This document shows, in pieces, positions 1 through 64,000 of a DNA stretch of 64,000 bases. The stretch is from Methanothermobacter sp. (GTDB lineage: Archaea > Methanobacteriota > Methanobacteria > Methanobacteriales > Methanothermobacteraceae): NCBI RefSeq assembly GCF_030055435.1, contig NZ_JASFYG010000001.1:268154-332153 (forward strand), given 5' to 3'. Position 1 is the stretch's first letter. Each line of letters begins with the position of its first letter. Under the pieces are notes generated by a model. The model was not told the DNA's origin, searched no databases, and saw only the letters and a list, made by a program, of their open reading frames with translations. A program made the position numbers and the translations under genes.

Positions 1-335
1 AACTGTGACCCTGGTGGACCTACCAGCACATTTTTGCATTCATAGTGATTCTTTATGAATTCAGCGACTTCAATATCATTATTTAAACTCGGAAAACTGC
101 TATCAATTACAAGGAGGTCGGGTTCGAATTTCTCAATATCCTGAAGGACATCGTTCCTATCCCAGCCCCATGCTGGGGCGTCAACCAGTTTGATTTCATG
201 ATCCTCCATTATAACTGCAGCAGCATATGATAACCAGATGGGATAATATAATGTGCCACCACGACCCGTATCCTGCCACCGCATTCCACGACCAAAATGT
301 GGGAAGTATGGGGGATTTAAAAGGTAAACCTTCAA
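1..335 (-). CDS. B12-binding radical SAM protein, partial (N-terminal part only)
   Basis: The reading frame runs off the left edge, so only about 111 N-terminal residues are visible. It begins with a LKVYLLNPPYFP-type strand followed by a Rossmann-like B12-binding segment (EIKLVDAPAWGW, then DLLVIDSSFPS and VLVGPPGS), the usual N-terminus of cobalamin-binding radical SAM enzymes of the hopanoid/Mg-protoporphyrin cyclase type. The radical SAM CxxxCxxC motif would lie outside the window. I choose TTG at 335 because GAGGTG lies at 343-348, seven bases upstream; the codon overlaps the TGA of the upstream glycosyltransferase gene, which indicates an operon. Neighbouring glycosyltransferases suggest a role in cell-surface glycan or lipid modification, which is inference. 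Confidence 0.75.
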   Translation of the reverse strand, partial: MKVYLLNPPYFPHFGRGMRWQDTGRGGTLYYPIWLSYAAAVIMEDHEIKLVDAPAWGWDRNDVLQDIEKFEPDLLVIDSSFPSLNNDIEVAEFIKNHYECKNVLVGPPGSQ

Positions 336-1297
336 CTAAAAACACCTCTTATCATTCCAACGCCATAGAGAAATATCCATAGATTGATTAAACTGAAAAA
401 TTTCAGTGAACTGCACTCAGAACTTCTTGTATAAAGGATTGAAACAAGAAGTGTGCCCAGTAGATAAGCAATAGCCAGAATTACAAGAAAAGTTAGAAAA
501 ATGTTGCTGAATACTGAAAGCACCAGTAAGCCAATTATAGTGACTATCAAAATTACAGGGGCGAAATGGAACCATCTTCCCATTTCCGGATGTAACCTGG
601 TTGACTGCATCCTACCAAGCCCATAGTTGTATGCCATTTTAATGAACTTCTTCCAGTTGGGCCTCCTGTAATGCTTAACCCTTGCATGGGGCGTGTAAAT
701 TATCCTGTAACCCCTTTTCCTTATCCTGTAGTCAAGTTCTTCATCGTCTGTTGTTATGAGGTCATGGTTAAATCCGTTGACCTCCTCAAGAACCTCTTTA
801 CGGTACATCACATTACAGGTGGGGTTATGGTGAATCTCCCTTACAGTGTCGCCCTCATAGGCGTACCTCGCACCGGGTCTGCTCAGGAACGATAATGCGA
901 GACCCACGCATCTGGCGAATGGAACATCATCTTCTGGCGTTAAATTGGGGCCTCCAACTGCAGCCACATCCACATCAAAGGGTTCAGATAACCTTAGAAG
1001 CCAGTCCCTCTCAACAACACAATCAGCATCTGTGAATGCTATAAAGTCACCCTTAGCTCTTCTGAAACCTATATCACGGGCCTTTGACACACCAACACCA
1101 TCTGTTTCAATGTACTGGTAATTGAAGGACCAGTTCCTATTCTTAACAAGTTCTGCTGTATTATCGGTTGACCCGTCGTTCACTATGACAACTTCAAATA
1201 GTTCCCCTGGATAATCCAGTTCCTCCATTGCAGAAAGACACCTCTCAAGGATGTCTGCCTCATTCCTCATCGGTACAACAACTGAGATCCTTTTCAA
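332..1297 (-). CDS. Family 2 glycosyltransferase with C-terminal membrane segments
   Basis: A 321-residue inverting GT-A glycosyltransferase. It shows the N-terminal VVVPMRNE strand, the nucleotide-binding DGSTDN at about residues 41-46 and the metal-binding DAD at about 90-92, followed by a hydrophobic C-terminal third (about 245-320) with two or three membrane helices. That layout is typical of enzymes that sit on the cytoplasmic membrane face and pass sugars to lipid-linked acceptors. It starts with TTG at 1297, preceded by AGGTGT, and lies 8 bp downstream of another GT2 gene and overlaps the radical SAM gene by 4 bp, so the three are probably cotranscribed. The donor sugar and acceptor cannot be deduced. 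Confidence 0.88.
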   Translation of the reverse strand: MKRISVVVPMRNEADILERCLSAMEELDYPGELFEVVIVNDGSTDNTAELVKNRNWSFNYQYIETDGVGVSKARDIGFRRAKGDFIAFTDADCVVERDWLLRLSEPFDVDVAAVGGPNLTPEDDVPFARCVGLALSFLSRPGARYAYEGDTVREIHHNPTCNVMYRKEVLEEVNGFNHDLITTDDEELDYRIRKRGYRIIYTPHARVKHYRRPNWKKFIKMAYNYGLGRMQSTRLHPEMGRWFHFAPVILIVTIIGLLVLSVFSNIFLTFLVILAIAYLLGTLLVSILYTRSSECSSLKFFSLINLWIFLYGVGMIRGVFS

Positions 1298-1305
1298 CTT
1301 AACAC

Positions 1306-2001
1306 CTATTGAATTGAGCGTCTGAGGAACTTCCTCTTAAGCATGTACTCTATGTGTCTCCAGCCGTCCTTGAAGGAGTGGAGTTTGGCCTCCCCACCCC
1401 TCTGCCTGTAGGGTATGGGTATCTGGCTGATCCTCAGGCCCTTCTCAGATGCTTCGATGACCATTTCGATTGCAAATTCCATCCCAGGTGCCTTAAGGTT
1501 GAGCCTCTCAAGGGCCTCCCTGGTGAAGGCCCTCATCCCACAGTGGGTGTCCCTCACATTGTTCCTGAAGAGTATGTTGAGCATCCTTGAGAGTGCCGGG
1601 TTCCCTATGTACCTGTGAAGGGCTGGCATGGCGCCATCCTCCATCATACCATTCATACGGTCCCCGATGACAAAGTCATAGCCCTTCTCTATCTCAGCGA
1701 TGAAGTCAGGTATCATCTCAAATGGGTATGTGAGGTCGGCGTCCCCCATAACCAGTATGTCTCCCCTGGCCTCCCTGAAGCCCCGAAGATATGCGTTGCC
1801 GTAGCCCCTCTTCTCCTCCCTTACAACCCTTGCACCTGCAGATGCAGCTTCAAGTGCCGTGTTATCGGTGGAAGCGTTATCAACCACAAGCACCTCCACA
1901 TCGTATCCCCTGATTTCAAGTTCATCCACAGGGACGGACTTAACTGTTCTGCCGACAACCCCCTCCTCATTGAGGGCAGGTATTACTACTGATATCAACA
2001 T
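1306..2001 (-). CDS. Family 2 glycosyltransferase, dolichyl-phosphate mannosyltransferase-like
   Basis: A compact 231-residue GT2 enzyme of the Dpm1/Alg5-like type. Visible motifs are VVIPALNEE at residues 4-12, DNASTDN at 41-47 and GDADLTYP at 86-93, with a [10 protein letters not shown]-type C-terminal segment and no transmembrane tail. In this family a sugar from a nucleotide donor is usually moved to a polyprenyl phosphate, giving a lipid-linked donor for extracytoplasmic glycosylation. The ATG follows GGTGTTGTC. It is the first gene of the minus-strand run towards the window edge. Substrate assignment is inference from the subfamily only. Confidence 0.87.
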
Positions 2002-2083
2002 GACAACACCATTATTACAAGTGTGAATAATTTTTCTATAATATGGCCATTTCCATTATAAAAAGTTTTTTGGAAGCCTCCTT

Positions 2084-2094
2084 CTTTTATATGG
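2084..2094 (+). promoter_or_regulatory. TATA box for the C5-epimerase-like gene
   Basis: TTTTATATGG lies about 33-43 bp upstream of the ATG at 2127, which would put the transcript start near 2115 and give a very short leader holding only the GGGGGGAT ribosome-binding site. The spacing matches archaeal TATA elements. No transcript data are available to me. Confidence 0.5.
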
Positions 2095-2126
2095 AGTGCC
2101 ATCCAAAATAATAATGGGGGGATTTC

Positions 2127-3290
2127 ATGAAAAAACTTTTTATCCTGATTCCTGGCCTAATTTTCATCCTTGCATGCAGCCCGTCCCATGCGGTGGATAA
2201 CACCACAGGCTGCAACGGGACACCTGACCACCTGAACCGCTCATACTACCTGGACAATTACCAGGAACTCCTCAAGGGGGCTGTTAAAAATAACACGAGG
2301 ATAAGGAACCACCTCTATACACGCTACACCTCAACAGGTGATAGGAGGTACTACCAGGCATACGTAGATGCAGGTTACGCCGTTAAAGTCTTCTCAGGCA
2401 TCAAGAGTAAGAGGGCCCTGAGGAGCGATGATAAGATCATCGAGATCAAGACAATACAGGCCAATAATGCCTACTACTCCCGGAAACTTTCACCATCAGA
2501 TACGATAGTGATTGTATTCAGCAGCAGGGCCTGCCAGTTCAGGAACATGCCTGTACCCGAGTTCAAAAGCAACCTGCCCTTCGTCTACTACAGGAAGAGG
2601 GGATGGCACATTTACCCTGTAACCACATCCAACCTTGCAGGTGGCTGCAGGAACACCACAGACTTCCTTGAAGTGCTGGATGAGCAGAAACTCACGGTAA
2701 GCTTCAGGACATACAGGGGTATGCGCTACGCGGTATTCCCCATGTACTTTGACTATCATGGCTCAGGTACCGGCTGGCTTGACAGCTTCGCCCAGGGAAA
2801 CCTTGCAGGCCACTACGCCAGGGCATACAACCTCACAGGTAAGAGGGAGTACCTTGACATCTCAAATTCCCTCATAAACAGTTTTTATGCCCCAACAAAC
2901 CTTGTGAAAACCACGAAATACGGTAACTTCTACCTCCACTACAACTTCCTGAGGGAACACTACATCCTCAACGCCCACCTAATCTGCACATTGGGAATCA
3001 ACAACGCCTGCAGGTACACAGGAAACTCAAGAGCACTTAACCTATTCAGAACTGGCATTTCAACCTTCAGGAGGATGAACTGGAGGTTCGACAGTGGGCG
3101 ATGGACATATTATGCCGTGAGCGGCAGGTACTACAGGCCCACCTGGCTAGCCAGCGAGGGCTACCACAGACTCCACGTACAGCTTGCAAACAGGGTCTGG
3201 AAGGCAACAGGGGACAGCTACTACCGCAGCATTGCCCTGAGGTGGAACAGTTACCTCAAAAGGAAGGGACTCAGACCCGAGAGGATCTGA
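2127..3290 (+). CDS. Secreted D-glucuronyl C5-epimerase family protein
   Basis: The 387-residue product begins with a signal peptide (MKKLFILIPGL... ending near residue 22; ILAC could also be read as a weak lipobox). The C-terminal half carries hallmarks of the D-glucuronyl C5-epimerase C-terminal domain: YHGSGTGWLDSFAQG at about 209-223, then alternating helices with YLHYNFLREHYILNAHL and a Y/W-rich end, consistent with an (alpha/alpha) barrel. Family members invert C5 of uronic acid residues in already polymerised glycans. Export here fits action on a wall or capsule polymer. The ribosome-binding site is GGGGGGATTTC just before the ATG. It is flanked by glycosyltransferases on the other strand. 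The substrate is unknown; pseudomurein with its L-talosaminuronic acid is one candidate. Confidence 0.8.
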   Translation: MKKLFILIPGLIFILACSPSHAVDNTTGCNGTPDHLNRSYYLDNYQELLKGAVKNNTRIRNHLYTRYTSTGDRRYYQAYVDAGYAVKVFSGIKSKRALRSDDKIIEIKTIQANNAYYSRKLSPSDTIVIVFSSRACQFRNMPVPEFKSNLPFVYYRKRGWHIYPVTTSNLAGGCRNTTDFLEVLDEQKLTVSFRTYRGMRYAVFPMYFDYHGSGTGWLDSFAQGNLAGHYARAYNLTGKREYLDISNSLINSFYAPTNLVKTTKYGNFYLHYNFLREHYILNAHLICTLGINNACRYTGNSRALNLFRTGISTFRRMNWRFDSGRWTYYAVSGRYYRPTWLASEGYHRLHVQLANRVWKATGDSYYRSIALRWNSYLKRKGLRPERI

Positions 3291-3314
3291 AGTGATCCAG
3301 AAGAAAAAAACCAC

Positions 3315-4010
3315 CTATAACCTCATGAGGAACTCCTTCAGCCTCCTCTGGAGTCCCAGAGGCAGGTATGGTGTGGAAAACCCCAGGGAGGTCCAAACCA
3401 CCGGGACCCTGTGTTTTTTCATTATGGCCCCCATTGTGGTGTAGTATTCAGGGGACATTGAGTAACCCGGTGACCTGTGGTAGGCCTCCACAGGGACCGC
3501 GTAGATACTGTAACCCTTCTTCTTAAGGGCGAGGCACCGTTCAACCGCATAGAGGTGCCAGTGGCTGCAGGTCTCCTCATCAAAGGGATACCTACTCCAG
3601 ACCCCTGATGGTAGGGCGAAGAGGCACTCGTCAACGGTCTGAACCCTCACCGGAGCCTCGATTCTCCTACCAACATCCGCCGGTGGGTCACCCTGTTTCA
3701 TGCTGGAGAACAACCTGAAGGGACCGGCCACTCCAGCAGCACCCACCACACCTGCATCCTCCAGCGAAGATGTATATGAGGCCATCCGTCTGATGGCTTC
3801 GGGTTTTACGTGCACATCCTGGTGGGCGAATATGAGGGTGTCGCCTGTGGCCATCTCCGCACCATGGTTGAGGGCCCCTGCAGCGGAACTGAATCTATGG
3901 GTGGTGTTATCAAGGAGTATGAGTTCATAATCGTCCCCTTCACGGAGGTCCCTGAGGAGGAACCTCCTGAGGGTTTCTCTATCATTGTAGACACATATTA
4001 CTGATATCAT
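3315..4010 (-). CDS. Glycosyltransferase, StrF-like (GT2 superfamily)
   Basis: A 231-residue GT-A fold protein of the StrF-like subgroup. It starts with MISVICVYNDRETL, has LLDNTTHRFSSAAGALNHG at about 32-50 and FAHQDVHV at 61-68, where HQDV replaces the usual DXD. A patatin or TM region is not seen. The family is poorly characterised biochemically and is often found with surface polysaccharide genes. It converges with the epimerase gene, the stops being about 25 bp apart with an A-rich run between them. Function as a sugar transferase is established only at superfamily level. Confidence 0.78.
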   Translation of the reverse strand: MISVICVYNDRETLRRFLLRDLREGDDYELILLDNTTHRFSSAAGALNHGAEMATGDTLIFAHQDVHVKPEAIRRMASYTSSLEDAGVVGAAGVAGPFRLFSSMKQGDPPADVGRRIEAPVRVQTVDECLFALPSGVWSRYPFDEETCSHWHLYAVERCLALKKKGYSIYAVPVEAYHRSPGYSMSPEYYTTMGAIMKKHRVPVVWTSLGFSTPYLPLGLQRRLKEFLMRL

Positions 4011-4048
4011 CCACTAGAAATATGGTTTCCCAAAAAATAAATGTTTTT

Positions 4049-5083
4049 TCAGGCCGGGAACCTGTCCCGTGTTGCGTTGGCTATCCTCACAAGTGTGAGC
4101 ATAACCGGGACCTCCACCAGGACCCCAACCACGGTGGCGAGGGCCGCCCCTGACTGGAGGCCGAAGAGTGATATTGCCACCGCAACTGCAAGTTCAAAGA
4201 AGTTGCTTGCACCTATGAGGGCCGCCGGTGCAGCCACCGCATGCCTCAGACTCCAGATGCGGGCCCAGAGGTAGGCAACCGTGAAGATCAGGAAGGTCTG
4301 CAGTATGAGGGGCACCGCAATCAGGCCGATGTGGAGGGGGTTCTCGATTATGACTCCCCCCTGGAATGAGAATATTATGATGAGGGTGAGGAGGAGTCCT
4401 ATGATTGTTATCTTCTCGAATTTCCCCAGGAACCTCTGGAAGTACTCCGGCCCCCTTGAGGTGATGAGCCTCCTCCTTGTGAGGTAGCCTGCAAGTAGCG
4501 GTACCACCACGAAGAGGACCACTGAGAGTATGAGGGTGTCGTAGGGTACCTGGATGTTACCTATCCCCAGGAGGAAGGCCACTATTGGGGCGTAGGCGAA
4601 GAGGAGTATTATGTCGTTCACCGCCACCTGCACCAGTGTGTAGGCAGGGTCACCCCGTGTGAGGCTGCTCCAGACGAATACCATTGCCGTGCATGGGGCT
4701 GCCCCCAGGAGCACCGCCCCTGCAAGGTATTCCCTGCCGAGTTCAGGTGGTATCAGATTTGAGAAAACTCCGAGGAGGAAGAATGATGCCACGATGTACA
4801 TGGTGAATGGCTTTATGAGCCAGTTGGTCCCGCAGGTAACAGTGAGCCCCCTGAGTTCCCTGGTGGCCCGTATTATGCTTGAGAAGTCTATCCTGAGCAT
4901 CATGGGGTATATCATTAGCCATATGAGCACCGCCACAGGAAGGGATACCTGGGCGTACTGTAACCTGTTGAGGAGGGCCGGGAAGGCTGGTATGAAGTGT
5001 CCCAGTCCCACCCCTGTGATTATGCATAGTATCACCCAGACCGTGAGGTACCTTTCGAATATTCCCATCTCTTCACTTTCCAT
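4049..5083 (-). CDS. arsB: ACR3-family arsenite efflux permease
   Basis: A 344-residue integral membrane protein with about ten hydrophobic helices. The conserved ACR3 block GAAPCTAMVFVWS at about 127-139 carries the essential cysteine (about C131), and there is a second hallmark VNDIILLFAYAP at about 154-165. ACR3 proteins exchange arsenite for protons at the cytoplasmic membrane. The ATG at 5083 follows GGTGATATC. No ArsR regulator or ArsC reductase gene adjoins it, so it appears to be a stand-alone resistance gene. The length and motif match make the family assignment strong; substrate specificity for arsenite is from family knowledge. Confidence 0.93.
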   Translation of the reverse strand: MESEEMGIFERYLTVWVILCIITGVGLGHFIPAFPALLNRLQYAQVSLPVAVLIWLMIYPMMLRIDFSSIIRATRELRGLTVTCGTNWLIKPFTMYIVASFFLLGVFSNLIPPELGREYLAGAVLLGAAPCTAMVFVWSSLTRGDPAYTLVQVAVNDIILLFAYAPIVAFLLGIGNIQVPYDTLILSVVLFVVVPLLAGYLTRRRLITSRGPEYFQRFLGKFEKITIIGLLLTLIIIFSFQGGVIIENPLHIGLIAVPLILQTFLIFTVAYLWARIWSLRHAVAAPAALIGASNFFELAVAVAISLFGLQSGAALATVVGVLVEVPVMLTLVRIANATRDRFPA

Positions 5084-5210
5084 GATATCACCGCTTACAT
5101 ATCAGTAAATCCAGATATGTTGATTTATTATTAGTAGTTTTCCCTGAAGCGGAAAGGTTTTTATGAATTAAAAACATGAATGTAATTATTAAGTGTTTAT
5201 GGTGGTAAAT

Positions 5211-5771
5211 TTGAGACTCAATGTTAATAGAAATGGTGAACCACTATTGAAGTGGCTGAACAGTAAGCTGAATGTTTTAAGCTCCGTACTCGGGATACTT
5301 GTGGGTGCAGTTGCCGGGACACTCACCGCTGTAATCCTCGGCGGTGCCCTCATGGGCGGATCCGTGGACCCCATATTCTTTGTATTCATTGTAGCCTTTG
5401 TCTTCCTCTTTGTGGAATCCTTCGTTGCGGGTCTGGGGGCTGAAACCTACAGTGAATCCCTGGTGAACTCGGGGTTCCTGGTACTCATCTACCTCACCAT
5501 CGGTGCGGTGGGGCTCATGGTAACAACCACTGGTGGCATGATGGCACTCATGGCAATATCACAGATATTCCCTGACACCGGAGGGGACATGACAGGTGCA
5601 GCAGAGCCCATGGGACTGGCATCTGAACCCACATACGCACCAGCCGACTACCTCCAGCTCATATCAGGTATACTCATGGTCATTTCACTGATACTTGCAG
5701 CATTCGTGGGGGGCCTCCTGGCGGTCTACATCAGGAAGAAAAATAGGAGAGTTTATTTAATGAAAAAATAG
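5211..5771 (+). CDS. Small polytopic membrane protein, DUF5518-like
   Basis: About 186 residues with four hydrophobic helices rich in glycine and alanine (AVAGTLTAVILGGALMGG, FVFIVAFVFLFVESFVAG, then two more) and a basic C-terminal tail KKNRRVYLMKK. I do not recognise an enzymatic motif; the Gly-rich pairs resemble the DUF5518/DUF456-like membrane proteins common in methanogens. The frame could open at GTG 5193, but GGTGGT at 5201-5206 sits five bases before TTG 5211, so I favour TTG 5211. It is monocistronic, divergent from arsB, and followed by a T7 run. Confidence 0.65.
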   Translation: MRLNVNRNGEPLLKWLNSKLNVLSSVLGILVGAVAGTLTAVILGGALMGGSVDPIFFVFIVAFVFLFVESFVAGLGAETYSESLVNSGFLVLIYLTIGAVGLMVTTTGGMMALMAISQIFPDTGGDMTGAAEPMGLASEPTYAPADYLQLISGILMVISLILAAFVGGLLAVYIRKKNRRVYLMKK

Positions 5772-5795
5772 AATTTTAGGACTTAAAATTTATTA

Positions 5796-5802
5796 TTTTT
5801 TT
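5796..5802 (+). terminator. Oligo-T terminator after the DUF5518-like gene
   Basis: TATTATTTTTTTATTG, with seven consecutive T residues, lies about 25 bp after the stop codon. Archaeal intrinsic termination needs only a T-rich tract on the coding strand, so this is a plausible terminator. Confidence 0.5.
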
Positions 5803-6060
5803 ATTGATTAAGAGTAGCAACACCCCTTAATGTTGTGAAAAAATTTTGTTCACATCCAAAAATCAAGCTATTGATTTAAGAGCGCTTAATTGAAAACACA
5901 AATTATTCTCCTATAATAACTTAACTAGTTACTTGACTTTTCATGAATTTTAGATAATTACAAACTGCTTATATTTATAAATTAAAGGCAACGATTAGAT
6001 AGTAGATAATTAATTTAAAGTGGTGGCCATAGTAGCAATAAGATTAAGGATGGTGCAATA
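5803..6060 (+). other. AT-rich intergenic region upstream of the FkbM gene
   Basis: About 260 bp without a convincing ORF, strongly AT-rich compared with the flanking genes. It contains TATTTATAAATTAAAGG near 5970-5987, which is a good TATA candidate, and GGTGGCC near 6020. I see no RNA gene or repeat in it. Confidence 0.45.
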
Positions 6061-6996
6061 ATGCAGAGGATTTTTTTAAGCCGTTTAATGAGTAGGAAAA
6101 GTCCAATATGGTTAATTTATTATGGATTTATGGGTCTCATAAAGGTTTTTAGGTCCGCAAATAACCCTTTTAGAACTCTTATATTTCTCCTAGGATTCTT
6201 TGAGGAATTCGAATTGGATTTAAGGTATATAGGCAAAATAAATGTTTCAAAAGAGGATATCGACAATAACTTTGTACAAACACTTATAAGTGCCTGTTCT
6301 AATGATTTAAACTGTTCTCAGCAAACTAGATTAAGATCTATAATCACTCAAAGATTTGACAACATTATAGAAGTCGATGGCATAAAAATAAAAAATACTA
6401 TGCCCCTTTTTATATTAATCGAAATATTTGTTCTCGAGGATTATAAATTTCATGAGCTTGACAGAGGGGATGTTGTGATTGATCTAGGTGCCTCGGTTGG
6501 TGATAGCAGTCTCTATCTTGCCAAAGAAGGTTATGTGGTTTATGCCTTCGAACCTCTTCCACAGATATTCGAAATTGGAAGAGAAAACATAAAAATGAAC
6601 CCTCAATTAGCCTCAAAAATAAATTACATTAACAAGGCTGTCTCATGTAAAAAAGGAGTCCTCAAGATGGGATATGATGGAGTAGAAAAAAGCCATTATA
6701 GCTCTCTTTATACTGAAAAAAACAAAATGGTTTCAGTGGACACAATAACAATTGATGAAATAGTATCAAAAATTAATTCAAAGCCAAAGGGTCTTAAAGT
6801 GGACTGTGAAGGTTGCGAATATGAAATTATGGATAATTTAGATCTTTCAGGATTTCGTGAAATTATAATCGAATATCATCCACAGCCAAAAAATAGAGAT
6901 CCACGAGAAATTGTGGATAAACTCAGATCAGAAGGGTTTACTATTAAGTTAAGAGGTAATCATAGTATCGGGTTGATACATGCGCGTAGAACGTGA
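6061..6996 (+). CDS. FkbM family SAM-dependent methyltransferase
   Basis: A 311-residue protein whose C-terminal two thirds form a class I methyltransferase. SAM motif I DLGASVGDSS is at 141-150, the acidic strand YAFEPLPQ at 161-168, and the FkbM signature VDTITIDEIV with KVDCEGCEYEIM and IIEYHP follows. FkbM enzymes O-methylate sugars or macrolides; in archaea they commonly modify surface glycans, which fits the glycosyltransferases at 0.3-4 kb. The first 120 residues are helical and not recognised. Base composition is clearly AT-richer than its neighbours (many AAA, ATA and TTA codons), suggesting recent transfer or a separate evolutionary history. No strong ribosome-binding site precedes the ATG (GGTGCAATA). 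Confidence 0.85.
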   Translation: MQRIFLSRLMSRKSPIWLIYYGFMGLIKVFRSANNPFRTLIFLLGFFEEFELDLRYIGKINVSKEDIDNNFVQTLISACSNDLNCSQQTRLRSIITQRFDNIIEVDGIKIKNTMPLFILIEIFVLEDYKFHELDRGDVVIDLGASVGDSSLYLAKEGYVVYAFEPLPQIFEIGRENIKMNPQLASKINYINKAVSCKKGVLKMGYDGVEKSHYSSLYTEKNKMVSVDTITIDEIVSKINSKPKGLKVDCEGCEYEIMDNLDLSGFREIIIEYHPQPKNRDPREIVDKLRSEGFTIKLRGNHSIGLIHARRT

Positions 6997-7132
6997 ATAT
7001 ACTATTAAGTTTCTTTTTTATCTTTAAGAATAGATTTATGTAAACGCAATAGGTTATCATTTTTTACAGACTTTGGAGGGATACTGGTTAGCTGGTAATT
7101 AGTTTTATTATAAAAAGTATTTTTATAAAAAG

Positions 7133-8485
7133 TCAGTCCCCGTACCTCCTGAGCCTCCCTATGAATAGCCTTGCCCAGAGGTAGGCTATGAGGCTCCCCC
7201 CGATGTCACCTGCAACCACACCCCACCAGACACCAACCTCACCGAATCCCAGGATCACACCGAGGAGGTAGGCGAATACCGCCACCAGGAGAACCTGCCT
7301 TATAGCCGAGAGTGCGAGGGATGTGAGCCCCCTCCCGGCCCCCTGGAAGATGGAACCTGACATTATACCCGGTGGTAGGAAGAGGTAGAAGAGGCAGATA
7401 ACCCTCAGGAACAGGGTTATCCTTGGTGCCAGGTCCGCAGAGGCCTGGGAGTACGAGAATACCCATGAGATCCAGGGGGCAAGTACGAATGTGAGGAGTG
7501 CCGTGGCAGCGGCTATCACAAGCCCCAGCCTTATGGAGTAACCGTGGACCACCTCAAGGTTTCTGAAGTTCCTTGAACCATAGGCAACCCCTGAGACACT
7601 CACAAGGGCCGTTGCAACCGATATCACCGGCACGATGGCCAGCATGACTATCCTCCACCCCGCCGAGTACACCGCAACTGCACTGGTACCCCCGACGGCT
7701 GTGAGTATCCCGTTGAGTACCGCGGTTACCAGGGACATGACAAAGAACTCTGCACTGGCAGGTAATGTCACAGAGAGTATTGAGAGGGCAACCCCACGGT
7801 CGGGTCTGAAGTGCTTCATCCCGATGGAGGTGTAGGTCCCCCCACCCAGGAACCAGTAGAGTACAACTACTGAAACCGCAAACTGGGATATCACCGTGGC
7901 CCAGGCCGCACCTGCTATACCCCAACCTGCAGTGTATATGAGGAGGGGGTCGAGGACCATGTTGAGGACCGCTGAGAGGCCCATGGCATACATTGGCCTC
8001 TTCGCATCACCCTCAGATCTGAGTATCCCGTAGGCGGCCCCTGTGAAGAGTGTGAATATGGTACCAGCGAATACCACGCTACCGTACTGGAACGCTGGTT
8101 TGAGGGCCTCCCCTGCCCCCAGGGAGAGGAGTATGTCGCCGAGGAGGAGTTCAAGGACAACTGTGATCACAACTGAAGCAGCTGCTGTTATTATGACCGT
8201 GTGGGTTGCGCTGTTGTTGACGCCCTCGGTGTCACCTGCACCAAGGTACCTTGAGACCGATGATGCCGCCCCGGCTCCGAGGCCATTGGATAGCCCCACG
8301 AGTACCATGTAGAGGGGTGTCACGAACCCTATGGCTGCCAGTGCCTCTCCACCGAGGCCAGCCACCCATACCGCGTCCACAAGGTTGTAGATGGATGTGA
8401 GGAGCATCGCGATTATCATCGGCCCTGAGAGTTTCAGGAGGGCCCTCCTCGGGTCCCCCCTCATTATCTTAACGCCCTCTGTCAT
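7133..8485 (-). CDS. MATE-family multidrug efflux transporter
   Basis: A 450-residue polytopic protein with about twelve helices and the internal two-fold repeat of MATE transporters. Family hallmarks are MIIAMLLTSIYNLVDAVWVAGLGGEALAAIG near the N-terminus (written here only as a description of residues 18-48) and the GLGAGAASSVSRYLGAGD loop at about 62-79. MATE proteins export cationic drugs or metabolites by Na+ or H+ antiport. Its start overlaps the end of the marR gene by 17 bp, so the two form one operon under the promoter near 8970, and the transporter is presumably the regulated target. Substrate is unknown. Confidence 0.92.
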   Translation of the reverse strand: MTEGVKIMRGDPRRALLKLSGPMIIAMLLTSIYNLVDAVWVAGLGGEALAAIGFVTPLYMVLVGLSNGLGAGAASSVSRYLGAGDTEGVNNSATHTVIITAAASVVITVVLELLLGDILLSLGAGEALKPAFQYGSVVFAGTIFTLFTGAAYGILRSEGDAKRPMYAMGLSAVLNMVLDPLLIYTAGWGIAGAAWATVISQFAVSVVVLYWFLGGGTYTSIGMKHFRPDRGVALSILSVTLPASAEFFVMSLVTAVLNGILTAVGGTSAVAVYSAGWRIVMLAIVPVISVATALVSVSGVAYGSRNFRNLEVVHGYSIRLGLVIAAATALLTFVLAPWISWVFSYSQASADLAPRITLFLRVICLFYLFLPPGIMSGSIFQGAGRGLTSLALSAIRQVLLVAVFAYLLGVILGFGEVGVWWGVVAGDIGGSLIAYLWARLFIGRLRRYGD

Positions 8486-8927
8486 CTTCCACGCCCCTTA
8501 TCTTCATTGCATCCTCTGCGAGTCTCCTGCACAATTCCATTAGGGTATCCCTCTCCTCATCTGTGAGGTTCTCAAATAGGAGGTCAGTCCACCTGTCCTC
8601 AACCTCCCTTATGAGGGGTATCAGTTCCTCCCCCTGAGCTGTGAGGCTCAGCATGTACCTCCTCCTGTTTCGGGGGTCCTGTTTTCTCATGATGAGTCCC
8701 CGCTCCTCCAGGCGCCTTGTGATCCTGGCTATGGTGCCCTTGTCCACCTGGAAGAACCAGGAGAGTTCATCCTGTGTAGCACCCGGTTGCCTGTGGATCC
8801 TGAAGAGGCAGGCCACCTGGGCGTCTGTGAGTTTCAGGCTGGATAACTCCCTTGCCACAAATACGCGGTGGCTTCTGAGTATTATGGATAGGAGCCCCCT
8901 GAAGGGTATGTCGCTGTCGATCATCAC
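8469..8927 (-). CDS. MarR-family transcriptional regulator of the MATE operon
   Basis: 152 residues with the winged-helix core of MarR proteins: LTDAQVACLFRIHRQPGATQ (about 33-52), LSWFFQVDKGTIARITRRLEERGLI as recognition region, and the RRYMLSLTAQGEEL wing. MarR dimers bind inverted repeats and are usually released by a ligand, often a drug that the neighbouring pump exports. The gene precedes and overlaps the MATE gene. Two 14-bp palindromes at 8979-9007 abut its TATA box, exactly where an autorepressor would bind. The track start at 8927 (MMIDSD) can be either of two adjacent ATG codons. Confidence 0.9.
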   Translation of the reverse strand: MMIDSDIPFRGLLSIILRSHRVFVARELSSLKLTDAQVACLFRIHRQPGATQDELSWFFQVDKGTIARITRRLEERGLIMRKQDPRNRRRYMLSLTAQGEELIPLIREVEDRWTDLLFENLTDEERDTLMELCRRLAEDAMKIRGVEDDRGR

Positions 8928-8968
8928 TTCATCCCCAGTGTTCTGATACTGAAGTTATCTGGATGGCA

Positions 8969-8977
8969 CCATATAAA
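8969..8977 (-). promoter_or_regulatory. TATA box of the marR-MATE operon
   Basis: On the minus strand the sequence reads ATTTATATGG about 45 bp upstream of the marR start codon. It lies directly next to the palindromic sites at 8979-9007, so factor B and TATA-binding protein access could be blocked by a bound regulator. Confidence 0.5.
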
Positions 8978-8978
8978 T

Positions 8979-9007
8979 GTTGTCATGGCAACTGTTGCAG
9001 CTGCAAC
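8979..9007. promoter_or_regulatory. Tandem palindromic operators, probable MarR binding sites
   Basis: Two 14-bp inverted repeats separated by one base: GTTGTCATGGCAAC at 8979-8992 (one mismatched pair) and GTTGCAGCTGCAAC at 8994-9007 (perfect). Both share GTTG-N6-CAAC and their centres are 15 bp apart. They lie between the divergent marR and hicB genes, adjoining the marR TATA box. That they bind the neighbouring MarR protein is inference. Confidence 0.6.
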
Positions 9008-9082
9008 ATAAATGTATATTAAGCCATCAAGTCATATCAAATAATGCAGAAATAGTTATCTGTGAACTGCAGGTGAGATCTG

Positions 9083-9364
9083 ATGACCTCAGTTAAACTT
9101 GAGCTTCCAGTAAAGATTGAAAAAGAGGGAAACCTGTTCGTGGCGATATGTGAGCCCTTCAACATAGCCAGTCAGGGCAGCAGCAAAGAAATTGCTCTTG
9201 AGAACATTCGGGAGGCGCTTGAACTCTTCCTTAGCGACGAGGATGTTCTTGAAATGTATCAGGACCTTATAAGCAGTTACACTGTACCTGAAAAAGAGGA
9301 ACATGTGAGCGTTAAGATAGATGGCTGGCAAAAAAGGAAAACTGTCAGGAGTGAAGCTCTGTAA
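9083..9364 (+). CDS. hicB: HicB-like antitoxin
   Basis: A 93-residue protein with the short HicB/UPF0150 fold: LELPVKIEKEGNLFVAICEPFN, SQGSSKEIALENIREALELFL (helix) and a variable C-terminus. HicB binds and inhibits the HicA ribonuclease and normally autoregulates through a DNA-binding tail; I cannot see a clear ribbon-helix-helix or HTH domain in the 25-residue tail here. The 44-bp overlap with hicA means translational coupling. The antitoxin precedes the toxin. The ATG at 9083 follows AGGTGAGATCTG. The adjoining BREX-like genes make this part of a defence-type block. Confidence 0.82.
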   Translation: MTSVKLELPVKIEKEGNLFVAICEPFNIASQGSSKEIALENIREALELFLSDEDVLEMYQDLISSYTVPEKEEHVSVKIDGWQKRKTVRSEAL

Positions 9365-9572
9365 GATCCTCCAGAAAGAGGGATTTACGTATTCTGGAGG
9401 AAAGGGTAGTCATGTGAAACTCAAAAAGATAGATGAAAATGGGAAGAAACTCATTGTGATCATACCTCTTCATGATGAAATCGCCCCCGGAACCCTGAAA
9501 TCAATTCTTAAACAGGCTGAGCTCACATATCCAGAATTCATGAAGCTCATGAATTCCAGAAAAAGAACATGA
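9321..9572 (+). CDS. hicA: HicA-like mRNA interferase toxin
   Basis: An 83-residue double-stranded-RNA-binding-like toxin. LSGVKLCKILQKEGFTYSGG is followed by GKGSHVKLKK (GSH at 29-31), whose histidine is the catalytic residue in HicA, then IVIIPLHDEIAPGTLKSILKQA, which is the typical C-terminal half. HicA cleaves mRNA independently of the ribosome and is held by HicB. The frame overlaps hicB by 44 bp. Its last 72 bp are also antisense to the 3' end of the convergent brxHI gene. The active-site histidine and full length suggest it is functional. Confidence 0.88.
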   Translation: MAGKKGKLSGVKLCKILQKEGFTYSGGKGSHVKLKKIDENGKKLIVIIPLHDEIAPGTLKSILKQAELTYPEFMKLMNSRKRT

Positions 9573-11708
9573 ATGTCTATTTCTCAGAACCATGAAAAAC
9601 CTGAATCCTGAAACCCTCCACCTCAACAGGTCTGCTGGCCTCAAGCAGCCCATGAGCTCATCCGGCCTGTAGAGGATGCTGTACTTAATATGGGCCGCCA
9701 CATCCTCAGGGAGGTGCTCTATGAACTTGTTCTTAAACATCCTGTCAAGCCTGTCATGGAGCCTGAGGGGGAAGTCCTCCTCAGAGATGATGGATGGGAT
9801 CTCCTTCAGAGTGGAAGCCACATCATCATAGTCGACCTTTGCCCTGAAGCGCGCCGCGAAGGCGTCATCTGTGATGCTGTATGCATCATGCTCCATCCTG
9901 AATATATCTGAGATGAGGCCGTTAACCCTCTCCCCTCCAAAGGTGTGGATCTCCACATCAGAACCGACACTCACAGGGATAACATCCCTGGTTAAACCTG
10001 CGGCAGAGGCCCTTGCCATCGCAGATAGGACCCTCTCCCTTGATGCGTCATCCAGCCACCTGAGGAGGTCCCGGTTGAAGTTTCCAAGGAGGATGTCGTA
10101 GGCGTGCCTTGCAACCTCAAAGCTCACCGGGGCACCGCCACCACTCCAGTCAGGTATACTGGCATTCCTTGAGCAGGGCTTAACCTTAACTATGAATTTT
10201 TCATGGTCTATATCCCTCACAATCCAGTTTTCACCACCAAGCACAAATCCCCTGCCCTCCTCAAGGTATTTTACAGCGAAGAATGCGTCAAGGGTTCCTA
10301 TGGTCTTTGTTCCGTGCTTAACAGTGAAATCATAGGTGGGGTAGAACACAGAGTAGAACTCAAGGAAGTTCATCTTACCGAAGACCTTCTCAAAGTTGAA
10401 GCCATGGTAGAGGTAGCTTCCATGTTTCCTTATAAAGTCACTCTCACCCATGAAGTCAAGTAGGTGCCTGAAGTCCCCTTGACTTATATCAGAGAACACA
10501 TGGGCCCTCCCAAGGCCCCTGTATATCTCTGCGGGCCCCGGTTTTTCAATCTCAAACACCGAGCTCAGGATCTGGTGGAAGTATATGTCAAGGGGCCTTC
10601 CGGGTATCCTGAGCATCTCAAGTTTACCTGAAAGTGCCAGTGAGACAACCGAGAGGGCGAGGAGCACCTCACCCTCATGGAATATGATGGTCCTCTGGTT
10701 GCCGCTCCTCCTGCCGCTCCGCCCGGTCCTCTGGAGGAACTGGTTCACGGTTGTTGGGCTCCGCAGGTGCACCACCACGTCGATGTCACCCACATCTATA
10801 CCAAGCTCCAGTGTACTGGTGCTCACCATGAAGGCCGCTGAGATGGATTTGAATTTCTCCTCTGCCTCCTCCCTTGACTCCCTGTTCAGGGAGGAGTGGT
10901 GTATGAAGACGTCCACATCCAGACACCTTCTTATGATGTTGTAGTACTTCTCAGCCTCCCTCCGTGATGGGACGAAGATGAGGACCTTCCTGCCGGTTAA
11001 CCTCCTTAAAACATCAACGACCCCCGCCTCTCCACCAGAGAATATCCTGTACTGGAGTCTCCTATCAGAGTTCTCCTTTACAACAACCCCCGAGGGGCTC
11101 ATCCACTCAAGGACATCTTCGGGGTTTCCAACCGTTGCAGAGAGCCCTATCCTCTGGGGCCTCACAGCAGTGTACCTCTCAAGCCTTGCAAGGAGGGAGT
11201 TCAGCTGGACACCCCTGTCTGACTCTATGAAGTAGTGGATCTCATCCACTATGATGTAGCGGAGGTTCCTGAAGATCCTCTCCCTCTCATCCCGGCTCCT
11301 GTTCACCATGATGACCTCAAGGGACTCTGGTGTTATGAGGAGGATGTCCGCGGGGTTCCTGATGAACCTCCGCTTGGTGTCCGGCGGGACATCCCCGTGC
11401 CACTTCATGACCTCAAGGTTGAAGTGGTTGCCCCAGTACTCCAGTCTGCTGTGCATGTCATTTATGAGTGCCTTGAGGGGTGAGACATAGAGCAGGCTGA
11501 CCGGTGGGAGGCCCTCTGTGAGTATGGAGTTGAAGACGGGTATCATGGCGGCCTCGGTCTTACCAGAGGCTGTGGGTGCAACTATGAGGGTGTCCTCCCC
11601 CCTACCTATGGCTTCAAGGGCGGATTTCTGCACGTCCCTCAGCCTCCTCCAGCCGAGCCTGTTGGCGAGGAAGTGCCTGAGGCGGGGGTTGAGTGATTCG
11701 GAGGACAT
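9501..11708 (-). CDS. brxHI: BrxHI-type (Lhr-like) DEAD/DEAH-box helicase
   Basis: A 735-residue superfamily 2 helicase. Walker A APTASGKT is at 44-51, LLITPESLE near 123-131, Walker B DEIH at 155-158, LSATVGN at 189-195 and motif VI QRTGRSGR at 326-333. The opening (LNPRL...LGWRRLRDVQKSALEAI), the YVSPLKALINDM and WHGDVPP blocks and the length match BrxHI, the Lhr-like helicase of some BREX phage-defence systems, better than full-length Lhr (about 850-1500 residues). A C-terminal BrxD remnant lies directly upstream, supporting this. No pglX, pglZ or brxC gene is present in the window. The last about 24 residues are read from DNA antisense to hicA, so the original stop may have been lost. Confidence 0.78.
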   Translation of the reverse strand: MSSESLNPRLRHFLANRLGWRRLRDVQKSALEAIGRGEDTLIVAPTASGKTEAAMIPVFNSILTEGLPPVSLLYVSPLKALINDMHSRLEYWGNHFNLEVMKWHGDVPPDTKRRFIRNPADILLITPESLEVIMVNRSRDERERIFRNLRYIIVDEIHYFIESDRGVQLNSLLARLERYTAVRPQRIGLSATVGNPEDVLEWMSPSGVVVKENSDRRLQYRIFSGGEAGVVDVLRRLTGRKVLIFVPSRREAEKYYNIIRRCLDVDVFIHHSSLNRESREEAEEKFKSISAAFMVSTSTLELGIDVGDIDVVVHLRSPTTVNQFLQRTGRSGRRSGNQRTIIFHEGEVLLALSVVSLALSGKLEMLRIPGRPLDIYFHQILSSVFEIEKPGPAEIYRGLGRAHVFSDISQGDFRHLLDFMGESDFIRKHGSYLYHGFNFEKVFGKMNFLEFYSVFYPTYDFTVKHGTKTIGTLDAFFAVKYLEEGRGFVLGGENWIVRDIDHEKFIVKVKPCSRNASIPDWSGGGAPVSFEVARHAYDILLGNFNRDLLRWLDDASRERVLSAMARASAAGLTRDVIPVSVGSDVEIHTFGGERVNGLISDIFRMEHDAYSITDDAFAARFRAKVDYDDVASTLKEIPSIISEEDFPLRLHDRLDRMFKNKFIEHLPEDVAAHIKYSILYRPDELMGCLRPADLLRWRVSGFRFFMVLRNRHSCSFSGIHELHEFWICELSLFKN
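9534..9556. repeat. Perfect 10-bp inverted repeat inside the hicA/brxHI overlap
   Basis: GAATTCATGA, a 3-bp loop AGC, then TCATGAATTC. It lies in the 3' end of both convergent genes and would form a hairpin in either transcript. It encodes PEFMKLMN in hicA and HELHEF on the other strand. Confidence 0.6.
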
Positions 11709-11723
11709 CAGAGTACACCCTGA

Positions 11724-12122
11724 CTAAACCCAGTCCTCGTCCTCGAAATCCTCAAACTCCATCTCCTTCTCCTCAAAGAGGTCAAGGATCTCCTCCTCGC
11801 TTCGGAGTTCAGGGTTCTGCTGGACAACATCAAGGACACTTATGAATGATTTAACAAAGTTTCTCGGTGAAATGTAACCTGTGAGTTCCGCGTTGGCCTC
11901 ATGCCTTGCTATTATACCCTCAAGGGACTCCCTGACAGGTTTAGCCTCCCACTCGTAGACCTCCTCGTGCATCGTTATGAGGCGATCTGACAGCTCCATG
12001 AGGTTGTCCTTCTTGAAGCCGTCAAGCCTTATTATGGGTTTTCTGAGGTCCTTGAATTCGATGACTTCAAACACCGCTTCTATGATTACATCGGAATGAC
12101 CCCTATGAAATGAACCCTCCAT
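11724..12122 (-). pseudogene. C-terminal fragment of a BrxD-like BREX P-loop protein
   Basis: A 132-residue ORF whose KPIIRLDGFKKDNLMELSDRL segment, GYISPRNFVKSFISVLDVV segment and QQNPE ending resemble the C-terminal region of BrxD (DUF2791) ATP-binding proteins, where a winged helix is followed by a short acidic tail. BrxD is normally about 400-450 residues with a Walker A motif; that part is absent here, and the preceding DNA (12123-12260) has no matching frame. It sits 15 bp upstream of brxHI in the order seen in BREX loci. I treat it as a remnant, but a stand-alone small partner of the helicase is possible. The family match is from memory of motifs, not from a search. Confidence 0.55.
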
Positions 12123-12260
12123 AATTCAATTTTCAGAAAAACCTTCCAAATCACAGTGAAAATTATCTCTATCATTCCCTCTGCTTTTATTTTGTAAATG
12201 GAAATCTATATAGATATGTATTAACATTTAAATAATTATATTTTTGGTAGAGGGCTAGGA

Positions 12261-12810
12261 ATGAAATTAAAAAAGGATACCTTAAAAATAGATGGGTTTG
12301 GAAATGTTCCGCATTACTTTATCGATTATTATATCCCAAAAAATTGCAGAAAAGAGCAGGACGCATTCTCCAAAAATATCCTTAAATTTAAAAAAGATGA
12401 CTTTTTTAGAGGTTTTGCTAATATCGTTGCCGGGTTAATTAAAGAGGAAAACATTACACCAGATAATCCCCATTCCCAGCAGCAAGGAAAATGTAATAAG
12501 CCCCTGTAGTGAGGGGTTGGTCCGAATAGTTTCAGGAAAGCTAAAAATCCAGAATGGAACAGGTATTCTCATGAGAAAGTTTTCAGTGCAAAGTTCCCAC
12601 CTAGCCTCAAGTATCAGAGAAAGGCCAAGTGAGGATCTGCATTACAGAACAATTCACCACAAGATACTAAATGAAGATATGAGAGTTTTACTCTTTGATG
12701 ATATACTTACCACTGGAAATACAGTTCGGGCATGTGTTAGAAGAATACTGGATGCTGGTCCAACCCCCATAAACGTATTTACCCTTTCTAAGACAAGGTG
12801 TAGTCAATGA
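12261..12810 (+). pseudogene. comFC: ComFC-like phosphoribosyltransferase, frameshifted
   Basis: Two frames together spell one PRTase of about 180 residues. The first (12261 to about 12468) ends in GLIKEENITPDN; the second continues IPSSKENVISPCSEGLVRIVSG and reaches the PRPP-binding motif VLLFDDILTTGNTV. The shift falls at a run of four C (about 12468-12471), so a single-base indel explains it. ComFC-type proteins are linked to DNA uptake or to DprA. Its stop overlaps the dprA start (ATGA at 12807). The segment is strikingly AT-rich compared with flanking genes. Either the gene is dead or the assembly has an indel. Confidence 0.7.
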
Positions 12811-13461
12811 ATCAGAGAAGACTTGAGGATTATAGTAGCTCTAAAGATTTTTCAGAAATCTTTGAAATACCATTAGAAGATTCTTATTACCCTACTCTCC
12901 TTAAAAATATCAAAAAACCTCCTGAAACTCTATATGCAAGGGGTAATATAGAACTATTAAAAAAACCATCAATTGCAATCGTTGGAACTAGAAAACCAAG
13001 CGCGGAAGGTGAATATTACTCCAAAAAAATCACTGAATTCTTTGTTAAGAATGGATTCGTAATTGTATCAGGTCTTGCCGTGGGAGTGGATTCCATTGTA
13101 GCAAAAACAGCTCTGGATAGTGACGGTTACATTATAAATGTTCTACCTTCTCCAGTAGATGTTATAATACCCAAAAAAACCATTTTCTTGCAGAGGAAAC
13201 CCTTAAAAAATGTGGTCTTCTTATTTCTGAAATGAAAGAGGGAGAAAAAACTATGAAATACCACTATGTCCTAGAAACAGAATCATAAGTGGAATCTCTC
13301 TCGGTATAGTTGTCATCGAGGCCGGTCTGAAAAGTGGAACGATGCATACTGTGAAATTTGCTAAAGAACAGAATAAAATAATCATGGTTGCAGATGTTAG
13401 GAAGGAAGGCAATAATAAACTTATACAGGATGGATTTCCTTGTTTTAAATTTGAAAAATAG
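12807..13461 (+). pseudogene. dprA: DprA/Smf-like DNA-processing protein, two frameshifts
   Basis: Three frames join into one Rossmann-like DprA. The first holds YPTLLKNIKKPPETLYARG, AIVGTRKPSAEG and FVIVSGLAVGVD; after the A7 run at 13173-13179 the sequence continues HFLAEETLKKCGLLISEMKEG in a second frame; near 13255-13267 it moves to a third frame with PRNRIISGISLGIVVIEAGLKSG and ends at TAG 13459-13461. These are the canonical DprA motifs (GSR/GTR, SGxAxGID, FPxRNRIISGLS, VVVEA). DprA loads RecA on single-stranded DNA in transformation. The gene forms an operon with comFC and ends 4 bp from the convergent PMBR gene. Confidence 0.75.
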
Positions 13462-13465
13462 GGTT

Positions 13466-16090
13466 TTAAATTGTTATATCCCCCGGTAGCCTGCCGTTTG
13501 CACCGTAGAACGCAATTACCCTGCTGTATACGTATACAAGGCGAACGAAGCTCACCTGCCCATAGGATGTTGAGGCGTACCTGGGTGCCCTTCCCTGGCT
13601 GTTTATGAAGTTCCTGATACTTGCTGCCACTGACACGTAGGCTGGCCTTGAGAGTTTACCTGACCTCCAGTTGCCTGTGCTACCAAGGTATCCAACGGCA
13701 CGTGGTTTCAGTGGATTCTGGTTTCCTGAGTTGAGCTGTACCGTGGCGCGTGCAAGTAAATCCAGGAACTGGGCCATTGAGTACCTCTTTGACGCAATTG
13801 TGACAGATGCTGGTAGTTTACGGTAGCGTGCATAGTGGTTCCTCACACTCAGGGCGGCGGCTGCAATCTGTTTAACCGTTAAACCCTGGGACCTCACGGT
13901 GACCGTCCTTGCAGGAAGGCCCCCCACTGTCACCATGTACACACCATCCCTGGTTATGGTGTAGTTGAACCTCACATCCCCTGATTCACCAGCAGCAAGT
14001 GAGATTACCGTTGACGCAACCGGAACCGAATTTACAAGTAACTCGGCACGGTAATCACCCGGGGCCTCACCTGTATTCCTGACCCTGGCAGAGACGCTGA
14101 TCCTGAGGGGAACAGTACCGGAGAGTGGGCCCACAGTGAGGTTTGAGAGTTCAAATGCCGCCTTCCTGAGGACCCTGAGGTCTGCCCTGGATGAACTGTT
14201 ACTGAGGAGTTCATCACCCTGAAACTCTGCAGTCACATTGTAGAGACCTGGCGGGAATATGCCTGGAAGGTTGAGGGTTGCCAATCCCTCGGAATCGGTG
14301 GTTGAACTTCCCATGTGAACCCCATCTATCCTGAAAATGATGACCTTACCTGGGATTGGGTTCTGTGCCATTAAACGTGCCCTTAAATTGAATGCATCAC
14401 CCTCAACAGTTTCAGAGTCCTGCACTGTGATGGATGATGGAACCTTGAGGACATCCACATCCACTGGGGCGCTTTCAGAGTCAAGGGTTGCTGTCACTGT
14501 CACTTTACCCGGTGCTGCCAGACCTGTTAGTGTTGAGCTTGCAGTTCCAAGGGACATCACAGCATCATCGATGCTCCCTGCGGTGGCCGAAAAGTCCACA
14601 TTACCTGTGTAGGGGACGAAGAACGTGTCATGGTATCCGCCGTCACTGTCATGCCTCAGGTCGGCTGTTATGAGTGAGGTGCCCCCTGCAGCAACAGCCG
14701 CTGGATCTGCAACCAGTGTAAGGACGATCCATGGCGTTGCAGCAACGTCACCCGCTGTGAGTTCCGTGAAGTCCGGTGCGCTGGACCCCCACCAGTTGAA
14801 CCTGGCATCCACCCCAGGGCCGTCCTCACAGAACACATCGGCGCCAGGGTTATCCAGGATGCGGCAGAAGCTGATCCTTGTAATGGTGAAGTAGCTGAGG
14901 ACCGCTGATCCCTGCCCCCATGACTCTGCAACGTTACCTGTGAACGTGGACTCTGTGATATCTGCCAGGACTGCCATGACAGTGCTTATACCTCCACCGG
15001 CAAAGCCTGCACTGTTATCTGTGAATGTGCTCCTGGTAACTGTCAGATTCCCATAATTGTTCCTGATTGCCCCGCCATGTTCCCCTGCGATGTTCCCCTC
15101 AAAGGTGCACCCTGATACCCTGGCGTTAACGTTTTCAGCAAGGATACCTGCACCGTAATCTGCAAGGTTTGACCTGAAAGGTGAGTCTGAGACCTCTAAA
15201 TTCAGGAATGAATCGTCAGTGGTTCTTAGTGCCGAAATACCCCCACCATAGCGTGCGGTGTTGTACATGAACATGGAGCCGGTCACGGTAACCGTGATCT
15301 CCGTGCCGTCAGCTGCCCACACATATAACCCGCCGCCATTGCTTTCTGCGGTGTTCATTGCAATGGTGGAGTCGCATATGGTTGTATCGCCTTGGGTGTA
15401 AATTGCGCCGCCCGCTTCTGCATGGCCAAGGGCAAATGATGAGTCCCTGATGTTAAGGGATGAGTATGGGGCGCTGTATATGGACCCCCCGCACCCCAAG
15501 GCCTCATTCCCGTTGAAGTTTGATGCTGTAACCTCAAGGACCCCCTTACTGTACACTGCACCACCATCCTCTGCGCTGTTCTCCATGAGGTGGCTTTCAG
15601 TCAGTTTCACTGTACCGTCACTGTAGATGGCGCCGCCCCCAGCGGCGGTGTTGCAGGTGAGGATGCAGTTTTCCACATGGAGCTCACCGTGGTTCATCAC
15701 CGCCCCGCCCTCAAATGCACTGCCATTCCTCACTGTGAGGTTCCTGAGGACCAGGACCGCGCCGGAGGACACATTGAAGGCCCTGCCCATTGCCTCGCAG
15801 TCTATCACCGTGCCGGTGGTTGACTGGCCGGTGATGGTGAGGTTCCTGTCTATCAGCACATCCCTGTTCCCCTCACCCCTGTATTCACCATCCGCGAGCC
15901 AGATAATGTCACCTGAAGCCGCGGATAGGGTCGCGTTTCCAATGGTTGCCTTGGCAGCCGCCCATGAGAGCCCATCATTATCATCAGAACCCCCCGTCGC
16001 GTTAACATAGATATCGGCTGCGCTGGAACATCCAGGGACCAGCATGATCCCCATGAGAAACAGAAAGAGACAAGTGATTATCTTTATCAT
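13466..16090 (-). CDS. Secreted beta-helix adhesin-like protein with pseudomurein-binding repeats (larger paralogue)
   Basis: An 874-residue exported protein with a signal peptide (about 1-24). Residues about 25-430 form a right-handed parallel beta-helix with many GGAI/GGGI-type polymorphic repeats (for example NTAAGGGAIYSDG, NSAEDGGAVYSKG). These are followed by Ig-like/CARDB-like segments (about 470-740, including LSNLTVGPLSGTVPLRISV). The C-terminus has two pseudomurein-binding repeats (about 755-800 and 830-874, the second ending FYGANGRLPGDITI). The protein is therefore expected to be anchored on the cell wall. Long stretches are nearly identical to the next gene, pointing to duplication and gene conversion. 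The natural ligand is unknown. Confidence 0.88.
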   Translation of the reverse strand: MIKIITCLFLFLMGIMLVPGCSSAADIYVNATGGSDDNDGLSWAAAKATIGNATLSAASGDIIWLADGEYRGEGNRDVLIDRNLTITGQSTTGTVIDCEAMGRAFNVSSGAVLVLRNLTVRNGSAFEGGAVMNHGELHVENCILTCNTAAGGGAIYSDGTVKLTESHLMENSAEDGGAVYSKGVLEVTASNFNGNEALGCGGSIYSAPYSSLNIRDSSFALGHAEAGGAIYTQGDTTICDSTIAMNTAESNGGGLYVWAADGTEITVTVTGSMFMYNTARYGGGISALRTTDDSFLNLEVSDSPFRSNLADYGAGILAENVNARVSGCTFEGNIAGEHGGAIRNNYGNLTVTRSTFTDNSAGFAGGGISTVMAVLADITESTFTGNVAESWGQGSAVLSYFTITRISFCRILDNPGADVFCEDGPGVDARFNWWGSSAPDFTELTAGDVAATPWIVLTLVADPAAVAAGGTSLITADLRHDSDGGYHDTFFVPYTGNVDFSATAGSIDDAVMSLGTASSTLTGLAAPGKVTVTATLDSESAPVDVDVLKVPSSITVQDSETVEGDAFNLRARLMAQNPIPGKVIIFRIDGVHMGSSTTDSEGLATLNLPGIFPPGLYNVTAEFQGDELLSNSSSRADLRVLRKAAFELSNLTVGPLSGTVPLRISVSARVRNTGEAPGDYRAELLVNSVPVASTVISLAAGESGDVRFNYTITRDGVYMVTVGGLPARTVTVRSQGLTVKQIAAAALSVRNHYARYRKLPASVTIASKRYSMAQFLDLLARATVQLNSGNQNPLKPRAVGYLGSTGNWRSGKLSRPAYVSVAASIRNFINSQGRAPRYASTSYGQVSFVRLVYVYSRVIAFYGANGRLPGDITI

Positions 16091-16211
16091 TTAAACCCCC
16101 TCAACTATGAAATATGATGATTATAGGATAAAAAATTTTCACTGAAACTCCCATGAAATGGTGTTCATGTTTAAGTGATACGGAAATAAGGTTAGAACTC
16201 TGAGGAGATTC

Positions 16212-16228
16212 AAAAAAAAGTTAAAAAA
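16212..16228 (-). terminator. Oligo-T terminator after the smaller PMBR gene
   Basis: On the minus strand two T runs (six and eight T residues) follow the stop codon of the 16240-18078 gene within 30 bp. This is a typical archaeal T-rich termination site and would separate the two paralogues into distinct transcripts. Confidence 0.5.
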
Positions 16229-16239
16229 TAAAGGTTGGG

Positions 16240-18078
16240 TTAGATCATCAGGTAGTTTGGAAGCCTCCCCCTGTTACCGTAGAACCTGAGGACCTCACTG
16301 TATCTGTACACGAGGCCCGTAAAGCTCACCCTGCCGTAAACCGTTGAGGCATACCTGGGTGCCCTTCCCTGGCTGTTTATGAAGTTCCTGATACTTACTG
16401 CCACTGACACGTAGGCTGGCCTTGAGAGCTTACCTGACCTCCAGATGCCAGTGCTACCTGCGTAACCAACAGCACGTGGTCTTAACGGGTTCTGGTTTCC
16501 TGAGTTGAGCTGCACAGTTGCACGTGCAAGTAAATCCAGGAACTGGGCCATGGAGTACCTCTTTGATGCAATTGTGACAGAGGCTGGCAGTTTACGGTAG
16601 CGCAGGTAGTGGTTCCTGACATTCACGGCTGCAGCGACAAGCTGGCTGATGGTTATACCCGCTGCTGGTGGAGCTGGTCTAACAGTTACCTGGGTGTTAA
16701 CCACCTGGTTGTCCAGAACCGCGGACACCACTGCAATCCCCGGTGCATTGAGGTTCCTGAGGGTTGAGGATGCAACCCCACCGCTCATCAGAGCATCAGT
16801 GATTGTACCATAGGTTGTTTCGAAGCCCACAACCCCCGTGTATGGTACAGTGGTTGCATGCAGTGTGCCGGCACTGTCATGGAGAAGGTCCGCCCTTATG
16901 AGGGAGGTGCCCCCCACGGTAACGGTTGATGGATCTGCAACCAGTGTAAGGACGATCCATGGGGTTGCAGCAACGTCACCTGCTGTGAGTTCCGTGAAGT
17001 CCGGTGCGCTGGACCCCCACCAGTTGAACCTGGCATCCACTCCAGGGCCGTCCTCACAGAACACATCGGCGCCAGGGTTGTTCAGGATGCGGCAGAAGCT
17101 GATCCTTGTAATGGTGAAGTAGCTGAGGACCGCTGATCCCTGGCTCCAGGTCTCTGCAAGGTTACCTGTGAATGTGGACTCTGTGATATCTGCCAGGGCG
17201 GCCTGTACATTGCTTATACCTCCACCGGCGAAGCCTGCACTGTTATCTGTGAATGTGCTTCTTTTAACTGTCAGATTCCCATAATTGTTCCTGATTGCGC
17301 CGCCGTGTGCTGATGCCACGTTCTCCTCAAATGTGCACCCATCAACGGTTGCATTGGCATTGTCTGCAAGAAATCCGCCGCCGTACCATGCTGTGTTGCC
17401 TGAGAATGTGCTTCCCCTGACTAGAACATTTAGAGTACCGGTGTAATCTGTTGCAACTGCACCACCATACTTTGCGTCGTTTGATGTGAATGATGAGTCT
17501 GTGACCACTGCAGAATCTGATGGCTGATATCCAGCTACATGAAGAGCACCGCCAGTTTCAGAAGCACTGTTATCATGGAATGTTGCTGAGGTAATATGGA
17601 TGTTACCGAGGCTGTAAATTGCCCCACCCCTGTATCCCATGTTCTCAAGGAACCTGCATCCCTCGACGGTGAGGTTACCCTGGTTCAGGATGGCTCCACC
17701 ATGGTTTTCGTTTCCCCTCTTCACGGTGAGGTTTCTGAGGGTGAAACTGATACCCTGCTGGACGCTGAAGGCCCTGCCCAGGTATTCGCAGTCAATCACT
17801 GTGCCGGTGGTTGACTGGCCGGTGATGGTGAGGTTCCTGTCTATCAGTACGTTCCTGTTACCAGCACCCTTATATTCACCATCCGCGAGCCAGATACTGT
17901 CACCTGAAGCCGCGGATAGGGTCGCGTTTCCAATGGTTGCCTTGGCAGCCGCCCATGAGAGCCCATCATTATCATCAGAACCCCCCGTCGCGTTAACATA
18001 GATGTCAGCTGCGGAGGCGGTTCCTGATAAAATGAGGAGCACTGCAATGGCAGCTATTGCATAAAGATGTTTTATCAT
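16240..18078 (-). CDS. Secreted beta-helix adhesin-like protein with pseudomurein-binding repeats (smaller paralogue)
   Basis: 612 residues: signal peptide (about 1-23), a beta-helix domain with repeated GGAI/GGGF units (about 24-400), one Ig-like segment (about 390-480) and a C-terminal pair of pseudomurein-binding repeats (from about 490; NVRNHYLRYRKLPASVTI, then SIRNFINSQGRAPRY). It lacks the second Ig/CARDB block of the neighbouring paralogue. The region coding for the signal-proximal repeats and the last beta-helix turns is almost the same DNA as in the neighbour. A 17-bp palindrome sits between its TATA box and start codon, so expression may be controlled separately. Confidence 0.88.
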   Translation of the reverse strand: MIKHLYAIAAIAVLLILSGTASAADIYVNATGGSDDNDGLSWAAAKATIGNATLSAASGDSIWLADGEYKGAGNRNVLIDRNLTITGQSTTGTVIDCEYLGRAFSVQQGISFTLRNLTVKRGNENHGGAILNQGNLTVEGCRFLENMGYRGGAIYSLGNIHITSATFHDNSASETGGALHVAGYQPSDSAVVTDSSFTSNDAKYGGAVATDYTGTLNVLVRGSTFSGNTAWYGGGFLADNANATVDGCTFEENVASAHGGAIRNNYGNLTVKRSTFTDNSAGFAGGGISNVQAALADITESTFTGNLAETWSQGSAVLSYFTITRISFCRILNNPGADVFCEDGPGVDARFNWWGSSAPDFTELTAGDVAATPWIVLTLVADPSTVTVGGTSLIRADLLHDSAGTLHATTVPYTGVVGFETTYGTITDALMSGGVASSTLRNLNAPGIAVVSAVLDNQVVNTQVTVRPAPPAAGITISQLVAAAVNVRNHYLRYRKLPASVTIASKRYSMAQFLDLLARATVQLNSGNQNPLRPRAVGYAGSTGIWRSGKLSRPAYVSVAVSIRNFINSQGRAPRYASTVYGRVSFTGLVYRYSEVLRFYGNRGRLPNYLMI

Positions 18079-18099
18079 TTACCTATCTCCTGCTATCTG

Positions 18100-18116
18100 C
18101 ACATTGAATGTGCATA
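18100..18116. promoter_or_regulatory. Perfect 17-bp palindrome at the PMBR gene promoter
   Basis: TGCACATT-G-AATGTGCA, a perfect inverted repeat with one central base, directly downstream (minus-strand sense) of the TATATATATG box at 18115-18125 and about 22 bp upstream of the ATG. A protein bound here would cover the transcription start. The regulator is not known and no copy was noticed elsewhere in the window. Confidence 0.6.
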
Positions 18117-18125
18117 TATATACTA
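18115..18125 (-). promoter_or_regulatory. TATA box of the smaller PMBR gene
   Basis: GTATATATATG on the minus strand, about 37-47 bp upstream of the start codon at 18078, overlapping the edge of the 17-bp palindrome. Confidence 0.5.
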
Positions 18126-18262
18126 TGGTTTAATCTGGTTAAAGGTTTTTTCAAAAAAGCAAGCTGAAAATTTTAAATGATGGAAATACATAACATGATA
18201 TGGTTAAATAATTTTGAAGAGCAGTTAACTGATCCTCCAGATAACAAATAAGGGATGCTTAA

Positions 18263-18660
18263 TCAGCCGGTCCCCTCCAGATACCTGGCAACCAGTACGG
18301 CAAATTTCTCTATATCCTCAAGGTCCCGCTGGGGGTAGAGATAAACCCTCTCAACATCTATTTCCGCATACATATGGACCATTATGTTCCTGAAACCGGC
18401 TGCTGGTGCAAATTTATCTGCAAAATCCCCTGGAAGAACCCCTATTTCTCCAGGTGTTCATGAATTCCCTGTATGTTTCAGGTTTTCTCGCCCTCTCCCA
18501 TGATATGATCATCTCTCGAAAGAACACTCTATGGAAACCTCAAGGTACCTTTCAACTGCCCCCTGAGGGTGACGTCCTCTTTAAGGTCCTCAGGTGAATT
18601 CCTGAGTATCCTCAGGTAATCCTGGAGTTTCTCGAGTTTTGAGGGTACCTCATCCTTCAC
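18263..18660 (-). pseudogene. hepT: HepT-like HEPN toxin (DUF86), multiply frameshifted
   Basis: Pieces in different frames assemble into one DUF86 protein: VKDEVPSKLEKLQDYLRIL...LKEDVTLRG, then AVERYLEVSIE, then EMIISWERARKPETYREF, then GEIGVLPGDFADKFAPAAG and FRNIMVHMYAEID. The last piece retains the HEPN RNase motif R-x4-H-x-Y (RNIMVHMY). At least three frame changes between about 18410 and 18565 prevent a complete product. GTG at 18660 overlaps the TGA of the nucleotidyltransferase gene, the standard MntA-HepT antitoxin/toxin order. This is a decayed toxin-antitoxin system. Confidence 0.72.
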
Positions 18661-19083
18661 TTCAAACCCTCGCGTGCCGTCATCCTTAGCGCCAGTCTGG
18701 TGTGCCTGTCGTTATGGTACCTTCTATCAAGGTAATCTGACATGATACGTCCCTCGAACCTCACCCTCTCCACTTCACTGTCCTTCAGGACTATCCCATC
18801 CCTGATTATGCTGTAATTCAGGGAGAGAGGTGCCCGGTTCATTATGACAGGGTCCACCCTGTCTGTTCTGAGTGCGGATACGAGTTCATCTATGAGTTCC
18901 AGCTGAAAATTGAGGTCATCGTATCCCTTCATTTCCCTGAGGAGAACACCGATGTCAAAGTCCCCGAGGGCTCTCTTATCCCCCCCTTGCAGTGGAGCCA
19001 GAGAGGTATGCGATTCTGACCTCATCCCTTTTTTCCAGAAGTTCCACAAGTTTTTCCATTCTCTGGTCGTCAATGCACATCAT
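18657..19083 (-). pseudogene. mntA: MntA-like nucleotidyltransferase antitoxin, homopolymer frameshift
   Basis: A minimal nucleotidyltransferase split by a seven-G run (plus strand C7 at 18980-18986). The upstream frame gives MEKLVELLEKRDEVRIAYLSGSTARG and the downstream frame GDKRALGDFDIGVLL. Removing one G joins them and restores the GSx10DxD active site (GSTARGDKRALGDFD). MntA normally adds AMP to the tyrosine of HepT and so neutralises it. With the partner gene also broken, this looks like real decay, although this particular indel alone could be a sequencing error. ATG at 19083 or 19080 starts the reconstructed protein. Confidence 0.72.
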
Positions 19084-19301
19084 GGTTCCACTGATAATTC
19101 TGAATCACCTCCATCTAAGGTACCGGCCAGGGGATTAACTTCGTAATAGAGAACATTACGCAGGTCAGCTCTCCAGGGACCATAGCCGTCCTCCAATCAC
19201 AGATTTTTATTTGCCATGTTAAGTTTTAATGATGGAATAAAAATATAAAAATTTAAATTATATGATTCAATACTATTACTGTTCAGTTATAAGGTGGTTA
19301 A

Positions 19302-19787
19302 ATGTCGATGGATTCCAATGGTAGTGATAGGAAAACTGGAAAGTTTGCCGGCTGGTGGAACCGCAGGGGACCACTCACAAGGACCTCCATCATCGTCCTT
19401 GGGGTGATCATCTGGTCCGCCGCCGCATATTCCTATGGTTACGATAAGGGTCTTGCTGGAGCCATAGAATACGAAAAGGACTCCTTCCAGGTGAGCATTG
19501 TGAACTACACAATCCAGAAGGGCGAAGGTGGATTATATGAGATCCAGGGGGAAATCCAGAACAACTATGATAAACCCATATTGCTCAACCCGAGCCTGGA
19601 AGTGAAGGGCTTTAACTCCAGTGGTGAAATGGTACTGTACGCCCCCCTATTCATAACCGGTTCAGGGGAAATAAGGCCGGGGGAGAAGGTGAAGTTCAGG
19701 GGAGATTGCCCCATCCTGGAGGGTTACAGCCCCGATGATATCCTCATTGGGATTAAAACAGAATGTTCAGGTTATGCATGGGCATAG
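19302..19787 (+). CDS. Membrane-anchored FxLYD-like protein (first of tandem pair)
   Basis: 161 residues: a basic N-terminus (GWWNRRGPLTRT), one transmembrane helix at about 28-46 and an extracytoplasmic beta domain (FQVSIVNYTIQKGEGG, YEIQGEIQNNYDKP, VEVKGF-like, then IRPGEKVKFRG). The pattern of strand-rich domain with IQNN and a PGEK turn resembles FxLYD/DUF3426 domains. Function is unknown. The ATG follows AGGTGGTTAA. The next gene, 13 bp downstream, is a paralogue. Confidence 0.65.
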   Translation: MSMDSNGSDRKTGKFAGWWNRRGPLTRTSIIVLGVIIWSAAAYSYGYDKGLAGAIEYEKDSFQVSIVNYTIQKGEGGLYEIQGEIQNNYDKPILLNPSLEVKGFNSSGEMVLYAPLFITGSGEIRPGEKVKFRGDCPILEGYSPDDILIGIKTECSGYAWA

Positions 19788-19800
19788 AAAGGTGATCTGA

Positions 19801-20325
19801 ATGGCTGAGGATTTCCGTGAAGAGAATAATGGAAACTTTTTCATGCGCTGGTGGAGGAGGAGGGGGACCTTCACAAAGGCAGGTATAATGGTATCCCTCA
19901 TCATAATATGGGGGCTCCTGATGTTCATCATCGGTTACAGCAATGGGTCATCCTATTTCTACGACCTCCACATGGGGGATGTCCAGGCAGAGGTGCTCAA
20001 CTACACGGTGCTGGTTGATCCCAGCGGAGGCTACGTGGTGGAGGGGGTGGTCCAGAACAGGTACAGGGCCACACTCCTACTGGACTATGTATGGGTCAAG
20101 GGCTATAACTCAGATGGAGAGGTTATCGCCCTTGGAATGGCTCCGGTCTTCACCAATTCATCCACAGTGAAGACTCTGAGACCAGGAGAAACCGCCTACT
20201 TTAAAACAGCAGATTGGGCATTTGAGGATGGATACTACCCTGAGGATATAGCCTCCTTTGGTTTAACAGCCAGGGGTAACCTCTTAACACCCTCAGGAAC
20301 TTTATGTGGGGTGAAGATAGAGTGA
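19801..20325 (+). CDS. Membrane-anchored FxLYD-like protein (second of tandem pair)
   Basis: 174 residues with the same plan as the previous gene: RWWRRRGTFTKAGIM, a single helix at about 28-46, then an external domain with VEGVVQNRYRATLLLDYVWVKGYNSDGE and LRPGETAYFK. The two proteins arose by tandem duplication and have diverged considerably. GGTGATCTGA precedes the ATG, so the pair is one operon. No catalytic residues are evident. Confidence 0.65.
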   Translation: MAEDFREENNGNFFMRWWRRRGTFTKAGIMVSLIIIWGLLMFIIGYSNGSSYFYDLHMGDVQAEVLNYTVLVDPSGGYVVEGVVQNRYRATLLLDYVWVKGYNSDGEVIALGMAPVFTNSSTVKTLRPGETAYFKTADWAFEDGYYPEDIASFGLTARGNLLTPSGTLCGVKIE

Positions 20326-20344
20326 TCTGACGTGCTCCTTTCCA

Positions 20345-20455
20345 TCAGGTGAAGAGGAGGGTGAGAAAGAGGGATATCGCCAGACCCATGAGGAACAAAA
20401 TTCCAACTGTACAGCAGCATGCAGAGATATCCCTTGCCTCCTCAGGAACAGGCAT
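20345..20455 (-). CDS. Possible 36-residue single-span membrane protein
   Basis: ATG at 20455 is preceded on the minus strand by GGGGGTG with a seven-base spacer. The product MPVPEEARDISACCC... has three adjacent cysteines followed by a hydrophobic helix (VGILFLMGLAISLFLTLLF) and stops at TGA 20347-20345. It converges with the FxLYD pair. The strong ribosome-binding site and clean helix argue for a real small gene, but there is no homologue that I recognise. Confidence 0.45.
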   Translation of the reverse strand: MPVPEEARDISACCCTVGILFLMGLAISLFLTLLFT

Positions 20456-20469
20456 TCATACACACCCCC

Positions 20470-20852
20470 ATCCTCTAATTAATTTTTTTAGGGAACTGGG
20501 ATTCCATGAGACCTGCTGATTTCATTGTACTGAGACTGTCAAAATTTTTATTAAAGATTAAATGTCCTCCAATGACACTCAGGAGCTTTATTTTTCATAT
20601 CATTTATTATCTACTTGATTATAATATTTTGATGAACATATATATAACATATGTTGAATGGGTGAACTTATTGTAAAGTCCGGGCCAGAGGATTAAAGAT
20701 AGAAAACCCGATAAGAGGAAAGATACAGATCTAAACAGCTGAAAAACTGCTCTGAACCCCTAACAGAACATCCCTGCAGTCCCATGAAAGTGATAAGTGG
20801 TTGGGGGTCAGAATCAAATTCAGAACCCGCCAGTTATCCACCTCTTAAACCA
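20470..20852. other. Long intergenic region between the small ORF and nikR
   Basis: About 380 bp with no convincing ORF. It includes AT-rich sequence with ATATATATAACATATG near 20637-20654 (TATA-like) and then a more mixed stretch (20675-20850) with AAAGTCCGGGCC and ACAGAACATCCC. These recall fragments of RNase P RNA motifs but do not form the expected structure. I make no RNA call. Confidence 0.4.
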
Positions 20853-21281
20853 TCACCTCTCATATTCCACATCCTCTTCAGCTGAGACACTGGTGAGTCG
20901 CACGTGTTCAACTCCCCGGAGACCCATCATCCTCTCTGTGAGTTCACGTATCTCTGCAACATCACCCCTCACCACGAGGACCTCAAGGCGATGTTTTTCT
21001 GTGAGGTGAACCCTCATGACAGCGTCTATGTACTCCCTGTAGTGGTGCTGTATGTCGGCTATTTCCTCCATTGCCCCTGTGTGGTGGTTGTAGATCACCG
21101 AGACTATCCCTGTCCTCTCACCCTCCATCTCATTCATCCACTTGTACCTGACAATGTAGTCCTTTATGGCATCCCTTATCCCCTTGGACCTTGACTGGTA
21201 TCCACGGTTCCTGAGTACCTCATCAAATTCTTCAAGAAGTTTACTTGGAAGAGACATGCTTATCCTGGTCATCGTGGCCAT
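20853..21281 (-). CDS. NikR-family ribbon-helix-helix regulator with altered nickel site
   Basis: 143 residues from ATG 21281 (ribosome-binding site GGGGTGATACC), shorter than the upstream in-frame ATG at 21305 would give. Residues about 5-45 form the RHH DNA-binding domain (TRISMSLPSKLLEEFDEVL, GIRDAIKDYIV) and 55-135 the ACT-like nickel-responsive domain (IVSVIYNHHTG, QHHYREYIDAVMRVHL, RLEVLVVRGD). Compared with E. coli NikR, His76 and His89 are kept (H79, H92), while His87 and Cys95 are both arginine (R90, R98). It may thus respond to another metal or not bind nickel with high affinity. AT-rich DNA upstream (21320-21400) would hold the operator. Confidence 0.85.
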   Translation of the reverse strand: MATMTRISMSLPSKLLEEFDEVLRNRGYQSRSKGIRDAIKDYIVRYKWMNEMEGERTGIVSVIYNHHTGAMEEIADIQHHYREYIDAVMRVHLTEKHRLEVLVVRGDVAEIRELTERMMGLRGVEHVRLTSVSAEEDVEYER

Positions 21282-21562
21282 GGTATCACCCCTAATCTGT
21301 GACACCCTTAAATATGTGTATGAAGTATAAATAATTAAATATTATTAAATAGTATAATAATGCAATATAAGTATTACTATAACCTTATAACATTATCCAT
21401 AGATGTATGGGGTATCATAAAGGTTCTGTAATCATCCTCCTGCTTTTAAAGATAGGGTAACCCTGTCAGATTACCACTCCAAAATGAATTACTCTCCTCA
21501 GAGGTTCCTCCCTGCCCTGCGGGTCCTCATGAGGTTTATCTCCCTGCAGGAGTCATCCCCCG

Positions 21563-22060
21563 CTACCTACCCCCAGGGATCTCCATGGTGACACTCCCAA
21601 CACCCACCCCGAGCAGCCTGTCACCTAACATACCACTGGGCATGCTCTCTGCAATGCCTGTCCCCTCAAGGTGTTCCTTGGGTGGCCTGCAGAGCACCAC
21701 AGCCTTTTCAATATCGATCCTCGTACGCCCTCCATCCTCATAAAGGTGGGCGTACCCGTAGACCCGGTCAAAACCATACATTGAGTTTCGCGGGGCAGTC
21801 ACTCCACCAGAGGGGATATATGAACGCAAGGGCATCGGTCCTCCCGCTCTTCTCATGCTCCCCCCATAACATCCCCTGATAATGGTAGCCCCGCGTCCTG
21901 GCTGATCTCCCTGAGGTACTCCTCCTGACTCAGCTCCGACCTGAACTTCATCCTGTAGAGGTCCCTGACCCCATATGTGTGTCCTGCTTCACTGAGGCCC
22001 TCTGGACATCCCTGAGAAGGACGTCCTGGATGGATGCGCAAGGAGAATATAGACGTCATA
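21563..22060 (-). pseudogene. NAD(P)H-dependent oxidoreductase (flavodoxin-like, NQO/KefF type), decayed
   Basis: Fragments in three minus-strand frames align end to end with this family. N-terminal YILLAHPSRTSF is in one frame; GHTYGVRDLYRMKFRSELSQEEYLRE in a second; SGRTDALAFIYPLWWSDCPAKLNVWF, the FMN/quinone-site block, in a third; and DRVYGYAHLYEDGG, EHLEGTGIAESM and MLGDRLLGVGV in the last. Breaks occur near 22010-22030, 21855 and 21780. No frame covers more than half of the protein, so it cannot be functional. The family is recognised from the WW...P..L..W.DRV pattern. Confidence 0.62.
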
Positions 22061-22102
22061 TTAATCCCCTACCATGTTATGTTGCAGGACACATCCACAA
22101 CC

Positions 22103-22683
22103 TCAGGATGTCCAGAAATCGATTTTACAGGAGTATAACAGTCTTATTCCGTAGTGAAGCTCCCTGAAGGGTACAATTACCTCTGTAACCCCTCCATCCT
22201 CCCTGAGGAGTATCCTCAGGTCCCCATTTATCTGCCTGGCAAGGTTCAGTGCAAGTTCAAAGCCCATCCTCTTTTCACCTGAAAACCCCACACCATCATC
22301 CACTACCCTCAGACAGTACTCTGAGTTCATTCTGCTGATTTCAACCTTCACGGTTCCTCTACCTTCAGGAAATGCATGCTGAATGGAGTTGGATACCGTT
22401 CATTTACTATGAGGGCCAGTGGCATTGCTGTCTCAACGTTGAAGACATGGCGGGCGTCTATGTGGAATTCAACATCCACTGCATCAAATACTGATCTCAG
22501 GTGTTCAGCTATCCTCCTTATGCACTCATGCATCTTCACCTCTGCCAGGCTCCCCAGCCCATAAACGGATTCATGGATGGCTGCCAGGGTCTGGACTCTG
22601 GTTGATGTCCGGACGAGAGCCTCCCTTGCATCCTCACCGGCGGATCTTATCTGCGTGTTTATGAGGCTAAAGGAGAGGTTCAG
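22103..22683 (-). pseudogene. Histidine kinase fragment (HisKA_2/HATPase type), truncated and frameshifted
   Basis: The C-terminal part of a sensor kinase: NLSFSLINTQIRSAG and TRVQTLAAIHESVYG from the dimerisation domain, ETAMPLALIVNE (N box), then after a one-base loss near 22395 the frame changes to VSNSIQHAFPEGRGTVKVEI and VVDDGVGFSGEKRMG (G1 box). The sensor domain and most of the H box are missing because at about 22683 the sequence becomes a sulfite-reductase-like gene on the other strand. The protein is dead as a kinase. Such PAS-histidine kinases are numerous in Methanothermobacter. Confidence 0.72.
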
Positions 22684-22686
22684 GAG

Positions 22687-23193
22687 ATGCCGGCACCCTA
22701 CAAGTTCAAGATAGTGGTTAGTGGCTGTCCAAACAGGTGCATGAAGCCCCAGATCCACGATGTGGGTGTCGCGGGTGTTGAGTTCCCTGAGACGGTTGAG
22801 GAAATCTGTAACGACTGCGGCAGGTGCTTCGAGGTCTGCAAGGTGGAGGCCATAAGCGTACGTGGTGAGACATCCTACACCAACCATGACCTCTGCGTTG
22901 GCTGCGGTAAATGCATAAGGGAGTGCCCACACACTGCAAGGAGGGCCCGTGAAGAGGGTTATATACTCTACATAGGCGGTAAGGCTGGTAGAGAACTGGT
23001 TGAGGGTATAAAGACCCATGTTGACACTGTTGATGAGATACTGGAATACATAGACGCTGTTATCAGGGTCTACACCAGGTATGCCAGTAAGCCGTAGAGG
23101 AAGAGGCTCGCGTCAACCATGAAACTTGTCGGTGAAGAAAAGTTCATGGGTGAGGTGAGGGGGCTCCTAAAGGAGAGATCACATAACCAGTGA
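22687..23193 (+). pseudogene. C-terminal fragment of a dissimilatory sulfite reductase-like protein, with in-frame TAG
   Basis: The frame starts abruptly inside a siroheme/[4Fe-4S] motif (PYKFKIVVSGCPNRCMKP, C14 and C18) and continues with a two-cluster ferredoxin domain (CNDCGRCFEVC and CVGCGKCIREC) and the end of the reductase fold. The N-terminal half, including the first cysteine pair, is absent. An amber codon at 23095-23097 interrupts the same frame, which then continues RKRLASTMKLVGEEKFMGEV to TGA at 23191-23193, the sort of tail these proteins normally carry. Truncation plus nonsense mutation indicate a pseudogene. Intact Dsr-LP proteins of methanogens are sulfite-reductase relatives. 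Confidence 0.78.
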
Positions 23194-23201
23194 GAAGGAA
23201 T

Positions 23202-23208
23202 AAAAAAA
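23202..23208 (-). terminator. Oligo-T terminator after the PsbP-like lipoprotein gene
   Basis: A seven-T run on the minus strand, 20 bp past the stop codon of the 23228-23725 gene. Confidence 0.5.
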
Positions 23209-23227
23209 GGAGGAATCCCAGCGGGGA

Positions 23228-23725
23228 TCACTCTAACTTTACAGTCTCAAGTATGGAGTCAAATGTTGCGTCATTCTTTGGTCCGCTGTACATGAATGCA
23301 TAGCCGCTTGTCCTGTTGAGTTTCAGGTACACGAAGACCGTCTGGGTCGTTGAATCGGTGGCCTTAACCATTGCTGCGTTACGCCCGGCGACCTTTATTA
23401 TGCTGGATGATACAACACCCTCATTGCTGGCCATCTCCTTCCTGACGGTTTCAGGATCCTTCAGGTAGTAACCTGCGCTTGCAGTGACCTCTGCAACTGC
23501 AAGTTCTGATGTGCTGTTACCAAGGTAAACTATGACATCCTTGGAGATTCCCGCCTCCTTCTGAAAGGCCTCCTGAGCCCCTGCAGGGTCAAGGGTCTCC
23601 CATGATGCGGGATATGTGAAGTTCAGTTTTCCGTCAGAGAAGCTCTTATACTGGGGCTCCTCACTCACACAACCAGATACAAGGACCGTTGCAGCCACAA
23701 GAAACAGAAATAAAATTTTCTTCAT
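23228..23725 (-). CDS. PsbP-related lipoprotein
   Basis: 165 residues starting MKKILFLFLVAATVLVSGC: a lipoprotein signal with lipobox VSGC at about 16-19. The mature domain has YKSFSDGKLNFTYPASWE (a PsbP/Mog1-like opening), KDVIVYLGNSTSELAVAEV and IIKVAGRNAAMVKAT, typical of the PsbP-related proteins found in many methanogens. Its role is unknown; an accessory or sensing function at the outer membrane face is speculation. I choose ATG 23725 because GGGAGGTTGAAT immediately precedes it. Confidence 0.8.
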   Translation of the reverse strand: MKKILFLFLVAATVLVSGCVSEEPQYKSFSDGKLNFTYPASWETLDPAGAQEAFQKEAGISKDVIVYLGNSTSELAVAEVTASAGYYLKDPETVRKEMASNEGVVSSSIIKVAGRNAAMVKATDSTTQTVFVYLKLNRTSGYAFMYSGPKNDATFDSILETVKLE

Positions 23726-23865
23726 ATTCAACCTCCCATAATAATTGTTGTCATGGATATGATTTATAATTTATCCCGGAGCCCACCAACATATATAGGT
23801 GGCCGTTGAAAGATCAGGAACTATGCGTGGTGGCCATGTGGCGGCCAGGTCAGGGTTTTTGGGAA

Positions 23866-23877
23866 CTATATATATAC
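23866..23877 (+). promoter_or_regulatory. TATA box for the ferredoxin-geranylgeranyl reductase operon
   Basis: ACTATATATATAC about 75 bp upstream of the ferredoxin start. An inverted repeat TGGCC-N7-GGCCA at 23831-23847 lies just upstream of it. A second TATA-like site, AGTATAAAC, is near 23889. Confidence 0.45.
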
Positions 23878-23950
23878 TTCCTCCCCAAAGTATAAACACC
23901 CGCATGATTAAAGATTCATGATCTGTAGAATTGATTTTAGGTTGATAACC

Positions 23951-24112
23951 ATGAAGGTGAAGGAATGGTGTATGTTCTGTGGGGAATGTGCAGGTGTGTG
24001 CCCACGGAACCTCATAGAGGTCAGGGAGAATTCCCTGAAATTTTCAGAGGACCAGTGTAGGGAATGCAACATATGCATACAGGTGTGCCCTGTTAGGGCC
24101 CTTGAGAGGTGA
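23951..24112 (+). CDS. Small 2x[4Fe-4S] ferredoxin
   Basis: 53 residues from ATG 23951 (after AGGTTGATAACC). Two cysteine quartets are complete: CMFCGECAGVCP and CRECNICIQVCP, the signature of clostridial-type ferredoxins. Its stop codon overlaps the ribosome-binding site of the geranylgeranyl reductase gene six bases downstream. In methanogens an adjacent ferredoxin supplies low-potential electrons for double-bond reduction by geranylgeranyl reductase, so the two probably work together. Confidence 0.88.
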   Translation: MKVKEWCMFCGECAGVCPRNLIEVRENSLKFSEDQCRECNICIQVCPVRALER

Positions 24113-24117
24113 TTGAC

Positions 24118-25302
24118 ATGGTGACTGAAGTTGATGTCCTTGTGATTGGCGCTGGACCAGCCGGTTCAACAGCAGCAAAACACGCCGCCATGGGCGGGGC
24201 AAGTGTACTCCTCATTGACAAGAAATCAGAGATAGGGGCTCCCAAGCGGTGCGCCGAGGGGGTCTCTGTTGGGGGCCTCGAGTCCCTGGGGATAGAGCCA
24301 AACCCCCGCTGGATCACAAAGAAACTTGATGGTGTGCGTCTGGTCTCCCCCAACGGCACAGATGTATGGCTGACCTCAGATAAGGTGGAGCTGCCAGAGG
24401 CAGGATACATACTTGAGAGGAAGGTCTTTGACAAGCACATGGCAATGGACGCTGCAAGGGCAGGGTCACGGATCATGGTGAAGACCCTTGCAACCGGGAT
24501 GGAGAAGACCGATGATGGGTACCTTGTCAGCGCAGAATGCATGGGAAGGGAGTTTGAGATAAAGGCCAGGATAGTCATTGCAGCCGACGGGCCCGAGTCA
24601 AGGGTTGCAAGGTGGGCAGGCCTAAACACAACCACAAGGCCCAAGGACATGGAGTCAGCTGCCCAGTTCGAGATGGTCGGGGTGGAGATGGAGGACAATA
24701 ACTGCATTGAATTCTACTTTGGAAGCGTGGCCCCAGGTGGATACGCCTGGATCTTCCCAAAGGGTGATGATATCGCCAACGTGGGCCTGGGTGTTCTCTC
24801 AACAGAGACCGATAAGAGCGCCTATGAGCACCTGCTTGAATTCGTTGAGTCATGCCCTGCAACAAGAAACGCCCAGCCTGTTGAACTCAACATAGGTGGG
24901 GATCCGGTTGGTGGCATGCCAAAGGAACTTGTGGCAGACAGCCTTATGGTTGTTGGGGACGCTGCAGGTCAGGTGAACCCCCTCACAGGTGGCGGTATAA
25001 TAAGCGGTATGACCGGTGGTATGCTGGCAGGAAGGGTTGCTGCTGCAGCGGTCAGTGAGGGTGATGTCAGCAAAAAGAGGCTCAGTGAATACGAGAGGCT
25101 CTGCCGTGAGGAGATCGGGAAGGAGATAGACAGGTACCTCAAGGTCAAGGACTACATGCTTACACTCAGTGACAGTGAACTCGATTCAATCGCAGAGGCA
25201 TTCCAGGATGTTGAGTTCGAGAAGGTGAGTACCAGAGAACTTGTTAAGAAGCTCATAAAGGTCTCACCAAAGGCCCTGCTTAAACTCGGCAAACTATTCT
25301 AA
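24118..25302 (+). CDS. Digeranylgeranylglycerophospholipid reductase (geranylgeranyl reductase family)
   Basis: 394 residues of FAD-dependent oxidoreductase. It has a dinucleotide-binding motif VLVIGAGPAGSTAA at about 7-20, PKRCAEGVS near 43-51 (a family-specific cysteine block), the second FAD motif VVGDAAGQVNPLTGGGI around 280-296 and a C-terminal helical part. The enzyme saturates the isoprenoid chains of archaeal ether lipids, giving archaeol. ATG 24118 has GAGGTGA six bases upstream; the GTG at 24109 lies inside the ferredoxin gene and is less likely. The upstream ferredoxin is the probable electron donor. Confidence 0.92.
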   Translation: MVTEVDVLVIGAGPAGSTAAKHAAMGGASVLLIDKKSEIGAPKRCAEGVSVGGLESLGIEPNPRWITKKLDGVRLVSPNGTDVWLTSDKVELPEAGYILERKVFDKHMAMDAARAGSRIMVKTLATGMEKTDDGYLVSAECMGREFEIKARIVIAADGPESRVARWAGLNTTTRPKDMESAAQFEMVGVEMEDNNCIEFYFGSVAPGGYAWIFPKGDDIANVGLGVLSTETDKSAYEHLLEFVESCPATRNAQPVELNIGGDPVGGMPKELVADSLMVVGDAAGQVNPLTGGGIISGMTGGMLAGRVAAAAVSEGDVSKKRLSEYERLCREEIGKEIDRYLKVKDYMLTLSDSELDSIAEAFQDVEFEKVSTRELVKKLIKVSPKALLKLGKLF

Positions 25303-25355
25303 ATTTATTCATTAACAGTACCCAACTTAAATCCTATCTCTTTTTAATCTAAGAT

Positions 25356-26168
25356 TTAATACCTTAAAGGATTGAAAGAGTGAATATTAACAATTAGAAT
25401 TACCGCTATGCATATCAGATAGAATACCACAAGAACCCTGTGGTAAATGAGATCAGCCATCTCCACCATACGCTCCCTTTCTGTAAAGTTTGATAGATAA
25501 AGTGGGACAGTGGCTATGAATGGCGGGACTATTACAAGGAGGATCTGCAGCATGCTAATGTAACCTCCAGTATAGCTCCAGGCAAGTAGAACACAGAACA
25601 GAACAGAAACCAGGGTTGTCGGAACCTTTCTCTCCTTGTACATCAGGTATGTGCCCATACCTGCAAGGTACATTAAAATGTAGACCGGAAGCGGGACAAC
25701 GAGAATACCCCCCAGGAGGACAGCGGCGGATGCCAGCCTCAGAACAGTGTTTGTCGCGGTACTTGCAAATGGTGCAAGAGGAGTGTCCTTCAGTCTGATG
25801 GGTGGGATTGTATAGATGAACTGGTTAAGGACCATGAGAAGTAGTATCAGACAGAATACCGGATGAATGAGATATGCCACCACGGTGGACACCACGAGAA
25901 GGACGCCTATAAAAAGCAGGACCTCCCTGGGTTCAACATGGTTCTCTATGAAGGGCCTTCCCCTTTTCATGCGGTCGTTCCTGTCAGTTTCAATGTCAGT
26001 GAAGTCGTTAAGTGAATAGAGAGCCCCCCAGAGGAGCGTCACGGTGAAGAGTCCTGAAATGAATCTGATGGGGTCTGCATCTGAGGCATAGGTGAGTGCC
26101 AGAAGGTACATGTGGATGTTCTTGGCACACCAGCTCATTCTCGTTGAACGCAGGAGTGTACTCAGCAT
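25356..26168 (-). CDS. UbiA-family prenyltransferase
   Basis: About 270 residues from ATG 26168, with eight or nine hydrophobic helices. The aspartate-rich motif NDFTDIETDRND at about 54-65 (NDxxDxxxD) binds the prenyl diphosphate through Mg2+. The second DxxD region is less clear, although YKERKVPTT follows the central helices. Family members join polyprenyl groups to aromatic or glycerol acceptors, for instance DGGGP synthase in archaeal lipid synthesis. The gene overlaps the end of the upstream P-loop ATPase gene by 7 bp, which implies coupled expression. Acceptor unknown. Confidence 0.82.
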   Translation of the reverse strand: MLSTLLRSTRMSWCAKNIHMYLLALTYASDADPIRFISGLFTVTLLWGALYSLNDFTDIETDRNDRMKRGRPFIENHVEPREVLLFIGVLLVVSTVVAYLIHPVFCLILLLMVLNQFIYTIPPIRLKDTPLAPFASTATNTVLRLASAAVLLGGILVVPLPVYILMYLAGMGTYLMYKERKVPTTLVSVLFCVLLAWSYTGGYISMLQILLVIVPPFIATVPLYLSNFTERERMVEMADLIYHRVLVVFYLICIAVILIVNIHSFNPLRY

Positions 26169-26902
26169 GATCTCATCTTCTCCAGAACTGTTCTTGGTCT
26201 GCATCCATATAATTCTATGTAACGCCTTATCTCTTCCTCATCAGCACCTGAATGGGCCCTTATTATATTTAAGGTTTCAGTTACTGTGTAATCTATCCTC
26301 ACAGCCGTGAAGGGGATCCGGAGGGAGTGGAAGAGCACTGAAGAGAGGATGGGTATGTCAGTGAAGAGGTCCATCTTTTTACCCCTGAAGTAGAATCTCC
26401 AGGCTGTCTGGAAGATTATGTTCATGTTCCTGAATGCCCCCCTGTTTCTGATGTACTCATGGATGCATCTGAGGTAGAACTTCAGTGTTTCAGATCCCGC
26501 CGTGGCTGTCCACTGACTGAAACCCTTGAATTCTGAGAAATAGTGGCTGTCATGGAACCTGTCAGCAAAGACCACAGCATCAAATTCAGCAAGTTTCTTG
26601 TAAAGATCCCCCCTGTTATCTGCACCGAGCTCCGCCTTCATCTCATCCAAGAGGTGCCTGAACACATAATCTGCGTCCACATCGGCTGACTCAAGGTTAC
26701 ACGGCACTTCATATACATCAAGCCCCACCTCCTGGATACCCCTGTAGAGGTTGGCTGATTTACCTGTCCCTGGGGCGCCCACAACATGGAGTATGTTCCC
26801 GCGGGACTCCCTGATGACCTCAAGGGCTTCAAGGAGCCTTCTGTAGGACTCAGTCTCAACGAAGACGGTGTTATCAGATACCGAGTTAACCTTGTAGTCC
26901 AT
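26162..26902 (-). CDS. P-loop ATPase linked to a UbiA prenyltransferase
   Basis: 246 residues with Walker A GAPGTGKS at 42-49, an acidic VVFADRFHDSH segment around 110-120 in the Walker B position, and a C-terminal region with TETLNIIRAHSGADEEEIRRYI. It resembles AAA/STAND-like ATPases that hold a small winged-helix tail, but I recognise no named family. Transcription seems almost leaderless: a TATA-like element (ATTATATG) lies only about 30 bp upstream. It shares the intergenic space with the divergent PEBP gene. The function is unknown; coupling to the prenyltransferase gene is conspicuous. Confidence 0.72.
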   Translation of the reverse strand: MDYKVNSVSDNTVFVETESYRRLLEALEVIRESRGNILHVVGAPGTGKSANLYRGIQEVGLDVYEVPCNLESADVDADYVFRHLLDEMKAELGADNRGDLYKKLAEFDAVVFADRFHDSHYFSEFKGFSQWTATAGSETLKFYLRCIHEYIRNRGAFRNMNIIFQTAWRFYFRGKKMDLFTDIPILSSVLFHSLRIPFTAVRIDYTVTETLNIIRAHSGADEEEIRRYIELYGCRPRTVLEKMRSC

Positions 26903-26947
26903 AATAATAATTAATGACAGGGAACATATAATCTGTTAGGTGATACC

Positions 26948-27403
26948 ATGAACCTCAAGACCCGTGCATTCAATGATGGCGGAAGAATACCCTCAAGGTA
27001 CACGTGTGATGGTGAAAACATATCGCCACCCCTGGAATGGGATGGCGTCCCTCCAGAGGCCCGGTCCCTTGCCCTCATATGCGATGACCCCGATGCCCCA
27101 ACAAAGGTCTGGACCCACTGGGTGATATTCAACATACCCCCAGACTCCAGGGGCCTTGACGAGAATGTTCCAGACCTGGAAAGGCTACCTGATGGCTCAG
27201 TGCAGGGCTACAACGACTCTGGAACCATAGGCTACAGGGGCCCCTGCCCCCCATCCGGTGTGCACAGGTACTTCTTCAGGCTCTACGCCCTTGACACCAT
27301 GCTTGACCTTGAACCAGGCACAGGCAAGGAGGACGTCCTCGAGGCGATGGAGGGTCATGTACTGGCTGAGGCAAGGATAGTGGGACTTTACAGGAGAGAA
27401 TAG
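26948..27403 (+). CDS. YbhB/YbcL (PEBP) family protein
   Basis: 151 residues carrying both signatures of the phosphatidylethanolamine-binding superfamily: LALICDDPDAPTKVWTHWV with the DPDAP and HW ligands, and GPCPPSGVHRYFFRLYALD. Bacterial and archaeal members are called Raf-kinase-inhibitor-like by homology, but no kinase partner is known; the fold binds small anionic ligands. ATG 26948 has AGGTGATACC upstream. It is divergent from the P-loop ATPase gene. Confidence 0.92.
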   Translation: MNLKTRAFNDGGRIPSRYTCDGENISPPLEWDGVPPEARSLALICDDPDAPTKVWTHWVIFNIPPDSRGLDENVPDLERLPDGSVQGYNDSGTIGYRGPCPPSGVHRYFFRLYALDTMLDLEPGTGKEDVLEAMEGHVLAEARIVGLYRRE

Positions 27404-27463
27404 CTCATTCAATCAGTAGAGGTCACTGCAGACTGGAAAATCTAAGTAATACAGAAAAATCAA

Positions 27464-28072
27464 CTAAATATTGTTGGGAACCCTAAGCTTGGCAGGAAGT
27501 GCCTTTATACGGGCAGGTGCACCTATTGCCAGTGACCAGGGGGGCACGTTCCTTGTTACAACCGCACCTGCCGCCACCATTGCACCCTCACCCACCTCTA
27601 TCCTGGAGAGGAAGGTGGAGTTTGCACCTATGGATGCCCCCTGCCTTATTATGGGGCCCCTCAGTTTGTACTTGACCCTTATGGGGTAACGGTCGTTGGT
27701 GAAACAGGCACAGGGTCCTATGAAGACGTTATCCTCTATATAACTGTTCTTGGGCAGATACACATTTGACTGAATGCTGACATTGCTCCCTATCTTTGAG
27801 TGGCCCTCAATGACCGTATTTGTACCGATAAGTACATCGTCACCTATGGTTGTCTTCTCCCTTATGAGGACATTGTGACCGGTTCTGAGGTTATCACCTA
27901 TGGTAACATCATTGTATATAACGGTGTTTGAGCGCAGAAGGGGGTTTTTACCTATAACAGGGGGTTTACTGAACTTCTTGTAACCATAACCCACTATTAT
28001 ATTCTCACTTTCCCTTTTATAACCCCATTCTTCTTCCTGATCACCGAAAAGAAGGCTTTTAATGTTTGGCAT
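27464..28072 (-). CDS. Left-handed beta-helix (hexapeptide) acyltransferase
   Basis: About 202 residues built from hexapeptide repeats ([41 protein letters not shown]), ending in [27 protein letters not shown], the coenzyme-A-binding end of sugar O/N-acetyltransferases. It fits the WbbJ/WlbB group that acetylates amino sugars for surface glycans. The second ATG (28072), with GGGGGATG upstream at proper spacing, is more likely than ATG 28084. It is a single gene convergent to the PEBP gene. Confidence 0.85.
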
Positions 28073-28251
28073 TTGCCTATGCATCCCCCAACACGGTTTT
28101 ATTAAATTCAGGTACTAACAGGAAATGAAATCCAAATCCTCTCATTATATTAATATTGAGCGCATCTATAATATACTTTACTTCATGCAGATCATATCAT
28201 TTAATTGGACCATAAAAGTAGTTCACCACATCTGAAGCTAGGAAGGATTCT

Positions 28252-29274
28252 ATGGATGCAGATGAACTTGCGGTTCTCATAAGGGAGATCAGATCCGAGA
28301 TAGGCCATGAGGATATGGAGGTACGGATAGCTGATACCATATTCAATGGGGAAAAAGATGAGCTCCTCATAGTCGCACCTGACCGTTCAGATAAGTCCAT
28401 CATAATAGGAAAGGGTGGATGGGTTGTGGGCAGACTACGGGAGAGACTTGGTATCAAGAGGATCCATGTTGAATCAGAGATTGACCTCATCATGAGGAGG
28501 GAACGGGTTAAATTTGCACTTGAACGGCTGGCTGAACTCAGGGGATCCTTCAGGGTGCTCTCTCTCCTTGAGAAACCCCTGAGGAAACGCCTTGAATACC
28601 CAGCGGGACTTGACTTTCTCACAGAAAGTGACAGTGCACCCCTCAACTCCATAAGAGAGCCAGAAACTGCCGTGGCACTATCAGGGGGAACTGACAGTTC
28701 ATTTTCACTCATAGCGGCTGTTAAACTTGGTTTAAAACCTATGGCATTGACTGCTGACCCCGGCACCATCGTACTGCCGGGGCACGTCAGGTGGGCTGTG
28801 GATGAACTCACAGCCTCCCTTGGGGTGAGACACCATTACATCAAGATGGACCTCAGTGAACTTCAGAGGGATGCCCTCGAGGGGAGGTTACACCCCTGCG
28901 GCAGGTGCTCATCCATGATTGAGGAAGTCATCATGGAGAAAATAAAGAATGAGGCAATTGATACTGTGATATTCGGTGATCTCCTCTCAACGGGATACGG
29001 TTCCCTCCAGGTGCACGATGATATCCTCCGTGTTAATCTACCGGCACTCTTTGCAGCCTCAAAGCAGGAGCTGAAGTCCGCTGTATCCACTTATGGCCTC
29101 AGGGCCACTTCAGGGTTTGGCTGTCCCCTTCTGGGGGAGGTTCACCGCAGGTATCCGTATATGAGGCGCTATTCAATCCAGAGGGTCCTCAGGGAGACCC
29201 GTGCTGGTGTTCTTGAACCTGGTGAGGCCCTGGAACTTGTATGGAGTATCTGTGGCTCCCGGAGAACTAACTGA
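28252..29274 (+). CDS. KH domain plus PP-loop ATPase protein
   Basis: 340 residues. An N-terminal KH-like RNA-binding segment (KSIIIGKGGWVVGRLRERLG, GKGG at 53-56) is followed by a PP-loop ATP-pyrophosphatase core beginning VALSGGTDSSFS at 142-152 with a conserved CGRCS at about 222-226 and GFGCPL near 287-292. Paired cysteines and SGGxDS are shared with tRNA thiolation enzymes such as TtuA/ThiI, so an RNA sulfur-transfer role is a reasonable inference, although the exact target is unknown. The ribosome-binding site is AGGAAGGATTCT. Its stop overlaps the convergent DUF3096 gene by 8 bp. Confidence 0.82.
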   Translation: MDADELAVLIREIRSEIGHEDMEVRIADTIFNGEKDELLIVAPDRSDKSIIIGKGGWVVGRLRERLGIKRIHVESEIDLIMRRERVKFALERLAELRGSFRVLSLLEKPLRKRLEYPAGLDFLTESDSAPLNSIREPETAVALSGGTDSSFSLIAAVKLGLKPMALTADPGTIVLPGHVRWAVDELTASLGVRHHYIKMDLSELQRDALEGRLHPCGRCSSMIEEVIMEKIKNEAIDTVIFGDLLSTGYGSLQVHDDILRVNLPALFAASKQELKSAVSTYGLRATSGFGCPLLGEVHRRYPYMRRYSIQRVLRETRAGVLEPGEALELVWSICGSRRTN

Positions 29275-29407
29275 ATATCTTGAGGAGACCGTAGGCTATG
29301 AGGAACACGCCAACCAGATACCCCACAAGCTGGGGGTAGATTATCATCAGTATACCGATAAGCACCGCCAGAAGTCCAACAACCCTCGTTTCAGTTTCAG
29401 ATTTCAT
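29267..29407 (-). CDS. DUF3096-like small membrane protein
   Basis: About 46 residues from ATG 29407: RVVGLLAVLIGILMIIYPQLVGYLVGVFLIAYGLLKI, two short helices with a YPxLxGYLVG turn, matching the DUF3096 type. A longer frame to 29524 exists but has no better start. Function unknown. It lies 120 bp downstream of argH on the same strand and could be the last gene of the superoperon. Confidence 0.6.
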   Translation of the reverse strand: MKSETETRVVGLLAVLIGILMIIYPQLVGYLVGVFLIAYGLLKIFS

Positions 29408-29527
29408 GTAATAACTATATCTCAAAAATGATATATAAAATTTCTGTTCAGCGATAAAAAAATAACCCTTAAAAGGCCCTTCCAGACTCCAGTATATAAA
29501 ATTTCTGGCCACTGGAAAAAACAACCC

Positions 29528-30937
29528 CTAAGTTGTCCTCTCAGACTTCACAAAGGCCCTGATTTCATCAATGGCTGCCCTGACCATCTCAGGGGCTGGT
29601 CCACCTGGAATCATCCTCATCCTGACATTTTCAAGTGGATCAAGGGCCCTCTTCACAAGTTCCTGGTCAAGTTCAAGTCTCTTCCCAGTGACCTCGAGGC
29701 TGACCTCGTCAAGGTACTCTGAATCTATGTCAGAGGGCCTGAGTCCATCGGCGATTGCCCTTGTGACCAGCCTTCCAACTATCCTGTGGGCCACCCTGAA
29801 GGGTATGCGGCGCTCCCTGACAAGGATATCTGCAAGGTCCGTTGCGGTTGCAAAGTTGGCCCCTGCAAGTTCAAGTGCCCTCTCCCGGTTAACCCTTATG
29901 CCCAGGAGCATTCCCCTCACGACACGGATCATTGACAGTGCAGTGTCGGTGGCCCTCCAGAGGTGTGGTGTGATCTCCTGGAGGTCCCTGTTATAGGTGT
30001 AGGGGAGGGCCTTCATGATTCCAAGTACAGAGAAAAGTGCCCCCTGGACCGTGGAGGTCTTTGCCCTGGCTATCTCGGCAACGTCAGGGTTCTTCTTCTG
30101 GGGCATTATCGATGATGTTGATGAGAATTCATCGGGGAGCTCTATCAGGCCAAACTCGTAGGTGCTCCAGAGTACCATCTCCTCTGAGATCCTGCTGAGG
30201 TTCACCGCCAGCACTGAGAGGTCAAATATTGCCTCTGCTATGAAGTCCCTTGCACTCACCGCGTCCATGGAGTTACCCATGTAATCAGAGAACCCCAGAA
30301 GTTCCGTTGTGAGTTCCCTGTTTATCGGGAAGGTTGTGGTTGTCATGGCCGCAGAGCCCAGCGGGTTGATGTCAATCCTCTTAAGGGCGTCCTGGAGCCT
30401 CTCATAGTCCCTCTTGAGGGAGTGGGCATAGGCCATGAGGTGGTGGGCAAGGGTTGTTGGCTGGGCATGCTGGAGGTGGGTGTAGCCAACCATGACAGTC
30501 CCTGTGTGCTCAAGTGCCATTTCAGCTATCCTATCAATAAAATCAAGGAGTTCGTGGCTGATTATTTTTATCTTCTCCCTCAGGGCCAGTCGAAGGTCAG
30601 TTGCAACCTGATCGTTCCTGGATTTACCTGTGTGCATGAACCCTGCTTCCTCGCCTATCCTAGCTGTCACGTAGTTCTCAACAGCCATGTGGATATCCTC
30701 CACCGAAGGGTCCATGTCAAGGGCCTCGAACCCCTCCTCCCTCAGGGTTTCAAGGGCTTCTATGATCTTATCCGCCACTTCCTCAGGTATTATACCCTCA
30801 TGGGCCAGCATGGTTGTGTGTGCAATGTTACATTCAACATCCGCCTCAAATATGTGGTGGTCGAATGTGAGGGATGAGGTGAACTCTGCTGCCTCATCCT
30901 CCATACCCCTATTTAATCTGCCAGCCCTCAGGTTCAA
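29528..30937 (-). CDS. argH: Argininosuccinate lyase
   Basis: About 469 residues of the fumarase/aspartase superfamily with the signature [11 protein letters not shown] and [11 protein letters not shown]. It splits argininosuccinate into arginine and fumarate, the last step of arginine synthesis. I place the start at TTG 30937, because AGGTGG precedes it by four bases and the product then opens [14 protein letters not shown] as in ArgH; the ATG at 30979 lies inside the ribosomal S27ae frame. It follows the ribosomal genes in the same orientation and is probably read through from them. Confidence 0.95.
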
Positions 30938-30945
30938 GTTTCCAC

Positions 30946-31101
30946 CTATTCCCTGTTTTTCCATTCGGTGTATCCGCATTTACCGCAGGCGTACCTGTCT
31001 CCATGGTCAGCCATGAAGACACCGTTTGAGCACCTCACACAGAAGGGGTTCTTCCTTATGAGTTTATCCCCCTTTACCTCATAGAGTTCGAACTTCTTCA
31101 T
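30946..31101 (-). CDS. rps27ae: 30S ribosomal protein S27ae
   Basis: A 51-residue zinc-ribbon protein: [17 protein letters not shown], then CVRC and CGKC (residues 21-24 and 39-42) forming a CxxC...CxxC site, and a GYTEW ending. It is the C-terminal half of the eukaryotic ubiquitin-S27a fusion. ATG 31101 directly follows the TAG of rps24e, and its stop lies 9 bp before the argH start. It is too short to appear in most ORF lists. Confidence 0.95.
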
Positions 31102-31404
31102 CTATTCCTCCTCCTCTTCCTCTTGTGCCTCTGTGTTCTTCTTTATGATGTGTCCAGGTTCTATCTCAGTGAGTTTATCCATTGAATCATATATCTTGGC
31201 GTACCCTGAGGCCCTTGGCTCGCCGAATCCCTGGTCGATCTTGTCGACCACAAGGAGGTCCTTATCGGCGTCGAGCATTGCAACGAGTTTGTTCTTAACA
31301 TCAAGGACCTTTGGTGTTGACTCACCCTCATATAAGCATTCGAACCTTATCTCCTTTCTGTTTAAGAGTGTATTTTCCTTTTCCTCGATTATTCTGATCT
31401 CCAT
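31102..31404 (-). CDS. rps24e: 30S ribosomal protein S24e
   Basis: 100 residues: MEIRIIEEKENTLLNRKEI opening, PKVLDVKNKLVAML, GYAKIYDS, and a very acidic tail (EAQEEEEEE). A small subunit protein of archaea and eukaryotes. I choose ATG 31404, preceded by GGAGG; the upstream ATG 31419 would lie inside the Shine-Dalgarno region. The gene is sandwiched between the dephospho-CoA kinase gene and rps27ae with no spacing. Confidence 0.95.
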   Translation of the reverse strand: MEIRIIEEKENTLLNRKEIRFECLYEGESTPKVLDVKNKLVAMLDADKDLLVVDKIDQGFGEPRASGYAKIYDSMDKLTEIEPGHIIKKNTEAQEEEEEE

Positions 31405-31405
31405 T

Positions 31406-31894
31406 CTATGCCTCCTCAAAGTTTTTTATGAGTTCTTCAGCTCTTTTCCGTGTTTCAATGGCCCTCACCAACACAACACCCTCATTTGGCTGTCCATAAA
31501 GGATGATGGTGTCTGCCGGGGCCATTAAGATTGATGGTAAAACAGCCAGGTCCTCCTCTCCATCAACGACTATCATAAAGCGTTCGCCGGCTCTGGACCC
31601 ATCTATGGCCTTTTTGATGGAGTTCCAGAGATCCTCTGTTATGGTGCCTGGCGGGTTTGTGGATCTGATAATGGTTGCTGTGTCATTGAATTCATGATCA
31701 GAATCCCTTCTCTGGATCCTGTTGTCTATTATGCTGATGTCCGGTTTCAGGCCATGCTCCAGTGCATTACGTGTTGTGACATCACCAACCGTTATGAGAA
31801 ACGAATCCCCCACATCAATGTCTCTGAAGGATTCGTAGAGCTCTCCAAGAGGTTTCTTGAGCTCTGCCCTGAGTTTTTCCGGTAGAATGTACAC
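31406..31894 (-). CDS. GTP-dependent dephospho-CoA kinase (DUF359)
   Basis: 162 residues of the DUF359 family, recognised as archaeal dephospho-CoA kinases that use GTP for the final step of coenzyme A synthesis. Visible: FLITVGDVTTRNALEHGLKPDISIIDNRI and MIVVDGEEDLAVLP, with IILYGQPNEGVVLV near the C-terminus. It starts with GTG at 31894, whose G overlaps the TAG of spt4, so translation is coupled. The position within a ribosomal/transcription operon is conserved in methanogens. Confidence 0.88.
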   Translation of the reverse strand: MYILPEKLRAELKKPLGELYESFRDIDVGDSFLITVGDVTTRNALEHGLKPDISIIDNRIQRRDSDHEFNDTATIIRSTNPPGTITEDLWNSIKKAIDGSRAGERFMIVVDGEEDLAVLPSILMAPADTIILYGQPNEGVVLVRAIETRKRAEELIKNFEEA

Positions 31895-32076
31895 TATCTG
31901 ACCCTCAGTGCGTATTCACCAGGAAGTTTTATATCCAGTTCCCTGGCTATATCTGATTTCTCCGGATCTATGACTATGAGCAGTCCGCTCCAGTTGGTGG
32001 ATGCTGGAACATTGCAGACCGGGCAGCGTTCGTCGCTGGTGATTCTCTTACACCTTGTGCATGCCTTCTCAGTCAT
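31894..32076 (-). CDS. spt4: Transcription elongation factor Spt4 (RpoE'')
   Basis: 60 residues with a zinc ribbon (CTRCKR at 6-11 and CPVC at 18-21) and [15 protein letters not shown]. Spt4 pairs with Spt5 to clamp RNA polymerase and raise processivity. ATG 32076 overlaps the end of rpoE by 8 bp; the longer frame from 32121 only extends into rpoE. Confidence 0.95.
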
Positions 32077-32626
32077 TTTTACTCTTCCTCTTTTCTTCTT
32101 CAATCCATTCGAATTTACCAAGACCGGGCTGCCTCATGGTGAGTCCAACCTTCACGCCCTCTCTTCGTCCCTTGAGGCTCAGTGCGACTATCCTTGCCCT
32201 TACAAGGTCGCCCTCATCCAGGCGCTTACCTGTCTCCTTACCTGTGAGGGAGCCCTTCTTGGCATCATAGGTTATGTAATCGTCTGTAACCTGTGAAACA
32301 TGAACAAGACCGTCCACCGGCCCAATGCGCACGAATGCCCCGAACTCTGCAATCTCTATTACCTCGCCCTCAACGATCTCATGGAGTTCTGGTTTGAAGA
32401 AGAGGGCTGTGAATGTCACCTCATGGTAGGCAGCGCCGTCACCCATTATGACCTTTCCGATTCCTATATCCTCTATCTCCTTTACGGTTATCATCTGGCC
32501 GAGGTTCCTGTCCATCCTTCCAACGTAGGTTTCGTTGAGAACCTCTATGGCAACATCCTCCAGTGGCTCCTCAAAGCGGTCTGGAGGTATTCTGACTGTA
32601 TCAACAATTTTTGTTATATAATACAA
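32069..32626 (-). CDS. rpoE: DNA-directed RNA polymerase subunit E' (Rpb7/RpoE)
   Basis: 185 residues: an N-terminal tip domain ([20 protein letters not shown]) and a C-terminal S1/OB domain ([27 protein letters not shown]). It forms the RNA polymerase stalk with RpoF and helps initiation. It starts with TTG at 32626 after GGGGGATCCCA; no ATG is suitably placed. It follows ppa and overlaps spt4. Confidence 0.94.
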
Positions 32627-32646
32627 TGGGATCCCCCATTAAAGAA

Positions 32647-33177
32647 TTACTCCATAAATTTCTCTCTGTAGAGTTCTATGGAGTGGTTTACGGCTTCAAG
32701 TGCCTTTTCAGCGCCCTCCCATCCGATTATCTCTGTCTCCTTACCCTCAAGGTTCTTGTAGACCTGGAAGAAGTGTGCTATCTCCTTCAGGATGTGTTCG
32801 GGTATGTCTGATATATCATTAACATCACTGTAGTGGGGGTCCTCCACGGGCACCGCCAGGATCTTGTCGTCCTGGTCCCCACCATCTATCATCCTGAGAA
32901 GGCCTATGGGCCTTGACTCTATGATGCAACCAGGGAATGTTGGCTCATCCATGAGTACCATGATGTCCATGGGGTCGCCGTCATCGTAGAGGGTCCGGGG
33001 TATTATACCGTACTCTGCAGGGTAGAATACCGGTGAGTAGAGCACCCTGTCAAGTGCAAATGCCTCGAGATCCTTGTGGTATTCATACTTGTTCCTTGAA
33101 CCCCTGGGTATTTCAACAACTGCATATACTACCTCTGGTACTGATGGTCCAGGTTCAATATCCTTCCACAGATTCAT
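32647..33177 (-). CDS. ppa: Inorganic pyrophosphatase (soluble, type I)
   Basis: 176 residues of the family I enzyme, with the metal/pyrophosphate site block [18 protein letters not shown] (D residues binding Mg2+), [19 protein letters not shown] and the [10 protein letters not shown] strand. It hydrolyses pyrophosphate released by RNA, DNA and aminoacyl-tRNA synthesis. Situated between the PIN nuclease and rpoE in the superoperon. Confidence 0.95.
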
Positions 33178-33191
33178 AAAAAACCTCCTAC

Positions 33192-33568
33192 TTATATATG
33201 CCCATCAACTGCAAGATATTTTTTCTGCCTCAGGTAAACAACAGGTATGCCCTCTGACCTCGCCCTTTTTCTGAGCTCCCGGTCAGTAGTGCAGAGCACG
33301 TCTGAGATCCTGAGAAGCGCATCATCAACAGATTCGCCCTCACGGAGTTTCTCATCAACCACCCTGAATGGTGGTCTTTGTGCAAGGGCAAGGCCAATGG
33401 AGGCAGCTATCCTCGCATCTCCACCTGAATGCCTCCTTATACCCTCAAGTTCCCCTATCACAAAGGATGGGACAAGGAGCTCATGGGTTGGGAAGAGTCT
33501 CTGGAGTTCAGATACTATGTCAACCCTGAACTGGTGGGGTATCATAAAAAATTGGTGTCTATAACCAC
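33192..33568 (-). pseudogene. Fcf1/Utp24-like PIN nuclease with a frameshift after the first motif
   Basis: The in-frame ORF from 33545 gives MIPHQFRVDIVSELQRLFP and the acidic downstream motifs (CTTDRELRKRA), but lacks the first catalytic aspartate. Upstream, in another frame starting at GTG 33568, VVIDTNF supplies exactly this D. The two would join if one base were added at the A6 run 33546-33551. The expected full protein (about 126 residues) resembles the archaeal Fcf1-like rRNA-processing nuclease that sits here in related operons. Explanations are a true mutation, a sequencing indel, or frameshifting. The remaining frame is intact to its stop. Confidence 0.6.
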
Positions 33569-33569
33569 C

Positions 33570-34796
33570 CTATTTAATGATACCATATCCTATCAGCCTC
33601 CATCTTGCTCCAACCCTTCTTGATAGGGCTACCCTCTGACCCTCCTCTGCGCAGGCGGGTAGTTTGAGAATGACGTCAGCGTCATCAGCCCTTGCTGATT
33701 TAACAACACCAACTGTTGTCGTGGTACCCACGTTTATCATAAGGGGTTCCCCTGTCTTTATGGGCTCCACCTTGGTCTCCTCCCTGGTACCCACGACTCT
33801 CTCAAGGAGGTGGGTCTCCATTGTGAAGGAGTGCCTCACAGGTGGGAGAGTACCGGGTTCACCGGCCACTGACCCTGAAAGTGAGTCGGCCTTGGTCAGT
33901 GAGGGGTCAAGGAGGGTTCCGACACCCACAAGGCCCCCGGGACCAACCTCGTCCATCTTCTCTCCCCCTGCCACGAGGCCTGTGATGGTGGAGTGTAGAC
34001 TCATCCAGGACTGTTTACCGTCCTTTTTAACCTGTATGCCGGGTTTTATCTCTATCTCATCCCCGACCCTGAATTTACCCTGGACAAGTGAGCCGCCTAT
34101 AACACCACCTTCAAGGTGTTCAGGGTCAACCCCTGGCTTGTTTATATCAAAGGACCTGGCCACGTACATCCTGGCAGGCTTATCAACATCCCTTTCGGGT
34201 GTTTTAATTCTCTCCTCAATTGTCTCAATTAGAATATCGATGTTGGCGCCCTGCTGTGCAGATACAGGTATTATAGGTGCATCCTCGGCACATGTACCCT
34301 TCACAAATTCCTTGATCTCCCTGTAACTCTCAAGGGCCCTTTCCCTGGAGACTATATCTATCTTGTTCTGGACAACGATAACATCCTTAACTCCTATCAC
34401 ATCCAGGGCCATGAGGTGCTCCTTTGTCTGGGGCTGGGGGCATGGTTCATTGGCGGCTATTACCAGTATGGCGCCATCCATGAGGGCGGCTCCAGAAAGC
34501 ATGGTTGCCATGAGTGTTTCATGTCCCGGTGCATCCACAAAGGATACCTTTCTCAGAACTTCTGTCTCTGTACCGCACCTCTCACAGATCTCTGCAGTTG
34601 TGTAGCACATGGGGACTTCACACTGGGGGCACTTCCTGAAGGTTATGTCAGCATAGCCCAGACGGATGGATATACCCCTCTTGGTTTCCTCACTGTGGGT
34701 GTCTGTCCAGACACCTGAAAGGGCCTTTGTAAGGGTTGTTTTACCATGGTCCACGTGCCCCACAAGACCAATATTTATTTCAGATTGATTTTTCAC
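33570..34796 (-). CDS. eif2g: Translation initiation factor aIF2 subunit gamma
   Basis: A 408-residue GTPase: G1 [10 protein letters not shown] at 13-22, DAPGHE (G3) and [10 protein letters not shown] (G4) in order, then a beta-barrel domain. A zinc knuckle (CPQCEVPMC...CERCG) lies at about 57-76, as in aIF2-gamma. With alpha and beta subunits it brings initiator Met-tRNA to the ribosome. ATG 34796 is used. The stop codon at 33570 abuts the PIN gene. Confidence 0.96.
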
Positions 34797-34820
34797 GGAT
34801 TACACCTATAAAATCTTTTA

Positions 34821-35201
34821 TTATTCTTCATCGGCGCCGAGGAGCTCTTCAAGTGGCTTCTCACCCTTTTGGATTACCACGGTGTTTATCTGTACTATGT
34901 CTTCTGATACAGTGTTTCCCCTGAATGTTTTTCTTCTCCTCTCACCCTTCCGGGAAGGTTTGTACCCCACGCCACCTGATACAAGGCTTCTGACTCTTCT
35001 TGCACCTTGTACTGTCTTCTTCATGGGGAAACCGTTCTTATCACTTCCGCCTGTGATTTTCAGTTTGTATCCTTTAAGTCCTATTACTGAACCATCAAAT
35101 TCGTCCCCTATTTTGAGGCCAATGAGGGCCTTTGATTCTGATGGTTCTACCTCCATCTGGATGCTCTTCTCCTTATCTGAAATCACAACCTTGAATGCCA
35201 A
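34821..35201 (-). CDS. rps6e: 30S ribosomal protein S6e
   Basis: 126 residues from TTG 35201, which has GGAGGAGATATA directly upstream. AFKVVISDKEKSIQMEV, then LKITGGSDKNGFPMK and the basic RRVRSLVSGGVGYKPSRKGERRRK segment identify S6e; the C-terminus is short and acidic. The upstream ATG (35222) lies within the ribosome-binding site and is not used. Confidence 0.95.
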   Translation of the reverse strand: MAFKVVISDKEKSIQMEVEPSESKALIGLKIGDEFDGSVIGLKGYKLKITGGSDKNGFPMKKTVQGARRVRSLVSGGVGYKPSRKGERRRKTFRGNTVSEDIVQINTVVIQKGEKPLEELLGADEE

Positions 35202-35222
35202 TATATCTCCTCCTTTCTTCAA

Positions 35223-37007
35223 TTAAAATGGTGCCTTCATTCCCCAGTCAGGATTCTTCTTCCGCTTGATCTCAGCTATCCGCTCCAGAAGATCAAGTTC
35301 TTCCTCTGAGAGATCACCTGAAAGTTCATCCAAGAGTATTCTGTAGTGGTTTTCGGGTATTTCAACGTAGAGCGTATCACCCTCATTGATTGTCTTTCCG
35401 TAAGCGGCGTCCTTGATTGCCATTGCAACCTTCTGACCGCGTGATGCTGATTTGAGGTTTTCACCCTTATCCTGCATGCTCTCAACGGTACCCACTGGTT
35501 CTCCTTCCTCGTTCATGAGTGGATAGCCCGGCTTTATGACACCTGCAAGGACTTCAACACCCCCAATTGCCGGCTTGCTCTGCCTGAAGACAAGTTTCGG
35601 GATGAGCCTTATGCTTGCAGGTTTTATAATCGCATCCATCCACTTTTTCTTCTTCTCTTCCTCAATGGCCCTTACCCATTCCTCATATTCTTCCATGAGC
35701 CGGTAGATGACGTTCCCCTGAAAGAGCTTAATGTCTGAGTTCTTGAGTTCCTGGGCCGCTGAGGGAATCACCTTCACGTTGAAGGCTATTATGGCCCCGT
35801 AGGACCTGTCCTCCTGGAGGGATATCCCTGCATTCACAACATCCCTCCTTGAAACGTCCCCAATGTCAGCCACCTTGATGGGGACGTCCATGTCCCTCAG
35901 TATCTTCACCACCGCTTCAAGGGACCCTAGGGTATCGGCCTTTACAACCACACCCGCCTCGTCGGTGTCTATCTTGATGTCCTCTATTTCACTGAGTATC
36001 TCTTCTCTGACCTTCTCTGGATCCGTCACCACACGGAGGGGTGAACCCGCCATTACATCGTCGATGTCAGGTGCCACGATCTTTATACCCGCAGCAGCCA
36101 CCACCTCGTCCACCTTCTGGAACTTCTTTCTGGACTCCCTCATCTCCTCAAGGGGTCTGGGTTTCAGGAGGGACCTTATCCTGGTGAATATAACATCCGT
36201 TGATGTCATCATGGCGATGGTGTCGTTCTTACGGAGTATACCGTCGTAGATAACAGCATCAATTGTCATCCCGAGACCTGTCTCCTCCTTAACCTCAAGG
36301 ATGGTCCCCCTGGCAGGGGAATCCTCCTCAATCTTCAGCTGTTCCCTGAGGTACTGCTGCGCAAGTCCCATGAGCATTGTGAGGAGTTCCGGTATTCCCT
36401 CCCCGGTAACCGCACTTATGGGTATTATGCTGACCTGTGAGGCGAAGTTGGTTACCCTGTCGAACCTCTCTGATTCAAAGCCCTCCTCGTGGAGTTTGCC
36501 CACAAGTTCATAGACCTTTGTGTCCAGTTTCTGCTGGACCTGAATGCCCTGTTTGCTGAAGGTCTCCATGAAGGGTTGTCCATTATGGGCCCTCCAGCCG
36601 TGGATCTTGTCTATCTTGTTTGCAGCCACCACGAATGGTGTCCTGTACATCTTCAGGATGTTGAGGGCCTCCTGTGTCTGGGGCTTGAATCCCTCATTTA
36701 TGTCAACGATGAGTATTGCAAGGTCTGCAAGGGCCCCTCCACGTTTACGGAGAGTTGTGAATGCTTCATGTCCAGGGGTATCTATGAAGAAGAGTCCTGG
36801 CAGCGTCTCCCTGATTGAGAATTTTTTAAGGAAATCTCCGCATATGTTTTCAATGACATCCATGGGTATCTCTGTGGCCCCTATGTGCTGGGTTATACCA
36901 CCCGCCTCCCTCGCGGCAACTGCACTGCCCCTTATATGGTCAAGGAGGGTGGTTTTCCCGTGATCCACATGTCCTAGTACTGAAACTATGGGTGATCTGA
37001 TCTTCAT
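35223..37007 (-). CDS. infB: Translation initiation factor aIF5B (IF-2 homologue)
   Basis: 594 residues from ATG 37007 (GGAGATTTCA upstream). GTPase motifs [33 protein letters not shown] and [13 protein letters not shown] are followed by domains II to IV. It promotes subunit joining at initiation. The ATG at 37025 overlaps the end of ndk; the internal start gives a better ribosome-binding site. A nearby IF-2 and aIF2-gamma gene order is typical for Methanobacteriales. Confidence 0.95.
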
Positions 37008-37021
37008 TGAAATCTCCGCGT

Positions 37022-37477
37022 TCATTCCTCATATACCATTTCCCTATCAGGCATCTCGTAGCTGCAAATTTCTGATTCCTTAAAGAAAAGTTTAATCTCC
37101 CTCTCAGCTGATTCTGGAGAATCTGAGGCATGTATTATATTTCTACCTGTTTCAAGGGCGAAGTCTCCCCTGATTGTCCCGATTTCTGCCTCTGCAGGGT
37201 TTGTTGCGCCCACCATCTTCCTTATGATGGAGATGCAGTCCTTACCCTCTATGACCATTGCAAGGACTGGTGCTGATGTTATGTAATCCACAAGGTCCCT
37301 GAAGAATGGTTTTTCCCTGTGTTCCTGGTAGTGTTCCATTGCAAGGTCTTCCGGGATCTGGAGCATCCTTGCAGCGACTATCTTGAGTCCCTTATCCTCG
37401 AACCTGGATATTATCCTTCCTGCGAGGCGTCTCTTTACTGCGTCAGGTTTTAGCATTACAAAGCTTCTTTCCATCAT
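37022..37477 (-). CDS. ndk: Nucleoside diphosphate kinase
   Basis: 151 residues with [16 protein letters not shown] at the start and the active-site [16 protein letters not shown] block (phosphohistidine in IIHAS). It equilibrates NTP pools. ATG 37477 overlaps the rpl24e stop (ATGATG), and the end overlaps the infB start region by a few bases. Single-domain enzyme of normal length. Confidence 0.95.
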
Positions 37478-37635
37478 TTTTTAACCCATTTAACTTTTCT
37501 TGGAACCCTTCCCAGTTTCATCATGTTTTTCTCGCATTTGCTGCTGCAGAAGAAATAGATGGCTCCGTCCTTTTTAACGTACATCTTTCCTGTGCCTGGC
37601 TCTATTTCTTCATGGCAGAATGAACAGACTCTCAT
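37474..37635 (-). CDS. rpl24e: 50S ribosomal protein L24e
   Basis: A 53-residue zinc ribbon: [29 protein letters not shown] (CxxC...CxxxC), and a basic C-terminus PRKVKWVKK. Starts at ATG 37635; TGA overlaps the ndk start. The small size hides it in ORF calling. Confidence 0.95.
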
Positions 37636-37653
37636 TTACAAACACCTGCCTGA

Positions 37654-37860
37654 TCAGGGGGTCCTGATTTCCTTTGCCTCTCTGATTGTGTCAAGGAGCA
37701 TCAGGATATCGCCTTCCCTTATTGGACCCATGACGTTCCTTGTGAGTATCCTTCCCTTATCTCTTCCATCAAGGATTCTGCACTTGACCTGCATTACCTC
37801 TCCAGTCATCCCGGTTCTCTTGAGAACCTCAATAACCTCTGCTGGAGTTGCTTCCTCCAT
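37654..37860 (-). CDS. rps28e: 30S ribosomal protein S28e
   Basis: 68 residues: [20 protein letters not shown] and the diagnostic [18 protein letters not shown]-fold protein of the small subunit. ATG 37860 follows AGGTGG at a good distance. Confidence 0.95.
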
Positions 37861-37911
37861 TAAACCACCTTTATATTAAATTGAAGGTGAAAGGCTTTTT
37901 CTGCCTTTCAT

Positions 37912-38283
37912 CTATTTCTTAAGTTCTTCAACCTTTTCTATTATTTCGTTTATGAGGTCCTCGGCGTCGCCGGCTTCAACTATGGCTGCTGATGCTGTGC
38001 CGACGTTGAGGCCTGCGGCTGCACCCAGTTCATCCTTGGTTGGAATGTATATGTAGGGTATTTCCTTTTCCTCTGCAAGGAGTGGGAGGTGAGCCACGAT
38101 TTCGGCTGGTTCAACATCCTCAGCGATAAGCACGAGCTTTGCGACTCCTCTTTCAACTGCCTTGGTAACCTCATTTGTACCCTTTGATATCTTACCTGTT
38201 TCCCTGGCTATTTCAAGTGCCTCTGTGGCCTTGTCAGCCAGTTCCTTTGGTACATCAAATTTCACATAAATTGCCTTTGCCAT
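37912..38283 (-). CDS. rpl7ae: 50S ribosomal protein L7Ae
   Basis: 123 residues from ATG 38283 (ribosome-binding site GGAGGT). [26 protein letters not shown] is the kink-turn-recognition region. In archaea L7Ae is both a ribosomal protein and a core component of box C/D, H/ACA and RNase P particles. First gene of the superoperon. Its leader of roughly 100 bases has a hairpin, and archaeal L7Ae genes can be autogenously controlled, so leader regulation is possible. Confidence 0.96.
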
Positions 38284-38349
38284 GTTATTTACCTCCTTTT
38301 TCATCTGGTTTTTCTACCATCCATCGGTAATTACACCAATCTGGACAAC

Positions 38350-38368
38350 TAATCCAAATTATGGATTA
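38350..38368 (-). promoter_or_regulatory. Hairpin in the L7Ae leader
   Basis: On the minus strand TAATCCA, a 5-base loop, TGGATTA: a perfect 7-bp stem about 70 bases before the rpl7ae start and probably near the transcript 5' end. I see no canonical kink-turn in it (no CUGA/UGAUGA pair), so its role is open. Confidence 0.45.
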
Positions 38369-38403
38369 ACATGAGGTGGGTAGTACCCTTTATATGTTCT
38401 CTG

Positions 38404-38411
38404 TATATAAA
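38404..38411 (-). promoter_or_regulatory. TATA box of the rpl7ae superoperon
   Basis: TTTATATA on the minus strand (within GTTTTATATACAG). It would start transcription near 38380, giving a leader of roughly 100 bases. Inferred from sequence only. Confidence 0.5.
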
Positions 38412-38572
38412 ACTTGCTGGATACAGATTTTCATCAGAAATCGTACTTAAATTAATCCCGGATAATCCAGTTAGACACCCAGGAAAACAAGGATTAAATA
38501 TAGTTTTGGGTTCATCACATATAAAGTTTTGCCGCGGGCAAAAAGGGAATGGATGATGGATGTATGTGAGAA

Positions 38573-38776
38573 TCACATCCTTTTAGCTGCTAGTTCAATG
38601 TCAGAAGCCTTAACAGTTTTTCTTCCAGCATGTTTTGCAAGTTTAACTGCATTCAGGGCGATCTCTTCACCTTTGGCTTCAAGGACTTTTGCGAGGGCTT
38701 CCCTTGCATCATCACTTACCCTCTCTGCACCGGCATTCTTTATTATTCTTCCAATTGGAGCTATTGGCAATTCCAT
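38573..38776 (-). CDS. hmtA2: Archaeal histone
   Basis: 67 residues beginning [20 protein letters not shown], with three-helix histone-fold features ([39 protein letters not shown]). It forms tetramers or longer hypernucleosomes that wrap DNA. ATG 38776 follows GAGGTGG. The sequence corresponds best to the HMtA2-type histone of Methanothermobacter; the exact paralogue name is from memory. It is transcribed alone, from a TATA box near 38822-38830. Confidence 0.93.
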
Positions 38777-38821
38777 AATTAACCACCTCATTTTATGTAA
38801 TATAATCTATTCATATTATCC

Positions 38822-38830
38822 TATATAAAT
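38822..38830 (-). promoter_or_regulatory. TATA box of the histone gene
   Basis: TTTATATAG on the minus strand, about 46-54 bp before the start codon; the surroundings are AT-rich. Confidence 0.5.
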
Positions 38831-39001
38831 ATATCGTTAATCTGGAGGTTTTTCTGGCTCATTGATTGGTTCATGGGGCACCTAAACAGAATCAGTATAT
38901 TCACAAGTGGCTGGAGGGTGAGAGATTAACCTCAGGGTGTTCTAATGAAAAATAGAAAAACTTAAAACAGAAAAATTATTCATGGAAAATTTAAATGTTT
39001 A

Positions 39002-40219
39002 TTATGCTCTCTTTCTCCTTATAACGGATCTGAGCTGGTTTATATCGGGTTCAACCTCAACTGGTTCCGTTGAAGCCCTTATGGCGGTGTCAGGATCCTT
39101 AAGTACATGACCTGTTACAACGCAGACCACTCGTTCACCCCTGTCAATGACACCCCCATCCACCAGTTTCAGCAGTCCTGCTATGGATGCTGCAGACGCC
39201 GGTTCAACACCTATACCCTCCCTCCTTGCAAGGAGTTTCTGGGCAGATAGTATCTCCTCATCGGTCACTGTCTCGGCATATCCATCTGACTCATATATGG
39301 CCCTCAGGGCCTTGAGGTAACTCACAGGCGCCCCGATCCTTATGGCGGTCGCAACCGTCTCAGGGTTCTTAACAGGCTCAATCTCCATCTTACCCTTCCT
39401 GAAAGCCTCAACCACAGGTGCAGCACCCTCCGCCTGTATGCCAGTCATCATTGGCCTCTCCTCAATGAACCCTGCCCTGTGGAACTCTGAGATACCCTTC
39501 CATATGGCTGATATGTTCCCTGCGTTACCAACAGGGAGGATGATGCGGTCCGGGGACTCCCAGCCAAGGTCATCCACTATCTCAAAGCCTATGGTCTTCT
39601 GCCCCTCAAGCCTGAAGGGGTTAACCGAGTTGAGGAGGTAGAGCTCCCCCATGAGGGCAAGTTCCGTTACCGCCTCAAGGGCCTCATCGAAGTTTCCCCT
39701 GACAGACAGGACCTGGGCACCATGGAACATTGCCTGTGCAAGTTTGCCAAGGGCAACCTTACCTGAAGGGAGGAGCACCACACAACCGAGACCAGCCCTT
39801 GCTGCGTAGGCTGCTAGGGAAGCGGAGGTATTGCCGGTTGAGGCACAGCCCACCGTATCAACGCCCAGTTCAACTGCCTTTGTGATACCGACACTCATAC
39901 CCCTGTCCTTGAAGCTACCTGTGGGGTTGGAGCCCTCAACCTTCACGTATAGTTCAATGCCGAGTCCCCTGCCAATGTTATCGCACCTCACAAAGGGTGT
40001 TCCACCCTCATCGAGGCTCACTATCTTTGAGGGGTCCACGGGCATGAACTCCCTGTACTTCCACATGTTCTGCCTTCTGCAGCTGAATGTGTCCCTTGAA
40101 ACCTCGACTTCACATTCAACCTCCAGCACTGACCCGCATTCACTGCAGGTGTATATGATCTCGTTCAGTCCATACTCCTTACCGCATGATATGCACCTTA
40201 TCACATAGTCACCATCCAT
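39002..40219 (-). CDS. thrC: Threonine synthase
   Basis: 405 residues of a PLP-dependent enzyme with GSFKDRGMSVG (Schiff-base lysine) at about 102-112, STGNTSASLAAYAA and a glycine-rich LPVGNAGNISA phosphate-binding loop. The N-terminal zinc-ribbon-like CISCGKEYGLNEIIYTCSECG is common in archaeal members. It converts O-phosphohomoserine to threonine. Start uncertain: GTG 40204 has GGATGGTGAC upstream and gives the usual MxRCxxCGKEY opening, whereas ATG 40219 has a weaker site. Confidence 0.94.
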   Translation of the reverse strand: MDGDYVIRCISCGKEYGLNEIIYTCSECGSVLEVECEVEVSRDTFSCRRQNMWKYREFMPVDPSKIVSLDEGGTPFVRCDNIGRGLGIELYVKVEGSNPTGSFKDRGMSVGITKAVELGVDTVGCASTGNTSASLAAYAARAGLGCVVLLPSGKVALGKLAQAMFHGAQVLSVRGNFDEALEAVTELALMGELYLLNSVNPFRLEGQKTIGFEIVDDLGWESPDRIILPVGNAGNISAIWKGISEFHRAGFIEERPMMTGIQAEGAAPVVEAFRKGKMEIEPVKNPETVATAIRIGAPVSYLKALRAIYESDGYAETVTDEEILSAQKLLARREGIGVEPASAASIAGLLKLVDGGVIDRGERVVCVVTGHVLKDPDTAIRASTEPVEVEPDINQLRSVIRRKRA

Positions 40220-40268
40220 TGAATGTATTATCAGAATAAATTGTGGGTGTCCATTCCCTGAACACCAC

Positions 40269-40901
40269 CTATATTGATGCCTTTATGTAGCTGTAGATTC
40301 CCAGTGTCAGGTTCGCCTCAACGAATGCAGCCACCACAAGGAACAGAACCCCTATACCAAGGAGCATGAGGGACTCCTGAAGCTCATCCTGGTTCCTCTC
40401 AAAGAAATGAGCCAGTCTTTCCATGAAGGACCCGTACCATGTCTCGGTGAACAGATCACTGAAGAAGTGGTAGGTGAAACTTGCAAGCCTCAACCCAGCT
40501 GCCCCGGCAATTATGAGTCCGGGGATCTCAAATATTCCATGGGGGGCCGTCAGGATTATGAAGTCCCCCAGTGGGGCCTGTGAGGCAAAGAACCCTATAA
40601 AAAGGCCGTTTATTATAAGGAACAGTACCGTGAAAACTCCCAGAAGCAGGCCTCCCCCATAGATGAGCAGGGCGGCCTGGAGGTTGTGAAGGAATATCGA
40701 AACCGTTGATAGTTTCAGTTCACCCTCCGCTATGCTCCTTCTGAATTCGTCCATCATTGGCTTCAGTAGCGGCTCGATGGCCCCTGAGAAAGCATATCCT
40801 GCAAAAAGGGATATGAGGAACAGGAAGGTTGAGGCCAGAAGGAAGGTCTCATTGCTCCTCATGAGATAAGCCAGTGTCCCCTCATACTTTTCCTTCTTCA
40901 T
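40269..40901 (-). CDS. SpoIIM-like (DUF95) membrane protein
   Basis: 210 residues from ATG 40901 with five hydrophobic helices. HGIFEIPGLIIAGAAGLRLA at about 140-160 is the stage II sporulation protein M/DUF95 signature. In archaea its function is unknown, although family members often sit with peptidase or vesicle genes. The longer frame (41096) reaches into trpS and is unlikely. The gene follows trpS with one base between. Confidence 0.85.
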   Translation of the reverse strand: MKKEKYEGTLAYLMRSNETFLLASTFLFLISLFAGYAFSGAIEPLLKPMMDEFRRSIAEGELKLSTVSIFLHNLQAALLIYGGGLLLGVFTVLFLIINGLFIGFFASQAPLGDFIILTAPHGIFEIPGLIIAGAAGLRLASFTYHFFSDLFTETWYGSFMERLAHFFERNQDELQESLMLLGIGVLFLVVAAFVEANLTLGIYSYIKASI

Positions 40902-40902
40902 T

Positions 40903-41997
40903 TTAACCCTCAAGCACCCTCCCCGCAGTGGAAAGGGCCTTCTTTCTTTTCCTGGAAAGTTCCTCAAAGAACTTCCTGATAAACTCTGCAGTATTATTTT
41001 TGCACTCACCACACATAAGTGTACCGTTTCTGCAGGATTCATAGATCTCCTCAAGTTCAGGGTCAGAGTCAGACATGTGGTAGAGGAGGGTCTCATAGAT
41101 TATGCAGTCCTCGGGTACACCTCCAAGTTCCCTCTGCTCCTTCAGGGTCTCCCTTCCACCTGTCCTGGCATTCCTTATCTTCTCCTCAGCCTCCTCTGGC
41201 GTGTCACTGAGGAATATGGCGGATTTTGGTCTGCTGCTTGACATTTTACCCCCGGTAAGGCCCTCCATGAACCTGTGATAGGTTGATGATGGCAGGATGA
41301 AGCCGTACTTCTCCCTGAACCTCCCGGCTATGTCCCTTGTGAGCCTTATGTGGGGGTCCTGGTCCGGGCCGACAGGGACAACGGTGGGCTTGGGCCCACC
41401 CAGTTCCTCAAGCTGGGGGTGGAGTATATCCGCTACCTGTATTATTGGGGCGTACATGTGGGCCATGGTTGTTGATCCTGTGAAGCCATATATGGCCCTC
41501 AGTTCATTGAAGTTAACCTTCCCTGAGAGTACATAGGCAAGGTCCTCCACCATGAGGTTCTCTGACTGGAGGTAGACGTGTATGTTGTCCTTTGTGAGGT
41601 CAAGTCCCAGTGCAATGTAGCCTGCAATGTATTCCTCGATGGCTATCCTCCTTGAGGTCTCAAAGTCGATGCCCCTTGCAGAGTAGGCCTCCATGTCGGC
41701 GATGGGTATGAATATCTCGGCGCCCAGTTTATCGTACCACCTGAGCTGGTCCACGATCATCTTGTGGCCTATGTGCATTCTACCGCTTGGCATCATCCCT
41801 GTTACCACTGCAAAGTCGCTGCCACTCCTTATGGCCTCAAGTATCCTGTCGTAGTCCCTGTGACCGAATACTATGCCCCTCCTCATAAGCCAGCTGGGTT
41901 CAGGTACATCATCGAGGACTTCACTGAATGGCCTTACACCGAATTTTTCAATAAGATCCATGTATTCAAGGTTTGCTGATCCCCACGGGTCTATCAA
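40903..41997 (-). CDS. trpS: Tryptophanyl-tRNA synthetase
   Basis: 364 residues of a class Ic synthetase with the HIGH-type GRMHIGHK at about 70-77 and KMSSS at about 251-255. Start at TTG 41997 with AGGTGAT upstream. It charges tRNA-Trp. The tail [16 protein letters not shown] carries a CxxC pair. Part of a minus-strand run with endA and spoIIM. Confidence 0.95.
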
Positions 41998-42009
41998 TCA
42001 TATCACCTG

Positions 42010-42516
42010 CTATGGTCTTATCCAGTCAACAAGGTAGTAGGTTACATCTTCCTCATCGTCCAGGAAGGCCAGGAGGAGCTTCTTGTTCACCCCATGGGCC
42101 ACCCTGACGTAGCTTGAAAAGTCCAGGGCATGGATGGTGTCATTCTCTGATATAACCCTCACAAGGTATGCTGAGTGCGTCCTGCCCGGGGCACCTCCCC
42201 TCTCATACACTCTGAACTCTGCACCGTACTTGAAGCCTGTCTTGACGATGTAACCCCTGTTCCTCAGGTCCCTGTAGACCAGGTACTTGCTGTAGAGGCC
42301 CTTCTCAGCCAGGAGTGATATGAATTCCTCCATTGAGACCTCATCGTCGTCCCTCTTAAGTGTGAGTTTACCCCTCTCCATGAGGTGTGCTGCCTCAATC
42401 AGTGAAATCTGCAGCCTGTCCTCATAGAGTTTACCGTAGTGGCTCTTGCCGTGCAGCCTCCTTGCATCCGAGTCCGGTTTTATGGTTACAACCTCGTCTC
42501 CCAGCTGTCCCTCCAT
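42010..42516 (-). CDS. endA: tRNA-splicing endonuclease
   Basis: 168 residues, the homotetrameric class. A C-terminal nuclease domain has YRDLRNRGYIVKTGFKYGAEFRVY (catalytic tyrosine), HSAYLV (His) and KKLLLAFLD (Lys), completing the triad. It cuts bulge-helix-bulge introns from archaeal pre-tRNA. ATG 42516 follows GAGGGGT. Cotranscribed with trpS. Confidence 0.94.
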   Translation of the reverse strand: MEGQLGDEVVTIKPDSDARRLHGKSHYGKLYEDRLQISLIEAAHLMERGKLTLKRDDDEVSMEEFISLLAEKGLYSKYLVYRDLRNRGYIVKTGFKYGAEFRVYERGGAPGRTHSAYLVRVISENDTIHALDFSSYVRVAHGVNKKLLLAFLDDEEDVTYYLVDWIRP

Positions 42517-42597
42517 CTATAAACCCCTCTAATTTATGGAATAATTGTATACACAGATTTCCGTGATTAAGATGACTGGAAATATATCAGGACAATG

Positions 42598-42672
42598 GCA
42601 TGCCTCTCCTTAAGGTCCCTCCGAAGAGAAGAAACCTATTCAATAATAGCATGCCTCTCCTTAAGGTCCCTC
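42598..42672. repeat. 24-bp direct repeat duplicating the hxlB 3' end
   Basis: GCATGCCTCTCCTTAAGGTC followed by CCTC occurs at 42598-42621 and again at 42649-42672, 51 bp apart. The second copy codes for the last residues (DLKERHAI) of HxlB and the first lies in the noncoding region after its stop. No mismatch. Confidence 0.9.
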
Positions 42673-43220
42673 TCCTTCTTCCCAAGGATGGCCATGAACT
42701 CTGCTATGAGCCCATCCAGGAAGAGGTGGGTGCTGTCCTCAAATAGTGTGCCCATTGGTGTGAGGTCATCATAGTCGCCCCTTAAAACACCGGAGGTGTA
42801 GTACTTCCAGGCCTCCTTTGTCTTGCTTGGTATGCATATTACAACGTCGCTGTGCTCTGTCAGCGTTGACTGGGGAGTTGCGGTTACCGCGATGACCGTT
42901 GCCCCAACAGACTTTGATGTGGTGGCTGCCAGTGTGACTGTCTTTGTTTCACCTGACCCCGAAATGGCAATGAGACAGTCCTCATCACTTATTGCGGGTG
43001 TTGTAACGTCCCCAACAACGTAAACCGTGAAGCCGAGGTGCATGAGCCTCATTGCAAAGGCCTTTCCAACAAGCTCTGACCTCCCTGTTCCCACGATGAA
43101 AACGGCCCTGGCATCCATTATCCTGTTTATCATCTCCTCAAGTTCAGACTCGTCAACCTTTTCAATGGCGTTTATGGCATGTTCAGTTATCTTATGGACA
43201 GTGTTTTTGAGTATCTCCAT
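42636..43220 (-). CDS. hxlB: 6-phospho-3-hexuloisomerase
   Basis: About 194 residues of a SIS-domain isomerase: VFIVGTGRSELVGKAFAMRLMHLGF and LIAISGSGETKTV are the sugar-phosphate-binding loops. HxlB interconverts fructose 6-phosphate and hexulose 6-phosphate; with HxlA it makes ribulose 5-phosphate in archaea that lack the oxidative pentose phosphate pathway. The start is ATG 43220 or TTG 43229. Its 3' end is duplicated just downstream. Confidence 0.9.
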   Translation of the reverse strand: MEILKNTVHKITEHAINAIEKVDESELEEMINRIMDARAVFIVGTGRSELVGKAFAMRLMHLGFTVYVVGDVTTPAISDEDCLIAISGSGETKTVTLAATTSKSVGATVIAVTATPQSTLTEHSDVVICIPSKTKEAWKYYTSGVLRGDYDDLTPMGTLFEDSTHLFLDGLIAEFMAILGKKERDLKERHAIIE

Positions 43221-43249
43221 TTCAATCAACTTTATATTTTATATCATCT

Positions 43250-43309
43250 GCAGGTTCGTAATCCTTAGCCGCTTAACCCTCTTTTATTCCGGCAGGTTCG
43301 TAATCCTTA
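43250..43309. repeat. 18-bp direct repeat duplicating the npdG 3' end
   Basis: GCAGGTTCGTAATCCTTA at 43250-43267 and 43292-43309. The second copy encodes IRITNLP, the C-terminus of NpdG, and the first is in the spacer after its stop codon. Identical over 18 bp, offset 42 bp. Confidence 0.88.
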
Positions 43310-43958
43310 TACCCGCATTCCTAATCCTGTTTTTGATGTTGAGGTTTATAAGAAGCGGTGTTATCTTCTCAATGACCCTTGCATTTTCAAGGCCACCGCA
43401 GTCAATGGCCCTCACACCATCTATCTTCTCTGCGAGTTCAGATGCAATATCGAGGGCATCTCTGTGGTCAGATGCAATGAGGCAGTCACAGTCCACAGGT
43501 CCTGTTATGTCAAGTAGAGCCGCTGCACTGATATTGTTGAATGCAGCCACGACCCTTGTGCCCTGATCTTCAAGGAACCTTGCAGCCCTCTCAGCAGCTG
43601 AACCATCCCAGAGGTCAATGTAACGCACCGCTGAACCCCCAAGGCAGCTGTCAATGGGTACAGTGGCATCTATGAGCACCTTACCTCTAAGTGCCTCCTT
43701 AACTGAACCCAGTGTGGCCATCTGCGCCTGCAGTGGAACTGTCAGGATTGCCACCTCAGCCTCCTCAGCGGCCTCAGCATTTGTGGCACCCTTAACCTTG
43801 AGGTCATCTCTTCCGGCGATTTCAAGGACCTTTTGAGCTGCATTGGCAGCTTTTTCAGCGTCCCTTGAACCTATGATTATTTCTTCTCCTGCTAATGCAA
43901 GTCTCAGGGCAAGTCCAAGGCCCTGGTCACCTGTTCCGCCAAGAACTGCGATCTTCAT
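43284..43958 (-). CDS. npdG: F420H2:NADP+ oxidoreductase
   Basis: 224 residues. The N-terminal MKIAVLGGTGDQGLGLALRLALAG, with GSRDAEKA, is the dinucleotide-binding domain of Fno/NpdG, and TVPLQAQ plus DCLIASDHRDA follow. It transfers hydride between coenzyme F420 and NADP, giving NADPH for biosynthesis. ATG 43958 has GGTGATATT. It lies between hxlB and an isomerase/epimerase gene on the same strand. Confidence 0.94.
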   Translation of the reverse strand: MKIAVLGGTGDQGLGLALRLALAGEEIIIGSRDAEKAANAAQKVLEIAGRDDLKVKGATNAEAAEEAEVAILTVPLQAQMATLGSVKEALRGKVLIDATVPIDSCLGGSAVRYIDLWDGSAAERAARFLEDQGTRVVAAFNNISAAALLDITGPVDCDCLIASDHRDALDIASELAEKIDGVRAIDCGGLENARVIEKITPLLINLNIKNRIRNAGIRITNLPE

Positions 43959-43993
43959 AATATCACCATGGTTACCTTTCTCAGATATTTTTA

Positions 43994-44737
43994 CTAATCA
44001 ATAATCTTCCTAAGGAATTCAATACTCCTCTCAACCTCACCTGGTGTTTTAACCTCAACCGTGAGAATACCCATGTAACCGATGCCCCTTAAACCATCAA
44101 TAATGGCCCTGAAATCCAGTGAGCCATCGCCGAGGGCATCGTGGCTGTCAATTTCGCCGTTGTTGTCGGAGAGGTGGACATGTCCCACCCTCGGGGACAC
44201 CATCTCCCCTTCACTGTAACCCATGGTTGCTGCGTGGGCAGCGTCCAGTGTCACCTGGATTTCAAGTTCCTCTGCAACCCGCCAGAGATCCTCAAGTTCC
44301 CTTAGAAGGGGACCCTCAAGGCGGGGCATGTTCTCAGGGTAGATACCGGCACCCCTGTCCTCCGCATATTCAGATATCACTGAAAGAGATTCAAGGTTCC
44401 GCTGAACTATGAGGTCCCTGTGGGGTCTTCCAAGGAAGGGGACACTGCCAGGGTGCACGACAACCACCTCGGAGTCCAGTTCAACTGCAAGGTCAACCGC
44501 GGATTTAACCTCAGCTATGGACGCCTCCCTGATCCCCCTGTTGAGGGATGCTATGTTTATGTCCGAGATGGGTGCATGCACCGTGAAATCAAGGCTGAAG
44601 GAGTCAGCCATCTCCACGTCATCCAGGGGGTACTCGTAGATTATCTCACAGCAATCTGCCCCTGCATCCTCAATCCAGGTGAGCATCTCCTCCAGTGGAA
44701 GTGGGGAGAGTGCAAGTGTTGATACACCTATCCTCAT
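43994..44737 (-). CDS. Sugar phosphate isomerase/epimerase-like TIM-barrel protein
   Basis: About 247 residues from ATG 44737 (AGGTGATCTGG upstream) with an AP-endonuclease-2-like xylose isomerase TIM-barrel fold: VHAPISDINIAS, VVHPGS, YPENMPR, TLDAAHA and GHVHLSDNNG give the metal-binding histidine/aspartate/glutamate pattern. Substrate unknown. Cotranscribed with the upstream PIN-ATPase gene, whose TAG is adjacent. Confidence 0.85.
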   Translation of the reverse strand: MRIGVSTLALSPLPLEEMLTWIEDAGADCCEIIYEYPLDDVEMADSFSLDFTVHAPISDINIASLNRGIREASIAEVKSAVDLAVELDSEVVVVHPGSVPFLGRPHRDLIVQRNLESLSVISEYAEDRGAGIYPENMPRLEGPLLRELEDLWRVAEELEIQVTLDAAHAATMGYSEGEMVSPRVGHVHLSDNNGEIDSHDALGDGSLDFRAIIDGLRGIGYMGILTVEVKTPGEVERSIEFLRKIID

Positions 44738-44746
44738 CCAGATCAC

Positions 44747-46579
44747 CTAGGCTTCGGGCCGCACCCTTGCCCTTACAGGTATGTTGTGCTTCACTGCCTC
44801 CATGATTATATCTGCAAGTTCTATGTCCCTTCTGAGCTTTATGGTGCCCTTCTTACCCACTGTAGCTGTGAAGAGGTACTCATCCTCGACCAGTATGTCG
44901 AATGACACGCCCACAGCATCCCTGCCAAAGTTGAGGACCACGTAGTTTCCTGCGAGTTCCACCGGAACCTCAACGGTCTCCTCAAGTTCCTTCTCCTCAA
45001 GTGGCTCAACACCGATACTTATACCGATGTTCTTCTCGATCTCCTCGATGGTCTTTCCCTTCTTGCCTATTACCTGGGGGATGTACTTCTCCTCTATCCA
45101 GACCTTTGCCCTTTCATCGGATTCAAGTTCAACCCGGACCCTTGCACCGGGTAGCCTCCTGCGGAACTCCCTCTCGATTTCCCTCTCGGCTATCCTGTGG
45201 ACAGGCGGTTTCCGTCCCCCTGGGGATGTCTTTGAGACATCCATGACTATCGTCTGCTCACCGTAGGTGTAGATCTCATGCATGAGCTCCCCTGACTCAA
45301 GGTCCCTTATCTCTATGACCGGCCTTGCAAGGTCTGCCTCCTGCATACCCGTCGGAACCTTAACGGTGAGGGATACGTCGTAGACAGCCTTCACCTCTCC
45401 GTCCTCAATGAATATGGTTGTGTCAACCACTGAGGGTATCACCCCAAGCTCCACCCTGCCCAGGATCCTCTGTATGGCATCTATGGGCCTTGTGGCATGG
45501 ACAACCCCAACCATACCCACACCTGCAAGCCTCATGTCAGCGAAGATCCTGAAGTCGCGGGTCTTCCTTAGCTCATCATAGATGGTATAGTCGGGCCTTA
45601 CAAGGAGAAGTATGTCGGCGGTCTTCTGCATATCCCGTTCGATGGGTGCGTACTGGGTTATCTCGTCACCCACCTGGAGGTCCCTGGGGGACTCCATGGT
45701 CTTCACAACCGCCCTCATCTCCTTGCTGTAGAACTCTGCCACAGCCTGGGCAAAGGTACTCTTACCTGCCCCAGGCGCCCCTGCTATGAGAACGCCCTTG
45801 GCAGTGTCCCTCAGCCTATCAATCAGCTTCTCTGAGAGCCTGTAGTCCTCCAGTGAGACCCTGGCAACCGGTCTCACGGCGGTTATCTCGAAGGCCTCTG
45901 AGAAGGGCGGCCTCGCTATTGATATCCTGTACTCCCTGAACTGGACAACAGTGGCGCCCTCCATCTCTATCTCGATGAAGCTTTTGAAGTCGCTCTTGGC
46001 CCTTTCAACTATTTCACGGGCCATCCTGCTTATATCTGCATGTTTGAGTGGTTTATTGTCTATTTCAACCAGCCTTATTTCCCCTGGCCGCCCCTTCTTG
46101 GCCATGGGTACAACGTTTTCCTTGAGGTGCACCGACATGGTGTAATCATCAAAGTACTTGCTTATCTCGAGTTCCTCATATTCCAGGACCTCGGGTTTAA
46201 TGTAGAACACGTCAAGCCCCTGGGCCTTCCCGACCTCTGCCTGCACCCTGTCGCTGGTTATGAGGAGCGCATCGTACTCCCTTGCAGTTGCCCTTATCAT
46301 GGCGTCTATCTCACCGCCCCTTGAGAGTGAAATCTCATCCACTGTGGGTCGGCGCCCTACAAAGATCATTGATATTATGTTCTCCTTGTGGAGCTTCTGG
46401 AGGTTCTTGAGCTCCTCAAGGCCATTGAACCCGGTTTCCCTTCCCCGGTTGGCCTGGTATTCAAGTTCAGATACAACTGCCTCGGGCACTATCACCTCGC
46501 TGCCCCTGAACTCCTCCTCCTGCACTATGCCGGTGATGCGCCCATCAACTATAACACTTGTATCTGGAACGATCTTCAT
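44747..46579 (-). CDS. PIN and KH domain protein with VirB11-like ATPase
   Basis: 610 residues, three domains in order. A PIN nuclease-like domain begins MKIVPDTSVIVDGRITGI; a secretion-type ATPase has Walker A GAPGAGKSTFAQA at about 268-280; a KH domain, IPQVIGKKGKTIEEIE, lies at about 500-515. This PIN-ATPase-KH arrangement is an archaeal-specific conserved protein whose activity I do not know; binding and unwinding of RNA is a common suggestion. The start is the ATG immediately after the hisI stop. Confidence 0.9.
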   Translation of the reverse strand: MKIVPDTSVIVDGRITGIVQEEEFRGSEVIVPEAVVSELEYQANRGRETGFNGLEELKNLQKLHKENIISMIFVGRRPTVDEISLSRGGEIDAMIRATAREYDALLITSDRVQAEVGKAQGLDVFYIKPEVLEYEELEISKYFDDYTMSVHLKENVVPMAKKGRPGEIRLVEIDNKPLKHADISRMAREIVERAKSDFKSFIEIEMEGATVVQFREYRISIARPPFSEAFEITAVRPVARVSLEDYRLSEKLIDRLRDTAKGVLIAGAPGAGKSTFAQAVAEFYSKEMRAVVKTMESPRDLQVGDEITQYAPIERDMQKTADILLLVRPDYTIYDELRKTRDFRIFADMRLAGVGMVGVVHATRPIDAIQRILGRVELGVIPSVVDTTIFIEDGEVKAVYDVSLTVKVPTGMQEADLARPVIEIRDLESGELMHEIYTYGEQTIVMDVSKTSPGGRKPPVHRIAEREIEREFRRRLPGARVRVELESDERAKVWIEEKYIPQVIGKKGKTIEEIEKNIGISIGVEPLEEKELEETVEVPVELAGNYVVLNFGRDAVGVSFDILVEDEYLFTATVGKKGTIKLRRDIELADIIMEAVKHNIPVRARVRPEA

Positions 46580-47008
46580 CTAACCATCTCCATATATTTC
46601 ATCAGGATCAAAGATCCTTACGGCGTCCTCCCTGACCCTGAGTTCATCCCCATCAATGCTGCGGTAGAAACAGGACCGGTAACCTGTATGGCAGGCACCT
46701 CCCTCCTGTTCCACCTTCAACACAACCGCGTCGGCGTCACAGTCCACAAGGACGTCCTTAACACGCTGCAGGTGTCCCGAACTCTCACCTTTGAGCCAGA
46801 GCTTCCCACGTGATGTGCTCCAGTAGTGGGCCAGCCCTGTCTCCAGTGTCCTCTCCAGGGCCTCACGGTTCATGTAGGCCACCATGAGGACCTCACCTGT
46901 CCTGTGATCCTGTGCCACTGCAATTATGAGGTCCTCCCCATTGATATTATGTCTGAAATTTAAAATGTTAACATCTCCTGATTTATTCTTCTCTTCCAAA
47001 CAGCACAA
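46580..47008 (-). CDS. hisI: Phosphoribosyl-AMP cyclohydrolase
   Basis: 142 residues at most (the start is not certain; ATT or TTG codons near 46970-46985 would shorten it). Core: [61 protein letters not shown] (Zn and Mg ligands) and CFYRSI. It opens the purine ring in the third step of histidine synthesis. Cotranscribed with the PIN-ATPase gene; hisS follows upstream. Confidence 0.94.
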
Positions 47009-47070
47009 CTAATCTGTACTCATTTATTCTTTTATCTTCTTCAACATACACAAACTACTGACATTCAAAC

Positions 47071-48354
47071 CTATTCAGAGCAGATCTCCTTCAACCTATC
47101 CACAACCTCAGTCCTATCCACAGCCTCCTGTGAAGCGTCCTCCATGTCCCTCAATGTGACCTTACCCTCCTGGAGGTCCCTTTCACCTGTGAGAACCACG
47201 AACCTTGCCCCAATGTTATCAGCATATGAAAGTGCCTTTCGGAGTTTTCTCCCTGCCAGATCCATGTCAGCCGCTATACCCTCACCTCTGATCTCCTGTG
47301 TGATCCTGATCGCCTCCGGGAGTGTTGATTCATGTATGGGTATCACGAAGACGTCAACCATCCTCATGTCCCCCTCATCCATTTCAAGGGCGTTCATGAG
47401 GCGGTCGAAGCCAAATGCGAAGCCCGTTGATTCAACCCTTTCGCCCCCAAAGGTTTCAACAAGGTTGTATGTGCCGCCCCCGCAGATCTGTCGCTGGGCG
47501 CCGAGTCTGGGTACATAAATCTCAAATACTGCGCCGGTGTAGTAGTCAAGTCCCCTTGCGATTCCAAGGTTCACATGGTACTCCCCAAGACCGAAGTACT
47601 CAAGGGTTTCCACAAGTTCAGCGAACTCCTCAAGGGCACTGAGGGACTCCGGGTAACCCTCAAGGAGCCCCCTCACATCATCAAGTACCTCGGGACCCCC
47701 CTGTGTGCCTATGAGGTTCATGAGGAGATCCCTGCTCTCGGGGGATATCTCGACCCCGTCAAGGCAGGATTCCAGTTCATCAACGTCACCCTTATCTATT
47801 ATACCCATTATCCTGTCCTGGAGTTCATCCTCTATTTTCTCCCTGCCAAGGATGCCCCTGAGGATTCCAAGGTGCCCGACGTGGACCTCGAAACCCTCGA
47901 GTCCAAGCCTCCTGAGGGTCTCGGCTGCAAGGGTTATGACCTCTGCCTCTGCCAGGGGTGACCTTCCACCTATGAGTTCACAGCCGAACTGCCAGAACTG
48001 CCTGAAGCGGCCCGCCTGGGGCCTCTCATATCTGAAGCAGCTCCCAAAGTAGTACATCTTTATCGGTTTGGGTTCACGCTGCATCTCATTCATGTAGAGC
48101 CTGGCGACCGGTGCTGTGAGTTCCGGCCTCAGTGCAAGTTCCCGGCCACCCTTATCTGTGAAGTGGTAGATCTGGTTCACCACCTCCTCACCGGATTTCA
48201 CTGTGAAGAGTTTAAGATCCTCAAATATGGGTGTTTTGATCTCATGGTAGCCGTAGGTCTCAAATGTCCTTCTGAGTACGTTTTCAACCTCTTTCCTGTT
48301 TCTCATCTCAGCGAAAAGAAAATCTCTGGTTCCTCGCGGTCTTGATATATCCAT
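47071..48354 (-). CDS. hisS: Histidyl-tRNA synthetase
   Basis: 427 residues from ATG 48354 (GGAGG ten bases upstream), a class II synthetase. Motif 1-3 and [32 protein letters not shown] and [15 protein letters not shown] are visible. The longer frame to 48456 is not supported by a better ribosome-binding site. HisS and HisI adjacent show that histidine-related genes are clustered. It ends about 60 bp before hisI. Confidence 0.95.
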
Positions 48355-48403
48355 GGCAGTAATTCCTCCAGTAAAAATGATAAAGGGGATGATAGGAGAT
48401 TCA

Positions 48404-49066
48404 TCATTCATAATATTTAAGGTATTCCTTGAGCATCTTGGGGAAGGATGTGGCATGCAGGAACCTCAGTCCCAGGCGCTCTGCCCACACCCTTATACCG
48501 TCATCAGCAGCCACAACACCGGCGCCGAGCTCCTTGGCAAGAAGGAGGACGTCGAGGTCCGGGGCACTGTCAAGGGTTCCCTTCCTGAGGGCTGAACGGT
48601 ACTTCTTCCTGAGATCCTTTATGGCCTTCCCAAGCACCTCACCCTCGATTTCAATCTTATTAACGCCACGGGATGCCATGATTATGGACTGTATCCCGGC
48701 CTCCCAGAGGAGGGTCTCTGAAATCCGGAGCCCCTTGTTCATCCTCTCCCTTATATCATGGACGTATTCATAGAATATCTGGGAGGGTATCTGGGTGTCA
48801 TAGCGGTTGGGTGTCTTCTTGACTATCCATGTCTCGGCCTTCACCAGGGTCTCCTCGGGGCATTCATACCTTGTCATGTAGTCGGTGAATTCCTTGTAGG
48901 TGATGGGGGGCATGTGACAGCTTATGTTGAGCTTTATCCTGCTCCTTGCGATGATGTCGAGCATGGTATCCACTGACCTGTTGAGGTCACCGTCACCCAG
49001 CATCTCCCGGAGCTGGTTATCTGTAAAGGCCGTTGTATCAAGGACAAATCTCTGCTTGGCAAGCAT
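48404..49066 (-). CDS. RNA-free RNase P (HARP; UPF0278 PIN protein)
   Basis: 220 residues of a PIN nuclease related to Aquifex RNase [11 protein letters not shown] has the first acidic residue at about position 9, [21 protein letters not shown] carries the others, and [23 protein letters not shown] and [18 protein letters not shown]-like segments match the HARP family, formerly annotated RNA ligase partner. HARP matures tRNA 5' ends by itself. ATG 49066 follows GGAGGGCGTGAC. It lies before hisS on the same strand and is divergent from aroE. Confidence 0.85.
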
Positions 49067-49104
49067 GTCACGCCCTCCCCTTCAATATGGGTAACTGATG
49101 GAGA

Positions 49105-49136
49105 CAATATTTATCGCTGATGATAAATAAATATTG
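49105..49136. promoter_or_regulatory. AT-rich imperfect palindrome between HARP and aroE
   Basis: CAATATTTATC-GCTGAT-GATAAATAAATATTG: two inverted arms with a 4-bp insertion in the right arm. It lies in the only spacer between two divergent genes and could carry both TATA elements or a bidirectional regulator site. Confidence 0.5.
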
Positions 49137-49224
49137 CAGAGGAAAAGTTGTTAAACTGAGAGATGGGAATAATTCTGAAATGAAGCCTGAAACAGGCCAT
49201 TAACTGGATGGTGGTTGTGATAAA

Positions 49225-50073
49225 CTGATAACCGGCAATACACAGCTCACGGGAATAATAGGTTACCCCCTAACCCACAGCCTCTCACCACAGATGCACA
49301 ACGCGGCGTTCAAAGCCCTTGGGATGGACTGGGCCTATGTGCCCTTCCCTGTGAAACCCTCAGGGCTTGAAGAAGCTGTTCGGGGCCTCGGAGCCCTCAA
49401 CGTGAGGGGTGTGAACGTCACAATACCCCACAAGGAGTCTGTGCTTGAACTCATCCACAAGGTTGATGAGACAGCCTCCCTCATCGGGGCCGTGAACACC
49501 CTGAAGTTTGAGGATGAAACCATAAGGGGATACAATACAGACGCATCTGGCTGCCTTAGGGCCCTTAAGGAGGTCACATCAGTTGATGGGTCCTCTGTCA
49601 TCATACTCGGGGCCGGTGGGGCTGCGAGGGCCTGCGCATTCCAGCTCGTGCTGGAAGGGGCAGATGTAACCATACTCAACAGGACCCCTGAAAGGGCCAG
49701 GGCCCTTGCAGAGGATATCAAGGGGGCCCTCGATATTAAGGTAAAACATGGTGGCTATGAACTAATACCAAGCTCTTTGGATGGGGCCGATATCCTCATA
49801 GACACAACACCCGTCGGGATGTACCCCCACATGGATGATGAGCCCCTTGTAAGAGCTGAAATCATGCATGAGGGCCTCGTTGTATATGACCTTGTCTACA
49901 ATCCTCCGGAGACATGCCTCCTGAGGGAGGCCAGGGCAGCAGGCGCTGTTCCGGTTTCAGGTCTCAGGATGCTCCTCTATCAGGGTGCTGAGGCCTTCAG
50001 GATATGGACAGGGAGGGATCCTCCCCTGGATGTAATGGAACAGGCCCTTCTTGATGCCCTCAAGGGAGTTTAA
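49225..50073 (+). CDS. aroE: Shikimate dehydrogenase, non-ATG start
   Basis: About 282 residues. Family opening ITGNTQLTGIIGYPLTHSLSPQMHN, NVTIPHKE, VIILGAGGAARACAF and the C-terminal YQGAEAFRIWTG are clear. It reduces dehydroshikimate with NADPH. The first ATG (49294) would remove the SLSP substrate-binding region. Upstream the frame is open to a TAA at 49201 but holds no ATG, GTG or TTG; the best candidate is CTG 49225, with GGTGGT nine bases before it. Confidence 0.93.
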   Translation: MITGNTQLTGIIGYPLTHSLSPQMHNAAFKALGMDWAYVPFPVKPSGLEEAVRGLGALNVRGVNVTIPHKESVLELIHKVDETASLIGAVNTLKFEDETIRGYNTDASGCLRALKEVTSVDGSSVIILGAGGAARACAFQLVLEGADVTILNRTPERARALAEDIKGALDIKVKHGGYELIPSSLDGADILIDTTPVGMYPHMDDEPLVRAEIMHEGLVVYDLVYNPPETCLLREARAAGAVPVSGLRMLLYQGAEAFRIWTGRDPPLDVMEQALLDALKGV

Positions 50074-50211
50074 ATCTCTCCCAGATGTTTCAGGCACAGA
50101 GGTATGTAACCATTAACCTCCTCAGAAAGATGAATATACCACATTATCCAGAAATGTTAACCCCATCTTGACCCCACTGAAAATATGATTCTTAACCTTA
50201 CCGGTGATCTT

Positions 50212-51165
50212 ATGAATGGACCTTGGGTAGAGAAGTACAGACCACAGAAACTTGATGATATAGTTGGCCAGGAACACATAATACCACGCCTCAAACGCTA
50301 CGTTGAAGAGAAGAGCATGCCGAACCTCATGTTCACGGGGCCTGCTGGTGTTGGTAAAACAACAACGGCCCTTGCCCTTGCAAGGGAGATCCTCGGGGAT
50401 TACTGGAGGCAGAACTTCCTGGAGCTAAACGCCTCAGACGCCAGGGGCATAGATACCGTGAGGACCAGCATAAAGAATTTCTGCCGTCTGAAACCTGTGG
50501 GGGCGCCCTTCAGGATAATATTCCTTGACGAGGTTGACAACATGACAAAGGACGCCCAGCATGCCCTCAGGAGGGAGATGGAGATGTACACCAAGACATC
50601 CTCATTCATACTCTCCTGTAACTACTCCTCAAAGATCATAGACCCGATACAGTCAAGGTGCGCCATCTTCAGGTTCCTCCCCCTCAAGGGCCGCCACATA
50701 ATAAGCCGCCTGGAGTACATCGCAGAGCAGGAGGGCCTGGAATACGAGCCACAGGCCCTTGACACGGTGGTCTACTTTGCAGAGGGTGACCTCAGGAAGG
50801 CCATAAACATTCTCCAGTCAGCGGCCTCACTGGGTGAGAGGATAACAGAATCCAGCATCTACGAGGTGGTCTCAAGGGCCAGGCCAAAGGATGTGAGGAA
50901 GATGATAATGACCATCCTGGATGGGAAGTTCATGGAGGCCAGGGACATGCTCAGGGAGATCATGGTCCTCCAGGGTATAAGCGGTGAGGACATGGTCACC
51001 CAGATCTACCAGGAACTCTCAAGGCTCGCCATGGAGGGATCCATCGAGGGGGAGAGGTACATAAAACTCATAGAGGCTGTTGGAGAGTACGACTTCAGGA
51101 TAAGGGAGGGCGCCAACCCCAGGATACAGCTTGAAGCCCTCCTCGCAAGGTTCCTGGAACATTGA
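50212..51165 (+). CDS. rfcS: Replication factor C small subunit
   Basis: 317 residues from ATG 50212 (GGTGATCTT upstream). Opening [20 protein letters not shown], Walker [10 protein letters not shown], Walker B LDEVDN, SRC motif QSRCAIFRF and sensor [11 protein letters not shown] are complete. RfcS forms the clamp-loader ring with RfcL and opens PCNA. Adjacent to rfcL, 12 bp apart. Confidence 0.96.
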
Positions 51166-51177
51166 GAGGGTGGATCA

Positions 51178-52590
51178 ATGTCATGGACAGAGAAGTACCG
51201 GCCCAGGACCTTTGATGAGGTGGCCGGGAACCAGAAGGCCATAGCAGAGATAAAGGAGTGGATCAGGGGGTGGAAGGCAGGCGAGCCCCAGCCCCCCCTC
51301 CTCCTGGTGGGCCCCCCAGGTACCGGGAAGACAACCATAGCACACATAATAGGTAGGGAGTTCTCAGACACCCTTGAACTCAATGCCAGTGATAAGCGCT
51401 CACAGGATGCCATAATGAGGACTGCCGGTGAGGCGTCAGCCACTCGCTCCCTCTTCAACCATGACCTCAAACTGATCATCCTCGACGAGGTGGATGGTAT
51501 ACACGGCACCGAGGACCGGGGGGGTGTCCAGGCCATAAACAGGATACTCAGGGAGAGCAAAAATCCGATTGTGTTAACCGCCAATGACCCCTACAGCAAG
51601 AGACTTCAGAGCATCAAACCAAAGTGTAAGGTCATAAACATCAGGAAGGTCCACACATCATCCATAGCCGCGGCCCTGAAACGGATATGCCGGGCAGAGG
51701 GTATCGAATGCCCCAACGATGTCCTCAAGGAACTTGCAAAGAGGTCCCATGGGGATCTGCGTTCTGCCATCAATGACCTTGAGGCGGTGGCCGGTGGTGA
51801 GGAGCGGGTTGGTGAGGAACTCCTCAGCATGGGTGAGAAGGACTCCACCTCCAATCTCTTCGACGCCGTGAGGGCTGTTCTGAAGAGCCGCGACTTCTCA
51901 AAGATCAGGGAGGCCATGAGGGTGGATGATGACCCGACACTTGTACTTGAATTCATTGCAGAGAATGTTCCAAGGGAATATGAAAAGCCCCATGAGATCA
52001 GCAGGGCCTATGAAATGCTATCACATGCGGATATATTTTTTGGCCGTGCTGTGAGGAGCAGGAACTACACCTACTGGCGCTACGCCTCTGATCTCATGGG
52101 TCCCGGTGTCGCCCTCGCCAAGGAGAAGACCTACAGGAAATTCGTCAGGTACACAGGTTCATCCTCCTTCAGGCTACTCGGGAGAACACGCAAGCGTAGG
52201 AGCCTCCGTGACAGTGTTGCAGGTAAGATGGCTGAGAGGATGCACATATCACCCAAGGTTGCAATTTCAATGTTCCCCTACCTGGAGATAATATTCGAGA
52301 ACGATGAAATGGCCTATGAGATGAAGGAATTCCTTGAACTCACAGACGAAGAGGTTAAACTGTTCAGGAAAAGAAAGATAAAGGCTCCCAAAGCGAAGAA
52401 GACACGTGAAAAGTCTGATAAAACCGGCCCACTTTACACCCAGAAGAAGAATTCCCAGAACACAGATAAGTACAGTAAGTCATCTAAAGGTAAAATCAGT
52501 GAATCCAATGATGATAAATCCTCAAGATCCGATTCAGGTGATGATAAGCCTCGTGAGAAGCAGACTTCACTCTTCCAGTTCTCAGGGTGA
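51178..52590 (+). CDS. rfcL: Replication factor C large subunit
   Basis: 470 residues: [17 protein letters not shown], Walker [18 protein letters not shown], a collar domain and a charged, Lys/Ser-rich tail (about 400-460) ending in [10 protein letters not shown], which is a PCNA-interacting PIP box (QxxLxxF). It binds the small subunits in a 1:4 ring. In one operon with rfcS; GAGGGTGGATCA precedes its ATG. Confidence 0.96.
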
Positions 52591-52678
52591 TCATTGAATT
52601 AATTTACCCCTTATTTTTCCCTGTAAATCCCCCCAATGAACCTCTTTTCTCAGACATTACCGCAACTGCAAGATATAA

Positions 52679-53299
52679 CTAATCAACCATTTCCCCTATG
52701 AACTCAAGGGACTTCCGCATCTTATCCCTGAACTGGGGTACATTATCATTGAAGAACTCCATGAACTCCGCCACGGTTGGGTTGTTGGTGATGGTGATTT
52801 CAGTGCCGAGCCACGACTCAATCCACCCTGCAGGTACAGTTGAGAGGGGGTATATGACCGTGGCTGTTGACCTGTGATGGTACCTTATACGCTCACCCCT
52901 CACCATGTCCTCAAGTGCCGCTGCAATGGAATGGTCCAGCGTGGCTGGAAGTGCGGTGACCTCCCCTTCACCGATTTTTATGCCGTACTTTCTTGTGTAG
53001 GGCTCGAGGATCACATGGAGGGCATGGGCCATCTCACCTTCGGCCTGGATCCTCACACCCACCCTGGGTCGCAGGGTTGATGCAAGGACCCTGGATGCCC
53101 TTGAGCATATCTTCTGGAAGACCCCTGACCTTACAACCCTGATCTCAGGGTACCTTGAACTGAACTCCTCCTCCCTCCTCCTTGAGAACCTTGAGAACCG
53201 CAGGTTGTTTATGAGGACCTCATTCTCTGTTACACTTACAAACCTTGTATCCACTCCCAGCTCGGATAGTGCTCTGAGTATCTCCATTTTACCGGGCAA
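52679..53299 (-). CDS. Conserved hypothetical protein, unknown fold
   Basis: 206 residues starting with TTG 53299, for which GGATGGTAAC is a good ribosome-binding site. Segments such as ENEVLINNLRFSRFSRRREEEFSSRYPEI and GVRIQAEGEMAHALHVILEPYTRKYGI, then YHHRSTATVIYPLS and FMEFFNDNVPQ, are visible but not recognised. No signal peptide, membrane helix or cysteine cluster. It lies between rfcL (convergent) and the FwdC-like gene (divergent). The function is unknown. Confidence 0.7.
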   Translation of the reverse strand: MPGKMEILRALSELGVDTRFVSVTENEVLINNLRFSRFSRRREEEFSSRYPEIRVVRSGVFQKICSRASRVLASTLRPRVGVRIQAEGEMAHALHVILEPYTRKYGIKIGEGEVTALPATLDHSIAAALEDMVRGERIRYHHRSTATVIYPLSTVPAGWIESWLGTEITITNNPTVAEFMEFFNDNVPQFRDKMRKSLEFIGEMVD

Positions 53300-53386
53300 G
53301 TTACCATCCTCTTGATTGATAGAACAGAGGAATGTATTGGTATATAAATCTGTGGTTGGAGTAATAAATAATGTGGAGGTGCTCTA

Positions 53387-54310
53387 ATGTTCGGACTCTT
53401 TGGAAGGAGGAGGGATGAAAGGGAAGTTATTGAACTTGAACCCGACGGGCCGGTGGACTGCATCGCAGATTTCACCTACAACTTCCACTGGCAGCACAGA
53501 GGTGAGAAGCTTGACCCTGATGACAGGATCCCCGGTACATCCTGCACCTTCAGGGATGTTGTTGAACACCTCAAGGGTGGAGGTGAGGTAGTTATAAGGG
53601 GGGATGCCGGCCACAGACTCGCCTCAAGCATGGGGGCGGACCTTGCATACTTCGGGGGAACCGGTGGCGCCCTGGATACAGGTGTCCTGACCGTTGAGGG
53701 GGACGTGGACACCCGTATGGGTATCAGCATGGTCTCAGGCACAATTTATGTGAAGGGGAAGGTTAAGGACCCTGTGGGGAACGTAGTTGAGGTTAAATCC
53801 GATAGGAGGGGATATAAGAAGTTCCTATCAGTAACTGACATCCTTAAATCGGGCCTCAGGGACGAAAAACCCGTTAATTTTACATTCACCCCCGGCAGGA
53901 TGGTCATAGATGATGGTCATATCAGGGACACCCTCTGCGCCAGGCTTGATGTTGACGCCGAGGTGATCCACAAAGGGGACGTGGACCTATCAACCGGGAT
54001 ACTCATGAGGCGCGGGAAGGTCCGGGTGAATGGTAACGCCGGTAAAAATACAGGGGCGCTCCTCAGCGGGGGGACGGTTATCATAGATGGTGACTGTGAC
54101 GACTTCTCTGGCATAGACATGAGGGATGGTTACCTCATAGTGAACGGAAATGCAGGTAAATTCATGGGGGCCCAGCGGAAGGGTGGAGTGATACTTGCAA
54201 GGGACGGAAAACCTGTCCCCCCAACTTCAGAGCACAAATTAAAGGATGAGGACAAGGAAATCCTGCTGGGACTGGGTTTCAGGCCACAGTTATTCCGTAG
54301 ATTTTCATAG
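53387..54310 (+). CDS. FwdC/GltB-like GXGXG beta-helix protein
   Basis: 307 residues with repeated GxxG units: GGEVVIRGDAGHRLASSMG, GVLTVEGDVDTRMGISMVSG, GKVRVNGNAGKNTGALLSGG and GYLIVNGNAGKFMGAQRKGG. These are the GXGXG helix repeats found in formylmethanofuran dehydrogenase subunit C and glutamate synthase. Here they occur in two blocks without other Fwd subunits nearby, so this is a stand-alone member, often misnamed tributyrin esterase. The ATG follows GGAGGTGCTCTA. Role unknown; subunit scaffolding is a guess. Confidence 0.8.
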   Translation: MFGLFGRRRDEREVIELEPDGPVDCIADFTYNFHWQHRGEKLDPDDRIPGTSCTFRDVVEHLKGGGEVVIRGDAGHRLASSMGADLAYFGGTGGALDTGVLTVEGDVDTRMGISMVSGTIYVKGKVKDPVGNVVEVKSDRRGYKKFLSVTDILKSGLRDEKPVNFTFTPGRMVIDDGHIRDTLCARLDVDAEVIHKGDVDLSTGILMRRGKVRVNGNAGKNTGALLSGGTVIIDGDCDDFSGIDMRDGYLIVNGNAGKFMGAQRKGGVILARDGKPVPPTSEHKLKDEDKEILLGLGFRPQLFRRFS

Positions 54311-54360
54311 AAAAACCACGTACCCTGAAAAAATTTATAGTCAATGATAGAAAGGTCACC

Positions 54361-55062
54361 ATGCTTGATATAACCATGACCCTTACAGACTCTGTGATCA
54401 GATTCATAGAGGAAACCGGGTATCCCGTTATAGTCTTTCTCATGGCCCTTGAAAGTGCCTTTATCCCAGTTCCAAGTGAGGTTATAATGCCCTTCAGCGG
54501 ATACATAGCATGGCAGCAGAATCTGATCCTCACTGGGGTTGTAATTCGGGTGCGCTGGGTAACCTTCTGGGTTCTCTTCTGGCCTATATTGCGGGTCTTA
54601 AGGGAGGGCGTCCCTTACTGGAGAGGTATGGCCCATACATCATGGTAACAGCTGGCAAGCCCAGGATGGCCTATGAATGGTTTGAAGGGTATGGGCACGA
54701 GGCCGTCCTCATCTCGAGGATGCTGCCGGTTATCAGAACCTTCATATCCCTCCCTGCAGGTATAGCCAGGATGAATCTGAAGAAATTCGTTATCTATACA
54801 TTCGCCGGTTCCCTGCCATGGTGCCTCATCCTTGCATACTGGTTATCTTCTCGCTCCTCGCTGGACTTCACTGAGGCCAGTGTTCCATGCGCTCGACTAC
54901 GCCATACTCATCGCCATACCCCTGATCCTCCTCCATTTACAGGAAAAGATGAAATCTAAGGAACCTCATGTAAGTAAATGGAGAATTCATGTTAAATCTA
55001 AATTCTGGAAGCCATGGATGCATGGAAATGTGTTAGGACTATTGAAAATCTTGGAATTATGA
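54361..55062 (+). pseudogene. DedA-family membrane protein, two frameshifts
   Basis: The first frame encodes GYPVIVFLMALESAFIPVPSE and VIMPFSGYIAWQQ, the standard DedA start. After 54543 the continuing homology (GALGNLLGSLLAYIAGLKGG, FISLPAGIARMNLKKF) is in another frame because one base is missing, and near 54840 it returns to the first frame (RWTSLRPVFHALDYAILIAIPLILL). DedA proteins are membrane-homeostasis or lipid-scramblase relatives. With two breaks this reading is a pseudogene unless the sequence has errors. Confidence 0.72.
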
Positions 55063-55115
55063 AAAAGCCATTAGCAGAGTTAAACAGGAGAAAAACCCAA
55101 TTATCGTCACACGTT

Positions 55116-55123
55116 AAAAAAAA
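55116..55123 (-). terminator. Oligo-T terminator after the CobN-like gene
   Basis: Eight T residues on the minus strand, 16 bp after the stop of the 55139-59083 gene. Confidence 0.55.
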
Positions 55124-55138
55124 TAAAGGGGGATGAAA

Positions 55139-58100
55139 TTATTTTCTGAGGGGTCCGAAGTAGTAGCCAACTCCGAGAAGGCAGAAGATTCCAAGTATGC
55201 CAAGAACAGCGTAGAGCTGTGTGCTGCCTGATTTCTCCTCTGCCTGTGGGGTTGAGATCTCATAGGCACTTCCAGGTTTCTGTTCTGATGCTCCTGCAAC
55301 ACCCGGGGATGATGAGCCTGACTCTGAGGCGGAGGACTGTACCGGAACACCTGCATGGGTGCCTGGAGATCTTCCTCCTCTTCCTGTGGTTCCATGGGAT
55401 CCTGTGGTGGTTCCATGATCTGAACCCTGGTTGTTTCCCTGGTCTGTGTCTGTGGAGGTACCCCCACCCGTTTCTGTGGAAGTCCCCTCACCCAGCATCT
55501 CGGATATTGCTGCAACTTCGGCCCCTGAGAGGGATACAAGTCCCCTTGTATGGGCCTGCCTCACATAGCGTGCTATCATCTGGAGGGCTGATGCATCAAG
55601 CTGTGACCTCACAGAACTGTCAAAGAGGAATGTATCGGCAATCCTCCTCCAGACATCGGCTGATGCCACGTCCACGAGGGCATCACTCATGAAGAGGTCC
55701 CTCACCTGCAGTGCTATTGATGCGCTGCCAGATGGACCCTCACGCAGTTTGCCCTGGATCCATGCGGGGTTGAGGAGTGTCACTGCAAGGTCATCGTAGG
55801 CTGACTCCTGGAGGGTCCTTATGATGGGTGTTCCGTAGGCTGTTTTTGCAATGTAGCTGTTTATGTTTCTCCCTGTGAGGTAGTTAACCATGAAGTTCAC
55901 GGTGACCGAGACCCTGTAGAGGCAGGTTCCCTCGCCGGGTGCCCTGTAGGGCATTATCACCATGCTGGCGTCAACTGTACGAAGGAGTGACTCCAGGAGT
56001 TTTGGGCTCTGGAGGCCGTTGAGGTCCCTTCCATAGGCATACGAGTAGTAGCTGAGGTAGGTCTCTGCAAGCTCTTCGGCTGTCCAGTCATCCCGTGACC
56101 AGAGTATCCTGTCGACACCTGCACCATGGGGGTCTGCACCAGGTGGCAATCCAAAGATCCTGGTCCTTGCAAGCCTGTCAGCCATTGCATCGGCCGCTGA
56201 ACTGTTCATCCCTGAGGCCACCAGTTCACTGTAGATGCCTGATCTGAGGGCAAGGTAGTGTTTTCGCACATAGTTCATCTCAGATGACTCGTTGAGGTTC
56301 GCTATCCTCTTAATTGTATTGTCTATGACGTCCATTGCCCCTGGGATCGCCCCTCGGAAGTTGTGGAAGTCGCTTATCACAACATCGATCCTTGGCCTTC
56401 CAAGTTCACTGAGTGGGATGATCTCTGTCCCGATGAGTGCTCCGCTCTCATAGACCGGTTTAACACCCAGGAAGTAGAATATGGCTGCGATGCTCTGTCC
56501 ACCGGTTGATATAATGTCACCTATATCCACGGCAACGGTTTCAGGGTACCTTCCACTGTTTGCCTCCCTGTGGCGTTTAAGCATCTCCTCTGCAGCCCTT
56601 GATCCCATCACCACCGCTGCGGGGTCAGGGATGGATGATGGGTCAAAGGTGTACATGTTCCGGCCTGTTGGAAGCGCCGCAAGGTTGATTATGGGGCTTC
56701 TCGCTGGAGCTGGCTGTATGAATTCCCCGTTGAGGGCCCTCAGGAGTGAGGCCATCTCGTTACTGGCACTCATGATGAGAAGGTTTCTTATCTCATCCCT
56801 CCTTGCCGTTCTGTTTGCAGGGTCAAAGGATATGATTGCATCAAGGAACCTCTCAAGGGTTTCACTGTCAGGGAGCTCCCCGAAGGTGTGGAGCCCGTAG
56901 GGCATGAGGATCTCTGTGAGCTCATGGAGGTACTCCTCAAGTCTCAGTCTGAGGACACTGAAGGGGGTTGAGTTACTCACGTTGAGCCTCACTTCGAGGC
57001 CAGCCCTCTTCACACCATCCCTTATGAGGGATTCCAGGACGTTCATCCTGTCCCTATCCCCTGATGCCTCTGCAGTGCTGTAGGATCCCAGGAGGTCTGC
57101 AAGTTCCTGGTATACGCCGTAGAGTTCAGTCCTCATGACCGGTGGTATGAGGTATGAGATGGTAACGGCGTATGCCCTCCTCTTGGCAGGGTTTATAACG
57201 GCCTCAAGGGGGTCCTCCATCTTGAGGAGGTGTATGTTGGGGATGGATCCTATGAGGGTGTTTGGCCAGTCATCCTCTGTCATGGCATTCACATGGCCCG
57301 GTAGCAGCTCCAGTGTCCCGTGCTGCCCCACGTGTACCACTGCGTCGGCCCTGAATCCATTCTGAAGCCAGAGGTAGAAGGCTATGAACTGGTGTGTCGG
57401 TGGTAGTGTGCCGTTGTTGAGTGTACCGTTCCACCTCCAGACCGGCTGCGGACCCATAAACATGTTGCCGAGCATGAAGCCGGGGATCACAATGCTGCTG
57501 TTGTAGACCATGATGTTACCTGGAGCCGGACCCCACATTGCCTCAACCTGGCGCCTGAGGGTTACCGGGAGCTTTGAATACCACCTGAGGTACTCTGAAA
57601 CCGGCACCGTGATGCATCCAGCCTCAACCAGTTTCCGGAGTTCTGACTGTGTCATGTTCCTGGGGTTTCTTCCAGCCCTGTTTATGAGTTCATAGATGTA
57701 CTCGGGGGTCAGATTTCCGTTTCCAGTGGTGTAACCTGCTGCCCTCATTGCAAGGAGTATGTTGCTCAGACTGCCGTAGAGGTTGAGGCCATTGGTTGCC
57801 GGCATCCCCTCATCATGGGTGCTGTCAAAGTAGACGATGGCCACCCTCTTGTCACTGTTCACCTTCTTCCGGAGATTCACCCAGGCAAGTGTTCGCTCAA
57901 CCAGCTGGTTTATCCCGGGCTCATAGGCCACGTATTCCTTGAGTGTGACCCCGGTTAGCGGGTCAGGGTCAGAGACCCTGTTACCACCTATAAGTATGGG
58001 TTCTATTCGCCCCTGCATCTCAAACATGGCGAGCCAGTAGTACTCCAGGCCCCTGAGGCCCTGCTGTCTGCTGCTGTTTATGTAATCATCCAGTGAGGTC

Positions 58101-59083
58101 TGCAGGAACACCGGGAGCGGGCCCTGAACAGGTACGTTGAGGTCAGTGAAGAAGGTTATGGTCTGGTTGTCTGGCCAGTAACCGAACTGTACACAGGCAA
58201 CAAGGGCGTCAATCACCGAACTGTTGTTGACCATGAAGAAGCGCCTCGAGGCCCCTATGGGGTCTGAACAGTAGAAGTAGGGTATCACGTTGAGTCCCTT
58301 TGCCTCGAGTTTCTGTATGAGGGTCTCATAGACGTCCATGTTACCCGATAGGTAGTATCGGTTCAGTATAGCAACCCCCACCCATGGGGCCCCTGGCCTG
58401 TAGAGGGTGGTGTTCATGTACCATTCTGTGTAGGATTCTCTGTCTGTGTAAACACGTGGTGCCAGTGGATGGTAGAGGAAGTCCTGCATTCCAGGTACCA
58501 GTTTTGTGTCGTTTGCAGTGAGGTTAACGGCCCCGCTGAGCCTCAGGACCTCCAGGAGCGTCCTCTTTATGTTCTCCCGTGAGAGTGCAGGTGCTGCCAC
58601 CGGACCATAGGCTGGAAGGTTGGTTACATTAACACCTGTCACGTTGGGTTTTACAGGGCCCAGGACGAATATTCGCGCCCCAGGTTTCATGCTGGCTGCG
58701 AGGGCCTGGAAGTCGACTGCTGCATCGAATTCCGTCCCATAGCTCATCCCTGTCACCGGGTAACCGGGTCTTGTGAAGAGGAAGAATATATCTGCGTTCT
58801 TCACGTCATTTTTGAACTGGCTGGATGCCGTTGAGTTGAGGTTGAAGGTGTCCATGGTGTATATTTTCAGACTGAAGTTGTATCCAGCGGGGAGGAGGTC
58901 GTTGTGGTATGCGTCGTTCATTATGGGGTCGACGGTTCCCACCACGCAGCCTGTGAGGAGCACCACCATGTTTGTATCCTTCAGCATCTTTGACTCTGTT
59001 GTGTTGGTGTCGTTGTCTGCCGCTGAGACTGATGGAACTGAAACAATGAGCAGAATAAGTGCTATCAGCAGAAACTTCTTCAT
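55139..59083 (-). CDS. Extracytoplasmic CobN-like chelatase-family protein
   Basis: 1314 residues. An N-terminal signal peptide (about 1-22, ending SVSA) precedes a CobN/BchH-type domain. Visible family features are HVGQHGTLELLPG at about 610-622 (cf. HGTxExLPG), PNIHLLKMEDPLEA, VVISDFHNFRGAIPGAMD near 910, and FGLPPGADPHGAG at about 985. The C-terminus has a low-complexity Ser/Gly/Thr linker (about 1190-1275) and a single transmembrane helix (LYAVLGILGIFCLLGVGYYFG) with a basic tail, so the mature protein should be membrane-anchored and face outside. Known CobN inserts cobalt into corrin in the cytoplasm with CobS/CobT; no such partners lie nearby. Ribosome-binding site AGGAGGTG. Confidence 0.85.
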   Translation of the reverse strand: MKKFLLIALILLIVSVPSVSAADNDTNTTESKMLKDTNMVVLLTGCVVGTVDPIMNDAYHNDLLPAGYNFSLKIYTMDTFNLNSTASSQFKNDVKNADIFFLFTRPGYPVTGMSYGTEFDAAVDFQALAASMKPGARIFVLGPVKPNVTGVNVTNLPAYGPVAAPALSRENIKRTLLEVLRLSGAVNLTANDTKLVPGMQDFLYHPLAPRVYTDRESYTEWYMNTTLYRPGAPWVGVAILNRYYLSGNMDVYETLIQKLEAKGLNVIPYFYCSDPIGASRRFFMVNNSSVIDALVACVQFGYWPDNQTITFFTDLNVPVQGPLPVFLQTSLDDYINSSRQQGLRGLEYYWLAMFEMQGRIEPILIGGNRVSDPDPLTGVTLKEYVAYEPGINQLVERTLAWVNLRKKVNSDKRVAIVYFDSTHDEGMPATNGLNLYGSLSNILLAMRAAGYTTGNGNLTPEYIYELINRAGRNPRNMTQSELRKLVEAGCITVPVSEYLRWYSKLPVTLRRQVEAMWGPAPGNIMVYNSSIVIPGFMLGNMFMGPQPVWRWNGTLNNGTLPPTHQFIAFYLWLQNGFRADAVVHVGQHGTLELLPGHVNAMTEDDWPNTLIGSIPNIHLLKMEDPLEAVINPAKRRAYAVTISYLIPPVMRTELYGVYQELADLLGSYSTAEASGDRDRMNVLESLIRDGVKRAGLEVRLNVSNSTPFSVLRLRLEEYLHELTEILMPYGLHTFGELPDSETLERFLDAIISFDPANRTARRDEIRNLLIMSASNEMASLLRALNGEFIQPAPARSPIINLAALPTGRNMYTFDPSSIPDPAAVVMGSRAAEEMLKRHREANSGRYPETVAVDIGDIISTGGQSIAAIFYFLGVKPVYESGALIGTEIIPLSELGRPRIDVVISDFHNFRGAIPGAMDVIDNTIKRIANLNESSEMNYVRKHYLALRSGIYSELVASGMNSSAADAMADRLARTRIFGLPPGADPHGAGVDRILWSRDDWTAEELAETYLSYYSYAYGRDLNGLQSPKLLESLLRTVDASMVIMPYRAPGEGTCLYRVSVTVNFMVNYLTGRNINSYIAKTAYGTPIIRTLQESAYDDLAVTLLNPAWIQGKLREGPSGSASIALQVRDLFMSDALVDVASADVWRRIADTFLFDSSVRSQLDASALQMIARYVRQAHTRGLVSLSGAEVAAISEMLGEGTSTETGGGTSTDTDQGNNQGSDHGTTTGSHGTTGRGGRSPGTHAGVPVQSSASESGSSSPGVAGASEQKPGSAYEISTPQAEEKSGSTQLYAVLGILGIFCLLGVGYYFGPLRK

Positions 59084-59260
59084 TTTTTCACCTCCTTTAA
59101 ATTTTTAATAATTTGCTGATTCAATATCGTAAAGAGATTTGATGGGATTCTATTTAAATCTTAATTAAAATATTCTAAGTATGAACAATTTAAAAAAGAG
59201 TAGGTCAAAAGTAATACCTGATTCATGTTTTAAATGAAATGATTTCTCATATGGTAAGCC

Positions 59261-59410
59261 AAAAAAAGATTCAATCAAGGACTATCTTCTCAAAATACCC
59301 ATCCAACCTAAAATCAAAAAAAGATTCAATCAAGGACTATCTTCTCAAAATACCCATCCAACCTAAAATCAAAAAAAGATTCAATCAAGGACTATCTTCT
59401 CAAAATACTC
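59261..59410. repeat. 55-bp tandem repeat, about 2.7 copies
   Basis: Units at 59261-59315, 59316-59370 and a partial third from 59371. Each begins AAAAAAAGATTCAATCAAGG and continues with CTATCTTCTCAAAATACCC. The third copy is the 3' end of the DUF483 gene, so the first two extend that end into the intergenic space. The copies are identical where they overlap, so the duplication is recent. They carry no unrelated spacers and are not a CRISPR array. Confidence 0.92.
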
Positions 59411-59926
59411 ATCATATGCCAGATGAAAATGCGGGAGCTTCATGCGGAGTTCATCCTCAAGTTCAAGTATCCTCTTAAACTCCTCCATGTCTGCAAAGGC
59501 TATGAGATTCCTCTCCCATGCCTCCCTGCATCTGAGGCTACAGGGTATGAAACCTGATGGTAGCACAAGGGCGCATTTACCCGGGGGAACCTCAAGTTCA
59601 TCCACCTCTGCAAGGTGATCCTCATCAATCGCATACCTGGTGTTCTCAGAGAAGCTCTTTATGCAGCACTCAGGGTAGCCAAGGAGTCTCCCTATGTTCT
59701 CATCATCACCCCTGTACACACCAAGTTCCGTGGATATCATGGGATCCAGGGCAGGCCTCACAGGCGGATTGTACCGTGAGGTTATCTCAATCTGCAGCTG
59801 GAGCCTCGACATGAGCTGGTTGAACTGGAAGTCATCCATACGGCAGACGACCTTCAGGCAGTCCCTGCATCCATCTTCCCTTATCCTCAGTATCCTCTCA
59901 TAGATCCTCTCTAGCATGAAAACCAC
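59381..59926 (-). CDS. DUF483 family protein
   Basis: 181 residues with CRDCLKVVCR, LLGYPECCIKSFSENTRYA and PSGFIPCSLRCREAWERNL, a pattern of cysteines (PECC, SLRC) seen in DUF483 proteins of archaea. These suggest a metal or redox role, but no function is established. GTG 59926 (GAGGTAGAT upstream) or ATG 59917 starts it. It begins two bases after the arfC stop. The 3' end is the source of a 55-bp tandem repeat. Confidence 0.78.
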   Translation of the reverse strand: MVFMLERIYERILRIREDGCRDCLKVVCRMDDFQFNQLMSRLQLQIEITSRYNPPVRPALDPMISTELGVYRGDDENIGRLLGYPECCIKSFSENTRYAIDEDHLAEVDELEVPPGKCALVLPSGFIPCSLRCREAWERNLIAFADMEEFKRILELEDELRMKLPHFHLAYDEYFEKIVLD

Positions 59927-59928
59927 AT

Positions 59929-60579
59929 CTACCTCTTTACTGTGTACTCAACTATGAGGTCCTCCCCCAGGGTGTAGAACCTCTCAAGTTCAAGTTTTAT
60001 GGCCTCAGACATATCGTCTATGCCCTCACCATCAACCAGTGTCCTTGCCTCCCTGCCACCGGCGATCATCGGGGCTATGCACACCCGGACCTCATCAACA
60101 AGGCCCTCCGTTAACATGGAGTAGTTGAGGGTTGAGCCCCCCTCGAGCATCAGCCTCCTGACACCCATCTCATGGAGCCTCTCAAGGAGCAGGCAGAGGT
60201 CCACCCTGTCTTTTCCTGCAACCACAACCTCAGCCCTTTTTCTGAGTTCATTAACCCTTGATGCCGGGGCACTCTCCGAGACACCTATCACAGTGGGGGC
60301 CTCATGGTTGAGGACCCTGAAATTCAGGGGTGTCCTTGCCCTGCTGTCAACAACCACCCTGAGAGGGTTATCCCCTTCCTCTGCATCGACCCTGTGGACG
60401 GTGAGTCGAGGGTCATCTGCGAGTACCGTGTTTATTCCCACCATTATGGCGTCACATTCCCTTCGAAGCTCATGGACCCTCCTGAGATCCTCCTCACCGG
60501 ATATCTCAGAGCTACCTGTCTTTGTTGCAATCTTACCGTCCAGTGTCATTGCTGCGTTGAGTATAACGTATGGCCTCAT
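59929..60579 (-). CDS. 2,5-diamino-6-(ribosylamino)-pyrimidinone 5'-phosphate reductase
   Basis: 216 residues of the RibD C-terminal/DHFR-like reductase fold: PYVILNAAMTLDGKIATKTGSS, IMVGINTVLADDPRLTVH, RLMLEGGSTLNYSML and VRVCIAPMIAGG. In archaea this enzyme reduces the ribosylamino side chain early in riboflavin and F420 (deazaflavin) synthesis. ATG 60579 has GGAGGAGAGG upstream. Followed by the DUF483 gene in the same operon. Confidence 0.93.
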   Translation of the reverse strand: MRPYVILNAAMTLDGKIATKTGSSEISGEEDLRRVHELRRECDAIMVGINTVLADDPRLTVHRVDAEEGDNPLRVVVDSRARTPLNFRVLNHEAPTVIGVSESAPASRVNELRKRAEVVVAGKDRVDLCLLLERLHEMGVRRLMLEGGSTLNYSMLTEGLVDEVRVCIAPMIAGGREARTLVDGEGIDDMSEAIKLELERFYTLGEDLIVEYTVKR

Positions 60580-60613
60580 GAACCCTCTCCTCCAGTCTAT
60601 AGGTTTATATCCA

Positions 60614-60704
60614 CCATACTATTAAATTAGTGTGGAAACTGATGGTCTGGATGACGGTGGGGCAGTCGACACCGCCACCCATACTATCAAATTAGTGTGG
60701 AAAC
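60614..60704. repeat. 26-bp direct repeat in the divergent arfC/CMD promoter
   Basis: CCATACTATTAAATTAGTGTGGAAAC at 60614-60639 recurs at 60679-60704 with one mismatch (T/C), 65 bp apart. Within each copy CCATACTA and TAGTGTGG form a weak inverted pair. A GC-rich hairpin (GGTGGGGC ... GCCACC) lies between them. Confidence 0.85.
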
Positions 60705-60735
60705 GAGTGGGGTTTCCAGATGGGGAGGTTGAAGT

Positions 60736-61104
60736 ATGGACAGATACACTGCTGGAATGGAGATACTTGAGAGGATACACAGGGAGTCCTACAGGAAGCT
60801 GCGTGATGAACTTGAGGATGTTGCACCTGATCTTTCAAGGTTCGTGGTTGAATTTGCATACGGTGACATCTACTCCAGGGATGCGCTGGATCTTAAAACA
60901 AGGGAACTTGTCACCGTGGCTGCCCTTACGGTTCTTGGGGCTGAAAAACAGTTGAAAAGTCATGTGAAGGGTGCCCTCAATGCCGGGTGCAGCAGGGAGG
61001 AGATAATTGAGGTCCTAATCCAGATGGCTGTCTATGCAGGGTTCCCTGCAGCCATAAATGGTGTTACTGCGGCAGCTGAGGTTTTCAGGGAGATGGATGA
61101 ATAA
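60736..61104 (+). CDS. Carboxymuconolactone decarboxylase family protein (AhpD-like fold)
   Basis: 122 residues; [59 protein letters not shown] is the CMD core. The CxxxH/CxxC redox motif of AhpD is lacking; one cysteine (AGCSREE) remains. In methanogens such proteins have unknown roles. ATG 60736 follows GGGGAGGTTGAAGT. Confidence 0.9.
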
Positions 61105-61116
61105 ATCCAGAGGGCC

Positions 61117-61872
61117 TCAGAGGCCAAAAATTCTTTCTGCATTGGATGTTGTCACCCTGTCAACATCCTCAACATCGGTTTCCTTGATCTCTGCTATTTT
61201 CTTAACCGCTTCAGCCACAAATGCTGGCTCGTTGCGCTTCCCCCTGAAAGGGGAGAGGTAGGGACTGTCTGTCTCTGTAAGCATACTCTCCAGCGGGAGG
61301 TCCTCCACAAGTTTCATGTGGTGATCTGAGAAGGTCACAAGTGTGGATATTGATATGTGGTAGCCAGCGTCCATTATCCTCTCTGCAGTGGATAGGCTGC
61401 CGCCGTAGCAGTGAAAGACCACCTCTGGTATGCTGTACTCCAGTACAATCTCAAGGGCCCTCTCCTCGGCGTCCCTTGCATGGACAACCAGGGGCATCTC
61501 ATGTTCCTCTGCAAGTTTGGCGAAGATTCTGAAGGCCTCCTCCTGTCTTCTTCTTCCTTCAGCATCGTGGGTGTGGTGGAAATCCATCCCTGTCTCACCT
61601 ATGGCCACGATCCTGTCAATGTGTGATTCTATCTGCCCCGAGACCTCCTCTATGAGTTCAGGTCTGGCCTTTGATGCGTCGGCAGGATGGAAACCCATGG
61701 TGGGGTATATGAATCCTGGATAATCTGAGGAAAGTGCAAGGGCTCTCCTGTTGCCCCCGAGTCCAACACCGGAATCTATAACAGCCCTCAGTTTTCCCTT
61801 TGCCCTTTCAATAACTTCTTCACGGTTTCTGTTGAAGTCCTTGAAGTCCAGGTGACAGTGAACATCTATTAT
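61117..61872 (-). CDS. tatD: TatD-family metal-dependent hydrolase, apparently AUA start
   Basis: About 251 residues of the TIM-barrel TatD nuclease family: VHCHLDFKDF (HxH metal ligands), IGETGMDFHHTHD, VVHARDAEE, VVFHCYGG and LTETDSPYLSPFRG. The shorter ATG at 61698 would delete the HxH motif. The frame is open to an upstream TAA, but contains no ATG, GTG or TTG before VHCH; ATA at 61872 has GGAGGG six bases away and gives MIDVHCHLD. TatD removes damaged or 3' ends of DNA. Convergent with the CMD gene. Confidence 0.85.
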   Translation of the reverse strand: MIDVHCHLDFKDFNRNREEVIERAKGKLRAVIDSGVGLGGNRRALALSSDYPGFIYPTMGFHPADASKARPELIEEVSGQIESHIDRIVAIGETGMDFHHTHDAEGRRRQEEAFRIFAKLAEEHEMPLVVHARDAEERALEIVLEYSIPEVVFHCYGGSLSTAERIMDAGYHISISTLVTFSDHHMKLVEDLPLESMLTETDSPYLSPFRGKRNEPAFVAEAVKKIAEIKETDVEDVDRVTTSNAERIFGL

Positions 61873-61960
61873 ATTGATCCCTCCATTGATAGCTTGGATA
61901 TCATGTCCTTTTTATATCCATTTTAGGACATTATAGCCTTAAAAGTCACTTGAAGCGAAT

Positions 61961-62728
61961 CTAGGCACCGAATCTCCTCTCCCTCTGCTGGTATGACCTT
62001 ATAGCCCTTAAAAAGTCAACCTTTCGAAGTTCTGGCCATAGGCTGTCGCAGAAGTACAGTTCTGAATAGGATGACTGCCAGAGAAGAAATCCGCTGAGGC
62101 GCTCCTCACCACTGGTCCTTATTATGAGGTGGGGATCCTCCAGTCCAGCGGTGTAGAGGTTCCTGTTTATCATGTCCTCATCTATGTCCTCAGGGTCAAT
62201 GCGGCCGGCCCTGACGTCCTCGGCGATTTTCCTTGCGGCGTCCACTATCTCCTGTCTGCCATCATATCCTATTGCGATGTTCACAAGTCGATCAGAGTAT
62301 CCCTCAGTTGACCTCTCAGCAACCTCTATAGCCTTTCTAACATCTTCAGGGAGCAGTTCAAGTTTTCCGACTGCCTTGACCCTGACACGGTTTTTATGGA
62401 TCTTCTTATTGCTTGCTATGGCCTCGAAGTTCTCCTTGAAGAGCTTCATTAGTCCTTTAACCTCGTTTTCTGGCCTTTTAAAGTTTTCGGTTGAGAATGC
62501 ATAGGCGGTTACTATCTCTATTCCAAGGTCAACACACCAGTCCAGGACCTTCTCTAGTGTCTCAATACCCTTCTTGTGACCCTCTATGGGGTCCAGGCTG
62601 CCCTGGAGTCGTGAGTATCTTCTGTTACCATCCATTATAATGGCAACGTGCCTTGGCATTCTTTCCCTTTTTAGGTTGCGCGATATGTACCACTCATAAA
62701 GTTTGTAAAGAGGTTTTAAAGGTGACAT
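61961..62728 (-). CDS. uppS: cis-Prenyltransferase (undecaprenyl diphosphate synthase family)
   Basis: 255 residues: [46 protein letters not shown]-like, [15 protein letters not shown] and [29 protein letters not shown] are the family boxes. Archaeal members make long polyprenyl diphosphates used as glycan carriers, linking to the wall and glycosyltransferase genes of this window. ATG 62728 is used. It is downstream of mtxX. Confidence 0.95.
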
Positions 62729-62761
62729 TTCCCATCTACCTGACCAGAGTTTCTATTAATA

Positions 62762-63469
62762 CTATAAATTTCTATGATCTCTCCAATTGGTAGCAAGCCA
62801 GTGGGCGAATCTAAGTGCCCTGTAGTAACCTTCAGTGGTCTGTGACCTAGATGTGTCAACAAAAATCCCATTAAATCCAAGGGCCACAGCTCCATGGCTT
62901 CTGGCCGTGCCAACGAGAACCAGTGATCTGAATATGAGGTTACCTGTTATCCCATCGGGTGCTATGATGACGTTGCACCCATCCCTCACAGCTTTCTCTA
63001 TCAGTATATGGTAGTGCCTCACTTCATATTTATCCTTTACCATTGATGCCAGAAGTTCACCATCACGGATTGAACTGTCCACTGCAGGGGACCTTCCAAG
63101 GTCACCTGGCCGTCCCCCCGATATTATACCAATGAATGGCTCTGTTCCTGTTTTCATGAGAAAGTCCCCTGCTGCAGTGGCTATGTTGAACCTTTCGGTG
63201 ACTGTTTCACCCTCATCTATACCGACGGGTGCGAGGAAAAAGCTCCCCTCCCCTGTCTCTATCCATGAAGCCCTCATCAGGGGGCCGTGATTCTTGAGTT
63301 CTGCCATTATACTTGCTGATGGGAGAGATCCCCTCACATATGCATATTTTCCCTCTTTTAAACTCTCGATGAATTCTTCCTCGGAGTAGACCAGTTCAAC
63401 ATCAAATTCAACTGAAGACGCAGCCCTTTCGATGTTCCTGTTCTCACCGACCCCTGCCACTATTCTCAT
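62762..63469 (-). CDS. mtxX: MtxX-like methanogenesis marker protein
   Basis: 235 residues from ATG 63469 (GGGGGATGTGAACTA upstream). [18 protein letters not shown], then [19 protein letters not shown] and [21 protein letters not shown], match MtxX, a conserved methanogen protein with a phosphate-acetyltransferase-like fold. A methyltransferase role was proposed, but the activity is not clear. The longer frame to 63634 lacks a ribosome-binding site. Followed by uppS. Confidence 0.9.
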
Positions 63470-63688
63470 TAGTTCACATCCCCCTGATTTAAAAATCTCT
63501 GGAACCACAGCAACATTTAATATATGTATTCTAAGTATTAAATATTCAGGTCTACATGATACGTGATGCCAAAGTATATATATAAATGTGGCAAAATTTA
63601 GGTCAACGTAAATCATCTGGAGCGTGCTTTTCAATGTTAACTTCTTACGTGATCCAAAAACCCAGATAAGCTAAAGGAAGGTAATAAT

Positions 63689-64000
63689 ATGGATACAAAA
63701 AATAAGATAATCCTCGGTCTCTTCATAGTTATACTTGGTCTTTCAGTTGTAACTTATGAAAACTACATCACAAACTCACAGAACGTTTTTGTGGGAGAAA
63801 AACACGTTCTGCTTCTATGCGCAGATCCCAGTGAACCAAGGCCTGGTATAGGGGCCGTTGACATGGCCTTCATAATAACCCTGAACGAGGGTAACATAAC
63901 CAATGTGACAGCTGTCTACCCCCACAACATGGCCCATCCAACAGCAGAACCCCCGGCTTCACTGAGGGCGCAGGGAGTACACAGGTGGCTCCTACATGAC
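63689..64000 (+). CDS. DUF4012-like membrane-anchored protein, partial
   Basis: 104 N-terminal residues before the window ends: MDTKNKIILGLFIVILGLS, a signal anchor, then VLLLCADPSEPRPGIGAVDMAFIITLNEG and YPHNMAHPTAEPPA. This pattern resembles the DUF4012 family, common in archaea and actinobacteria and distantly related to LCP-type phosphotransfer domains. The ATG has AAGGAAGGTAATAAT upstream. Its C-terminal part is missing. Confidence 0.7.
   Translation, partial: MDTKNKIILGLFIVILGLSVVTYENYITNSQNVFVGEKHVLLLCADPSEPRPGIGAVDMAFIITLNEGNITNVTAVYPHNMAHPTAEPPASLRAQGVHRWLLHD

Follow-up and report, generated by a model that had tools for sequence, protein, structure and literature searches.

The tatD locus

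The window is the whole stretch of Methanothermobacter sp. DNA that was analysed, 64,000 nucleotides in length. On its minus strand, a reading frame (61911-61117) opens directly after an in-frame TAA (61914-61912) and encodes a protein of the TatD family of nucleases (Table 1). The product matches the Pfam family TatD_DNase (PF01026, 1.9e-77 in a profile search) and the NCBIfam model TIGR00010, where it scores 274.6 bits (cut-off 206) over model positions 1-252 of 253. The translation carries the motifs HCH, GETGMD, VVHARD, VFHCYGG and TETDSP and was aligned with the solved relative PDB 2y1h (TATDN3); 1yix (YcfH) and 4p5u (TatD) are other family members with known structures. We take the metal-binding residues among these motifs to be those of the HxH and the later Glu, His, His and Asp ligands. 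The gene is under purifying selection, as third codon positions have changed 2.5-3.3 times as often as positions 1 and 2 on average. Judged by profile and motifs, the frame is a real TatD-family nuclease gene with a predicted nuclease activity. Set beside the known family (TIGR00010; 2y1h, 1yix, 4p5u), the window protein is a full-length homologue with HxH and the later motifs, and the sole oddity of the gene is its initiation codon.

The leader reads AAA GGA CAT GAT ATC CAA GCT ATC AAT GGA GGG ATC AAT and is followed by ATA ATA GAT GTT CAC TGT CAC CTG GAC. The original prediction held that no canonical start precedes the HxH motif (VHCHLD), and this is borne out: ATG, GTG and TTG are absent from all 13 leader codons between the TAA stop and the first ATA, and from there up to HxH, in this window. 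The first downstream canonical codon in frame is an ATG 58 codons on, at about 61698, behind HxH. The prediction had also placed this ATA six bases from GGAGGG, correctly so, as 6 nt lie between the two (equivalent to 7 nt after GGAGG). The GGAGG-GATC of the leader is one base short of GGAGGTGATC, which we take to be the archaeal Shine-Dalgarno consensus.

Table 1. Features of the tatD region and the aroE gene in the window.
Feature	Position	Strand	Evidence or remark
tatD CDS, TatD-family metal-dependent nuclease, 251 aa	61117..61872	-	HxH and later His/Glu/Asp motifs
Proposed tatD initiation codon ATA (Met via initiator tRNA)	61870..61872	-	Conservation onset, homologous codon in relatives, spacing
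Second ATA, Ile codon 2; possible but less likely start	61867..61869	-	10 nt after GGAGG
GGAGGG Shine-Dalgarno, then ATC	61879..61884	-	GGAGG in 8/8 genus genomes; GGGGG in 4/4 genomes of the second family
uppS (cis-prenyltransferase), upstream of tatD	61961..62728	-	Stop TAG 88 nt before ATA 61872
aroE (shikimate dehydrogenase), conserved non-canonical start CTG 49225-49227 after GGTTGTGATAAA	49225..50070	+	8/8 genus genomes

The 3' end of uppS lies upstream of tatD in all 16 loci that were compared by eye. A frameshift fusion of tatD with uppS was considered and dismissed, because the TAA at 61914-61912, which follows the uppS stop and precedes the ATA, closes the tatD frame. The gene for the methanogenesis marker MtxX is found two genes upstream of tatD. 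On the other side, a carboxymuconolactone-decarboxylase-like gene (60733-61104, plus strand) is convergent with tatD, with 12 bp between the two stop codons (window 61104-61117).

The start codon in related genomes

Of 151 genomes of the class, 91 were read at the tatD start region: eight from the genus of this genome, four from a second family, 78 from a third, which we take to be Methanobacteriaceae, and one from a fourth. The nearest named relatives are Methanobacteriaceae and Methanobrevibacter MAGs.

All eight genus genomes possess tatD, and the homologous codon is ATA in five of them (L001-L005) and ATT in three (L006-L008). The four genomes of the second family all have ATA (L090, L091, L092, L094), so that ATA occurs nine times, ATT three times and ATG not once in these 12 genomes. 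Within the genus the third base of the codon alternates between A and T, and G is absent among the eight genomes. In the third family, 77 of the 78 genomes carry ATG as the homologous codon (18/18 in one set and 59/60 in another); the remaining genome, G045 (L136), has ATA with a stop codon directly in front of it and AGGTGAT four bases upstream. The single genome of the fourth family has TTG. More distant relatives carry an in-frame ATG, GTG or TTG no more than 12 codons before HxH in every one of 76 cases tested (L013-L089 minus L046, which is cut at a contig end, from 80 relatives found). Because canonical starts stand at the homologous place in relatives, this place is the gene start there, and the genus and the second family differ from them only in the codon.

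Third positions of tatD have turned over widely, as indicated by fourfold-degenerate sites, of which 14/104 to 52/82 differ between this genome and six of its seven sisters (L003 left out). At the widest divergence in the genus (52/82, L001/L008), ATG is still absent at the start. In a TatD tree of 36 rows, the genus forms one clade and the second family another, with a poorly supported order of families. With 33 rows, a single clade of the two is compatible with the data (p-AU 0.254), and a clade that also includes the ATA-bearing G045 is rejected (p-AU 0.000136), leaving G045 apart. Thus, on this single-gene tree, the start codon changed more than once, either by separate gains or by returns to ATG. 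Given the canonical starts of 76/76 distant relatives and 77/78 genomes of the third family, a canonical start is the probable ancestral state, and the change to AUA or AUU probably took place before the genus arose.

Conservation and spacing at the start

Residue conservation of TatD switches on exactly at the ATA/ATT codon in the 12 genomes of the genus and the second family. The codon immediately before it (codon -1) specifies seven different residues, codons 1, 2 and 3 are each invariant in residue, and changes in the HxH codons are all synonymous. Among the genus genomes, 4 and 8 are the only codons from 2 to 24 at which the residue differs. Residue 1 of the ATA-started protein pairs with position 1 of the TIGR00010 model. 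In eight of the 12 genomes, that of the window included, the stretch from the upstream stop to the ATA/ATT codon contains no in-frame ATG, GTG or TTG, and in L091 this stop lies merely five codons before the ATA.

In the genus, GGAGG is located 7-8 nt before the start codon. The second family has GGGGG, a poorer match, 8-9 nt before its ATA. Among 181 frames from the genome G002, canonical starts led by GGAGG most commonly have a spacing of 7 nt (8/36), and 10 nt is found in 3/36. The same frames contain 56 pairs of GGAGG with ATA, ATT or ATC at 2-15 nt, five of them at 7 nt, so spacing by itself is weak evidence for a start. The presumed pairing partner of GGAGG is the anti-Shine-Dalgarno sequence at the 3' end of archaeal 16S rRNA. 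A search with RF01959 matched no archaeal 16S rRNA in G000 and five relatives (G002, G005, G007, G009 and G120), against matches in 9 of 14 control genomes. Predicted RNA folding around the tatD start is unremarkable in three of the four genomes compared (z of 1.04, 0.95 and 0.62; -1.41 in L090).

Two further candidates near the ribosome-binding site were rejected. The ATC at 61878 stands directly behind GGAGGG and is out of frame in L008. A coupled short reading frame beginning at an out-of-frame ATG over the Shine-Dalgarno sequence (ATG GAG GGA TCA ATA TAA in the window, with ATG in L002-L004 too) was dropped, because L005 carries AAG instead.

Alternative readings

The original prediction left two possibilities, either that AUA initiates or that an ATG has mutated to ATA and the gene is weakly expressed, and in the latter case it expected ATG in sister strains. 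The comparison favours the former, as the sisters carry ATA or ATT at the homologous place behind a retained ribosome-binding site. The latter fails as a recent strain-level event: none of the eight genus genomes and none of the four genomes of the second family has ATG. A mutation or sequencing error confined to this genome, with a gene that is weakly expressed or decaying, would need only a single transition, and the start of nadA is reported to have mutated from ATG to ATA in an engineered Halobacterium strain (PMC11834397). Yet all seven sisters and the second family share the feature, in a gene under purifying selection, and we regard such a recent event as next to impossible. Use of a canonical start elsewhere, either upstream of or inside the Shine-Dalgarno sequence or at the internal ATG near 61698, would turn the ATA into an ordinary internal or untranslated codon. 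An in-frame ATG or TTG that could in principle serve as the start does lie 5-6 codons upstream in four of the 12 genomes, as ATG GGA GGT in L006 and L007, ATG TGG GGG in L094 and TTG TGG GGG in L092, the last of which additionally has an in-frame GTG at -14. However, these candidates stand in or just before the Shine-Dalgarno sequence, are differently placed in the two families and are followed by unconserved residues, whereas the other eight genomes offer no upstream candidate at all. A start near 61698 would lose HxH, yet residues are nearly constant over codons 2-24 in the genus. We consider a canonical start elsewhere very improbable.

Initiation at the second ATA (61869) instead of the first is very improbable in our judgement. 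This codon is ATA in 12/12 genomes, whereas the first is ATA or ATT, but ATA is the commonest Ile codon in the G002 sample (2140/3867), so its constancy at an Ile position is unsurprising. Its spacing from GGAGG is also less favourable, at 10 nt rather than 7 nt. The start was put at 61872 mainly because the ATG of relatives aligns with that codon, as does the TTG. A different kind of explanation accepts the non-canonical codon as the start and regards it as neutral, an old mutation without a role in regulation that is tolerated because the Shine-Dalgarno sequence suffices. The genus has several unrelated genes that start likewise (see below), as a permissive initiation system would give, and one of them, aroE, is an unlikely candidate for throttling. 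Against neutrality, the one-step return to ATG is absent in 12 genomes despite fourfold change of up to 52/82, and in 36 prokaryote groups purifying selection acts for AUG, with a single AUG-to-AUU switch in 61,358 (PMC5622118). Neutrality is quite possible, although we lean against it.

Proposed mechanism and comparison with known systems

Our preferred reading, which we consider highly likely, is that tatD starts at AUA 61872, where slow initiation would give a normal product at a low rate. Pairing of GGAGG at the 7-nt spacing would park the 30S subunit over the AUA and could keep this codon in the P site for long enough. Although AUA, or AUU in three sister species, mismatches at the third base, initiator Met-tRNA would then accept it as a near-cognate codon, and initiation would be slow as aIF1 disfavours such codons. 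The product, synthesised at a low rate, would be the normal TatD nuclease of 251 residues with the N-terminus Met-Ile-Asp-Val-His-Cys-His, and low or stringency-dependent expression may have been selected. Beyond the observed codon, its conservation, the kept ribosome-binding site, the conservation boundary and the intact frame with its motifs, we infer initiation at AUA/AUU, Met as residue 1, a low yield and a regulatory role of the start. Weak expression of tatD, which the original prediction had tied to mutation, is plausible. AUA/AUU has long been retained although a single step would restore AUG, which suggests selection for low or stringency-dependent expression; selection may hold these codons in the clade, in a TatD gene tree whose family order is poorly supported. 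No autoregulatory loop is expected for tatD, as TatD is not an initiation factor.

Within Archaea, published work describes AUG, GUG and UUG as the start codons (review PMC7531240) and aIF1 as a factor that rejects poor start codons and destabilises complexes on non-AUG messages (PMC6237735). One survey admits genes annotated with AUA, AUU or AUC starts (PMC5397173). A comparison of 36 prokaryote groups counts one AUG-to-AUU change among 61,358 ancestral AUG starts, which marks this change as rare among annotated genes (PMC5622118). In an Asgard archaeon, an ATT start was inferred by the authors for the tubulin AtubA in one MAG (PMC13394414). The tatD case resembles it in that a rare near-cognate start of an archaeal gene is deduced from a missing N-terminus and a plausibly spaced ribosome-binding site, but differs in that ATA/ATT spans 12 genomes of two families, whereas the available text on AtubA mentions no conservation of its codon. 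Our literature search, with most subscription journals outside its scope and older reports possible, turned up neither a conserved AUA or AUU start in Archaea nor any account of tatD in Methanothermobacter.

Known cases in Bacteria include infC of Escherichia coli, which starts at AUU and is subject to autoregulation by IF3. Binns and Masters are said to have found in 2002 that E. coli pcnB is translationally limited by its AUU start. Like pcnB, which encodes the bacterial poly(A) polymerase and was studied experimentally, tatD encodes a nucleic-acid enzyme with an AUU/AUA start. The sigR gene of Streptomyces starts at GTC and is repressed by IF3 (PMC5472188); tatD is like infC and sigR in retaining a non-canonical start, with control exerted there via bacterial IF3.

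The closest demonstrated parallels are found in Staphylococcus aureus, where infC (AUA), ccpN (AUA) and cvfC1 (AUU) have extended Shine-Dalgarno sequences, the latter two with conserved start codons (PMC13009471). In poor medium, the yield from the cvfC1 (AUU), ccpN (AUA) and citZ (AUA) starts is about 10% of that from AUG; for ccpN it reaches as much as 30% when the medium is rich (PMC13009471). As in infC, ccpN and cvfC1, the AUA/AUU start of tatD is combined with a strong Shine-Dalgarno sequence at a suitable spacing, and such starts extend beyond initiation-factor genes, with cross-species retention for ccpN and cvfC1. Unlike tatD, for which the factor would be archaeal aIF1 and the evidence is comparative, the S. 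aureus cases involve bacterial IF3 and are supported by ribosome profiling and by reporters (ccpN, cvfC1). The interchange of ATA and ATT within a genus sets tatD apart from them.

The retention of an AUA/AUU start across two families speaks, on comparative grounds, for the use of AUN codons by archaeal ribosomes in real genes, and it indicates that a weak start can persist for long. Automatic gene calling may make such proteins too short or too long; in tatD, use of the next ATG would drop the catalytic HxH.

Other non-canonical starts in the genus

We surveyed starts in about 220 kb from each of four genus genomes together with the window, and in 100 kb from each of four genomes of the third family as a control. 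In the genus, 17 of 177 coding-like groups were flagged as having no canonical start near the conserved onset, and three of the 177 were accepted by eye: tatD, aroE and a gene without a Pfam match (L189:14330-15100). One group of secreted proteins is ambiguous. The other 13 flagged groups, judged collectively, were rejected for a canonical start slightly further on, the look of a shadow frame or poor alignment. The control gave three flagged groups out of 58 and none accepted, and 3/177 versus 0/58 does not establish a difference in permissiveness between the families. Conserved non-canonical starts thus occur in at least two further genes of the genus besides tatD, namely aroE (CTG) and the L189 gene (ATA).

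The start region of aroE, GATAAA CTG ATA AC, is found in all eight genus genomes. The homologous codon is ATG (three genomes) or TTG (one) in the second family, ATG in the fourth family and GTG in one genome of the third. Seven of the eight genus genomes have no in-frame ATG, GTG or TTG upstream of the CTG back to the stop, and G001 has two ATGs; a further CTG lies seven codons upstream in five genus genomes. In G005 (L278), the aroE frame is seemingly shifted by one base shortly behind the CTG, by mutation or sequencing error. The Pfam-less gene, of about 255 codons, has GGGGG followed by ATA AAA in all seven genus genomes that contain a match, with no canonical start upstream in these seven; it was unmatched in G000.

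Methanothermobacter-like archaea might keep a set of genes near-cognate (tatD with AUA/AUU, aroE with CUG, the Pfam-less gene with AUA and possibly the secreted proteins with AUU) and so tune their low translation jointly through aIF1-dependent stringency. We put this forward tentatively, as an idea that is more doubtful than not. If true, joint control by aIF1 would be the archaeal counterpart of the IF3-dependent control of AUU/AUA starts in Bacteria. The genus supplies several genes for direct tests of archaeal start-codon stringency.

The secreted-protein group may start at ATT, though ATG or TTG stands four codons later. Its reading frames (in G001, G002, G005 and G007; L113, L114, L119, L187-L226) share GGAGGCGGTAAAATT / GGAGGCGGTAAAATTTCG just before or at the start. 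A large reading frame in the window (55141-59104, minus strand) has a signal-peptide-like start, which is ATG in seven of eight genomes; the G007 orthologue (L119) has ATC behind GGAGGTGAAAAT.
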